NCBI GenBank assembly: GCA_030690545.1
Contig: JAUYGN010000073.1
Location: 1-36,918 of the forward strand
Direction of reading: 5' to 3'
DNA length: 36,918 nt
Source of the DNA: Solirubrobacteraceae bacterium
Lineage (GTDB): Bacteria; Actinomycetota; Thermoleophilia; Solirubrobacterales; Solirubrobacteraceae
A program made the position numbers and the translations under genes. Under the pieces are notes generated by a model. The model saw only the letters and a list, made by a program, of their open reading frames with translations, did not search any database and had not been told where the DNA came from. Below, one piece after another: positions 1 through 36,918 of this stretch (its first letter is position 1; every line of letters starts with the position of its first letter).

Positions 1-347
1 TAGGCGTCGATCGCCGGCGACGGCCAGGCGGTCGCGGCCGAGCGCAGCAGATGGGAGCCCAGCCGGCGGGCGGCCTCGCGCAGGACCGGGCTCGGGCAGC
101 GCGCCGCGTGCTCGCCGTCGAGCTGCGCGAGCGTCGCGTCGGTGTCGGCGTCGGCCGACGCGACGCGACGCGCGGCGACGCTCAGCCCAGCGTCGGCGCG
201 CGCGACGAGCCGCAGGCGCGCGCCGACGAACGCCGGCACGCCGTCGACCGCGAGCCCGTCGCCGACCGCCTGCTCGAGCCCGAGCGAGTGCGCGTAGCCG
301 CCGGCCGGGAAGCGCGAGTCGGCGAGCAGCAGGGCGACGGCGCTCAT
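1..347 (-). CDS. ureF: Urease accessory protein UreF (partial, cut by window edge)
   Basis: Reading leftward from an ATG at 347, the protein begins MSAVALLLADSRFPAGGYAH and continues SLGLEQAV. This is the characteristic UreF opening (LLxLADSxFPxGGFAHSxGLE). About 115 residues are visible before the window ends; full UreF is about 220 residues. UreF is known to work with UreD/UreH and UreG in delivering nickel and activating the apo-urease in the cytoplasm. It lies 68 bases after ureC on the same strand with no ureE between them, so it is probably part of the urease operon; ureG and ureD would be expected beyond the edge. No clear Shine-Dalgarno is visible upstream of the ATG. I chose this start because the family N-terminus begins there. 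Confidence 0.88.
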   Translation of the reverse strand, partial: MSAVALLLADSRFPAGGYAHSLGLEQAVGDGLAVDGVPAFVGARLRLVARADAGLSVAARRVASADADTDATLAQLDGEHAARCPSPVLREAARRLGSHLLRSAATAWPSPAIDA

Positions 348-415
348 CGCGCGCCGCCTCGCGTCAGGAGGCGGGGAGCGAGGGCGCGCGGCGACCGGGG
401 TACCGCGAGCGCCAT

Positions 416-2128
416 CTAGAACAGCTCGTAGCGCTGCGCGAGCGGCAGCTCGTCGACCGGTCGCGGCTCGATCTCCTCGCCGTCGACCCAGACCTTGAAC
501 GTGTCGGGCTCGACGCGGATCTCCGGGCAGGCGGCGTTCTGCGGCATGTCGGTCTTGCCGAGCGAGCGCGTGTCGGCGATCGCGACGATCTCGGACTCCA
601 GTCCGAGCTGCGCGACCGTGCCCTCCTGGACCGCGAGCGGCGCGACGAACGTCAGCGAGCTGCGCGCCGCGAGCCGACCGCGGCCGGCGAACATCGGTGC
701 GCTCAGCACGGGCTGCGGCGTTGGGATCGAGGCGTTCGGGTCGCCCATCGGCGCCCAGGCGATCGCGCCGCCCTTGATGACCAGGCGCGGGCGGATCGCG
801 AAGAACGCCGGATCCCAGAGGACGAGGTCGGCGAGCTTGCCGGCCTCGACGGAGCCGACGTGCGCGTCGAGCCCGTGCGCGATCGCGGGGCAGATCGTGT
901 ACTTCGCGACGTAGCGCTTCAGGCGCTCGTTGTCCGAGCCGGAGCCGGCGGGGGCGCCGCCGCCGAGGCGCGCCTTCATCGCGTGCGCCGTCTGCCACGT
1001 GCGGATGATCGTCTCGCCGACGCGGCCCATCGCCTGCGCGTCGGAGCCGATCATCGAGATCGCGCCGAGGTCGTGCAGGACGTCCTCGGCGGCGATCGTC
1101 GTCGCGCGGATGCGGCTCTCCGCGAACGCGAGGTCCTCGGCGATGCGCGGGTTGAGGTGATGGCAGACGATGAGCATGTCGAGGTGCTCGTCGATCGTGT
1201 TGACCGTGTGCGGGCGCGTCGGGTTCGTCGAGGACGGCAGCACGTTGGGCTGTGCGGCGAGCTCGATGATGTCCGGCGCATGGCCGCCGCCCGCGCCCTC
1301 GGTGTGGTATGCGTGAATCGTGCGGCCGGCGATCGCGGCGAGCGTCGACTGCAGATAGCCGGCCTCGTTGAGCGTGTCGGTGTGGATCGCGACCTGGACC
1401 CCGGTCTCGTCGGCGACGCGCAGGCAGGTGTCGATCGCCGCAGGGGTCGTGCCCCAGTCCTCGTGCAGCTTCATCCCGCCGGCGCCGGCGCGCAGCTGCT
1501 CGCGCAGTCCCTCCTCGGAGACGGTGTTGCCCTTGCCGAGCAGCACGACGTTGACCGGCAGCTCGTCGAGCGCGAGCAGCATCTCGCCGAGCGCGCGCGG
1601 GGAGGGGGTGCAGGTCGTCGCGCGCGTGCCCTCGCTGGGGCCGGTGCCGCCGCCGATCAGCGTCGTGACGCCGGCCGCGACGGCGGTGTCGACGATCTGC
1701 GGGCAGATGAAGTGGACGTGGCCGTCGATCCCGCCGGCCGTCAGGATGCGCCCCTCGCCGGCGATGATGTCCGTCGTCGGGCCGATCTCCAGCGCCGGGT
1801 GCACGCCGTCGGCGATGTCCGGGTTGCCGGCCTTGCCGAGCGCGACGATGCGCCCGTCCTTGATGCCGACGTCGCAGCGCACGACGCCCCAGTGGTCGAG
1901 CACGACGACGTTCGTGACGACGAGGTCGGGTGCGCCCTGTGCGGACGTCCTGGAGCCCTGCAGCATCGACTCGCGGATCGTCTTGCCGCCGCCGAAGACC
2001 GCCTCGTCGCCGCCGATGCAGCGGTCCTCCTCGACCTCGAGCCAGAGGTCGGTGTCGGCGAGCCGGAGCGCGTCGCCCGCGGTCGGCCCGTAGAGCGCGC
2101 CGTAGCGGTCGCGGCCGATCCGGCTCAT
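416..2128 (-). CDS. ureC: Urease alpha subunit UreC
   Basis: A 570-residue protein, the normal length for the catalytic subunit of urease, which hydrolyses urea to ammonia and carbamate in the cytoplasm. All active-site residues are recognisable: H137 and H139 in GHVHFICPQ, the lysine that becomes carbamylated (K220) and H222 in [10 protein letters not shown]249, H275 in [13 protein letters not shown], the mobile-flap C322/H323 in VCHHL, and D363 in [14 protein letters not shown]. The protein therefore looks fully functional. Its ATG overlaps the ureB stop by four bases (ATGA), indicating translational coupling. The gene order on this strand is ureA-ureB-ureC-ureF. Confidence 0.98.
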
Positions 2129-2421
2129 GGCTTGCCCAGCTGCAGGCCGGGCACCGTCTTCGTGCCGGCGAGCGCGACGAGCGCGACCGCGCGCGACGCG
2201 CCGGGCTCGAAGCGCAGCGACGTGCCGGCCGGGATGTCGAACCTGAAGCCCGTCGCCGCGCTGCGGTCGAGCTGCAGCGACGCGTTGACGTCGGCGACGT
2301 GGAAGTGCGAGCCGACCTGGATCGGCCGGTCGCCGGTGTTGAGGACCTCGAGCTCGATCGTCGCGCGCCCGGCGTTGAGCTCGACGTCGCCGGGCGCGGC
2401 GCGCAGCTCGCCGGGGATCAT
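2125..2421 (-). CDS. ureB: Urease beta subunit UreB
   Basis: A 98-residue protein starting [16 protein letters not shown], the conserved UreB opening, with the family block [19 protein letters not shown] in the middle and an arginine/valine-rich beta-strand segment at the end. UreB is a small structural subunit that packs around UreC in the urease complex. It is a separate gene here, as in actinobacterial and enterobacterial ureases, and is not fused to UreA. It overlaps ureC by four bases and follows ureA after a 49-base gap with no strong ribosome binding site. Confidence 0.96.
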
Positions 2422-2470
2422 CGGCGGCCTCGCGCGCGGGCGCGACGGGGCGCGTGACGCGCGGCGACGG

Positions 2471-2773
2471 TCATGCGACCGGCTCGTGCAGCGTCACGAG
2501 CTTGCGCCCGTCGCGGAACGTCGCCTCGACCTGGACCTCGGCGACCATCTCCGGCACGCCCTCCATGACGTCCGCGCGCGTCAGCACGCGCCGCCCGGCG
2601 TCCATCAGCTCGGCGACCGAGCGCCCGTCGCGCGCGCCCTCGATGACCCAGCACGACAGCAGCGCGACGGTCTCGGGGTGGTTGAGCCTCACGCCGCGCG
2701 CGAGCCGGTCGCGAGCGACCATGCCGGCCGTCGCGAGCAGCAGCTTGTCCTTGTCGGCGGGCGAGAGGCGCAC
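2471..2773 (-). CDS. ureA: Urease gamma subunit UreA
   Basis: A 100-residue protein (GTG start) beginning [13 protein letters not shown], with the family landmarks [15 protein letters not shown], the [14 protein letters not shown] segment and the terminal VTLHEPV. UreA is the smallest structural subunit of urease. It is the first gene of the leftward operon. A TAGCGT hexamer on the minus strand (2788-2783) would place transcription only a few bases before the GTG, so the message may be leaderless; this is inference. Confidence 0.96.
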
Positions 2774-2889
2774 TGGATCGCCACGCTAGCCGCGCGCGGG
2801 TGCGCTGACCTTGGGCCGGGTGGCGAAACCTTGCGGTCCGCGACCGGCCGGTTGGCTAAACCCTGATCAGCGTGGAGAGGGTCGCCGCG

Positions 2890-3963
2890 TCAGGCTGCGC
2901 GCAGGGCGGCGGCTGCCGCGCGGACACCGGCCTCGAGGCCGCCAGGGTGCGCGTAGGCGCCCGAGCCGAGCATCACGAGCAACGGCGCGCCGCCCGCCCG
3001 GCGCGCTTGCTCGGCGACGCCGTCCGGCGTGAGCGCTCCGCCGACGACAGGGATCGCCGCCGGCGCTCGCCCGCACGGGCCGCGGATCGCGTCGATGCTC
3101 GCGCGCACCTCGTCGTCGCCGTCGAACAGCGAGCCGCCGAAGCCGCCCGCCGCCACCCAGTCGGCGCCGCACAGGCGCACGAGCTGCGCGAGCACCGCGC
3201 TCGTGGCGCCGAAGCGCGCGCTTCTGGCCAGCGGCCCCGAGCCCGCGCGATGGGCGTAGATCGGCACGCCGAGATCGGCGTCGCGCAGCGCGATCAGCGC
3301 GTCGAGGCCCTGCGCGAACGGCGCGAGCATGACGCCTGTGGCGCCGAGCTCGACGACGCGCCGCGCCCGCTCCAGCAGCGTCGCCGACGGACCGGTGACG
3401 TTGGGGCAGTAGATCGTGCCGTCGTCGAGGACCGTCGCGACGGCGGCGACGCGTTCGTAGAGCGGGCACGACGGCGGGTCGCCGAGGATCTCGTCGTCCT
3501 TGACGAGGTCGGCGCCGCCGGCGACCGCGGCCCCGACGGCGCGGGCGACGTCGGCGGCAGCGAGCCCGAGCGGCGGCTTGACGATCACGCCCAGCGACGC
3601 CGCCGCGCCCTGGTCGCGCGGGGCGATGCCCGCGGCTCCGAAGCGCGGGCCCGGCAGCAGGCCGTCGGGCAGCCGCAGGTCGACGAGGCGACAGCGGCTG
3701 AAGACGGCGAGCTCCATCGCCTCGCCGGCGACGATCGCGCTCAGCAGCAGCGCCGCGCTGCGGCCCCAGTTGACGGCGGGGAAGTCGACGGTCACGCGGC
3801 CGTCGTGCTCTGCGACGAAGCGTCCGCCGGTCGGATCGTCGGCGGGACCGGAGGCGCGTCGCAGCAGCGTGTCGACGTCGACGGGGTCGAGTTCGAAGGC
3901 CGCCCTGATTGTGCCGGGCGGCAGGCTGTCGGACTGGGCCGGCGCTAGCGGTCCGGCTTCCAT
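2890..3963 (-). CDS. RuBisCO-like protein (form IV large-subunit homologue)
   Basis: A 357-residue protein with the two-domain layout of the RuBisCO large subunit: a short N-terminal alpha/beta domain (about 1-110) and a TIM barrel. The metal-site cluster is intact: K155, D157 and E158 in ADLVKDDEILGD correspond to the carbamylated Lys201 and its acidic partners, K129 in GVIVKPPLGL corresponds to Lys175, and H238 lies in IYAHRAG. The usual loop-6 lysine is absent (the region reads VVGGALTPDG) and the second lysine of KPK is proline, so CO2 fixation is not expected. Known relatives act as enolases/isomerases or decarboxylases in methionine salvage and sugar-acid pathways. No partner of such a pathway is seen here, so the reaction is unknown. 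The N-terminal domain is shorter than in most relatives. The ATG overlaps the end of the upstream redoxin gene, so the two are probably co-translated. Confidence 0.88.
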   Translation of the reverse strand: MEAGPLAPAQSDSLPPGTIRAAFELDPVDVDTLLRRASGPADDPTGGRFVAEHDGRVTVDFPAVNWGRSAALLLSAIVAGEAMELAVFSRCRLVDLRLPDGLLPGPRFGAAGIAPRDQGAAASLGVIVKPPLGLAAADVARAVGAAVAGGADLVKDDEILGDPPSCPLYERVAAVATVLDDGTIYCPNVTGPSATLLERARRVVELGATGVMLAPFAQGLDALIALRDADLGVPIYAHRAGSGPLARSARFGATSAVLAQLVRLCGADWVAAGGFGGSLFDGDDEVRASIDAIRGPCGRAPAAIPVVGGALTPDGVAEQARRAGGAPLLVMLGSGAYAHPGGLEAGVRAAAAALRAA

Positions 3964-4481
3964 TTGACCGAGCAGCCGCGTGGGCGCGTGTCGGCGATTG
4001 CGGGCTCGTCGCCGGCGAGCACGGCGTCGAGCGCGTCGCGCAGGTAGCGCGCGTCCTGCGACGGGTCCTCGTGGTCGGCGTCGGGCGCGCCGCGGTAGCG
4101 CAGGCGCTGCTCGCCGTCGAGCACGAAGACGTGCGGCGTGACCTGCGCGCCGAGCGCGGTCGCGACCGCTTGGGACTCGTCGTGGAGGTAGGGGATCGGC
4201 CAGTGCTGGTCGTCGACGAAGCGCTTCATCGCCGCAGGCGAGTCGGCCGGGTAGCGCGCGGCGTCGTTGGCGCCGATCGCCAGGAAGCGCACGTCGCGCG
4301 GCGCGTAGTCCTCGGCGACGGCGCGCAGGCGCGGGTTCCATGCGACCACGTACGGGCAGTGGTTGCAGGTCACCACGATCACCGTCGCCTGCGGCGCGGG
4401 GTCGGCGGGCGCGGCGTGGCTCATACCTTCGGTGTCGGTCAGCGTGAAGGCCGGCACGGGGTCGCCGAGTTCGAAGCTCAT
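3945..4481 (-). CDS. Thioredoxin-fold peroxiredoxin-like protein
   Basis: About 178 residues starting MSFELGDPVPAFTLTDTEG, an AhpC/TSA-type opening, followed by the redox motif VTCNHCPYV (a CxxC pair), a central FLAIGAND strand and the cis-proline strand QVTPHVFVLDGEQ. This architecture is that of the thioredoxin-family 'redoxin' proteins in which CNHCPY replaces the single peroxidatic cysteine of typical peroxiredoxins. A likely role is cytoplasmic thiol-disulfide or peroxide chemistry; the substrate is unknown. I place the start at 4481 and not at an in-frame upstream codon at 4520, because homology begins there and 4520 would reach almost to the divergent tRNA gene. The stop lies inside the start of the RuBisCO-like gene. 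Confidence 0.85.
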   Translation of the reverse strand: MSFELGDPVPAFTLTDTEGMSHAAPADPAPQATVIVVTCNHCPYVVAWNPRLRAVAEDYAPRDVRFLAIGANDAARYPADSPAAMKRFVDDQHWPIPYLHDESQAVATALGAQVTPHVFVLDGEQRLRYRGAPDADHEDPSQDARYLRDALDAVLAGDEPAIADTRPRGCSVKWKPDR

Positions 4482-4528
4482 GGACGGATGATCGCAGGAC
4501 CCCGCCGGTGCTAGATTCAAGTCCGCGC

Positions 4529-4602
4529 GGTGGGCGTAGCTCAGCTGGTAGAGCTCCTGGTTGTGGTCCAGGCGGTCGCGGGTTCAAGTCCCGTCGCTCA
4601 CC
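4529..4602 (+). tRNA. tRNA-His (anticodon GTG)
   Basis: The acceptor strand GTGGGCG (4530-4536) pairs with CGCTCAC (4595-4601). The preceding G at 4529 opposite C4602 is the extra G-1 typical of tRNA-His. The D arm, the anticodon stem CCTGG/CCAGG with loop TTGTGGT (anticodon 4563-4565) and a T arm with loop TTCAAGT are all present. The bases after the discriminator read CTC, so CCA is not encoded and must be added post-transcriptionally. A TAGATT hexamer at 4512-4517 is a plausible -10 element. Confidence 0.95.
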
Positions 4603-4680
4603 CTCACGCCGAAGCTCTTGCAAGTCGGACGTTCGAGGCGCTGGGGTGGCGGCGGATCCGGGGTGATCTCGAAGCCCTCA

Positions 4681-5112
4681 TCAGTGACCGTCGGGGTGGC
4701 GGGCCGGGCGCCCGGCCCGCATCGTGTCGATGATCCTGCCGTCCGGATGACGCAGGTAGGCGACATGCGACTCGTCCTTCCAGACGGGAGCTGGCAGCCC
4801 GGCGTACAAGATCAGGTCGCCGCCGGGCGTGAGCTGGCTCGTGCCGTCCCCGCTGTAGACGTAGGCGGTCTGGCCGGCGACCATCTCGCCCTCCGGAAAC
4901 GAGTACACGTGCTCGTGCTGCTGCCCGCTGCAGTCCGTCAGGTCGAGCCCCGTCACGGGCACCGGCTCGGCGCCGTCGTTGACGACCTCGACGTACTCGC
5001 TGGGGGAACCGGATCCGCCCTGCACGACCGCGCAGATGTGCAGGCCCATCCCCTTGGGGCGCTCGCGACGGGCATGCAGCGGGACGTCGGTGCCGAGCCA
5101 TTCTCCGGACAC
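4681..5112 (-). CDS. Lamin-tail-domain (LTD) protein
   Basis: About 143 residues from a GTG at 5112. The core fits the bacterial lamin-tail domain, an immunoglobulin-like fold: EYVEVVNDGAEPVPVTG, then LDLTDCSGQQ, YSFPEGEMVAGQ, an AYVYSGDG strand, VWKDESHVAYL and a final DGRIIDT. LTD modules usually sit on secreted or nuclease-linked proteins, but no signal peptide is visible here and the domain stands almost alone. Alternative starts are possible, since the domain itself begins only at the internal Met 21 codons later. The last codons lie within a 22-base perfect GC palindrome. The function is unknown. Confidence 0.72.
   Translation of the reverse strand: MSGEWLGTDVPLHARRERPKGMGLHICAVVQGGSGSPSEYVEVVNDGAEPVPVTGLDLTDCSGQQHEHVYSFPEGEMVAGQTAYVYSGDGTSQLTPGGDLILYAGLPAPVWKDESHVAYLRHPDGRIIDTMRAGRPARHPDGH
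4699..4720. repeat. 22-bp perfect GC palindrome
   Basis: Bases 4699-4720 read GCGGGCCGGGC followed by its exact reverse complement. The palindrome lies inside the last codons of the LTD gene and 97 bases downstream of the tRNA-His gene. It could fold as a strong hairpin in transcripts from either strand and so act as a terminator for the tRNA. No T-tract follows, so this is only a possibility. Confidence 0.6.
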
Positions 5113-5185
5113 GCACGCAGGATATGCGCGCGACCCGGACGTGGTCGAGCTCGCCGACGGCCGTCGGACGGCAGCAGCGGGCCCG

Positions 5186-6652
5186 CTACGCCGCCGTGGG
5201 CGGTCCGAACCAGGTGGCCAGCGCGTCGGCGAGGCCGAGGTCGGTTCCGTCACCGACCCAGGCGACGTAGCCGTCCGGGCGCACCAGCACGGCGCTGGGA
5301 GCGCTGACCGCGCCGAGCACCGGGAGCTCCCACTCGCCCTCGTAGCGCGCGTCGATCAGCCGGACGCGGTCGGCCCATGGAGCGACGTCGAAGCCGCCGG
5401 GCTCGCCGAGGTTCAGCAGCACCGGCTTGGCACCATGCAGCAGCTCAAAGACTCGGAGCGGGCCGTCGGCGGTCACGAGGTCCAGGTCGGGCATGCGGCG
5501 TCCGAGCAGCGGATGCCCCTCGCCGAGGTCGTAGTGGACGTCCAGCCCGCAGCGGATCCCGGCGAGCCGCTTGCGCGGCTCGTCCATGCCCGCGAGCTCC
5601 GACACCATGTCGACGAGGGCCTGCATGCGGTCGTCGCGGCGCTGGAGCACGCCCAGCGCCATCGTGTGCCGAAGGACGCGGGCAGCGACCGGATGACGCT
5701 CGGCGTGGTACGTGTCCAGGAGGCTCTCCGGGGAGGTCCCATCGACCACCTGCGCGAGCTTCCAGCCGAGATTCACGGCATCCTGCACGCCGAGGCTGAG
5801 GCCCTGGCCGCCCGCGGGGTAGTGCACGTGCGCCGCGTCGCCGGCGAGCAGGACTCGTCCCGCGCGGTAGGTCGCCGCCTGACGCGTCGTATCGGTGAAC
5901 CTGGAGATCCACGTCGGACTGTGGATCCCGAAGTCGGTGCCGTACACGGCGACCAGCGCCTCGCTCAGATCGCGCAGGGTGGCCTCGCCACCGGACCCGA
6001 GCCGCTGCTCGGTCGTGACGACTCGGAACGTCCTGCCGTCCTGCATCCGGCTGAGGGCGTGGATGCCGGTGGCGTCGTGTCGGACGCCGTGCGGCGGCTC
6101 CTCGGTCAGCTCGACCTCGGCGATCAGGTTGCTCCGCGTCGGATCCCACCCCGGGAACTCGATGCCGGCCGCCTTGCGGATCACGCTGCGTCCCCCGTCG
6201 CACCCGACGAGATACCGCGCCCGCAGCGGCTCGCCGTCGGACAGCTCGACGTCGACCCCGGTGCCGTCCTGCGCGAACCCCGCGACCTCGCGTCCGTAGT
6301 GGATCCGCACCGGCAGCTCGGCGAGCCAGGCGGCCATGATCCGCTCGATCTGGTTCTGCCAGATCCCGAGGAAGTACGGATGGCGCGTCGGGAAGTCGCT
6401 CGTGTCCAGCACGTTCGTGCCGAACGGCATGGCTCGATGCACCTGGCCCTCGGCGAGGAACCGATCGGCGACGCCACGCTGATCGAGCACCTCGATCGTC
6501 CGTGAGTTGAAGCCGCCGGCCCGTGATCCGGCGAGCACGTGATCGGGACGCCGCTCGACGACCGCGACGTCGACGCCCGCCAGCGCCAGCTCAGCCGCCA
6601 GCATCATCCCCGCCGGACCTCCTCCGGCGATCACCACAGCATGCCCGGTCAT
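5186..6652 (-). CDS. Class A FAD-dependent monooxygenase (rifampicin-monooxygenase-like)
   Basis: A 488-residue flavoprotein hydroxylase of the PheA/TfdB family. It has the N-terminal GxGxxG dinucleotide site (AVVIAGGGPAGMMLA), the GFNSRTIEVLDQRG segment, a DG motif (LVGCDGGRS), the FAD ribityl site GDAAHVHYPAGGQGLSLG, and a C-terminal thioredoxin-like domain ending with VRPDGYVAWVGDG. Relatives use NAD(P)H and O2 to hydroxylate aromatic rings. The length, the FNSRTIEVLDQRG block and the C-terminal domain resemble the Rox rifampicin-inactivating enzymes, but a polyketide or phenol hydroxylase cannot be excluded. The gene stands alone on this strand, and the catabolic genes begin 12 kb away. 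Confidence 0.87.
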   Translation of the reverse strand: MTGHAVVIAGGGPAGMMLAAELALAGVDVAVVERRPDHVLAGSRAGGFNSRTIEVLDQRGVADRFLAEGQVHRAMPFGTNVLDTSDFPTRHPYFLGIWQNQIERIMAAWLAELPVRIHYGREVAGFAQDGTGVDVELSDGEPLRARYLVGCDGGRSVIRKAAGIEFPGWDPTRSNLIAEVELTEEPPHGVRHDATGIHALSRMQDGRTFRVVTTEQRLGSGGEATLRDLSEALVAVYGTDFGIHSPTWISRFTDTTRQAATYRAGRVLLAGDAAHVHYPAGGQGLSLGVQDAVNLGWKLAQVVDGTSPESLLDTYHAERHPVAARVLRHTMALGVLQRRDDRMQALVDMVSELAGMDEPRKRLAGIRCGLDVHYDLGEGHPLLGRRMPDLDLVTADGPLRVFELLHGAKPVLLNLGEPGGFDVAPWADRVRLIDARYEGEWELPVLGAVSAPSAVLVRPDGYVAWVGDGTDLGLADALATWFGPPTAA

Positions 6653-7054
6653 CGCCGCCCTCCCGTCGGATACGTCGAGAACATCGCCCGCATTCGCTGC
6701 TCCTTTCCGTGGGCCTCCTGGCTTGCGGCGGGCGATTATGCGGCACGAATCACGGTCTCATGAGCGCCTCGAATCAGGTATACATTGGACATGGCGAGGA
6801 GGGAGTAGCCGCCCCCGACCTGCGCAACTGCCGCCTGGCGGTGCCGCGACCGATGCCGATCAGCCGACGTTGACGCAGACCGCCTGCGCCCTGACCGTTG
6901 GCGTCGGTTACGGCGCGGTTCTTGATCTGGGTCGTGCCCGACGCGACGTGTCGTCGGCGCCGACTCGAGTGAATGCGTTGGGTCGCCGATGCGTCAGATG
7001 GCCGTGCCCATGGCCGTGCCAGCGACGGATCGCCGGCCGGCCTGGGTCCTCCGG
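6653..7054. other. Intergenic stretch with possible half operator and gene remnant
   Basis: About 400 bases without a convincing intact gene. The part near 6720-6729 contains GGCTTGCGGC (see findings). On the minus strand around 6950-6898 a short translated stretch, SGTTQIKNRAVTDAN, resembles the GTxQLKNxAV segment common in actinobacterial secreted proteins, but it has no frame long enough to be functional. It may be a decayed remnant or chance. Confidence 0.4.
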
Positions 7055-8107
7055 TCAGCGCAGACGCAGCTGGACGGTGGTCGTCTTCGGACGGCGATCG
7101 GGGTCGAGCTCGGTGGCGATCGCCTGCGCTCGGCCGCGGTAGCGGCGGTTGAGCTGGACGCGCACGTCGCTCGTGCCGCCGCGACGGACGCGATAGGTGG
7201 CGGAGCCGAGCGTCCGCGTGCCGGTCGCGCCGGTGCGTAGGGACAGGCTTCCGGCGCACTGCCTGGGGGCGTTGCCGGGGCAGCGCAGGCGGATCGTGGC
7301 GCGGTTGCCGAGCACCCGGACGTTGCGCGAGGCGATCCCGATCACCGGGTGCTGGCCGACCGGCGCCCGCTCGATGATGCGGCAGTTCTGCGGCTGGGTG
7401 ACCTGATCGGTGAGGTCGATGCGGACGTGGGTGCGGATCCCGGGGCCGCAGCGGACCGTGTCACGGGAGCCGTCGACCGTGCTGATGAAGTCGGCGCCGG
7501 TGCGCCCGATGATCACGTTCGTGCCCAGCGCCCCGATGTTGCTGTCGGCGATCACGCGGTTGTCACCGCCGACGACGTCTACGCGGGTGCTGACCGCGGC
7601 GTGGAGGATGATCTCGTCGTTGCCGCGCCCGCCCCAGATGCGCCCGCCGTTCCACAGGCCGGCGCCCTGCAAGCCGAACACCGTGGCCTTGTTGCGCACC
7701 GACGGGCTGCCGAAGCTCTCGTTCTGCCCGCCCCCGAGGAGGATCGTGTAGGTCCGCCGCGCCGGGGGCGCGCAGACGGCGAACGACGAGGGCGGGAGCG
7801 CCGCGCACGGCGCGGCGGCCTGCGGCGGGCGGGCCAGGTCCCCGACCTGCGCGCAGACGTTCTGCGGGATACCGTGGCAGGCGGAGTCGGTATAGCCGAG
7901 GATCATCGACACCTCGTTGCGCGCGTTGGGGTCTCCGAAGAACGTCGTGCCGCCGGGGACGAGGGCGGTGTTGAACGAGCCGGGCGGAATGTCCTGGAAG
8001 ATGGCCCCGGCCGACGCTGCGCTCGGCGCTGCGGCGGCGATCGCGGCGGCGCCGAGCAGCGCGGGCAGCAGCCGCCGCGGTGCGAGTGTGGACGTGAGCC
8101 TGGGCAA
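7055..8107 (-). CDS. Secreted protein with RTX-like GxGND segments
   Basis: A 350-residue protein from a TTG start, chosen because a perfect AAGGAGG (8114-8120) sits six bases upstream and a Sec signal peptide follows directly: basic RR, a long Ala/Leu core, then AAPSAASA before GAIFQD. The middle contains IWGGRGNDEI, GRTGADFIST and DTVRCGPG, which resemble hemolysin-type calcium-binding repeats but are few and irregular. The last roughly 90 residues (from NVRVLGNRATIRLRCPG) look like the Ig-like beta domain at the ends of many actinobacterial exported proteins. Paired cysteines suggest disulfides. It is presumably an exported surface or extracellular protein; no enzymatic motif is seen. Confidence 0.75.
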   Translation of the reverse strand: MPRLTSTLAPRRLLPALLGAAAIAAAAPSAASAGAIFQDIPPGSFNTALVPGGTTFFGDPNARNEVSMILGYTDSACHGIPQNVCAQVGDLARPPQAAAPCAALPPSSFAVCAPPARRTYTILLGGGQNESFGSPSVRNKATVFGLQGAGLWNGGRIWGGRGNDEIILHAAVSTRVDVVGGDNRVIADSNIGALGTNVIIGRTGADFISTVDGSRDTVRCGPGIRTHVRIDLTDQVTQPQNCRIIERAPVGQHPVIGIASRNVRVLGNRATIRLRCPGNAPRQCAGSLSLRTGATGTRTLGSATYRVRRGGTSDVRVQLNRRYRGRAQAIATELDPDRRPKTTTVQLRLR

Positions 8108-8113
8108 CGGGGG

Positions 8114-8120
8114 CCTCCTT
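8114..8120 (-). promoter_or_regulatory. Shine-Dalgarno AAGGAGG that fixes a TTG start
   Basis: The minus strand carries a perfect AAGGAGG six bases before the TTG at 8107. The in-frame upstream ATG at 8230 would put 41 non-signal-like residues before the signal peptide, so the TTG is preferred. Confidence 0.8.
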
Positions 8121-8343
8121 GTGACACGTGTGCGGTGGACCGAGGGGGTCGAGGGCCGACCTCCTGCACTTCCACCGACGCCGCGAGGTCGCGGAAGGTT
8201 CCCGTCGTCAGTCAGACCGGGGAGAACCACGACCCAGGCGGCGAGCGCCCTGACTCACCACCCGCGTGCGGACCGAGCGTTCCGTGGTCGCCGGGCCGCG
8301 GCGGAACGACCGCAGGCACGACCCGGCCCGGATCGCGCCCGAG

Positions 8344-9822
8344 TCAGGTCCCGCAGAACGTCCGGTACTCGCCGAAGCTCGGCGGGGCCGGGGCCGCGTA
8401 GGCCTCCAGGCCGGGACGCTCGTCGAATGGCCGGGCGAGCACGTCGAGCAGGCGTCGCAGCGGGTCCAGGTCGCCGGTGCTGGCCATCGTCAGCGCCTCT
8501 TCGACGTGGTGGTTGCGGGCGATGTAGACCGGGTTGACGCGGTCCATCGCGTCGGCGATCGCCTGCGGGTCGAAGGCTTGGGCGGACAGTGCGGTTCGCC
8601 AGCGCTGGGACCACCCGTCGAAGGCCTCGGGCTCGGAGAACAGCGATCGAGCGCGCTCGGCGTCCCCGCGCAGCGACGCCGACAGCGCGCGAAACAGCGA
8701 GGTGAAGTCGATCTGCTGGGCCTGCAGGAGCCCCAGCAGGTCGTCGATCAGCGCCTCGTCCTCACCGACGTCGCCGGTCAGGCCGAGCTTGGCCCGCAAT
8801 CCGCGGCCCAGGTGCGCGTCGTAGCGCTCGGGGAACGACCGCAGCACCTCGGTGGCCACCTCGATCGCCGTCTCCTGCGCGTCGATCAGCGGCAGCAGCG
8901 CCTCGGCCAGCCGCGCGAGGTTCCACTGCGCGACCGGCGGCTGGTTGCCGTAGGCATAGCGGCCGCCGTGGTCGATCGAGCTGAACACCGTGGCGGGGTC
9001 GTAGGCGTCCATGAACGCGCAAGGCCCGTAGTCGATCGTCTCGCCGGAGATCGTCATGTTGTCGGTGTTCATCACGCCGTGGACGAACCCGACGAGCATC
9101 CAACGGGCGATCAGCGATGCCTGCTTCTCGACGACCGCCTCGAACAGCGCCAGGTACGGGTCGTCGGCCTCGCCCGCCGCGGGGTGGTGGCGGGCGATGG
9201 CGTGGTCGGCCAGGCGCCGGACGAGCGCCGGGTCATCGTGGGCGGCCGCGTACTGGAACGTGCCGACCCGCAGGTGGCTGGCGGCGACGCGGGTCAGCAC
9301 CGCGCCGGGCAGCATCGCCTCGCGCGCGACCTGATCGCCGGTCGCCACGACGGCCAGCGCGCGCGTGGTGGGGATGCCCAGCGCGTGCATCGCCTCGCCG
9401 ATCACGTACTCGCGCAGCATCGGGCCGACGGCCGCCCTGCCGTCGCCGCCGCGGGCGAACGGCGTGCGGCCCGAGCCCTTCAGGTGCAGGTCGCGACGAC
9501 GGCCGTGCATGTCGAGGACCTCGCCGAGCAGCAGCGCCCGGCCGTCGCCCAGGCGCGGGGAGAACCCGCCGAACTGGTGGCCGGAGTACGCCTGCGCGAC
9601 CGGCGACGCTCCGTCGGGCGCGAGATTGCCGGCGAGCACGGCGACGCCGTCCGGTGCGCTCAGCGCGGCCGGGTCGACGCCCAGCTCGATCGCCAGCGGC
9701 TCGTTGAGGAGCAGCATTCGCGGCACCGACGCCGGCGCGGCCTGCCACGGCTCGTACAGTCCCTCCAGCTCGCGCACGAACGAGTTGTCGAAGGCGAACA
9801 GCGGCCCGGTGGCGACGCTCAT
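8344..9822 (-). CDS. selO: SelO/YdiU protein adenylyltransferase
   Basis: A 492-residue pseudokinase-fold protein, the usual length for SelO, which transfers AMP from ATP to Ser/Thr/Tyr of target proteins and is linked to redox stress. Visible landmarks are [18 protein letters not shown], the nucleotide-binding [17 protein letters not shown] with K115, R178 in [16 protein letters not shown] with D254/N255, and the DYG-type metal site with D264. The canonical C-terminus YRTFCGT is present, so the protein is complete, and its terminal cysteine is the residue used for redox control in the family. It lies alone between a secreted protein and a methyltransferase. Confidence 0.95.
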
Positions 9823-9964
9823 GGGTCGAGGCTAACAACGGCCGGCGCCCACCACGGCCCGTGCTCGTGCTCGAGCCGCCGCCGGCCCTCCAGCCGCACC
9901 CGGACGACGGTCCGAACCCGTCCGAACGCGACTGCGCCGCGGCCTGCCGTCTCGTCAGCCGGCG

Positions 9965-11044
9965 CTACGGACGCAGCTCGTAGAGCACGTTGAACGGGTT
10001 CTCGGTGATCGGCGCGACCGCCACGCTGTCGAAGCCGGCCTGCGCGCCGAGCTCGCGGACCTTCGCCTCGGGCATGCCGCACGTGCCCAGGCCCGCGCCA
10101 CCGCGCGCGAGCGAGGTGGTCATGCAGTAGAAGATGCTCGCCCCGTAGAGGAACTGGGGGAGCACCCCGACGTTGTCCGCCGGGTCGTCGGCCGACTTGA
10201 TCTCGAGCATGAGGTAGCTGCCGTCGTCCTCCAGCGCAGCGCGGATGCCGCGCATCAGGCCGAGCGGATCGACGGCGTCGTGGACGACGTCGAAGGTCGT
10301 GACGACGTCGTAGCGCTCCGACAGCCCCTGCGAGACGTCGGCGAGCCGGAGCTCGACGCGGTCGGCGAGCCCGGCCTGTGCGATCCCCGTGCGGGCCAGC
10401 TCGAGCTGCTCGGGGGAGACGTCGTAGCCGGTGAGCCGCGCGTGGGGGAACTCCCGGGCGAGCCGGATCAGGCCGGTGCCCGCGCCGCAGCCGACGTCGG
10501 CGAGCCGCGCGCCCTGCTCGAGCTTGCGGCGGACCCCGGGCACCGCCGGGAGCCAGTCGGCGAGCAGCAGATGCTCGAACCAGCCGTTCGTGAACCGCGC
10601 CATCCCCTCCCACAGGTCCGGGCCGTAGGCCGACTGGGGAGCGCCGCCGCCCTCCCGGAACGCGGCCGCGACGCGCTCGACGATCCCCAGGTAGCCGAAG
10701 ACCATCTGGAACGGGCCGCCGAAGAAGTAGGGGCTGTTCTCGTCGGCGAGCACCCCGGCGTGAGCTGCCGGCAGCGTGTAGCTGCCGTTCGAGCGGTCGT
10801 GGACGACGTACTCGGCGGCGGCCATCGCCCGCAGCCACTCGCGCACGTAGCGCTCGTCGGTGCCGGTGCGCTCGGCCAGCTCGGCGCTGCTCGCCGGTCC
10901 GTCGGCGAGCGCCCGGAACAGCCCGTGGCGCTCCCCGATCGCCGACAGCAGCGTCATGATGAACCCCGCCACGTCATCGAGCACCGTGCCCGTGAACTCC
11001 TCGGTCGCCTCGGCGTTCGCCGTCGTCGTGTCGATCTGGCTCAT
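9965..11044 (-). CDS. SAM-dependent methyltransferase with N-terminal winged helix
   Basis: A 359-residue protein starting MSQIDTTTANAEATEEF, with AGGAGG five bases upstream of the ATG. Residues of about 25-110 form a winged-helix dimerisation region (ERHGLFRALADGP, ELAERTGTDERYVREWLRAM). The class I Rossmann domain follows with the SAM loop LADVGCGAGTGL, the acidic strand end LTGYDVSP, and TFDVVHDAVDP. This layout matches small-molecule methyltransferases of the type seen in mycobacteria and in natural-product pathways. The substrate is unknown. The gene diverges from the regulator beginning near 11388, which might once have controlled it. Confidence 0.82.
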   Translation of the reverse strand: MSQIDTTTANAEATEEFTGTVLDDVAGFIMTLLSAIGERHGLFRALADGPASSAELAERTGTDERYVREWLRAMAAAEYVVHDRSNGSYTLPAAHAGVLADENSPYFFGGPFQMVFGYLGIVERVAAAFREGGGAPQSAYGPDLWEGMARFTNGWFEHLLLADWLPAVPGVRRKLEQGARLADVGCGAGTGLIRLAREFPHARLTGYDVSPEQLELARTGIAQAGLADRVELRLADVSQGLSERYDVVTTFDVVHDAVDPLGLMRGIRAALEDDGSYLMLEIKSADDPADNVGVLPQFLYGASIFYCMTTSLARGGAGLGTCGMPEAKVRELGAQAGFDSVAVAPITENPFNVLYELRP

Positions 11045-11180
11045 GCTGCCTCCTGGGTCGGGCGAGCGGTCTCGCTCGGTCGTGGACACGGGTCGGAAGC
11101 CGGGCGACCGACCCTCTGACCTGCGCAGACGCCATGCGCGGGCGCGGGGTTCCCGCCGAGCGCGAAACCGTCGCCGCCGG

Positions 11181-11363
11181 GTGGGCGTCCTGGAGGAGAG
11201 ATGCGACGCCACCCGGGACGCGCTGCTCGCTCTCGCGCCGGACGGCGTCGCGTTCCCGCGCTGGCGCGCGCGGCTCGGCTGGGCGGTGACGGGCGCCTGT
11301 GTCGACCGGCTGGGGCCCGCTCGTCACGCGACGACTCTTGCCGAAGCGTCGCCGTGCGCTTAG
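11181..11363 (+). CDS. Possible 60-residue protein, unknown
   Basis: From GTG 11181 to TAG 11361-11363, the translation VGVLEERCDATRDALLALAP continues with three tryptophans and a coding-like G/C third-position pattern. It occupies most of the 343-base gap (11045-11387) between the methyltransferase and the broken regulator. No ribosome binding site is apparent and I recognise no family. It may be chance in GC-rich DNA or a remnant. Confidence 0.22.
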   Translation: MGVLEERCDATRDALLALAPDGVAFPRWRARLGWAVTGACVDRLGPARHATTLAEASPCA

Positions 11364-11387
11364 GTTTCAGGGCTCGGGAGGATCTCG

Positions 11388-14300
11388 ATCTCCGACGACG
11401 ACCGACTGCGCATCGAACTGCTCGGCGGGTTTCGCGTGCTCGTCGCGGCTCGCCCGCTCGCCGAGCGGGCATGGCGCCTGCGCAAGGCCCGCGGCCTCGT
11501 CAAGCTGCTCGCGCTCGCCCCGGGGCGATGCCTGCATCGCGAGCAGGTCATGGAGATCCTCTGGCCGGACCGCGATGCGACCGCTGCCGCCAACAACCTG
11601 CGACAGGCGCTGCACATCGCGCGACGCGCGCTCGGGGACGCCGACGACGCGACGAGCTGGATCGAGCTCGCGCACGACGTGCTCGCGCTTGGGCCGGGAG
11701 CGGCCGTCGACGTGGACGAGTTCGAGGCCGCGGCCGCGATCGCCGAGCGGTCCGGTGAGGCGGCGGCGCTGCGGGAGGCGATCGACCGCTACGGCGGCGA
11801 GCTGCTGCCCGAGGACCGCTTCGAGGAGTGGACGACCACCCGCCGCGAGATGCTGCGCGAGCGCTTCCTCGGCCTGCTCGTCGAGCTCGCCGAGCAGGAT
11901 GGCGCCCGCGGCGACGAGATCGCCGCCGTCGCCCTGTTGCAGCGCGCCGTGGTCGAGGATCCGCTTCACGAGCGCGCGCATCGTGAGCTGATGCGGCTCT
12001 ACGCGCGCGGCGGGCGGCGCCAGCGCGCGCTGGCGCAGTACCACCTCCTGCGCGACCGGCTGCAGCGCGAGGTCGCCGATCATCCCGAGGCCGAGACGCA
12101 GCGGCTGTACCGGGAGATCCTCACCCGCCCTGCGACGACGCGCCCGCCGGAGGATCGTCCGCCGCTGCCGCCGAGCAACCTCCCGTTGCCGCTGACCGGC
12201 CTCGTCGGGCGAGCGCGCGCGCTCGAGGACGTGGGCGACCAGCTGGGTCGAGCCCGCGCGGTCACGCTCACCGGCGCGGGAGGGTGCGGGAAGACGCGCC
12301 TCGCGCTCGCGGTCGCCGAGCGGGTTCGCGGGGAGTACTCCGACGGGGTCTGGCTCGTCGAGCTCGGCGGCCTCTCCGACGAGGCGCTCGTCGCCTCCGC
12401 GACGAGCGCGGCGCTCGGTGCCGAATCGCGCTCCAGTCGCGCGACCGAGGCGTCGATCGCCGCGCATGTGGGCGACCGAGCGGTGCTGCTCGTGCTCGAC
12501 AACTGCGAGCACCTCGTCGCCTCGTGCGCGCGCCTCGCCGAGACGCTGCTGTCGCAATGCCCGAACCTGCAGCTGCTGGCCACGAGCCGCGAGCCGTTGC
12601 AGATCCCCGGCGAGGTGGCATGGCGCGTGCACCCGCTGGCCGTGCCGGCGCCCGGGCTCACGACGGCCGTCGAGCTGGCGCCGGTGCAATCGGTACGGCT
12701 GTTCGCCGAACGCGCGGCTGCGACGGCGCCGCGCTTCACGCTCGACGACGCGACCGCCCCGGCCGTCGCGGCGATCTGTCGCCGCGTCGAAGGGATGCCG
12801 CTGGCGATCGAGCTGGCGGCGGCCCGCGTCGGCGTCCTGTCGCCGGACGAGATCGCCCGGCGCCTGGCCGACTCGCTGACGGTGCTCGGCACGGGGCCGC
12901 GGACGGCGCTCACCCGCCAGCAGACCGTGACCGCCACGATCGATTGGAGCCACGACCTGCTCAGCGCAGCGGAGCGCGCGCTGTTCCGCCGGCTCGGCGC
13001 GTTCGCCGGGAGCGTCAGGCTCGCGACGATCGAGGAGGTCTGCGCGGGCGACGGCGTCGAGCAGGCGGACGTTCTCGGCCTGCTCGACGCCCTCGTGACG
13101 AAGTCGCTCGTGCTGTCCGAGCAGGACGACGCCGAGTCGCGATTTCGCCTGCTCGTCCCACTGCGCCAATACGCCCGCGAGCGCCTCGACGAGGCCGGCG
13201 AGCGCGACCGCATCGAGGCGCGTCACCGGTGCCACTTCGTGCGGCTCGCAGAACGGCTCGAACCGGGCCTCGTCGCGGTCGACCCCGGCCCGGTGCTCGC
13301 CCGGCTGGACCACGAGCACGACGATCTGCGCGCCGCCCTGCGCAGCGCGCTGCGCGACGGGCCGACGCAGGCGCTGCGGCTCGCACACGCGCTGTGGCGC
13401 TACTGGATCGCCCGCGGCCACGTCGTCGAGGGCGATGCATGGGTCGTCGCCGCCCTGGAACGCGCGGGCGGTCCGCCCCGCGTTGCGCGCCCGGGTGCTG
13501 ATCGCGCGCTCGCGGCTCGCGTTCCGCCACGGGGACTGGGTCGCCGGGGCCGCCGCGGCCCGGGAGAGCGTCGCCGTCGCTCGCGACGTGGCGGACGAGG
13601 TGACGACCGCGACCGCGCTCCAGCACCTCGGCCTGATGACGATCGAGTCCGACGAGCCCGAGCAGGCCGAGCGCCGGCTCGAGGAGAGCCGCGAGCTGGC
13701 GCTCGCCGCCGGCAGCCGCCCGCTACTCGTCTGCGCGCTGCACTCGCTCGCCTATGCGGCCGACTGCCGCGGCGACTGGGAGCGCGGGCAGGCGCTGCTC
13801 GAGCGGTGCCTGGAGCTGCTCGGCGATCTCGCTGCCGACGCCTCGCTCGCGTTGCCGCTCGCCTTCGGCATCGTCGTCGCGGCGGAGGGCCCGGCGGGAA
13901 CCCCGCGCGTTCTCGTCGAGCGGTCGTTGATGCAGGTTCAGCAGCTGGGCGTCCCGCAGGCGGTCGCGCACGTACGCGCGAGTCTCGGTGTCGTGCACCG
14001 CAACGCCGGTCGGTCGGATGCCGCGCGAACGGCGCTCGAGCAGGGTCTCGCCGAACTGCGCGCGCTCGGCGATGCAGCAGGACAGGCCGCGATCCTCGGT
14101 CACCTGGGCGGCCTGTTGCGGCTGCTCGGCGACCACGACGGCGCTCGTCGGCGTCTCGAGGAGAGCCTGGCGCTGCACGAGCGGCTCGCCTACGGCCGCG
14201 GGATCGGCTTCGACCTCGGCAACCTCGCGCTGGTCGCCGCGCGGGCGGGCGACTTCGATCGGGCGCGCACCCTGCTCGACCGAGCTCACCGGCGGTTCGC

Positions 14301-14607
14301 GGCCACCGATGACAGCCCCGGTCTCGCGTTGATGCTGAGCTACCGCGGATACGTCGCGATCGACGAAGGTCGCGCCGACGAGGCCCGAGAGCTGCTCGAG
14401 CCGGTGAGCGCGATGTGGGACGAGCTGCGCTACCGCCGGCTCGCCGCGTGGATCGACGTGAGCCTCGCCGTGCTCGCCGAGCAGCGCGGCGACGGTCGCC
14501 GCGCGCAGGCGCGGCGCGAGCGCGCCGGCGCGATCTTCCAGGCGCTCGGCAACGAGCGCGCGACGGCATGGTGCGCGCGTTCCGGCGATGCCTCGGCGCC
14601 CGCGTGA
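11388..14607 (+). pseudogene. BTAD/NB-ARC/TPR transcriptional regulator, frameshifted, start codon missing
   Basis: A regulator of the SARP/AfsR-like class: an N-terminal winged helix (RLRIELLGGFRV, REQVMEILWPD), a BTAD domain (about 11720-12130), an NB-ARC/STAND ATPase with P-loop TGAGGCGKTRLA (near 12270-12305) and Walker B VLLVLDNCEHL, then a long TPR region to the TGA at 14605-14607. Two lesions are visible. First, homology begins with SDDDRLRIELL, but the codon before it is ATC (11388), six bases after GGAGG, and no ATG/GTG/TTG lies between the upstream stop (11361-11363) and GTG 11436. Second, the frame breaks near 13476-13479. Removing one C from CCCC there joins ERAGGPP to ALRARVLIARSR perfectly, after which TPRs continue for about 375 residues. 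It is either a recent pseudogene or contains sequencing errors. The regulator diverges from the methyltransferase. Confidence 0.8.
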
Positions 14608-14655
14608 GAGGGGGCCGGGCGCGAAGCGGGAGCGGGCTCGTGCGGCGTCGCGAGC

Positions 14656-15264
14656 TCACGCCCGCGCGCCAGAGCGACGCGCCGCGGCGGGCGCGGCGGA
14701 CGGATCGGCGAGCAGCGGCAGCAGCGCCCGCCGCGCGCGGTAGAGACGGCTCTTCACGGTGCCGCCCCGCACGCGCAGCGCGTGGCACGCCTGCGGGTAG
14801 GACAGGCCGAGCAGGTCGACGGCGACGATCGCGTCGCGGTAGGGCGCAGGCAGCGACCCGACCGCGGCGAGCACGTCGCCCGCTTCGGCGGCCTCCTGCG
14901 CCTCATCGTGGGCGCGCGGGTCGACCGGGTCGAGGTCGTGCGGGAGCGCCGCGGTGCGCGGCCGGCGCCGGCGCGTGCGCAGCGTCGTGACGTATGTGTT
15001 GCGCAGCGCCCGCAGCAGGTAGCCGAGATCGTCGTCGTCCCGCAGCAGGCGAGGCCGGGTGAGCACGCGGGCGTAGGTCTCCTGCACGAGGTCGTCGGCG
15101 TCCTCGCGCGAGCCGCACAGCGCCCGGGCGGCGCGGTACAACCGGTCGAGGTGGTCGCCGAGCGCCGTCGGGTCGAGCGTCCGCTCGCCGGCGTCCGGCG
15201 CCCGCCGGACGGTGCGTGTGGCGGGGCCCGCGACGAGTCGTGGCCTCGCGCCGTCCTCGGGCAT
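14656..15264 (-). CDS. ECF-type RNA polymerase sigma factor
   Basis: About 202 residues from ATG 15264. Region 2 is seen in LDRLYRAARALCGSREDADD followed by LVQETYARVLTRP and the YLLRALRNTYVTTLRTR segment. Region 4 is LPAPYRDAIVAVDLLGLSYP followed by an HTH ending GTVKSRLYRARRAL. Extracytoplasmic-function sigma factors direct RNA polymerase to stress- or signal-specific promoters. No anti-sigma gene is adjacent, which is unusual; neighbouring genes are the broken regulator (convergent) and a glycolipid-binding protein (divergent). In-frame ATG codons at 15330 and 15441 would add a low-complexity N-terminal tail, and I see no strong ribosome binding site to decide. Confidence 0.85.
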   Translation of the reverse strand: MPEDGARPRLVAGPATRTVRRAPDAGERTLDPTALGDHLDRLYRAARALCGSREDADDLVQETYARVLTRPRLLRDDDDLGYLLRALRNTYVTTLRTRRRRPRTAALPHDLDPVDPRAHDEAQEAAEAGDVLAAVGSLPAPYRDAIVAVDLLGLSYPQACHALRVRGGTVKSRLYRARRALLPLLADPSAAPAAARRSGARA

Positions 15265-15470
15265 CGAGCTGCGGCGGGGACGGAGCTGGGCGCTCGATGC
15301 CTGCGCTCCTCCGGGATCGGTCGGTGACATCGGCGCCGAGTCTCGGGCGGCCGCGTTCGCCCGTCGTCCGCGCGGTGCTAGCAGACCGTTAGCATCCGGC
15401 CCGCCGGCCACCGGCACGGCGCCCCCCTGGCAGCGGACCACGAGCGAGCCTCAGCCACCGCACGACCACG

Positions 15471-16070
15471 ATGAGCGATCTCGTCGACCCTCCACCCGGT
15501 GCGGCATGGCAGCATGTCGGTCCTCGAACGGGGTTCGAGGTCTGCTGGTTCGCGCTCGGCGGCGCCGGCGTCGTGATCGACGGCACGACGGCGGCCGTCG
15601 AGGACGGAGCGGCCTGGACGGTGGAGTACGCGATCGGGCTCGACCGGACCTGGGCCACCGAGTGGGCGCGCGTGAGAACCCGCTCGGTCGCCGGCGAGCG
15701 GACGACCGAGCTGGCGGTCGTCGAGCCGGGCCGCTGGACGGTCGACGGTCGTCCGGCGCCGCAGCTGGATGGCTGCCTGGACGTCGATCTCGAGGCGTCG
15801 GCGATGACGAACGCCCTTCCCATCCATCGGCTCGGCTTCGAGGTCGGCGCCGAGGCCGCGGCTCCCGCGGCCTACGTCCGGGTGACGCCGGATGCTGTCG
15901 AGCGTCTCGAGCAGGTCTACGTTCGTCGAGCGGATCGATCAGGTCGACGGCGGTATGACTACGCGGCGCCAGCGTTCGGGTTCGCATGCCGGCTCGAGTA
16001 CGACCGGCACGGGCTGATCCTCGACTACCCCGGCATCGCCCGGCGCGTCGCGGGCGCCGACCTGCTCTGA
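15471..16070 (+). CDS. Putative glycolipid-binding domain protein (PF06475-like)
   Basis: A 199-residue cytoplasmic-looking protein with the pattern of the putative glycolipid-binding family: an early strand VVIDGTTAAVEDGAAWTVEY, then RWTVDGRPAPQLDGCLDVDL, the diagnostic MTNALPIHRLGF, a YVRVTPD strand, EQVYVRR and a closing GLILDYPGIARRV. The family is a beta-rich barrel similar to LolA/SRPBCC-like ligand binders; the ligand and role are not established. The gene diverges from the ECF sigma gene with about 200 bases between the starts, so it could be a target of that sigma factor (inference). Confidence 0.78.
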   Translation: MSDLVDPPPGAAWQHVGPRTGFEVCWFALGGAGVVIDGTTAAVEDGAAWTVEYAIGLDRTWATEWARVRTRSVAGERTTELAVVEPGRWTVDGRPAPQLDGCLDVDLEASAMTNALPIHRLGFEVGAEAAAPAAYVRVTPDAVERLEQVYVRRADRSGRRRYDYAAPAFGFACRLEYDRHGLILDYPGIARRVAGADLL

Positions 16071-16167
16071 CGCTCAGCGGCGAACGTAGGGATAGGCGTC
16101 GCGGATGCTCGCGCCCTGACGAAGCGTCGTCGCCGCCGGCGCGGCGCGACGCCGCGACGACGCGCGG

Positions 16168-17046
16168 CTACGGTGCCGCGGTCCAGGCGATCTTGCCTGA
16201 CCTGCAGGATCGGATCACGTTGCCCGTCAGCTTGTCGATCGTCCTGTCGCTGAGCGAGAACGTCCCTTTCGCGCCGTCGCGGCCGATCGTCGCCTCGAAG
16301 CGATCGTCGACGTTCGTGCGCGTCGCATCGTCGTCGATCTCGTCGCGATCGCGGTCGCTGACCCGTCCGTTGCCGTCGATCCTGATGTTCGTGCGCGGTG
16401 CCTCGAGGCCGATCGAGCGCGTCCCATCGCTGCAACGGACCTGCTGACCGAACAGCGCGTAGGAGATCCGCCTGCCGTCGCCGGAGATGCGCAGCACGAT
16501 CGGCCGGCGCGGGCCGACGCCGCGCTGCGCGGTGACCCCGAAGTACCGTGCTCGCGGCGCCGCGCCGCGCCGGCCGATCGTGCCCTCCGGCCGGCGTGCG
16601 CTGAAGCTGATGCTGCCGGTCCTGCACGTCGTCGTCCTGCCCTCGGCGGTTCGCCGCAGCGTCGCCGAGAGCTTGCCTTCCGCCGCGCGCGGGCCCGTGA
16701 ACGCGCCCGACATCGTGTACGTCGTCCTGACCTTCACGCCGCGGCTGGGCTCCTGCGTCCCGCTGCCCTTGACGCTGAAGCGCGAATCCGCCTTGAGCTG
16801 CGTCCGCGCCGTGATGTCGCCGCCGGCGCACTTGCCCCGCACCGTCGCTTCGATCTCGAGCCGGCGGTTGTCCAGGGCGCGCAGGCCGACGATCGCGTTG
16901 CCGGGGCCGAAGAGGTCCTTCGGCGGTGCGACGAGCGCGCCTCCGCCGAAGTTGCCGACCGGCGGCGCGGGCGCCTCCGCGATCGCAGCGGGCCCCAGGA
17001 CCAGAGCGGAGACGGTCACCGCACACAGAGCCACCGGGGTGCGCAC
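16168..17046 (-). CDS. Secreted beta-rich protein, unknown function
   Basis: A 292-residue protein with a Sec signal peptide (MRTPVALCAVTVSALVLGPA followed by AIAEA). The mature part contains two similar beta modules: RFSVKGSGTQE to TTTCRTGSISFSARRP (about 90-150) and the C-terminal ATIGRDGAKGTFSLSDRTID to RSCRSGKIAWTA. Each has a cysteine before a GxIxW/F strand, suggesting an internal duplication. An acidic stretch, DRDRDEIDDDA, separates them and could bind Ca2+. No enzyme motif is seen. It stands alone on the minus strand. Confidence 0.7.
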   Translation of the reverse strand: MRTPVALCAVTVSALVLGPAAIAEAPAPPVGNFGGGALVAPPKDLFGPGNAIVGLRALDNRRLEIEATVRGKCAGGDITARTQLKADSRFSVKGSGTQEPSRGVKVRTTYTMSGAFTGPRAAEGKLSATLRRTAEGRTTTCRTGSISFSARRPEGTIGRRGAAPRARYFGVTAQRGVGPRRPIVLRISGDGRRISYALFGQQVRCSDGTRSIGLEAPRTNIRIDGNGRVSDRDRDEIDDDATRTNVDDRFEATIGRDGAKGTFSLSDRTIDKLTGNVIRSCRSGKIAWTAAP

Positions 17047-17142
17047 GCGGCCAGCCTAGCCGAGCGAGCGGGCGTCCGACGAATCGACGGTCCGCAGGCT
17101 CACCACGCGCACGTCACCGCTGCGCGCGTCTGACACGCGAGC

Positions 17143-18561
17143 TCACGACGGTGGGCTCGCGGCGCTCTCGAAGCCCTCGATGAGGAGCTCGGAGACGAAC
17201 CGCTCGTGCAATGGCTGAAGGTCGAGGGAAGGCGCGAGCTCGGAGGTGACGGCGTCCATCGCGAGCACGACCTTCGTGTAGAGGACGATCGCCGGATCGG
17301 CCACGAGGCGGTGCTGGCGCGCGGCGGACAGCAGGTCGACCTGAAAGCGCGCGAGCACCTCGCGCCGGCGCGCCGGAGCATGTTCGAGATCGTCGAGAAA
17401 TCGCTCGGTGAGGCCGAGCATGTGCGATCGCGCGGCCGCGGCGTCGGTCCTCGCCGACGGGCGCAGCCAGCGCAGCAGCTGGTCGACCGCCGCCGATGCG
17501 TCACCGCCGAACAGCGACATGGCGTAGCGGCCGAGCGACTCCTGGACCTCCGGCGGGATGCGGCCGACGATCCCGAAGTCGACGTAGCCGATCCGGTTGC
17601 CGGCGAGCAGCAGGACATTGGCCGGGTGCAGGTCACCGTGGAAGACGCCGACCGCGTAGGCCTGGTTGAGGAAGTTCCAGACGACGTTCTCGGCGGCCCG
17701 GTCGAGGTCGTATCCGGCTGCACGGAGTCGCTGCGTGCAGCGATCTCGGTCGGCGCGCAGCTCGCGGATGATGTCGACGAGCGGCACGCCGTCGAGGCGC
17801 TCGGCGGTGAGCACGCGGCGACTCGTGTGGTCGAGGTGGATCTCGGGGTCGTGCTCGGTGTCCTCGTCGCGGACGTTCGCGCGCATCTCGATCGCGTTGG
17901 CGGCCTCGACGGTGTAGTCGAGCTCCTCGCGCGTCCAGCGCGCGAGCTCGTCGACGACGTCCCGACTGCGGATCGCACCCAGCAGCGGCGTGCGGTCGAC
18001 GATCGCGGCCACGCGGCGCATCAGCGCCACGTCGCACATCAGCAGCGCGTCGATTCCGGGACGCTGCACCTTGACGGCCACGCGCCGGCCGTCGTGCAGG
18101 ACCGCGTCGTGCACCTGCCCGATCGACGCGCTGCCGAACGGCTTCGCCTCGAACGACGAGAACAGGTCGGGGATCTCCTGCCCCAGCTCGTCGCGGATCA
18201 CCCGCTCGACCTCCGCGTACTGAAACGGCGGGACCCGGTTGAGCGTGTCGAACAGCTCCAGGCAGTACGCCTCCGGCAGCACGTCGAAGCGCAACGCGAG
18301 CAGCTGGCCGAGCTTGATCCAGCCCCCGCCGAGCGTCTCCAGGGCGCGCCTCAGGCGGACCGGTCCCGATGCGCGGCGATGGCGCGCCGGCACGAGCAGG
18401 GGCGCGAGCCCGCGCATCAGCAGCACGCGCAGCAGGTCGAGCGTCCGCAGCGCCGACAGCCGGGGTGATGCTCCGTCTGACCCGGCGCCCGGACCGAGCC
18501 GGAGCGTGGTCGCAGCGCGTCGACGCCTGTGACCTGGACCCGCGGGCGTCGGCGTGCTCAT
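17143..18561 (-). CDS. AarF/UbiB (ABC1) family atypical kinase
   Basis: A 472-residue member of the ABC1/UbiB family. The family KxGQ motif is in WIKLGQLLALRFDVLP, the Ala-loop equivalent is SASIGQVHDAV, the nucleotide lysine lies in RVAVKVQRPGID, the catalytic loop is FHGDLHPANVLLL and the metal site is YVDFGIVGRI. Such proteins are atypical kinases/ATPases connected with isoprenoid quinone or lipid metabolism; the substrate here is unknown. Unlike UbiB, no clear C-terminal transmembrane pair is seen. The upstream region carries the perfect palindrome at 18701-18712, so this gene might share the neighbouring island's regulation. Confidence 0.88.
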   Translation of the reverse strand: MSTPTPAGPGHRRRRAATTLRLGPGAGSDGASPRLSALRTLDLLRVLLMRGLAPLLVPARHRRASGPVRLRRALETLGGGWIKLGQLLALRFDVLPEAYCLELFDTLNRVPPFQYAEVERVIRDELGQEIPDLFSSFEAKPFGSASIGQVHDAVLHDGRRVAVKVQRPGIDALLMCDVALMRRVAAIVDRTPLLGAIRSRDVVDELARWTREELDYTVEAANAIEMRANVRDEDTEHDPEIHLDHTSRRVLTAERLDGVPLVDIIRELRADRDRCTQRLRAAGYDLDRAAENVVWNFLNQAYAVGVFHGDLHPANVLLLAGNRIGYVDFGIVGRIPPEVQESLGRYAMSLFGGDASAAVDQLLRWLRPSARTDAAAARSHMLGLTERFLDDLEHAPARRREVLARFQVDLLSAARQHRLVADPAIVLYTKVVLAMDAVTSELAPSLDLQPLHERFVSELLIEGFESAASPPS

Positions 18562-18700
18562 CGGCGCCGAAGGCTACGCGACCGCATGGGGACGACGGCG
18601 ACCGCTCCCGACCGAGGGCTGGCCGGCGGCGAGCGCTCGCCGCACTGCGAGTCCGCGCGGCCGCTGCGCGACGAATCCGCACTGCCCGGCGACGCAGTGG

Positions 18701-18712
18701 ACTCTATAGAGT
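18701..18712. promoter_or_regulatory. Operator-like palindrome ACTCTATAGAGT (site A)
   Basis: A perfect 12-bp dyad in the gap between the AarF-type kinase gene and the ABC transporter operon. It is the best copy of a motif repeated at most promoters of the 18.7-33.5 kb island and is the reference for the other sites. Confidence 0.65.
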
Positions 18713-18864
18713 GATCTGGAACGCCACACCGCTCCCACACGCGCCCGAACGGCGACCAAGGAGGCGCCCGGCACGCGCTCGAGAACGAGAACTGGCTTGT
18801 GCACTGGGTCTGCGCGTCGTGAATCGGGGGACGGCGGCAGCAAGGTCGTTCCGTCGTCTCGGTC

Positions 18865-18891
18865 TTGACATCGGGATGAAGTCCATATACT
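18865..18891 (+). promoter_or_regulatory. Promoter of the ABC transporter operon with operator-like site B
   Basis: TTGACA at 18865-18870 is followed by TATACT at 18886-18891 (15-base spacer) or TACTTT at 18888 (17 bases). The operator-like AGTCCATATACT (18880-18891) overlaps the -10 region, a position suited to repression. The 457-base gap 18562-19018 otherwise shows no convincing gene. Confidence 0.6.
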
Positions 18892-19018
18892 TTGCTACGG
18901 ACTGCCGGTGGAACCCATCGGCCAACGATTGAAGAAGGAGGCACGCCGCCGCCGCCAGAGCTGGCGCGGAAGCGCGGGGTGCGTCAGTGCGCGGTTTCCG
19001 AGACGAAGGTGGCGCGGT

Positions 19019-19840
19019 GTGCTTGAGGTGGTCGGGCTCTCCAAGGAGTATCACGGCGCGAATGGGTCGACGACGGCGATCGCAGAGCTGTCGTTCTCGG
19101 TCAACGAGCTCGAGTTCGTGTCGGTCGTCGGGCCTTCGGGGTGCGGCAAGACCACACTCCTGAAGTGCATCTCCGGGCTGCTCGAGCCCTCGAGCGGAGG
19201 CTCACTTCTACGCGGCGTCAAGATCGTCTCGCCGCCCGAGGCCATGGCCCTCGTGTTCCAGGACTACGCGCGCTCGCTGCTGCCCTGGCTCACGGTCAGC
19301 GGGAACGTCGGGCTGCCGCTCCGTCGCAAGCATGCTGCGGCCGAACGCCAGCGCCTCGCCGACGAAGCCCTCAAGGCGGTCGGGCTCTCGGCCTTCCTGG
19401 ATCACTACCCGTGGCAGCTGTCGGGCGGCATGCAGCAGCGCGTCGCGATTGCGCGCGCGCTCGCCTGTCAGCCCAGGGTCCTGCTGCTTGACGAGCCGTT
19501 CGCGTCCGTCGACGCGCAGACGCGCGCCGAGCTCGAGGATCTCGTCCTCTCGCTGCGAAGCCGCTTCGACATCACCGTGCTGCTCGTCACGCACGACATC
19601 GACGAGGCCGTCTACATGTCGGATCGCATCGTCGTCCTCACGAAGCAGCCCTCGACGATCAGAGACACGCTCGACGTGGGCCTGCCGTGGCCGCGAGATC
19701 AGCTCACGACGAAGGCAATGCCCATGTTCTCGAGCCTGCGGGCTCATGTGTACCGGGAGATCGTAGAGGCCCATCGGCCGCGGCACCTCGATGCCGCCGT
19801 GGCCGATGAGCAGATGGTCGTACGTCCCGGAGTCTCCTGA
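19019..19840 (+). CDS. ABC transporter ATP-binding protein (NitT/TauT type)
   Basis: About 273 residues from GTG 19019 (VLEVVGLSKEYHG). It has Walker A GPSGCGKTTLLK, the Q-loop in LVFQDYARSLLPW, signature LSGGMQQRVAIARAL, Walker B VLLLDEPFASVD and the switch histidine in LLVTHDIDEAVYMSDR. The VFQDYxxxLLPW wording is that of the nitrate/taurine/sulfonate importer ATPases (TauB/SsuB). The frame is open upstream to a GTG at 18908, but those 37 extra residues are arginine-rich and unlike the family. It is the first gene of an importer operon with the lipoprotein and two permeases that follow. Confidence 0.9.
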   Translation: MLEVVGLSKEYHGANGSTTAIAELSFSVNELEFVSVVGPSGCGKTTLLKCISGLLEPSSGGSLLRGVKIVSPPEAMALVFQDYARSLLPWLTVSGNVGLPLRRKHAAAERQRLADEALKAVGLSAFLDHYPWQLSGGMQQRVAIARALACQPRVLLLDEPFASVDAQTRAELEDLVLSLRSRFDITVLLVTHDIDEAVYMSDRIVVLTKQPSTIRDTLDVGLPWPRDQLTTKAMPMFSSLRAHVYREIVEAHRPRHLDAAVADEQMVVRPGVS

Positions 19841-19904
19841 CGCGGGACTCCGCCGAATGTCGTCACGTGAGCGCTTCGCTCGCCCAAGGAGGAGGAACCA
19901 GCAC

Positions 19905-20918
19905 ATGACAGTCTTCGCACGCCTCAGGCGCTCGATGTATCTGATGGGATTGACCGGTTGCATGGCCGTCGCGGCGGTCGGCGTCGCTGCCTGCGGCTCG
20001 GATGACGAGGCGTCCGGGGGGACGGCGAGCGCCGACGTCGAGAAGACGGCGGTCAGCCTGTCGGTCGGCACGATCTCGCCCGTCGCCTCGATCGCGATCG
20101 GCCAGGAGCAGGGCTTCTTCGAGGACGAGGGCATCGACCTCAAGCTGAACACGACGCTTGCCTATCCGCAATCGCCGGGAGCCGTCGTGGCCGGCCAGGT
20201 CGACTTCGCCCAGCACTCCTGGGGCAGCACGCTGGCCTTCGCCGCCAACGGCCTCCCGCTGGTCACCGTGGCCCAGCTGTCGACGAGCGGAACCTCGGTC
20301 GACAACGACGACACGATGTTCGTGACACGCGACGACAGCCCGATCAAGTCCGGCAGGGACCTCGACGGCAAGACGATCGCGGTCGCCAGCCTCGCCGGCC
20401 TGAGCGAGCTCAACGCGATCACGCTCGCCGAGAAGAACGGCCTCGACAAGGACTCCGTGAAGCTCGTCGTGGTGCCGTTCCCATCGATGGCCGGTGCGCT
20501 GCGGGCCAAGCGCGTCGACGTCGCGCTGATGTCGGAGCCGTTCTACACGCAGGCAGCCGAGCAGTCGAAGATCCGGATCATCTCGCCGGGCAACGCGCTG
20601 CTGATGCCCGGCCTTCCGCTCGTGAACATCTTCACGTCGCGCTCGTTCTACGACAGCAACAGGGACGTCGTCGACCGCATGCGCCGCGCGATCAACAAGT
20701 CCGTCGAGTACGCGGCGGAGAACCCCGACGCGGTTCGCCAGATCCTTCCCGGGTTCTCGAAGGTCCCGACCGAGATCGCCGGCAGGATGCGGCTGCCCGT
20801 GTACTCCCCGACGGTCGATCTCCAGAAGGTCCAGACGCTGTCGGACATGCTGAATGCCGCCGGCCTGCAGAAGGAGAAGATCGCGGCCAAGGATCTGTAC
20901 CCAGACTCGGATTCGTAG
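19905..20918 (+). CDS. ABC transporter substrate-binding lipoprotein (NitT/TauT type)
   Basis: A 337-residue protein from ATG 19905, preceded by an AAGGAGGAGG ribosome binding site. The lipoprotein signal is RRSMYLMGL, a hydrophobic core, then a lipobox ending VAACGS. The mature part begins near VSLSVGTISPVASIAIGQEQ followed by GFFEDEGIDLKL, the NMT1/TauA-like opening, with later GAVVAGQVDFA, DLDGKTIAVAS and the DVALMSEPFY hinge region. It should capture the ligand outside the membrane. Related binders take up sulfonates, nitrate, aromatic acids or thiamine precursors, so the family alone does not give the substrate. The catabolic neighbours favour an aromatic or cyclic carboxylate (inference). 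Confidence 0.9.
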   Translation: MTVFARLRRSMYLMGLTGCMAVAAVGVAACGSDDEASGGTASADVEKTAVSLSVGTISPVASIAIGQEQGFFEDEGIDLKLNTTLAYPQSPGAVVAGQVDFAQHSWGSTLAFAANGLPLVTVAQLSTSGTSVDNDDTMFVTRDDSPIKSGRDLDGKTIAVASLAGLSELNAITLAEKNGLDKDSVKLVVVPFPSMAGALRAKRVDVALMSEPFYTQAAEQSKIRIISPGNALLMPGLPLVNIFTSRSFYDSNRDVVDRMRRAINKSVEYAAENPDAVRQILPGFSKVPTEIAGRMRLPVYSPTVDLQKVQTLSDMLNAAGLQKEKIAAKDLYPDSDS

Positions 20919-20925
20919 TCGGCGA

Positions 20926-20953
20926 GGCCCGGCGGGCATGAGCTCGCCGGGCC
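20926..20953 (+). terminator. Intra-operon hairpin after the substrate-binding protein gene
   Basis: GGCCCGGCG (20926-20934) and CGCCGGGCC (20945-20953) form a perfect 9-bp stem with a 10-base loop, eight bases after the lipoprotein stop codon and before the first permease. There is no T-tract. It is probably a partial terminator or 3'-end stabiliser that lets the binding protein be made in excess over the membrane subunits. Confidence 0.6.
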
Positions 20954-20993
20954 GTGCCGTACGGGACGCAACTCAGGTCATGCACAGAACGTC

Positions 20994-21866
20994 ATGAATG
21001 CGGTGGTTGATATCGAGACGGCTGCGCGGTCGACGGGGAGGGAACCGGTGCCGCCCGCGAAGGTGGGCGGCGCTCGCGCGCGCAGCGGACTCGACCGGCG
21101 CTGGGCGGCGCCCGCGCTGGGAGCTCTGGGCATCGTGCTCGGGCTGCTCGCCTGGGAGCTTGCGATCGTCGGCGGGATCGTCTCGGAGCTGGACGTCCCG
21201 CATCCCGCTGCCGTCGTCGCCGAGCTCGGATCGTTGCTGGGCGGTGGCGAGTTCTGGACCCAGCTGCGCCAGACGATGACCAATGCCGGCATCGGCATGG
21301 CGATCGCCACCGCGATCGCCGTCCCGTTGGGCATGGTGATGGGGACGGTCCAGCCGATCCGCGTTGCCCTCGGACCGGTCGTCGAGGTGCTGCGTCCGGT
21401 GCCGGGCATCGCGCTCGTCCCGCTCGCCATCGTGGTCTGGGGACCGACCGGCGGCAGCACCATCTTCCTGGTCGCCTTCGGCTGCACCTGGCCGCTGCTC
21501 GTCCAGACGATCCACGGCGTGCAGAGCGTCGACGACGTGGCGATCATGACCGCGCGGTCATTCCGCCTGAGCGGGCTGTCGCGGATCCGCTGGGTGATCT
21601 TTCCCGGCTCGCTGCCCTACATCGCGACGGGGCTGCGCATCTGCGCCGCGATAGCGCTGATCGTCGCGGTCGGCGGCGAGCTGATCATCGGCACGCCCGG
21701 CCTCGGAACCGCGATCCGCCAGGCGCAGGATGGCCTGGCGCTCGAGGAGATGTACGCCCTGATCGTCGTGACGGGCATGCTCGGCATCGCGCTCAACCTT
21801 GCCTTCGGCCGCCTCGAGCGGCGCTTCTTGAAGTGGCACCCGTCGCAGCGCGGAGCGCACCGATGA
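20994..21866 (+). CDS. ABC transporter permease 1
   Basis: A 290-residue membrane protein of the binding-protein-dependent permease family. A 40-residue cytoplasmic N-terminus precedes about six hydrophobic segments (first LGALGIVLGLLAWELAIVGG). The coupling motif with the conserved glycine of the EAA loop is around DVAIMTARSFRLSGLSRIRW, leading to VIFPGSLPYIATGLR. It belongs to the TauC/SsuC group. It ends with an ATGA overlap into the second permease, so the two are translationally coupled and likely form a heterodimeric channel. No strong ribosome binding site precedes the ATG. Confidence 0.9.
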   Translation: MNAVVDIETAARSTGREPVPPAKVGGARARSGLDRRWAAPALGALGIVLGLLAWELAIVGGIVSELDVPHPAAVVAELGSLLGGGEFWTQLRQTMTNAGIGMAIATAIAVPLGMVMGTVQPIRVALGPVVEVLRPVPGIALVPLAIVVWGPTGGSTIFLVAFGCTWPLLVQTIHGVQSVDDVAIMTARSFRLSGLSRIRWVIFPGSLPYIATGLRICAAIALIVAVGGELIIGTPGLGTAIRQAQDGLALEEMYALIVVTGMLGIALNLAFGRLERRFLKWHPSQRGAHR

Positions 21867-22657
21867 TGACGCGCCGCAGGAGCCTCGCCCTCCAGGCGGG
21901 CTTCATCATCCCCCTGCTGGCGGTGATCTACTGGTACTCCGAGGCCTACCAGAGCTTTGCCGTCGCCCCGGTGCCCGACGTCCTCGCGGCGTTCCAGGAC
22001 GCGTGGTTGTTCGACCGGGTGACCAGCGACGTGGTGCCCACCCTCGAGCGGCTCTTCCTCGGCTACGCCCTGGCGGTCCTGATCGCCGTGCCGCTGGGGA
22101 TCTGCCTCGGCAGCTCGCGACTGCTGCGGATGCTCGCGGGCCCCCTGTTCGCGTTCTTCCGCTCGGTGCCGCCGATCGCGCTGATCCCGCCCGCGCTCAT
22201 CGTCTTCGGCCTTGGCAACACGATGAAGCTGTTCCTGATCGTCGTCGTGTGCGTGTGGCCGATCGTGCTCAATGCCTCCGACGGCGTCGTCGAGCTCGAC
22301 CGCACGATGCTCGACACGACGCGCTCCTATCGCCTGAGCCGGTGGGAGCGGCTGCGCTACGCGGTCATTCCCGCCGTCGCGCCCCGGATCTTCGCCGGCA
22401 TGCACACGAGTCTGGCGTTCGCCATCATCGTCGTCGTCGCCAGCGAGTATCTCGCCGGCACCGATGGCATCGGCTTCTTCATCTTCCAGGCCCAGTCGCA
22501 ATACAGCATCGCCGAGATGTGGGCCGGCATCCTGCTGCTCGGGATGCTCGGGTTCCTGCTGAACCTCGCCTTCGTCGCGATCCAGCGACGGGTGCTGTTC
22601 TGGCAGGCGCCCGGCGAGACCCGTGCGCGCAAGGCCAGCGAGGCGGCGGCGGCATGA
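21863..22657 (+). CDS. ABC transporter permease 2
   Basis: A 264-residue permease starting MMTRRRSLALQAGFIIPLLA. It has about six membrane segments and the coupling loop DRTMLDTTRSYRLSRWERLR followed by YAVIPAVAPRIFAGM. It is similar to, but clearly diverged from, permease 1, consistent with a heterodimeric importer. It overlaps the preceding gene and the following MBL-fold gene by four bases each (ATGA), so importer and MBL-fold proteins are made from one message. Confidence 0.9.
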   Translation: MMTRRRSLALQAGFIIPLLAVIYWYSEAYQSFAVAPVPDVLAAFQDAWLFDRVTSDVVPTLERLFLGYALAVLIAVPLGICLGSSRLLRMLAGPLFAFFRSVPPIALIPPALIVFGLGNTMKLFLIVVVCVWPIVLNASDGVVELDRTMLDTTRSYRLSRWERLRYAVIPAVAPRIFAGMHTSLAFAIIVVVASEYLAGTDGIGFFIFQAQSQYSIAEMWAGILLLGMLGFLLNLAFVAIQRRVLFWQAPGETRARKASEAAAA

Positions 22658-23553
22658 CCCCCGAGCCGGTGGAGCTGGTCGCGGACCGGCTCTACGCGCT
22701 CGCCCATCGCTACGAGCTCGACGGCCGCGCCTCGACGCATCCCCCGGACGTCCGCGGGCATGCCACGATGAACGCGTACCTGCTCATCGAGGACCAGCGG
22801 GCGCTGCTGATCGACACGGGCCTCTCGATCCACCAGCAGGCGATCCTGGACCAGCTGGGCGCACTGCTGCCGGCCGGCTTCCCGCTGTCGATCTGGCTGC
22901 TGCGCATCGGCGAGTTCTCGTCGATCTGCAACGTCCGGCCGATCACGGAATCGTTCAACGTGCAGACGATCTACGGCGGGCAGGGGGAGCCTCCGAGGTG
23001 GGTGGACTTCCGGCCGGAGTTCGTTCCCGCCGGCACGCCGGTGGGCGCCGGCGCGCTGGCTGCGGTCCGCTCGGCGACCGTCTCCGCCGGCGGCACCGTC
23101 TCGATCGATCCCGGCGGCCGCGAGCTCCTCGCGTTCAACGCGCCGTTGCGGCTGCTGCCGACGCTCTGGGTCTACGACGAGAGGACCGCCACGTTGTTCA
23201 CCTCCGACAGCTTCAGCCACGCGCTGCCCGCAGGCGAGGACGCCGTCCCACTCGTCACGGACGCCAGCGAGCGCGAGGGCGCGGCGGCGCTCCTGCGCCG
23301 GCACCTCGTGCGGACGAGATACTGGTGGCTGCCGGGCGCGCGTACGTCCCTGATCCGGGAGCAGATCGCGACGATCTTCGACGGGCGCGACATCGAGCGG
23401 ATCGCTCCGGCCTACGGCTGCATCTTCGAGGGCAGGGACGTCGTCGCGCGCGAGCGCAGGCTGCTCGACGAGATGCTCGTCGCTGCCGCGGCGCAGCCGG
23501 CTGCGATCGACACGGCGCACAGCTCGCGCCGCCCGCGGGCGGCGCGCGCATGA
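22654..23553 (+). CDS. MBL-fold protein, degenerate oxygen-binding di-iron type
   Basis: A 299-residue protein. The beta-lactamase fold is seen in NAYLLIEDQRALLIDTGLSI, ATLFTSDSFSHALP and a C-terminal RYWWLPGARTSLIREQI leading to IERIAPAYGCIFEG. The last blocks resemble the ODP/flavodiiron MBL group (YWYPGA..., IAPGHGCV.G), but the expected final His is Tyr (PAYG). The metal motif HxExDH is missing: the equivalent stretch reads WLLRIGEFSSICNV. It probably cannot bind two metals in the usual way. It sits between the permeases and a second, better preserved MBL-fold protein with four-base overlaps on both sides, suggesting a complex or a regulatory partner (inference). Confidence 0.78.
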   Translation: MTPEPVELVADRLYALAHRYELDGRASTHPPDVRGHATMNAYLLIEDQRALLIDTGLSIHQQAILDQLGALLPAGFPLSIWLLRIGEFSSICNVRPITESFNVQTIYGGQGEPPRWVDFRPEFVPAGTPVGAGALAAVRSATVSAGGTVSIDPGGRELLAFNAPLRLLPTLWVYDERTATLFTSDSFSHALPAGEDAVPLVTDASEREGAAALLRRHLVRTRYWWLPGARTSLIREQIATIFDGRDIERIAPAYGCIFEGRDVVARERRLLDEMLVAAAAQPAAIDTAHSSRRPRAARA

Positions 23554-24344
23554 CCGGCTCGCTCGCGCTGCCGCGGGAGATCGCGCCGGGCGTCCATTGG
23601 CTCGGCGCCTGCCTGCAGGTCGCCTATCGCGGGACGACCCTGCATGGCTACAACTCGGTCTACCTCGTCGCCGGCGAGGAGTGCTCGATGCTCGTCGAAG
23701 CGGGGCATCCGCAGGACGCCCAGACGATCGAGGCCCAGATCGAGACCCTGCTCGCCGCCGGCGTGCCTCCGCTGCGCTACCTGTTCACGACGCATACGGA
23801 GGCTCCTCACGCGGGCGCCGTCGGGCGTCTCCTGGCCCGGTATCCGGACCTGCAGGCCTGCGGTGACGTGGAGGACCTGCACCTCGTGTTCCCCGCGTAC
23901 GCCGACCGGCTCGTCGCGCTCGAGCCCGGCGAGACGATCGACCTCGGCATGCGCCGGCTCGAAACCGTCGAGGCGGTGTTCCGCGACATGATCCGCACCC
24001 GCTGGCTCTTCGACCGTGCGACCGGCGTGCTCTTCGCGGGCGACGGCTTCGCCTACAGCCACTACCACGAGCAGGGCCAGTGCGGCCGGATGGCCGAGGA
24101 GGTCCCGGAGCTCGACGTTCCGGAGATGACGGCGCTGTTCGCGGAGCTTGCCTTCTACTGGACGCGGTTCGTCGACATCGAGCCGTACATCGCGCGCCTC
24201 GACGAGCTGATCTTCGACGAGCTGGCGGTCAGGCTCCTCGCGCCGACGCACGGGCTTCCCATCACCGACCCCGCGACCACGCTCGCACGCGTCCGCCAAG
24301 GTCTGCGGTGGGGCAGCGCCGGCAGCCGCGGCACGGTGTCCTGA
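23550..24344 (+). CDS. MBL-fold protein, oxygen-binding di-iron (ODP) type
   Basis: A 264-residue stand-alone metallo-beta-lactamase-fold protein. The fold opens with NSVYLVAGEECSMLVEAGHP. The metal motif is TTHTEAPHAG, the HxExxH arrangement of flavodiiron/ODP proteins with the usual aspartate replaced by proline. Further ligands are likely D in FAGDGFAYSHYH and H in LLAPTHGLPI. There is no flavodoxin domain. Relatives bind a non-haem di-iron centre that reacts with or senses O2 or NO. It is the last gene of the importer operon and overlaps its degenerate paralogue by four bases. Its role in substrate processing or redox sensing is not established. Confidence 0.82.
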   Translation: MTGSLALPREIAPGVHWLGACLQVAYRGTTLHGYNSVYLVAGEECSMLVEAGHPQDAQTIEAQIETLLAAGVPPLRYLFTTHTEAPHAGAVGRLLARYPDLQACGDVEDLHLVFPAYADRLVALEPGETIDLGMRRLETVEAVFRDMIRTRWLFDRATGVLFAGDGFAYSHYHEQGQCGRMAEEVPELDVPEMTALFAELAFYWTRFVDIEPYIARLDELIFDELAVRLLAPTHGLPITDPATTLARVRQGLRWGSAGSRGTVS

Positions 24345-24386
24345 CGCTGCCGCATCGCGCCCGACGCGGGTGCGCCGAGCGCCTGC

Positions 24387-25604
24387 TCAGGATGCTCGCG
24401 CCGGGGAGCCGCCGGGCACGGCCACCCGGCCCGGGAGGTCGAAGAGCGCGCGGGCGTTGTCTCCGAGGATCGCGCGCTTCTCGCGTTCGTCGAGGCAGCG
24501 CTGGTCCCAGATTATCGCCGGCGTGTCGAAGTCCGGATGCGGATAGTCCGAGGCGTACAGCAGCGACTGCGTGCCGTTCATGATGTCGATCATCGCCCGC
24601 GTGTGAGCGGAGTTCTCGTGCTCCTCGAACGGCTGTGTCGTGAAGTACATGTCGCGGATGTACTCGCTGGGCAGCCGCTGCAGCAGCGGCGCCTCCGCGG
24701 AGCGCTGCTTGTACTCGTTGTCCAGTCGCGCGATGCAGAACGGCACCCAGGCCTCGCCGGCCTCCATGTAGATCCACTTGATGTTCGGGAAGCGCTCGGG
24801 CAGCCCGGAGAGGACGACGTTGGTGAGGTGCGTCATCGCATAGAACGGAAATCCGAGGGCGTGGACGCCGAGGAAGCGCCCGAGGATCGTGAACGGCCGA
24901 TCGAACCAGTTCGGGCCCGAGTGGAACGCGATCGGCATCGAGCGCTCGTTGAGCGCGGCGAAGACCTTCATGTACTGGTTGCGGTGAAACGGCTCGTAGC
25001 GGACGGCAGTGATCATGAAGCCGACCACGCCGGCGCGACCGGCGAAGTCCTCGATGTACTGCATGCACGCGTCAGGATCGCCGAGCGGGAGGTAGGGCAT
25101 CGTGAGCAGGCGATCGCTGCATGGCAGGACGTCGTCCAGAAGCCAGCTGTTGAACGCGTGGCCCAGCTCGATCTCGATCTCGATCTGCGGCGTCAGGCCG
25201 AGGTTGAGCATCGGCGTGGGGAACAGGATCGTGTAGTCGATGCCCATGCTGTCCATCGAATGCAGGGTGGTCGCCGCGATCGGGTGCATGTCGCTCGCGT
25301 CGATGACGTGCTGCATCTGACTGATCGGCAGCCGGCCCCCGACCGAGCGGTCGCCGATGCTCTGCGGGATCATGAAGCCCTGGATGTACTCCGCGGACAT
25401 CGTTTCCAGCGGGCGCCGGATGTTGCGATTGCGGACCCGCCGGACGATCTCCGGGAAGCTGTTGGTCTCGTAGAGGTGGCTGTCGCAGTCGACGATGAAG
25501 ACGTCGTCGAGCCCGCGACGGTCCCGCTCCCGCTCGGCGTTGACCAGCATGTGCTCCTGCGTGCGCCCGGGAAGCACGCTCGCGCGTCGTGCCGTGTCGT
25601 CCAT
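24387..25604 (-). CDS. Amidohydrolase-2 family protein (ACMSD/decarboxylase-like)
   Basis: A 405-residue TIM-barrel metal hydrolase. It has the DCDSHLYE variant of the N-terminal metal motif (second His replaced, as in the DxDxHxxE subgroup), a barrel histidine in PIAFHSGPNW, another in YAMTHLTNVV, and the catalytic aspartate in LLYASDYPHPDFD. Members act as non-oxidative aromatic-acid decarboxylases (aminocarboxymuconate semialdehyde, gamma-resorcylate, 5-carboxyvanillate) or as hydrolases of ring-cleavage products. It is last in the leftward operon after the Rieske ferredoxin and the 73-residue protein, and convergent with the MBL genes. Its place in an aromatic pathway is inferred from context. 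Confidence 0.85.
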   Translation of the reverse strand: MDDTARRASVLPGRTQEHMLVNAERERDRRGLDDVFIVDCDSHLYETNSFPEIVRRVRNRNIRRPLETMSAEYIQGFMIPQSIGDRSVGGRLPISQMQHVIDASDMHPIAATTLHSMDSMGIDYTILFPTPMLNLGLTPQIEIEIELGHAFNSWLLDDVLPCSDRLLTMPYLPLGDPDACMQYIEDFAGRAGVVGFMITAVRYEPFHRNQYMKVFAALNERSMPIAFHSGPNWFDRPFTILGRFLGVHALGFPFYAMTHLTNVVLSGLPERFPNIKWIYMEAGEAWVPFCIARLDNEYKQRSAEAPLLQRLPSEYIRDMYFTTQPFEEHENSAHTRAMIDIMNGTQSLLYASDYPHPDFDTPAIIWDQRCLDEREKRAILGDNARALFDLPGRVAVPGGSPARAS

Positions 25605-25626
25605 GGGAAGCGGTCTCCTCGGCTGC

Positions 25627-25848
25627 CTAGACGTTGAAGAGGCCGGCGATCTCGAAGGAGTTGATCCCCGCGGCCTTGAGCATCGCGGCAGCGGTCACGG
25701 CCACCTCGGTGGGGCCGACCTCGCGGTTGGCGGGAAAGGGCGCGACGTCGCCGGCGTCCCGCGCCAGCATCGTGTACGCCTCGACGGCGTCGGCCAGCTG
25801 ATGCTGGACGGCGCCGATCTCCGGCGGCGGGGCGTCAGACGACGACAT
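25627..25848 (-). CDS. Conserved-looking 73-residue protein, unknown
   Basis: Begins MSSSDAPPPEIGAVQHQLAD with its ATG inside the last codons of the Rieske gene (14-base overlap) and ends AMLKAAGINSFEIAGLFNV. It is predicted mainly helical with a hydrophobic C-terminal half and no signal peptide, cysteines or histidine cluster. Tight overlap with the ferredoxin and a 22-base gap to the amidohydrolase indicate that it is a genuine operon member, perhaps a small subunit or adaptor. I recognise no family. Confidence 0.65.
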   Translation of the reverse strand: MSSSDAPPPEIGAVQHQLADAVEAYTMLARDAGDVAPFPANREVGPTEVAVTAAAMLKAAGINSFEIAGLFNV

Positions 25849-26236
25849 AGAGGTACCCGTCGCGGACGGTGAGCTCGACGGGGCGGAGCCGGTAGCGGGC
25901 ATCGTGCGCCACCCGCCCGGTCGTGATGTCGTACTCCCAGCCATGCCAGGGGCAGACCAGGCGCAGGCGCGAGTCGTCGAGATCCTCGCTGAGGACGCGC
26001 CCGCCCGCGTCGAGGTGCTGCTCGGTCTTGCCGAGCAGCACACCGGCACAGACGGGCCCGCCCTGATGGACGCAGCGGTTCTCGTAGGCGTAGAGCGTGC
26101 CGTCGACCTTGAAGATGCCGACCTCGGTCTCGCCCGCGACGTCGACGAGCAGCCCGTCGCGTTCTGGGACATCGTCGACGGGGCCGACCATGTATTCCTC
26201 CTTGGCGGCCGTGGCCTCCTGCTCCGCCGGCTTCAT
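25835..26236 (-). CDS. Rieske [2Fe-2S] ferredoxin-type protein
   Basis: A 133-residue single-domain Rieske protein starting MKPAEQEATAAKEEY (ATG 26236, AAGGAGG five bases upstream at 26242-26248). Cluster ligands are CVH in YENRCVHQGGP and CPWH in LVCPWHGWEYD, with the GRV and YLYVVV strands of the fold. Such ferredoxins donate electrons to ring-hydroxylating oxygenases or form part of nitrite/assimilatory enzymes. No oxygenase large subunit lies in the window, so its partner is either elsewhere or one of the unusual neighbours. It is the first gene of the leftward operon with the 73-residue protein and amidohydrolase. Confidence 0.9.
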   Translation of the reverse strand: MKPAEQEATAAKEEYMVGPVDDVPERDGLLVDVAGETEVGIFKVDGTLYAYENRCVHQGGPVCAGVLLGKTEQHLDAGGRVLSEDLDDSRLRLVCPWHGWEYDITTGRVAHDARYRLRPVELTVRDGYLYVVV

Positions 26237-26269
26237 CGCATCCTCCTTCAGCATCGGACCCGTCCCATA

Positions 26270-26315
26270 TCTCTATGGAGTTTGCATACTGTAGTCGCTC
26301 ACGAGACGAGGTCAA
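26270..26315 (-). promoter_or_regulatory. Promoter of the Rieske operon with operator-like site C
   Basis: On the minus strand TTGACC (26315-26310) is followed after 16 bases by TACAGT (26293-26288). The operator-like TCTCTATGGAGT (26270-26281) lies just downstream, over the expected transcription start, a typical repressor position. Confidence 0.55.
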
Positions 26316-26368
26316 GCATGATGAAACCTGAGGTAGTCGTGCCACAAGGCGACGCATCTTGCCACGAG

Positions 26369-26380
26369 CATCTATAGACT
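26369..26380. promoter_or_regulatory. Operator-like site D
   Basis: CATCTATAGACT, two to three changes from the reference dyad, lies upstream of the plus-strand OYE-type gene and back to back with site C. A TATAGA or TATGAG hexamer within or beside it could be the -10 element; the -35 is not clear. Confidence 0.5.
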
Positions 26381-26497
26381 ATGAGCATGCCTACCATGAT
26401 CGGCACGATGTGCGAAGGGGCGCGTACGGTCCCGCATCGGTGGCTGGCCGGGGCGCCACGGACGGCGTCGCGCTGCGCGGGCGGGGAGCCGGCGTGA
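26381..26497 (+). CDS. Possible 38-residue leader peptide
   Basis: From ATG 26381 to TGA 26495-26497 (MSMPTMIGTMCEGARTVPHR...), the ORF starts directly after operator-like site D and its stop overlaps the GTG of the OYE-type gene (GTGA). The coupling geometry is suggestive of a leader ORF, but composition alone cannot prove translation. Confidence 0.25.
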   Translation: MSMPTMIGTMCEGARTVPHRWLAGAPRTASRCAGGEPA

Positions 26498-27669
26498 TCG
26501 CGATCACGAACCACGAGCATCTCTTCGCGCCGCTGCAGCTGGCGGGGACGACGCTGCGCAATCGGATCGTGCAGGCTCCGATGTCGGTCTGCTATGCCGA
26601 TCCCGACGGAGGTGTCAGCGACCGGATGGTCGAGCACTACGCACGGCGCGCGCGCGGCGGCGTCGGCATGGTGATCGTCGAGAACCTCGCCGTCAGCATC
26701 GCCGGCCGGCAGCTGCCGCGCCATGCCCTCATCGACGGCGCGGACCGCTTGGACGGTCTCGCCCGGCTGGCCGGCGCGATCAAGGCCGAGGGCGCCGTCG
26801 CGGTCGTCCAGGTCGTCCACGCCGGGCGCTACGCCGGACCGTGGGAGGAGTACGCGGCCCGCCGTCGTCTGGCTCCGTCGGCGATCCCGTTCCCGCTCCC
26901 GCTCGGGGAGGTGACCCCCGACGAGGCCACGGGCGACGAGCTGCGCGAGGTCGTGGCGTCGTTCGCGCGCTCCGCCGAGCTCGCCGCGCGCGCGGGCTTC
27001 GACGGCATCGAGATCCATGCCGCCCAGGGGTTCCTGCTGTCGTCGTTTCTGTCGGCCCGCATGAACGCGCGCACGGACGGCTACGGCGGGTCGTTCGAGC
27101 ATCGCGTGCGGCTCCTGCTGGAGGTCATCGCCGCCATGCGCCGCGCGGCGCCGGACCTGCTGCTCGGCGTGCATCTCATGAGCGACGAGCTGATGGAGGG
27201 CGGATGGTCGATCGGCGACGCCGTCGAGGTCGTCCCGCTGGTCGAGCAGGCGGGCGCCGACTTCATCGTGCCGGTGGCCACGACGTTCGAATCGCTTCGC
27301 GCGCCGGCCAACGCCGGGCTGACGGCGCGGCCCAACTTCCAGCGGGACGACAGCCGCGCGGTCAAGCGAGCCGCGTCGGTGCCCGTCTTCGCCAACGGCC
27401 ATGTGTGGGACCCGCAGACGATCGAGCAGATGCTGGCGGCCGGGGAGTGCGACGCGGTGGCGCTCGCGCGGCCGCTGCTGTCCGACCCGGACTGGCCGCG
27501 CAAGGTTCGAGCGGGTCGCGAGGATGCGATCCGCACGTGCTCGTGCGATCCGCCGCTCTGCCTGCAGACCCAGATGACCGGAACGATCTGCTCCGCGTGG
27601 CCCTCGGAGCTGCAGGCCAAGGGCTTCATCGGCCTGGCGGACGCGCCCGACGACGGATCCGCGCCATGA
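26494..27669 (+). CDS. Old-yellow-enzyme-type NADH:flavin oxidoreductase
   Basis: A 391-residue FMN TIM barrel from GTG 26494, with GGGGAG five bases upstream. It has LRNRIVQAPM at the start, the QVVHAGRYA strand, and the signature GFDGIEIHAAQGFLLSSFLS with NARTDGYGGSFEHR. The usual second active-site residue (His or Asn of HxxH/N) is Gln here. A cysteine cluster, RTCSCDPPLCLQ with a fourth Cys in TICSAW, resembles the [4Fe-4S] site of dienoyl-CoA reductase-like enzymes, but the spacing differs and the C-terminal NAD domain is absent. It likely reduces an activated C=C in the pathway substrate or product. It stands between two operator-bearing regions. Confidence 0.85.
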   Translation: MIAITNHEHLFAPLQLAGTTLRNRIVQAPMSVCYADPDGGVSDRMVEHYARRARGGVGMVIVENLAVSIAGRQLPRHALIDGADRLDGLARLAGAIKAEGAVAVVQVVHAGRYAGPWEEYAARRRLAPSAIPFPLPLGEVTPDEATGDELREVVASFARSAELAARAGFDGIEIHAAQGFLLSSFLSARMNARTDGYGGSFEHRVRLLLEVIAAMRRAAPDLLLGVHLMSDELMEGGWSIGDAVEVVPLVEQAGADFIVPVATTFESLRAPANAGLTARPNFQRDDSRAVKRAASVPVFANGHVWDPQTIEQMLAAGECDAVALARPLLSDPDWPRKVRAGREDAIRTCSCDPPLCLQTQMTGTICSAWPSELQAKGFIGLADAPDDGSAP

Positions 27670-27676
27670 TCGCGCG

Positions 27677-28720
27677 TCAGCGGCCTGCGGCGGCGGACTG
27701 CTCGCGGTAGAGGCCGAGGCTGCGCATGACCGGCTCGTCGGTGTAGGAGAACACGATCGCGTCCTCCGACCCCGACCCGTTGTGATGCTCGTGCACCGTC
27801 CAGCTGGGAACGGCGAAGACGTCGTGCTCGTTCCACTCGAGCACGACGTCGTCGACGACGCTCCGTCCCTCGCCGCGCACGACGTGGTAGATCGTGTTGG
27901 ACGTGTGGCGGTGGGCGACGCCGGCGAAGCCGGGGGGGAGGCGCTGCATCCGGCATCCGATCGTCGGCATCACGGGTCCACCCGTCCATGGGTTCGTGTA
28001 CTCGAGCATGACGCCGTCGACCGCGCTGCCGTCGGCGTCGTCGCCGATGTCCGCGAATGCGGCCTCGGTCTCGCTCCACGGGTAGTTGCCGATCGGCGAG
28101 CTCAGTCCGCGCGGCGTCTCCCACGTCGGTCGCAGCTGGCCGTGGATGTACTGGCGCGTCGAGATGTCGTCCGGCATCGTGCGGGGCTGCATGCGCTCGG
28201 CGAAGACCTCGAAGAAGCCCGCTTCGAGCAGATTGACGAGCGGGTAGTCGAGCCCGTCGAGCCAGATCATCGGCCCGGTGCCCACGTCCTCGTGGTCGTG
28301 CCAGTGCCAGCTCGGCGTCAGCAGCAGGTCGCCCGGGCGCATGTGCACGCGCTCGCCGTCGACGGTCGTGCACGCTCCCTCGCCCTCGATGATCAGGCGA
28401 AAGGCGCCGGACGTATGGCGATGGGCCTGCGCCGTCTCGCCGGGCACGATGATCTGCAGGCCCGCGTAGAGGGTGCTGAGCGTCGCGGGTGGCTCGCGCA
28501 GCTCGGGGTTGACGAGCATCAGCACGCGTCGCTCGGCCTCCTCGAGGGAGAGTGCGTCGACGAAGTGCAGCATCGACGGCCGCAGCTCCGCGTAGCGCCA
28601 GATGAACGGGACCGCGCGGCTGCTGGGCTGGGCCGCGAACAGGCTGCCGTAGTACTGCCACAGCGGAGCGGCGCCCGCGCGACGGACGATCTCGTAGGGG
28701 TCGGCAGAGGTCTGGTCCAT
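27677..28720 (-). CDS. Gentisate 1,2-dioxygenase-like bicupin ring-cleavage enzyme
   Basis: A 347-residue protein with two cupin domains, the normal layout and length for gentisate/salicylate/1-hydroxy-2-naphthoate dioxygenases. The N-terminal cupin has the Fe(II) ligand motif AHRHTSGAFRLIIEGEG with PSWHWHDHED. The C-terminal cupin keeps AHRHTSNTIYHVVRGEG and VPSWTVHEHHN, so both halves look metal-capable. Such enzymes cleave the ring of ortho- or para-hydroxybenzoates with O2 and no catechol. Convergent with the OYE gene (stops about eight bases apart) and divergent from the FAH operon. The preferred substrate cannot be deduced. Confidence 0.88.
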   Translation of the reverse strand: MDQTSADPYEIVRRAGAAPLWQYYGSLFAAQPSSRAVPFIWRYAELRPSMLHFVDALSLEEAERRVLMLVNPELREPPATLSTLYAGLQIIVPGETAQAHRHTSGAFRLIIEGEGACTTVDGERVHMRPGDLLLTPSWHWHDHEDVGTGPMIWLDGLDYPLVNLLEAGFFEVFAERMQPRTMPDDISTRQYIHGQLRPTWETPRGLSSPIGNYPWSETEAAFADIGDDADGSAVDGVMLEYTNPWTGGPVMPTIGCRMQRLPPGFAGVAHRHTSNTIYHVVRGEGRSVVDDVVLEWNEHDVFAVPSWTVHEHHNGSGSEDAIVFSYTDEPVMRSLGLYREQSAAAGR

Positions 28721-28798
28721 CGCGTGCTCCCAGGGTTGCGGACGGCGGGGGCGCGGCCGGCGCGCCTGCGCCGCCCGCGTCGCACTTAGGCGCCGATA

Positions 28799-28827
28799 AC
28801 TCTATGAACTTCTCCACAGACTGTCAA
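28799..28827 (-). promoter_or_regulatory. Promoter of the bicupin dioxygenase gene with operator-like site E
   Basis: On the minus strand TTGACA (28827-28822), a 17-base spacer and TAGAGT (28804-28799). The operator-like ACTCTATGAACT (28799-28810) overlaps the -10. Confidence 0.6.
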
Positions 28828-28925
28828 CGCGGGGCTTGTCGCGTCGACGTATCGTTTCGTCGCCAGCGAGGCCCAAAGTATGGCGGGCGGGCGGTTCGCT
28901 CAGCCTTCAGATGAGCGGGCAGATC

Positions 28926-28955
28926 TTGTTCTTTTCCCACCGATCTCTATAGACT
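28926..28955 (+). promoter_or_regulatory. Promoter of the FAH/extradiol operon with operator-like site F
   Basis: TTGTTC (28926-28931), a 16-base spacer and TATAGA (28948-28953). The operator-like TCTCTATAGACT (28944-28955) covers the -10. The ATG at 28963 is only about ten bases after the -10, so the first message is probably leaderless or nearly so. Confidence 0.6.
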
Positions 28956-28962
28956 GCGCGGC

Positions 28963-29910
28963 ATGGACTACTACCTCGCGACAATCCGCCGCAATGACCG
29001 CGACGCCGCCGCACTGGTCCTCGGCGGTCGGGTCCACCCGCTTCCCGGGCAGCCCAGCTGCGCAGACGTCCTGCGCGACTGGCCGGCGTGGAAGGAGTGC
29101 CTGGCGGCGCTGGCGGCCGGCGCCGAGCGCCTCGCGCCGGGCCTGGCGATCGACGACGTGGTCCTCCGCGCACCCGTACCCCATCCGACGAACCTGTACA
29201 TGGTCGGAGCCAACTACGCCGACCACGGGGTCGAGATGGGCAGTGACGCGTTCGTCGCCGCTCGACCGCCCGAGGGGCCGTTCATGTTCCTGCGGCCGAC
29301 GACCTCGGTGATCGGGCCTCGCGATCCGGTGTGCATCGAGGACGGGTCCGATCAGATGGACTGGGAGGTCGAGCTCGGCGTGGTCATCGGGCGCCGCGGG
29401 CACCGCATCGCAGCGCACGAGGCGCGCGAGTACGTCGCGGGATACACGGTCGTCAACGACATCTCCGATCGTGGCCGCTTCGAGCGCACCACGCCGGTGC
29501 CACCGTTCAAGTGGGACTGGTTCCTGCAGAAGGGGTGGAACACCACGTGTCCGATGGGTCCCTGGCTGATCCCCGCGGAGTGCTGCCCGAACCCGGACGA
29601 CCTCGCGATCTCGCTCTCGGTCAACGGCGTGGTCGAGCAGTCGTCCAACACGACGCGCATGCTGTTCTCGATCGAGGAGCAGATCGCCCATGTGAGCGCG
29701 GTCGTGCCGCTGCAACCGGGTGACATCATCTGCACCGGCACGCCCGCGGGCGTGGGCATCGCGAAGCGCCGATTCCTCGCCCCGGGGGACGTGGTCGTCG
29801 CGGAGATCGAGGGGATCGGCCGGCTTGAGAACACCGTCGTTCGTTCCGCGCCGGATTCCGCGGTCGCGCTGCGTGCTCAAGCCGAGGCCTCACCGGTCGC
29901 CGGAGCCTGA
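28963..29910 (+). CDS. FAH-family hydrolase/isomerase 1
   Basis: A 315-residue member of the fumarylacetoacetate hydrolase superfamily. It has a variable N-terminal domain, then NLYMVGANYADHG, the metal-binding acidic set in MDWEVELGVVIGRRG, GYTVVNDISDRGR and the closing IICTGTPAGVGIAKRRFLAP. Relatives hydrolyse or isomerise acylpyruvates and 2-hydroxymuconate-type products after ring cleavage, which fits the neighbouring dioxygenases. First gene of a rightward three-gene operon with only two bases to the next start. Probable fumarylpyruvate-type or oxohexenedioate-type activity; the exact reaction is not determined. Confidence 0.87.
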   Translation: MDYYLATIRRNDRDAAALVLGGRVHPLPGQPSCADVLRDWPAWKECLAALAAGAERLAPGLAIDDVVLRAPVPHPTNLYMVGANYADHGVEMGSDAFVAARPPEGPFMFLRPTTSVIGPRDPVCIEDGSDQMDWEVELGVVIGRRGHRIAAHEAREYVAGYTVVNDISDRGRFERTTPVPPFKWDWFLQKGWNTTCPMGPWLIPAECCPNPDDLAISLSVNGVVEQSSNTTRMLFSIEEQIAHVSAVVPLQPGDIICTGTPAGVGIAKRRFLAPGDVVVAEIEGIGRLENTVVRSAPDSAVALRAQAEASPVAGA

Positions 29911-29912
29911 CG

Positions 29913-30833
29913 ATGTCCGAGTTCATCAAGCGCATGGGGCACGTCGCGCTGCACGTTCCCGATCTCGAGGCGTCCGTGACGTGGGCGACCCTCGTGATGG
30001 GACTGCGAGAAGTCGAGCGCACCGACGGCGTCTCCTACCTGACGCATGCCGACTGCCACCACTCGCTGCAGCTCATCGCCTCCACCTGCTCGGGGCTCGA
30101 TCACATCGCGATGGAGGCCCACGACGAGGCCGCCGTCGAAGACCTGACCGATCGTCTCAGGCGCGAGGGCGTGCGGATCCTCTCGGACGCCCCGCAGGAG
30201 CCCGGTCTCGCCGCCGCCGTCCGCTTCGAAGGGCCGGAGGGTCACGTCTTCGAGGTCTTCAGCGGCATGACGTCCGATGCGATCGTCCACACGGGCTCGG
30301 GCGTGCAGCCCAGGAAGTTCGGTCATCCGACGCTGACCGCGGTGGACGTCCACGCGCTCCGGGACTTCGTCGTCGAGCTCCTGGACTTCAGGCTGTCGGA
30401 CGACATCGGCGACGGGACCCTCGTCTTCCTGCGCTGCGCGGTCGACCACCACGGTCTGGGCATCGTGCGGTCGCGCGTCGCAGGACTGCATCACTACGCC
30501 TGGGAGGTCGAGAGCCTGGCGATGCTGGGCCAGCTCGGCGACGTCCTCGCGCGCAACGCGGGCGCGTTCATCTGGGGTCCCGGACGCCACGGCGCCGGCA
30601 ACAACCTGTTCACCTATCACTTCGATCCCGCGGGCGCCGTCGTGGAGTACTACGCGGACCTGTACCAGGTCTGGGACGAGTCCAGCTACCAGCCCGGGCG
30701 GTGGAGCCTCGAGGACGGTCGAGCCGAGAACCTGTGGGGCCCGAGGGGCCCCGAGGAGCTGATGGAGGTGGCCACGCCGCTGGTCGGCCGAGCCGTCACG
30801 ACGAGCGACGCACGCGAAGGCCAGCGGCCATGA
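29913..30833 (+). CDS. Type I (VOC) extradiol ring-cleavage dioxygenase
   Basis: A 306-residue two-module vicinal-oxygen-chelate protein, the usual size of catechol 2,3-dioxygenase/BphC relatives. Module 1 opens MGHVALHVPDLEASV and contains LDHIAMEA. Module 2 contains the Fe(II) ligands: H in FGHPTLTAVDVHAL, H in GLHHYAWEV, and E in AVVEYYADLYQVW. It should cleave a catechol-type ring next to the hydroxyls with O2. It is flanked on both sides by FAH-family genes in an operon and overlaps the next gene by four bases. The same island also has a cupin ring-cleavage enzyme, so two cleavage steps or two substrates are implied. Confidence 0.87.
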   Translation: MSEFIKRMGHVALHVPDLEASVTWATLVMGLREVERTDGVSYLTHADCHHSLQLIASTCSGLDHIAMEAHDEAAVEDLTDRLRREGVRILSDAPQEPGLAAAVRFEGPEGHVFEVFSGMTSDAIVHTGSGVQPRKFGHPTLTAVDVHALRDFVVELLDFRLSDDIGDGTLVFLRCAVDHHGLGIVRSRVAGLHHYAWEVESLAMLGQLGDVLARNAGAFIWGPGRHGAGNNLFTYHFDPAGAVVEYYADLYQVWDESSYQPGRWSLEDGRAENLWGPRGPEELMEVATPLVGRAVTTSDAREGQRP

Positions 30834-31687
30834 AGCTCGTCTCGTTCGACGGCGGTCGCCTGGGGTCAGTCGACGGGGACGAGGTCGTCGACCTCGGACA
30901 GCGGGCCGCCGCGGCGGGTCATCCCGGCGCGACGCTCGAGGATCTCGTGCGCGGCGAGCTGCTCGACGACGCACGGCGGTGGTCGCTCGCCGGGCTGCCC
31001 CGCCGTCCGATCGGCGCCGTTCGCCTCGAAGCCCCGCTGTGCCGGCCGGGCAAGATCGTCGCCGCGCCCGTGAACTACCGCGCCCATCAGGACGAGATGG
31101 AGTGGCCCACGAGCGTCGAGGATCTCGGCGTCTTCCTGAAGGCGCCGAGCTCGATCATCGGGCCCGGAGACGAGATCAGCCTGCCCTACCTCGACGTTCG
31201 CACCGATCAGGAGGGCGAGCTCGCGGTCGTCATCGGCAGGCGGGCGCGGGACGTCACGCTCCAGGCGGCGCTGGATCACGTCGCCGGCTACACGTGCCTG
31301 CTCGACATCACGACACGCTCGACGGAGGACCGCTCGATGCGCAAGTCGTTTGACACCTTCACGCCGCTGGGGCCCTGCCTGGTGACGGCCGACGAGGTCG
31401 CCGACCCTGATCGGCTGCGGCTGCGCTGCTGGGTCAACGGGCGATTGCGCCAGGACGCGTCGACCGCACAGATGATCTTCTCGGTGCCACTGCTGATTGC
31501 GTACGCCAGCTCCGTGCTGACGCTCCAGGCGGGCGACATCCTCGCCACGGGTACGCCTGCGGGCGTGGGCCCGCTCAGCGGTGGCGACGAGATCTGCGTC
31601 GAGATCGAACGGGTCGGACGACTCGAGGTGGGGGTCAGCGCCGAGCGCGCGACGGCCTATGCCGAGCGGCCCAGGGTCGCGGGCTAG
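30830..31687 (+). CDS. FAH-family hydrolase/isomerase 2
   Basis: A 285-residue FAH-superfamily protein starting MKLVSFDGGRLGSVDGDEVV, the common short N-terminal domain. It continues KIVAAPVNYRAHQDEM, the metal segment TDQEGELAVVIGRRA, GYTCLLDITTRS and ILATGTPAGVGPLSGGD. It is clearly distinct from FAH protein 1, so the two probably act on different intermediates. The ATG overlaps the extradiol dioxygenase stop (ATGA). The TAG stop overlaps the stop of the convergent GntR gene, an extremely tight packing. Confidence 0.87.
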   Translation: MKLVSFDGGRLGSVDGDEVVDLGQRAAAAGHPGATLEDLVRGELLDDARRWSLAGLPRRPIGAVRLEAPLCRPGKIVAAPVNYRAHQDEMEWPTSVEDLGVFLKAPSSIIGPGDEISLPYLDVRTDQEGELAVVIGRRARDVTLQAALDHVAGYTCLLDITTRSTEDRSMRKSFDTFTPLGPCLVTADEVADPDRLRLRCWVNGRLRQDASTAQMIFSVPLLIAYASSVLTLQAGDILATGTPAGVGPLSGGDEICVEIERVGRLEVGVSAERATAYAERPRVAG

Positions 31688-32430
31688 GCGGGCGTCTTGA
31701 CCCAGTTGGTCACGAGCTGAACCGCCGTGCGCGTGGCGGCGGCGTCAGCCTCGGGCGCGAGGTAGGCGATCAAGGTGTGGGCGGTGCGCGCGAGGTGTCG
31801 TGCCAGCGCGACGGCCGCCTCCTGTGGCTCGCGGCGCACGCAGGCGTCGACGATGCCCTGGTGCTCTGCGTTGGCCACCGTCCAGCCGCGTGGGGAGGAT
31901 CCGAGCACGGAGAGGTGCCGATAGCGCTCGCTGCGCTCGCGCAGCATCTGGATGAGCCGATCCTGCGGCGGCGACGCCGCGCTGACGAGCCGGCAGTGAA
32001 AGGTGAGGTGCTCGACGTCCCAGGCGGCCAGATCCTTTGCCTCCGCGTACCTGTCCATCCGCTCGAGCAGGTCGTTGAGCTCGCTGAGGTCGTCCTGGGT
32101 CATCGCCGGCACCGAAAGCGTGATGGCGACGGCCTCCAGCAGCACGCGGGCGCTGTAGACGGCATCGAGATCGTCGACGTCCAGCTGTGGCACGCGCGCG
32201 CGCCGGTTGCGCTCGATCTCCAGCAGGCCCTCTGCCTGCAGGAGCCGCATCGCCTCGCGGACCGGTGTGGTGCTGACGCCCAGGCGCTTGGCGACCTGAA
32301 CCTGCGACAGGATCGTCCCCGGCGCGATCTCCCCGTTCAGGATCATGCCGCGGAGCTGGTCGGCGAGCTCGCTGCCCGGCCCATCTCCATGTCGTGACCC
32401 GTTGCCGGACTGTGAAGAGGAGGGCACCAT
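31684..32430 (-). CDS. GntR-family (FCD) transcriptional regulator
   Basis: About 248 residues from ATG 32430 (MVPSSSQSGNG; an in-frame GTG at 32445 is possible). The N-terminal winged helix has GEIAPGTILSQVQVAKRLGV followed by STTPVREAMRLLQAEGLLEI. The FCD effector domain has the metal-ligand pattern D and H in AAWDVEHLTFH, H in NAEHQGIVDA and H in LARHLARTAH. FCD regulators are usually repressors relieved by small carboxylates. Its position in the middle of the island, together with the repeated dyad at the promoters, including a weak copy in front of its own gene, makes it the best candidate regulator (inference). Confidence 0.88.
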   Translation of the reverse strand: MVPSSSQSGNGSRHGDGPGSELADQLRGMILNGEIAPGTILSQVQVAKRLGVSTTPVREAMRLLQAEGLLEIERNRRARVPQLDVDDLDAVYSARVLLEAVAITLSVPAMTQDDLSELNDLLERMDRYAEAKDLAAWDVEHLTFHCRLVSAASPPQDRLIQMLRERSERYRHLSVLGSSPRGWTVANAEHQGIVDACVRREPQEAAVALARHLARTAHTLIAYLAPEADAAATRTAVQLVTNWVKTPA

Positions 32431-32448
32431 CGGCGAAGCGTACACCGA

Positions 32449-32460
32449 TCTCTACGGGTT
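32449..32460. promoter_or_regulatory. Operator-like site G (weak)
   Basis: TCTCTACGGGTT, a degraded copy of the dyad, lies about 20 bases upstream of the GntR start codon and could mediate autoregulation. It is the weakest of the eight sites. Confidence 0.35.
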
Positions 32461-32523
32461 TTGGGACCTGGGCAGGCCTGACATGGTCCCGGGAGGGCAT
32501 GCGAGACCCGTTTAGCCTTGGAT

Positions 32524-32569
32524 TTGACCTGGACCAGGGGCGGGACTACGATGGCAAAGTCCATAGAGT
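32524..32569 (+). promoter_or_regulatory. Promoter of the SnoaL-AtaL operon with operator-like site H
   Basis: TTGACC (32524-32529), a 17-base spacer and TACGAT (32547-32552). AGTCCATAGAGT (32558-32569) sits at the expected transcription start, which would block initiation when bound. Confidence 0.6.
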
Positions 32570-32597
32570 TTCATCCAGCGCTCAAGAAAGGACTTCC

Positions 32598-32996
32598 GTG
32601 TCGGCCATCCCAGCAGAGCATGTGACAGCGGTGCCCCAGTGGGTCGAGGACTTCTACGAGGGCGTCGACGGCGGCGACCTGAGCGTCTACGGGCGCTTCT
32701 TCGCCGACGACATCAGCCTTCGGTTCGGCTCGGGCACCCCGGAGCACGGCATGGAGAGCGTCGTGGCCGCCCTGACGGCGGCGCACGACACGCTCGAGCT
32801 CTCGCACACGATCGGCGCTGTCTGGCAGAGCGCCGAGCACACGCTGGTCGAGGCCTCCGTCGACTACACGTTGAAGTCCAGCGGCGCCTCCGCGACGTTG
32901 CCGGCATTCACCGTGTTCCATCGCCGGGGCGAGCGCGTCGACGAGATGCGCGTCTACGTCGATCTCGGGCCGCTGTTCGGCGGCGGCGACCACTGA
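32598..32996 (+). CDS. SnoaL-like (NTF2 fold) protein
   Basis: A 132-residue protein from GTG 32598, with AAAGGA about five bases upstream. The NTF2-like fold is seen in VPQWVEDFYEGVDGGDLSVY, GRFFADDISLRFGSG, a long middle strand pair and FTVFHRRGERVDEMRVYVDL. Members are small cone-shaped isomerases/hydrolases or ligand binders (polyketide cyclases, ketosteroid isomerase-like proteins). The catalytic residues are not conserved enough to assign a reaction. Followed after 14 bases by the AtaL-like gene in the same operon. Confidence 0.8.
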   Translation: MSAIPAEHVTAVPQWVEDFYEGVDGGDLSVYGRFFADDISLRFGSGTPEHGMESVVAALTAAHDTLELSHTIGAVWQSAEHTLVEASVDYTLKSSGASATLPAFTVFHRRGERVDEMRVYVDLGPLFGGGDH

Positions 32997-33010
32997 GGCA
33001 GGAGGAGCTC

Positions 33011-33526
33011 ATGATCGACCTGTCCCACGCGATGCCGGTCAACCCGCCCGGGGAGCGTGTGCAGCTGACGCGCGACGATGTCTGGCAGGGCCTGCTGTGG
33101 AAGGCCGAGGCTCCGATGCCGTTCGTGCCGGCGATCCTCGACTGCGCAGTGCTCGAGACCTACGACGACGGCTTTCTGCGCGAGATCCTGCACGTGGCTC
33201 CCGGCGAACCGGAGAAGATCCAGGAGCGGGTCATCCTCGACCCGAACAACAGCGTCACATTCATCCGGCTCAACGGAGGCGTCGGCGGGCGCATCGTCAA
33301 CTCGATCGAGTCGGGCGAGGACGGGGAGATCTATCTGCGCTTCCACTTCACGCTGGGCATCGACGGGGTCGCGCATCGCTCTGACGAAGAGCTCGAGTAC
33401 GAGCGCAACTTCTCGGCCGGCTACCAGAGCGGCGCGCAGACGACGCTGGCGGCGGTGCGTACGTTCATCGAGAGCGGCGAGACGCCATCGGCTCGTCACC
33501 GCGCCGTGGCGCCTGCGGGCGACTGA
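33011..33526 (+). CDS. AtaL-like/DUF1857 (SRPBCC fold) protein
   Basis: A 171-residue protein preceded by AGGAGGAG. It starts MIDLSHAMPVNPPGERVQLT, then RDDVWQGLLWKAEAPMPFVP, the opening pattern of the AtaL-like family (VNP...LTRDQVWQGL...FVP), followed by SRPBCC-type strands and a C-terminal helix. The fold binds hydrophobic ligands; in characterised clusters such proteins are accessory factors of unknown mechanism. With the SnoaL-like protein it forms a two-gene operon under operator-like site H and probably handles a pathway intermediate (inference). Confidence 0.75.
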   Translation: MIDLSHAMPVNPPGERVQLTRDDVWQGLLWKAEAPMPFVPAILDCAVLETYDDGFLREILHVAPGEPEKIQERVILDPNNSVTFIRLNGGVGGRIVNSIESGEDGEIYLRFHFTLGIDGVAHRSDEELEYERNFSAGYQSGAQTTLAAVRTFIESGETPSARHRAVAPAGD

Positions 33527-33663
33527 CGCTCGCGCGGCTGGGCAGCCGCGGGCCGCACGTCGACGCACGGCACGACGTCGCCGCCATCGATGCGCAGCGC
33601 CCGCTGTCCGCCGCGCGAGGACACGACCTTCAGGCGTCGCCGACGCCCGGCCGCACGTCAGTC

Positions 33664-33810
33664 CTACATCCGATCCCGCCACACGCGCGCGCGTACAAGA
33701 CGGACGAGGACGCCCGTCCAATCGGCCAGGCCGGCATACAGGTGGCCGAGGGGTCCCGTCACGATCCACGCGGCGAGCACCACGTGCGGCGGGCGGTGAC
33801 GGCGGGGCAC
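33664..33810 (-). CDS. Small 48-residue membrane-like protein
   Basis: From GTG 33810 to TAG 33666-33664 on the minus strand, within the 308-base gap (33527-33834) before tig. The protein begins with a basic stretch MPRRHRPPH and continues VVLAAWIVTGPLGHLYAGLA, then DWTGVLVRLVRARVWRDRM. This is one hydrophobic helix, a Gly-Pro break and an amphipathic basic helix, unlike random GC-rich translation. I have an impression of similar short proteins in related actinobacteria but cannot verify it. Divergent from tig, with starts only 25 bases apart. Confidence 0.5.
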   Translation of the reverse strand: MPRRHRPPHVVLAAWIVTGPLGHLYAGLADWTGVLVRLVRARVWRDRM

Positions 33811-33834
33811 CGCCCTGACGATAAGGTGCGTCGC

Positions 33835-35355
33835 ATGCCCACCGCAGTCACCACCACCGTCACCGAGCTTCCCGAGTCGCGCGTGAACGTCGACGTCGAG
33901 GTCGCCGCGGACGAGATCCAGCGCTCGCTGGAGTCACAGGCGCGCAAGCTCGGCCGCGAGATGAAGATTCCCGGCTTTCGCACGGGCAAGATCCCGCCGG
34001 CCGTCGTCATCCAGCGCGTCGGCCGCGAGCCGATCCTCGACGAGGCCGTGCGTGGCCGCCTGACCGACTGGTACATGGAGGCGGTCGACGAGTCGGGGAT
34101 CGCACCGGTCGGCGATCCCGATGTCGACCTCGACCTCGCCAAGCTGCCGGGCGAGGGCAAGCCGTTGACGTTCTCCTTCGAGGTGGGCGTGCGTCCGAGC
34201 GCGACGCTCGGCGCCTATCGTGGCCTGAAGGTCGTGCGCCGCGAGGCGATCGCCGATCCGGAGGCCGTCGAGGACCAGGTCGACGAGATGCGCGAGCGCT
34301 TCGCGCGCCTGGAGATCGTCGACCGCCCGGCCGAGACCGGCGACTTCGTCACGCTGGACTTCGTCGGCACGATCGACGGCGAGCCGTTCGAGGGCGGCGA
34401 GGGCCGCGACCAGCTCGTCGAGGTCGGGGCGGGTCGCCTGATCCCGGGCTTCGAGGAGGGGCTGATCGGCGTGCGCGCCGGCGAGGAGCGCACCGTCGAC
34501 GCGACGTTCCCCGAGGACTACGCGGCCAAGCACGTCGCCGGCAAGCCGGCCCAGTTTGCATTCAGCGTCAAGGAGGTCAAGCACAAGGACCTTCCCGCAG
34601 CAGACGACGACTTCGCCTCCGACGCCGCCGGCTACGACACGATCGAGGAGCTGCGGGCCTCGATCGCCGAGGAGCTGCTCGAGCACGACGTCAAGCGCGT
34701 CGAGGCCGAGTTCCGCGCGGGCGCGCTGGACGCGGTCGTCGGCGAGGCGACCGTCGACGTCCCCGAGCCGCTCGTGACCGCGCGCGCCAAGGAGCTGCTC
34801 GATCGCATGCTGCACTCGCTCGGCCATCAGGGGATCACGAAAGAGGCCTACCTGAAGATCACCGGCAAGACGGAGGAGGAGCTCGCCGAGGAGTCCAGGC
34901 CCGACGCCGAGATCGCGCTGCGGCGCGAGGCCGTGCTGGCGGCGGTGATCGAGGCCGAGCGGATCGAGCCGACCGACGCCGAGCTGCTCGATGCGCTCGA
35001 GGATGCGGCGACGCGCGAGCAGACGTCGCGCCAGAAGCTGCTCGACCGCCTGCGCCAGGCGGGCCGCGTCGACATGCTGATCCGCGAGGTCGCGGCCGAG
35101 CAGGCGATCGACCTCGTCGTCACGACCGCCGTGCCGATCGCGCCCGACGAAGCCGACGAGAAGCCGGCGAAGGCCGCCGAGACGCCGGCAAAGAAGGCAC
35201 CCGCGGCGAAGAAGCCGGCCGCGAAGAAGCCGGCGGCCAAGAAGAAGGCACCGGCCAAGCAGCAGGGCGACAAGGCCGCCGCGGGCGGTGAGCTGTGGAC
35301 ACCCGAGCAGGAAGCCGCCGGCGCCAAGGACAAGCTCTGGACGCCCGACACGTAG
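33835..35355 (+). CDS. tig: Trigger factor (ribosome-associated chaperone) with Lys/Ala-rich tail
   Basis: A 506-residue protein. The N-terminal ribosome-binding domain has the signature IPGFRTGKIPPAVVIQRVG. The FKBP-type prolyl isomerase domain has GDFVTLDFVGTIDGEPFEGG and GFEEGLIGVRAGEERTV. The helical substrate-binding domain reaches about residue 440. It receives nascent chains at the ribosome exit tunnel. Unusually, the C-terminus carries about 65 extra residues: KKPAAKKPAAKK-type repeats, then ELWTPEQEAAGAKDKLWTPD, where LWTP occurs twice. The start is ATG 33835; GATAAG at 33820-33825 could be the -10, giving a very short leader. clpP and clpX follow in the standard order. Confidence 0.97.
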   Translation: MPTAVTTTVTELPESRVNVDVEVAADEIQRSLESQARKLGREMKIPGFRTGKIPPAVVIQRVGREPILDEAVRGRLTDWYMEAVDESGIAPVGDPDVDLDLAKLPGEGKPLTFSFEVGVRPSATLGAYRGLKVVRREAIADPEAVEDQVDEMRERFARLEIVDRPAETGDFVTLDFVGTIDGEPFEGGEGRDQLVEVGAGRLIPGFEEGLIGVRAGEERTVDATFPEDYAAKHVAGKPAQFAFSVKEVKHKDLPAADDDFASDAAGYDTIEELRASIAEELLEHDVKRVEAEFRAGALDAVVGEATVDVPEPLVTARAKELLDRMLHSLGHQGITKEAYLKITGKTEEELAEESRPDAEIALRREAVLAAVIEAERIEPTDAELLDALEDAATREQTSRQKLLDRLRQAGRVDMLIREVAAEQAIDLVVTTAVPIAPDEADEKPAKAAETPAKKAPAAKKPAAKKPAAKKKAPAKQQGDKAAAGGELWTPEQEAAGAKDKLWTPDT

Positions 35356-35363
35356 CAGCCAGC

Positions 35364-35388
35364 GCGGTCCGCGCGCCTTCCGGACCGC
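35364..35388 (+). terminator. Hairpin downstream of tig
   Basis: GCGGTCCG (35364-35371) pairs with CGGACCGC (35381-35388), an 8-bp stem with a 9-base loop, eight bases after the tig stop. There is no strong T-tract, so it may be only a partial terminator before clpP. Confidence 0.55.
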
Positions 35389-35454
35389 AGCCGGGCGATT
35401 GGTACGCTGCCCCGGCAGGAGTTCCCCGGACGATGCCTAACTGAAGCGAGGACC

Positions 35455-36039
35455 ATGAGCCCCCTTGTCCCCATGGTGGTCGAGCAGACGTCGCGAGGCG
35501 AACGCGCCTTCGACATCTACAGCCGGCTGCTCAACGAGCGGATCGTCTTCTTGGGGACGCCCGTCGACGACCAGATCGCCAACCTCATCGTCGCGCAGCT
35601 GCTGCATCTGGAGTCCGAGGATCCCGACAAGGACATCTCGCTGTACATCAACTCGCCCGGCGGCTCGGTCTACGCGGGGCTGGCGATCTACGACACGATG
35701 CAGTTCATCAAGCCCGACGTGCAGACGATCTGCGTCGGCATCGCGATGTCGATGGGCGCGCTGCTGCTGGCCGGCGGCGCCGACGGCAAGCGCATGGCGC
35801 TGCCCAACGCGAAGATCCTCATCCACCAGGTCTCCAGCGGATTCCAGGGCCAGGCGACGGACATCGAGATCCATGCCAAGGAGATCATCGACATCCGCCA
35901 GCGGCTGGACCAGATCATCGCCAAGCACACGAAGCAGCCTTACGACAAGGTTCGCACCGATACCGAGCGCGATTACTTCCTCTCGAGCGAAGAGGCCAAG
36001 GAATACGGCATCATCGACCGGGTGATCTCCCAGCACTGA
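35455..36039 (+). CDS. clpP: ATP-dependent Clp protease proteolytic subunit ClpP
   Basis: A 194-residue serine protease starting [20 protein letters not shown]. The catalytic triad is S99 in [15 protein letters not shown]124 in [10 protein letters not shown] and D173 in [29 protein letters not shown] and the handle helix are present. ClpP forms a tetradecameric barrel fed by ClpX. Many actinobacteria have two clpP genes in tandem, but only one lies here between tig and clpX. A 13-base gap separates it from clpX. Confidence 0.98.
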
Positions 36040-36052
36040 GTGGCTGGCAGGT

Positions 36053-36918
<866 letters not shown>

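Follow-up and report, generated by a model that had tools for sequence, protein, structure and literature searches.

The window, a contig stretch of 36,918 nucleotides from a member of the Solirubrobacteraceae, carries a set of ABC importer genes that runs on into two overlapping genes for MBL-fold proteins, here called P1 and P2 (Table 1). ATGA overlaps join permease 1 to permease 2 (at 21863), permease 2 to P1 (at 22654), and P1 to P2 (at 23550). The first-pass annotation had placed two overlapping MBL genes of diiron-type lineage without flavodoxin here, which is borne out by the sequence, AlphaFold2 models, VIA structure comparison, and Pfam. It had also joined both genes to the permeases through ATGA overlaps. 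This holds for P1, which is the only one in direct contact with a permease, whereas P2 overlaps P1 only. A second pair is found on contig C122 of the same genome (61% identity for P2 and 43% for P1), again with an ABC ATPase, a binding protein, and a permease, after which a GAF histidine kinase and a DpiA-like response regulator are encoded. In the public records examined, the two proteins are mostly annotated as “MBL fold metallo-hydrolase” and “hypothetical protein.”

Table 1. Features of the window around the P1/P2 gene pair.
Feature	Coordinates	Strand	Basis
ABC importer ATPase, NtrCD/TauB-like	18908..19840 (ORF; true start probably downstream)	+	NCBIfam
ABC importer substrate-binding lipoprotein, SsuA/NMT1-like	19905..20918	+	NCBIfam; start inferred from signal sequence
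ABC importer permease 1	20994..21866	+	NCBIfam
ABC importer permease 2	21863..22657	+	NCBIfam; Pfam BPD_transp_1; ATGA overlaps with permease 1 and P1
ATGA overlap, permease 2 stop/P1 start (ATG at 22654)	22654..22657	+	sequence
P1, metal-less ODP/FDP-type MBL protein, 299 aa	22654..23553	+	translation; homologue conservation; profile alignment; AlphaFold2
P1 Arg84 codon	22903-22905	+	beside the lost first His
P1 Tyr254 codon (PAYG)	23413-23415	+	replaces the last His
P2, metal-site-bearing partner, 264 aa	23550..24344	+	translation; FprA alignment; conservation; AlphaFold2
P2 motif 2, HTEAPH, residues 82-87	23793..23810	+	sequence; homologue conservation
P2 Asp146 codon, motif 3	23985..23987	+	91/91 Asp; FprA alignment; outgroup states
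P2 His234 codon of PTHG, motif 5	24249..24251	+	91/91 homologues
Amidohydrolase (Amidohydro_2), convergent with the pair	24387..25604	-	Pfam; also near the pair in L044 and L127
Rieske [2Fe-2S] ferredoxin-like protein	25838..26254	-	Pfam; also in L044 and L127

P1 and P2 are stand-alone MBL-fold proteins of the flavodiiron protein (FDP)/ODP lineage. The MBL domain fills the whole length of both chains, and family matching against Pfam and NCBIfam finds neither a flavodoxin nor a flavin-reductase domain in either of them. The AlphaFold2 models reach a pLDDT of 89.6 (P2) and 89.2 (P1). In the VIA structure comparison, both models match flavodiiron chains with Z scores of about 22 to 27 and ODP chains with about 21 to 24, and they score lower against LACTB2 (20.1 and 18.9) and true beta-lactamases (at most 19.5). 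The P2 model scores highest against the coenzyme F420H2 oxidase FprA (2ohh, Z 27.2), followed by ODP (6qwo, 23.8) and LACTB2 (20.1). The P1 model gives 26.1 to ROO (1e5d), 24.8 to the core of Flv1, and 23.4 to ODP 6qwo, while LACTB2 reaches 18.9 and lactamases reach 18.0. The more distant fold names (LACTB2, PqsE, class B lactamases) were rejected, as all of them rank under the FDP/ODP entries in VIA. Sequence searches of the PDB with P2 lead to the same family, the top phmmer match being FprA (2ohh, E 1.9e-14); P1 finds no match as a single sequence and weak matches only as a profile. Both proteins stay under the gathering threshold of the Pfam ODP family (PF19583, 27.2 bits) with 23.1 bits for P2 and 17.2 bits for P1. 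The Lactamase_B threshold of 22.7 bits is passed by P2 (32.4) and missed by P1 (12.8), the MBL fold of which is nonetheless clear from structure comparison.

The conserved site of P2 consists of H82-E84-P86-H87-D146-D165-H234. H82, E84, H87, D146, D165, H171, H173, and H234 are invariant in all 91 P2 homologues, and P86 is present in 90 of them; the constancy of F162, D165, Y169, and H171 is partly selected because they lie in the pattern used to scan the genome collection (Fx[GSA]D[GA][FC][ASG]Y[SML]H), which the other residues do not. Conservation of the motif pattern in about 90 homologous loci excludes chance as its origin. In alignments of P2 with FprA and of the P2 profile with FDPs, Pro86 takes the place of the Asp in the FDP motif HxExDH, and Asp146 aligns, by sequence as well as by profile, with the ligand His in the LHWPDS stretch of FprA. 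Of the seven ligand positions of FDPs, two are altered in P2, with Pro for Asp and Asp for His. HTEAPH and PTHG in P2 and PAYG in P1, all reported earlier, are present. The first-pass annotation had noted the proline in P2, but the motif-3 His has been replaced as well, by Asp146. Judged from its sequence, P2 is non-canonical at the metal site, a point that goes beyond the earlier reading, and to our knowledge its ligand set is without precedent.

P1 has kept far less of this site. Its equivalents of the P2 ligands are, in order, I/L85, E87, M/D89, S90 (77 of 87 homologues), a deletion, D185, and Y254 (78 of 87). By profile alignment, only the motif-2 Glu (E87, 86/87) and the bridging Asp (D185, 87/87) are retained, so that P1, described earlier as lacking HxExDH altogether, still has part of the site. 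Ser90 stands in for the third motif-2 His, Tyr254 replaces the last His, and the motif-3 residue is deleted beside R166, which itself occurs in 87/87 homologues. Arg84, adjoining the lost first His, is present in 86/87. R84, E87, N93, R166, W172, D185, W225, and G255 are each found in at least 86 of the 87 P1 homologues, and among them R84, N93, W172, W225, and G255 are P1's own. P1 is under purifying selection: across 157 pairs of related loci, which are not mutually independent, its median dN/dS is 0.21 with a maximum of 0.45 (0.13 is the median for P2). P1 thus reads as a pseudo-version with conserved features of its own rather than as a random wreck.

Trees recover P1 and P2 as one clade each with full support. 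A related tandem pair, with members a and b, occurs in haloarchaea and Paracoccus, and both members carry H-[DE]-P-H ... D ... D ... H, while two FDP outgroups have H-E-D-H-H-D-H. The simplest reading of these states is that the rebuilt site predates the loss of ligands in P1. The best tree, obtained under a mixture model, groups P1 with member a of the haloarchaea and Paracoccus at a weak support of 83/76; in a tree from a simpler model P1 falls outside, and AU tests do not reject P1 with b (p 0.11), P2 with a (0.33), or P2 with b (0.10). Orthology of P1 with the haloarchaeal member a is favored by the best tree as a provisional placement. Taken together, the pairs with two metal sites (haloarchaea, Paracoccus) and those with one (most of the bacteria found) form a natural series in which the origin of pseudo-subunits can be studied.

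These data also bear on the idea that P1 is a decaying duplicate of P2 without function. Four of its six metal-site positions are lost, and relatives with intact ligands, which the first-pass annotation had named as a sign of simple decay, do exist, as the a members, which group weakly with P1, illustrate. The loss, however, is common to the entire, fully supported P1 clade, and the copy in the window is accordingly not freshly decayed. The dN/dS values, the invariant residues, and a reading frame that is open in the loci with a whole P1 led to the rejection of decay, which is scarcely credible as an explanation.

The distribution of the pair was followed in one scan of 84,980 species genomes, which returned 119 relatives, of which 80 were kept. 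These comprise 57 Alphaproteobacteria, ten Betaproteobacteria, five Actinomycetota, three Nitrospinota, one Tectomicrobia, one genome labelled Thermoflexus, and a few unplaced ones. The Thermoflexus bin is probably contamination because its P2 is 99% identical to two betaproteobacterial contigs. Plasmid records add Rhodococcus, Arthrobacter, Agrobacterium, Roseomonas, Paracoccus, and haloarchaea. The pair is rare: it was counted in 4/249 genomes of the window's class, 2/296 of a phylum sample, 3/289 of the class of genome G519, 1/394 of the class of G522, and 4/268 of the family of G518, with the query genomes counted in each case. Such patchy spread suggests horizontal transfer of the pair.

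Where the genes do occur, their pairing is nearly obligate. P1 adjoins P2 in 84 of the 85 loci in which both are complete, the exception being a locus (L042) in which they lie 1.9 kb apart. Five more P2 loci have no complete P1 because their contigs end at most about 600 bp upstream; in another (L066), P1 adjoins a P2 that is split by a stop. Genome searches seeded with P1 agree, as P2 was found beside every P1 with a checked flank, including a second copy in G520. Adjacency is retained even in three loci in which the gene order is swapped (P2 before P1), and in nearly all loci candidate starts of P2 are located a few to about 20 bases from the P1 stop. The pairwise distances of the two proteins are strongly correlated (r = 0.956, 54 loci); none of 2000 permutations reached this value or rose above 0.37. 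Co-occurrence of P1 and P2 is thus nearly total in both directions. Together with the correlated distances, purifying selection on P1, and adjacency despite swapped order, it gives strong, if indirect, support to the suggested heteromer and speaks for a conserved pair of a metal-bearing and a metal-less member that is very probably heteromeric.

A different arrangement would be two separate proteins of one pathway, with P2 as an enzyme and P1 as a metal-free binding or chaperone-like protein that forms no stable complex with it. Co-inheritance and matched divergence are equally expected for sequential steps without contact, and P1, which has invariant residues of its own, has diverged more quickly than P2 (mean distance 0.60 vs 0.47). 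P1 and P2 are, however, paralogues from a lineage whose known members dimerize, and translational coupling or close spacing is seen in nearly all loci, which makes this arrangement improbable.

The genes around the pair point to transport. Families classed as transporters make up 26 of 192 genes within two genes of the pair and 21 of 406 at a distance of at least four genes (odds ratio 2.9, p = 0.0009). Clustering defined this set of families, which has seven seeds. For one of them (EamA_b) a transport role is not clear, and all loci with it contain EamA as well. A transporter family lies within two genes in 21 of 55 loci, which makes the importer link enriched and not universal. Among operon neighbors, the Pfam ranking is led by TctC, followed by the ABC permease, the ABC ATPase, and then, tied, HbpS-like, EamA, and NMT1-like families. 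The type of importer varies between TTT, ABC, and TRAP, and the pathways vary with the locus too: TctCAB stands in a row with the pair in Halalkalicoccus and Halocatena, a ProXWV-like importer adjoins it in Paracoccus, and in Natrinema zhouii (L127) a TRAP importer, an amidohydrolase, a Rieske protein, and the two MBL genes follow one another. The importer coupling claimed earlier thus stands as an enrichment beside the pair, although not for this ABC importer in particular. In the clustered flanks no family matches the constancy of the pair; TctC, the next most frequent, is present in 17 of 56 groups of loci, and a fixed partner gene or pathway was rejected on this ground. P1 and P2 are the tightest gene pair within their clusters, across several phyla and archaea.

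The oxygenase genes of the window do not generalize either. A Rieske/amidohydrolase set like that of the window was found in only two other fetched loci, L127 and L044 (Rhodoplanes), where VOC, Rieske, and amidohydrolase genes lie 3 to 6 kb downstream of the pair. Taken singly, window genes are similarly scattered over the fetched loci (amidohydrolase in two clearly and in a third weakly, OYE in four, VOC in four, FAA hydrolase in ten), and a cupin of the window type is found in none of the others. They were rejected as general partners since few other loci carry them. The tie to the oxygenase pathway that had been proposed is not upheld, as neighboring pathways differ; it is a local circumstance, and so is the particular importer.

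The same neighborhoods weigh on two redox explanations. The pair could be a flavin-free O2 or NO reductase that receives electrons from a separate donor, for example, the Rieske ferredoxin, and protects oxygen-sensitive catabolic enzymes. Its FDP ancestry and the Rieske gene near the pair in the window, L044, and L127 are in keeping with this. FDPs use the motif-2 Glu to hold iron (PMC7785958), and the pair has kept this residue, so redox chemistry could still be within its reach. On the other hand, a Rieske gene of the window type was detected by tblastn in only two other fetched loci; no electron-transfer family, whether flavodoxin, rubredoxin, or flavin reductase, recurs among the 25 commonest Pfam families listed for operon neighbors; and P2 differs from FDPs in two of seven ligand positions. 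A reductase is quite unlikely on this evidence.

Alternatively, the pair could act as a cytoplasmic ODP-like sensor of O2, NO, Fe, or redox state, in which P2 would bind the ligand and P1 would signal to the neighboring transporter or regulator. O2 sensing is known in this lineage from the stand-alone ODP of Treponema and Thermotoga (PMC7666581, PMC7785958), the models of P1 and P2 match ODP structures with Z scores of 20.9 to 23.8, and the C122 copy is followed by its permease and by the kinase and response regulator mentioned above. Against this, no regulator is constant (four LysR among 84 adjacent genes), no chemoreceptor (MCP) family is among the 25 commonest Pfam families listed for adjacent or operon genes, the diiron ligand set of FDPs and ODPs is altered in P2, and both proteins remain under the Pfam ODP cut-off. 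The O2/NO sensing put forward in the first-pass annotation is unlikely, and no result points there in particular.

The preferred explanation, with a probability of roughly 0.6, is that P1 and P2 are two subunits of a heteromeric metalloprotein, most likely an enzyme, with P2 as the catalytic subunit, P1 as a pseudo-subunit, and an imported compound as the substrate. A flavodiiron-type MBL domain duplicated in tandem would have given rise to both. P2 would bear the catalytic metal site, rebuilt in comparison with FDPs, and P1, having lost most of its metal ligands long ago, may have been kept to complete the dimer, to bind substrate, or to shape the active site of P2 across the interface, as in FDP dimers. 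The pair would then be an accessory module that moves between catabolic gene clusters with importers, and its substrate would probably be the compound taken up or an early intermediate. For the physical heteromer, the identity of the metal, and a substrate-directed reaction, we infer from related systems and from context. The heteromeric metalloenzyme draws on analogy with FDP dimers, Flv heterodimers, CPSF73/CPSF100, and INTS11/INTS9, and the action on an imported small molecule on the enrichment of importers beside the pair. Since a flavin domain is missing, the ligand set is altered, and no redox partner recurs, we favor hydrolytic or lyase-like chemistry over O2/NO reduction, as a preference and not as a result.

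More broadly, and more tentatively, the pair could found an undescribed class, common to bacteria and archaea, of heteromeric MBL-fold metalloenzymes (or sensors), with a new H-E/D-P-H ... D ... D ... H site, a dedicated metal-less subunit in most of the bacteria that have it, and a reaction needed by many importer-linked catabolic clusters. This wider proposal is put at somewhat below even odds, and “undescribed” means not found in the part of the literature searched, which held nothing relevant on pairs of MBL proteins encoded in catabolic operons or together with TTT transporters. A genuine heteromer would extend the partnership of an MBL enzyme with a metal-free paralogue beyond photosynthesis and RNA processing, and it would fill a gap in many gene clusters for uptake and degradation.

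FDPs characterized so far are dimers, and the active site of one subunit is completed by the other. The flavodiiron proteins (FprA, ROO, flavorubredoxin) share the MBL fold with the pair and are the closest match of P2 in sequence and structure and of P1 in structure. They differ in having a flavodoxin/FMN domain within one chain, whereas P1 and P2 are two paralogous chains without it, and in their ligands (H-E-D-H-H-D-H vs H-E-P-H-D-D-H in P2). The ODPs of Treponema and Thermotoga are likewise stand-alone FDP-type MBL domains of similar length, and altered ligand sets are known among them (PMC7785958). ODP is, however, encoded by a single gene and is coupled to a chemoreceptor in Treponema.

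Paired paralogues of which only one has the canonical iron ligands are also known from the cyanobacterial class-C FDPs Flv1/Flv3 and Flv2/Flv4. These heterodimers combine a canonical with a ligand-poor paralogue; that of Flv2/Flv4 has been shown, and that of Flv1/Flv3 is functionally required (PMC4390876). The Flv1 type is unable to bind metal (PMC7785958), and the Flv1 core is among the structural matches of P1. The pair resembles class-C FDPs in that a paralogue with a degenerate metal site is maintained together with its partner. In contrast to P1 and P2, class-C FDPs contain flavodoxin and flavin-reductase domains and have a role in photosynthesis, and their metal-bearing partner retains the canonical ligands, which P2 does not. 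A comparable division of labor is found in CPSF73/CPSF100 and INTS11/INTS9, heterodimers in which an active MBL protein is joined to an MBL paralogue that is inactive or lacks metal (PMC4819959), although these are eukaryotic RNA-processing nucleases from a distant MBL branch.

P2, the member of the MBL-fold pair that holds the metal site, carries an HxH(x4)C motif a few residues past the bridging Asp (D165). The motif is invariant across the bacterial P2 set except for one Cys-to-Thr change, with its first His lying within the pattern used to search for P2 relatives. It possibly provides an additional metal or substrate contact.

Downstream of the pair, the window harbors an apparent aromatic catabolic cluster. 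An amidohydrolase and a Rieske protein are found near the pair in three loci, which belong to an actinobacterium (window), an alphaproteobacterium (Rhodoplanes), and a haloarchaeon (Natrinema zhouii). In both bacteria, a VOC gene accompanies this set.

Coordinates of features in the window and in other loci (L-numbers)
Feature	Location	Detail
HxH(x4)C motif of P2	window 24060-24083	residues 171-178
Amidohydrolase, Rieske protein	window 24387-26254	actinobacterium
Amidohydrolase, Rieske protein	L044 13586-16671	alphaproteobacterium
Amidohydrolase, Rieske protein	L127 4496-5787	haloarchaeon
Apparent aromatic catabolic cluster	window 24387-32445	amidohydrolase, Rieske protein, OYE-type flavoprotein, cupin protein, FAA hydrolase, VOC dioxygenase-like protein, GntR/FCD regulator
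Second copy of pair with neighbouring genes	L018 7301-14928	contig C122, window's genome
P2 with in-frame stop	L066 4677-5564	adjoins intact P1

The split P2 of L066 is either a pseudogene or an assembly error. In L026, a MAG labelled Thermoflexus, P2 is 99% identical to that of two betaproteobacterial contigs (L028, L029), and the pair is probably contamination of the bin.

The second copy in the window's genome is likewise accompanied by ABC importer genes; a GAF histidine kinase and a DpiA-like response regulator come after it. At L030, L054, L063, and L072, HbpS/GlcG-like genes (family f11) adjoin the pair and TTT transporter genes, and they are seen as a further putative accessory of such clusters.
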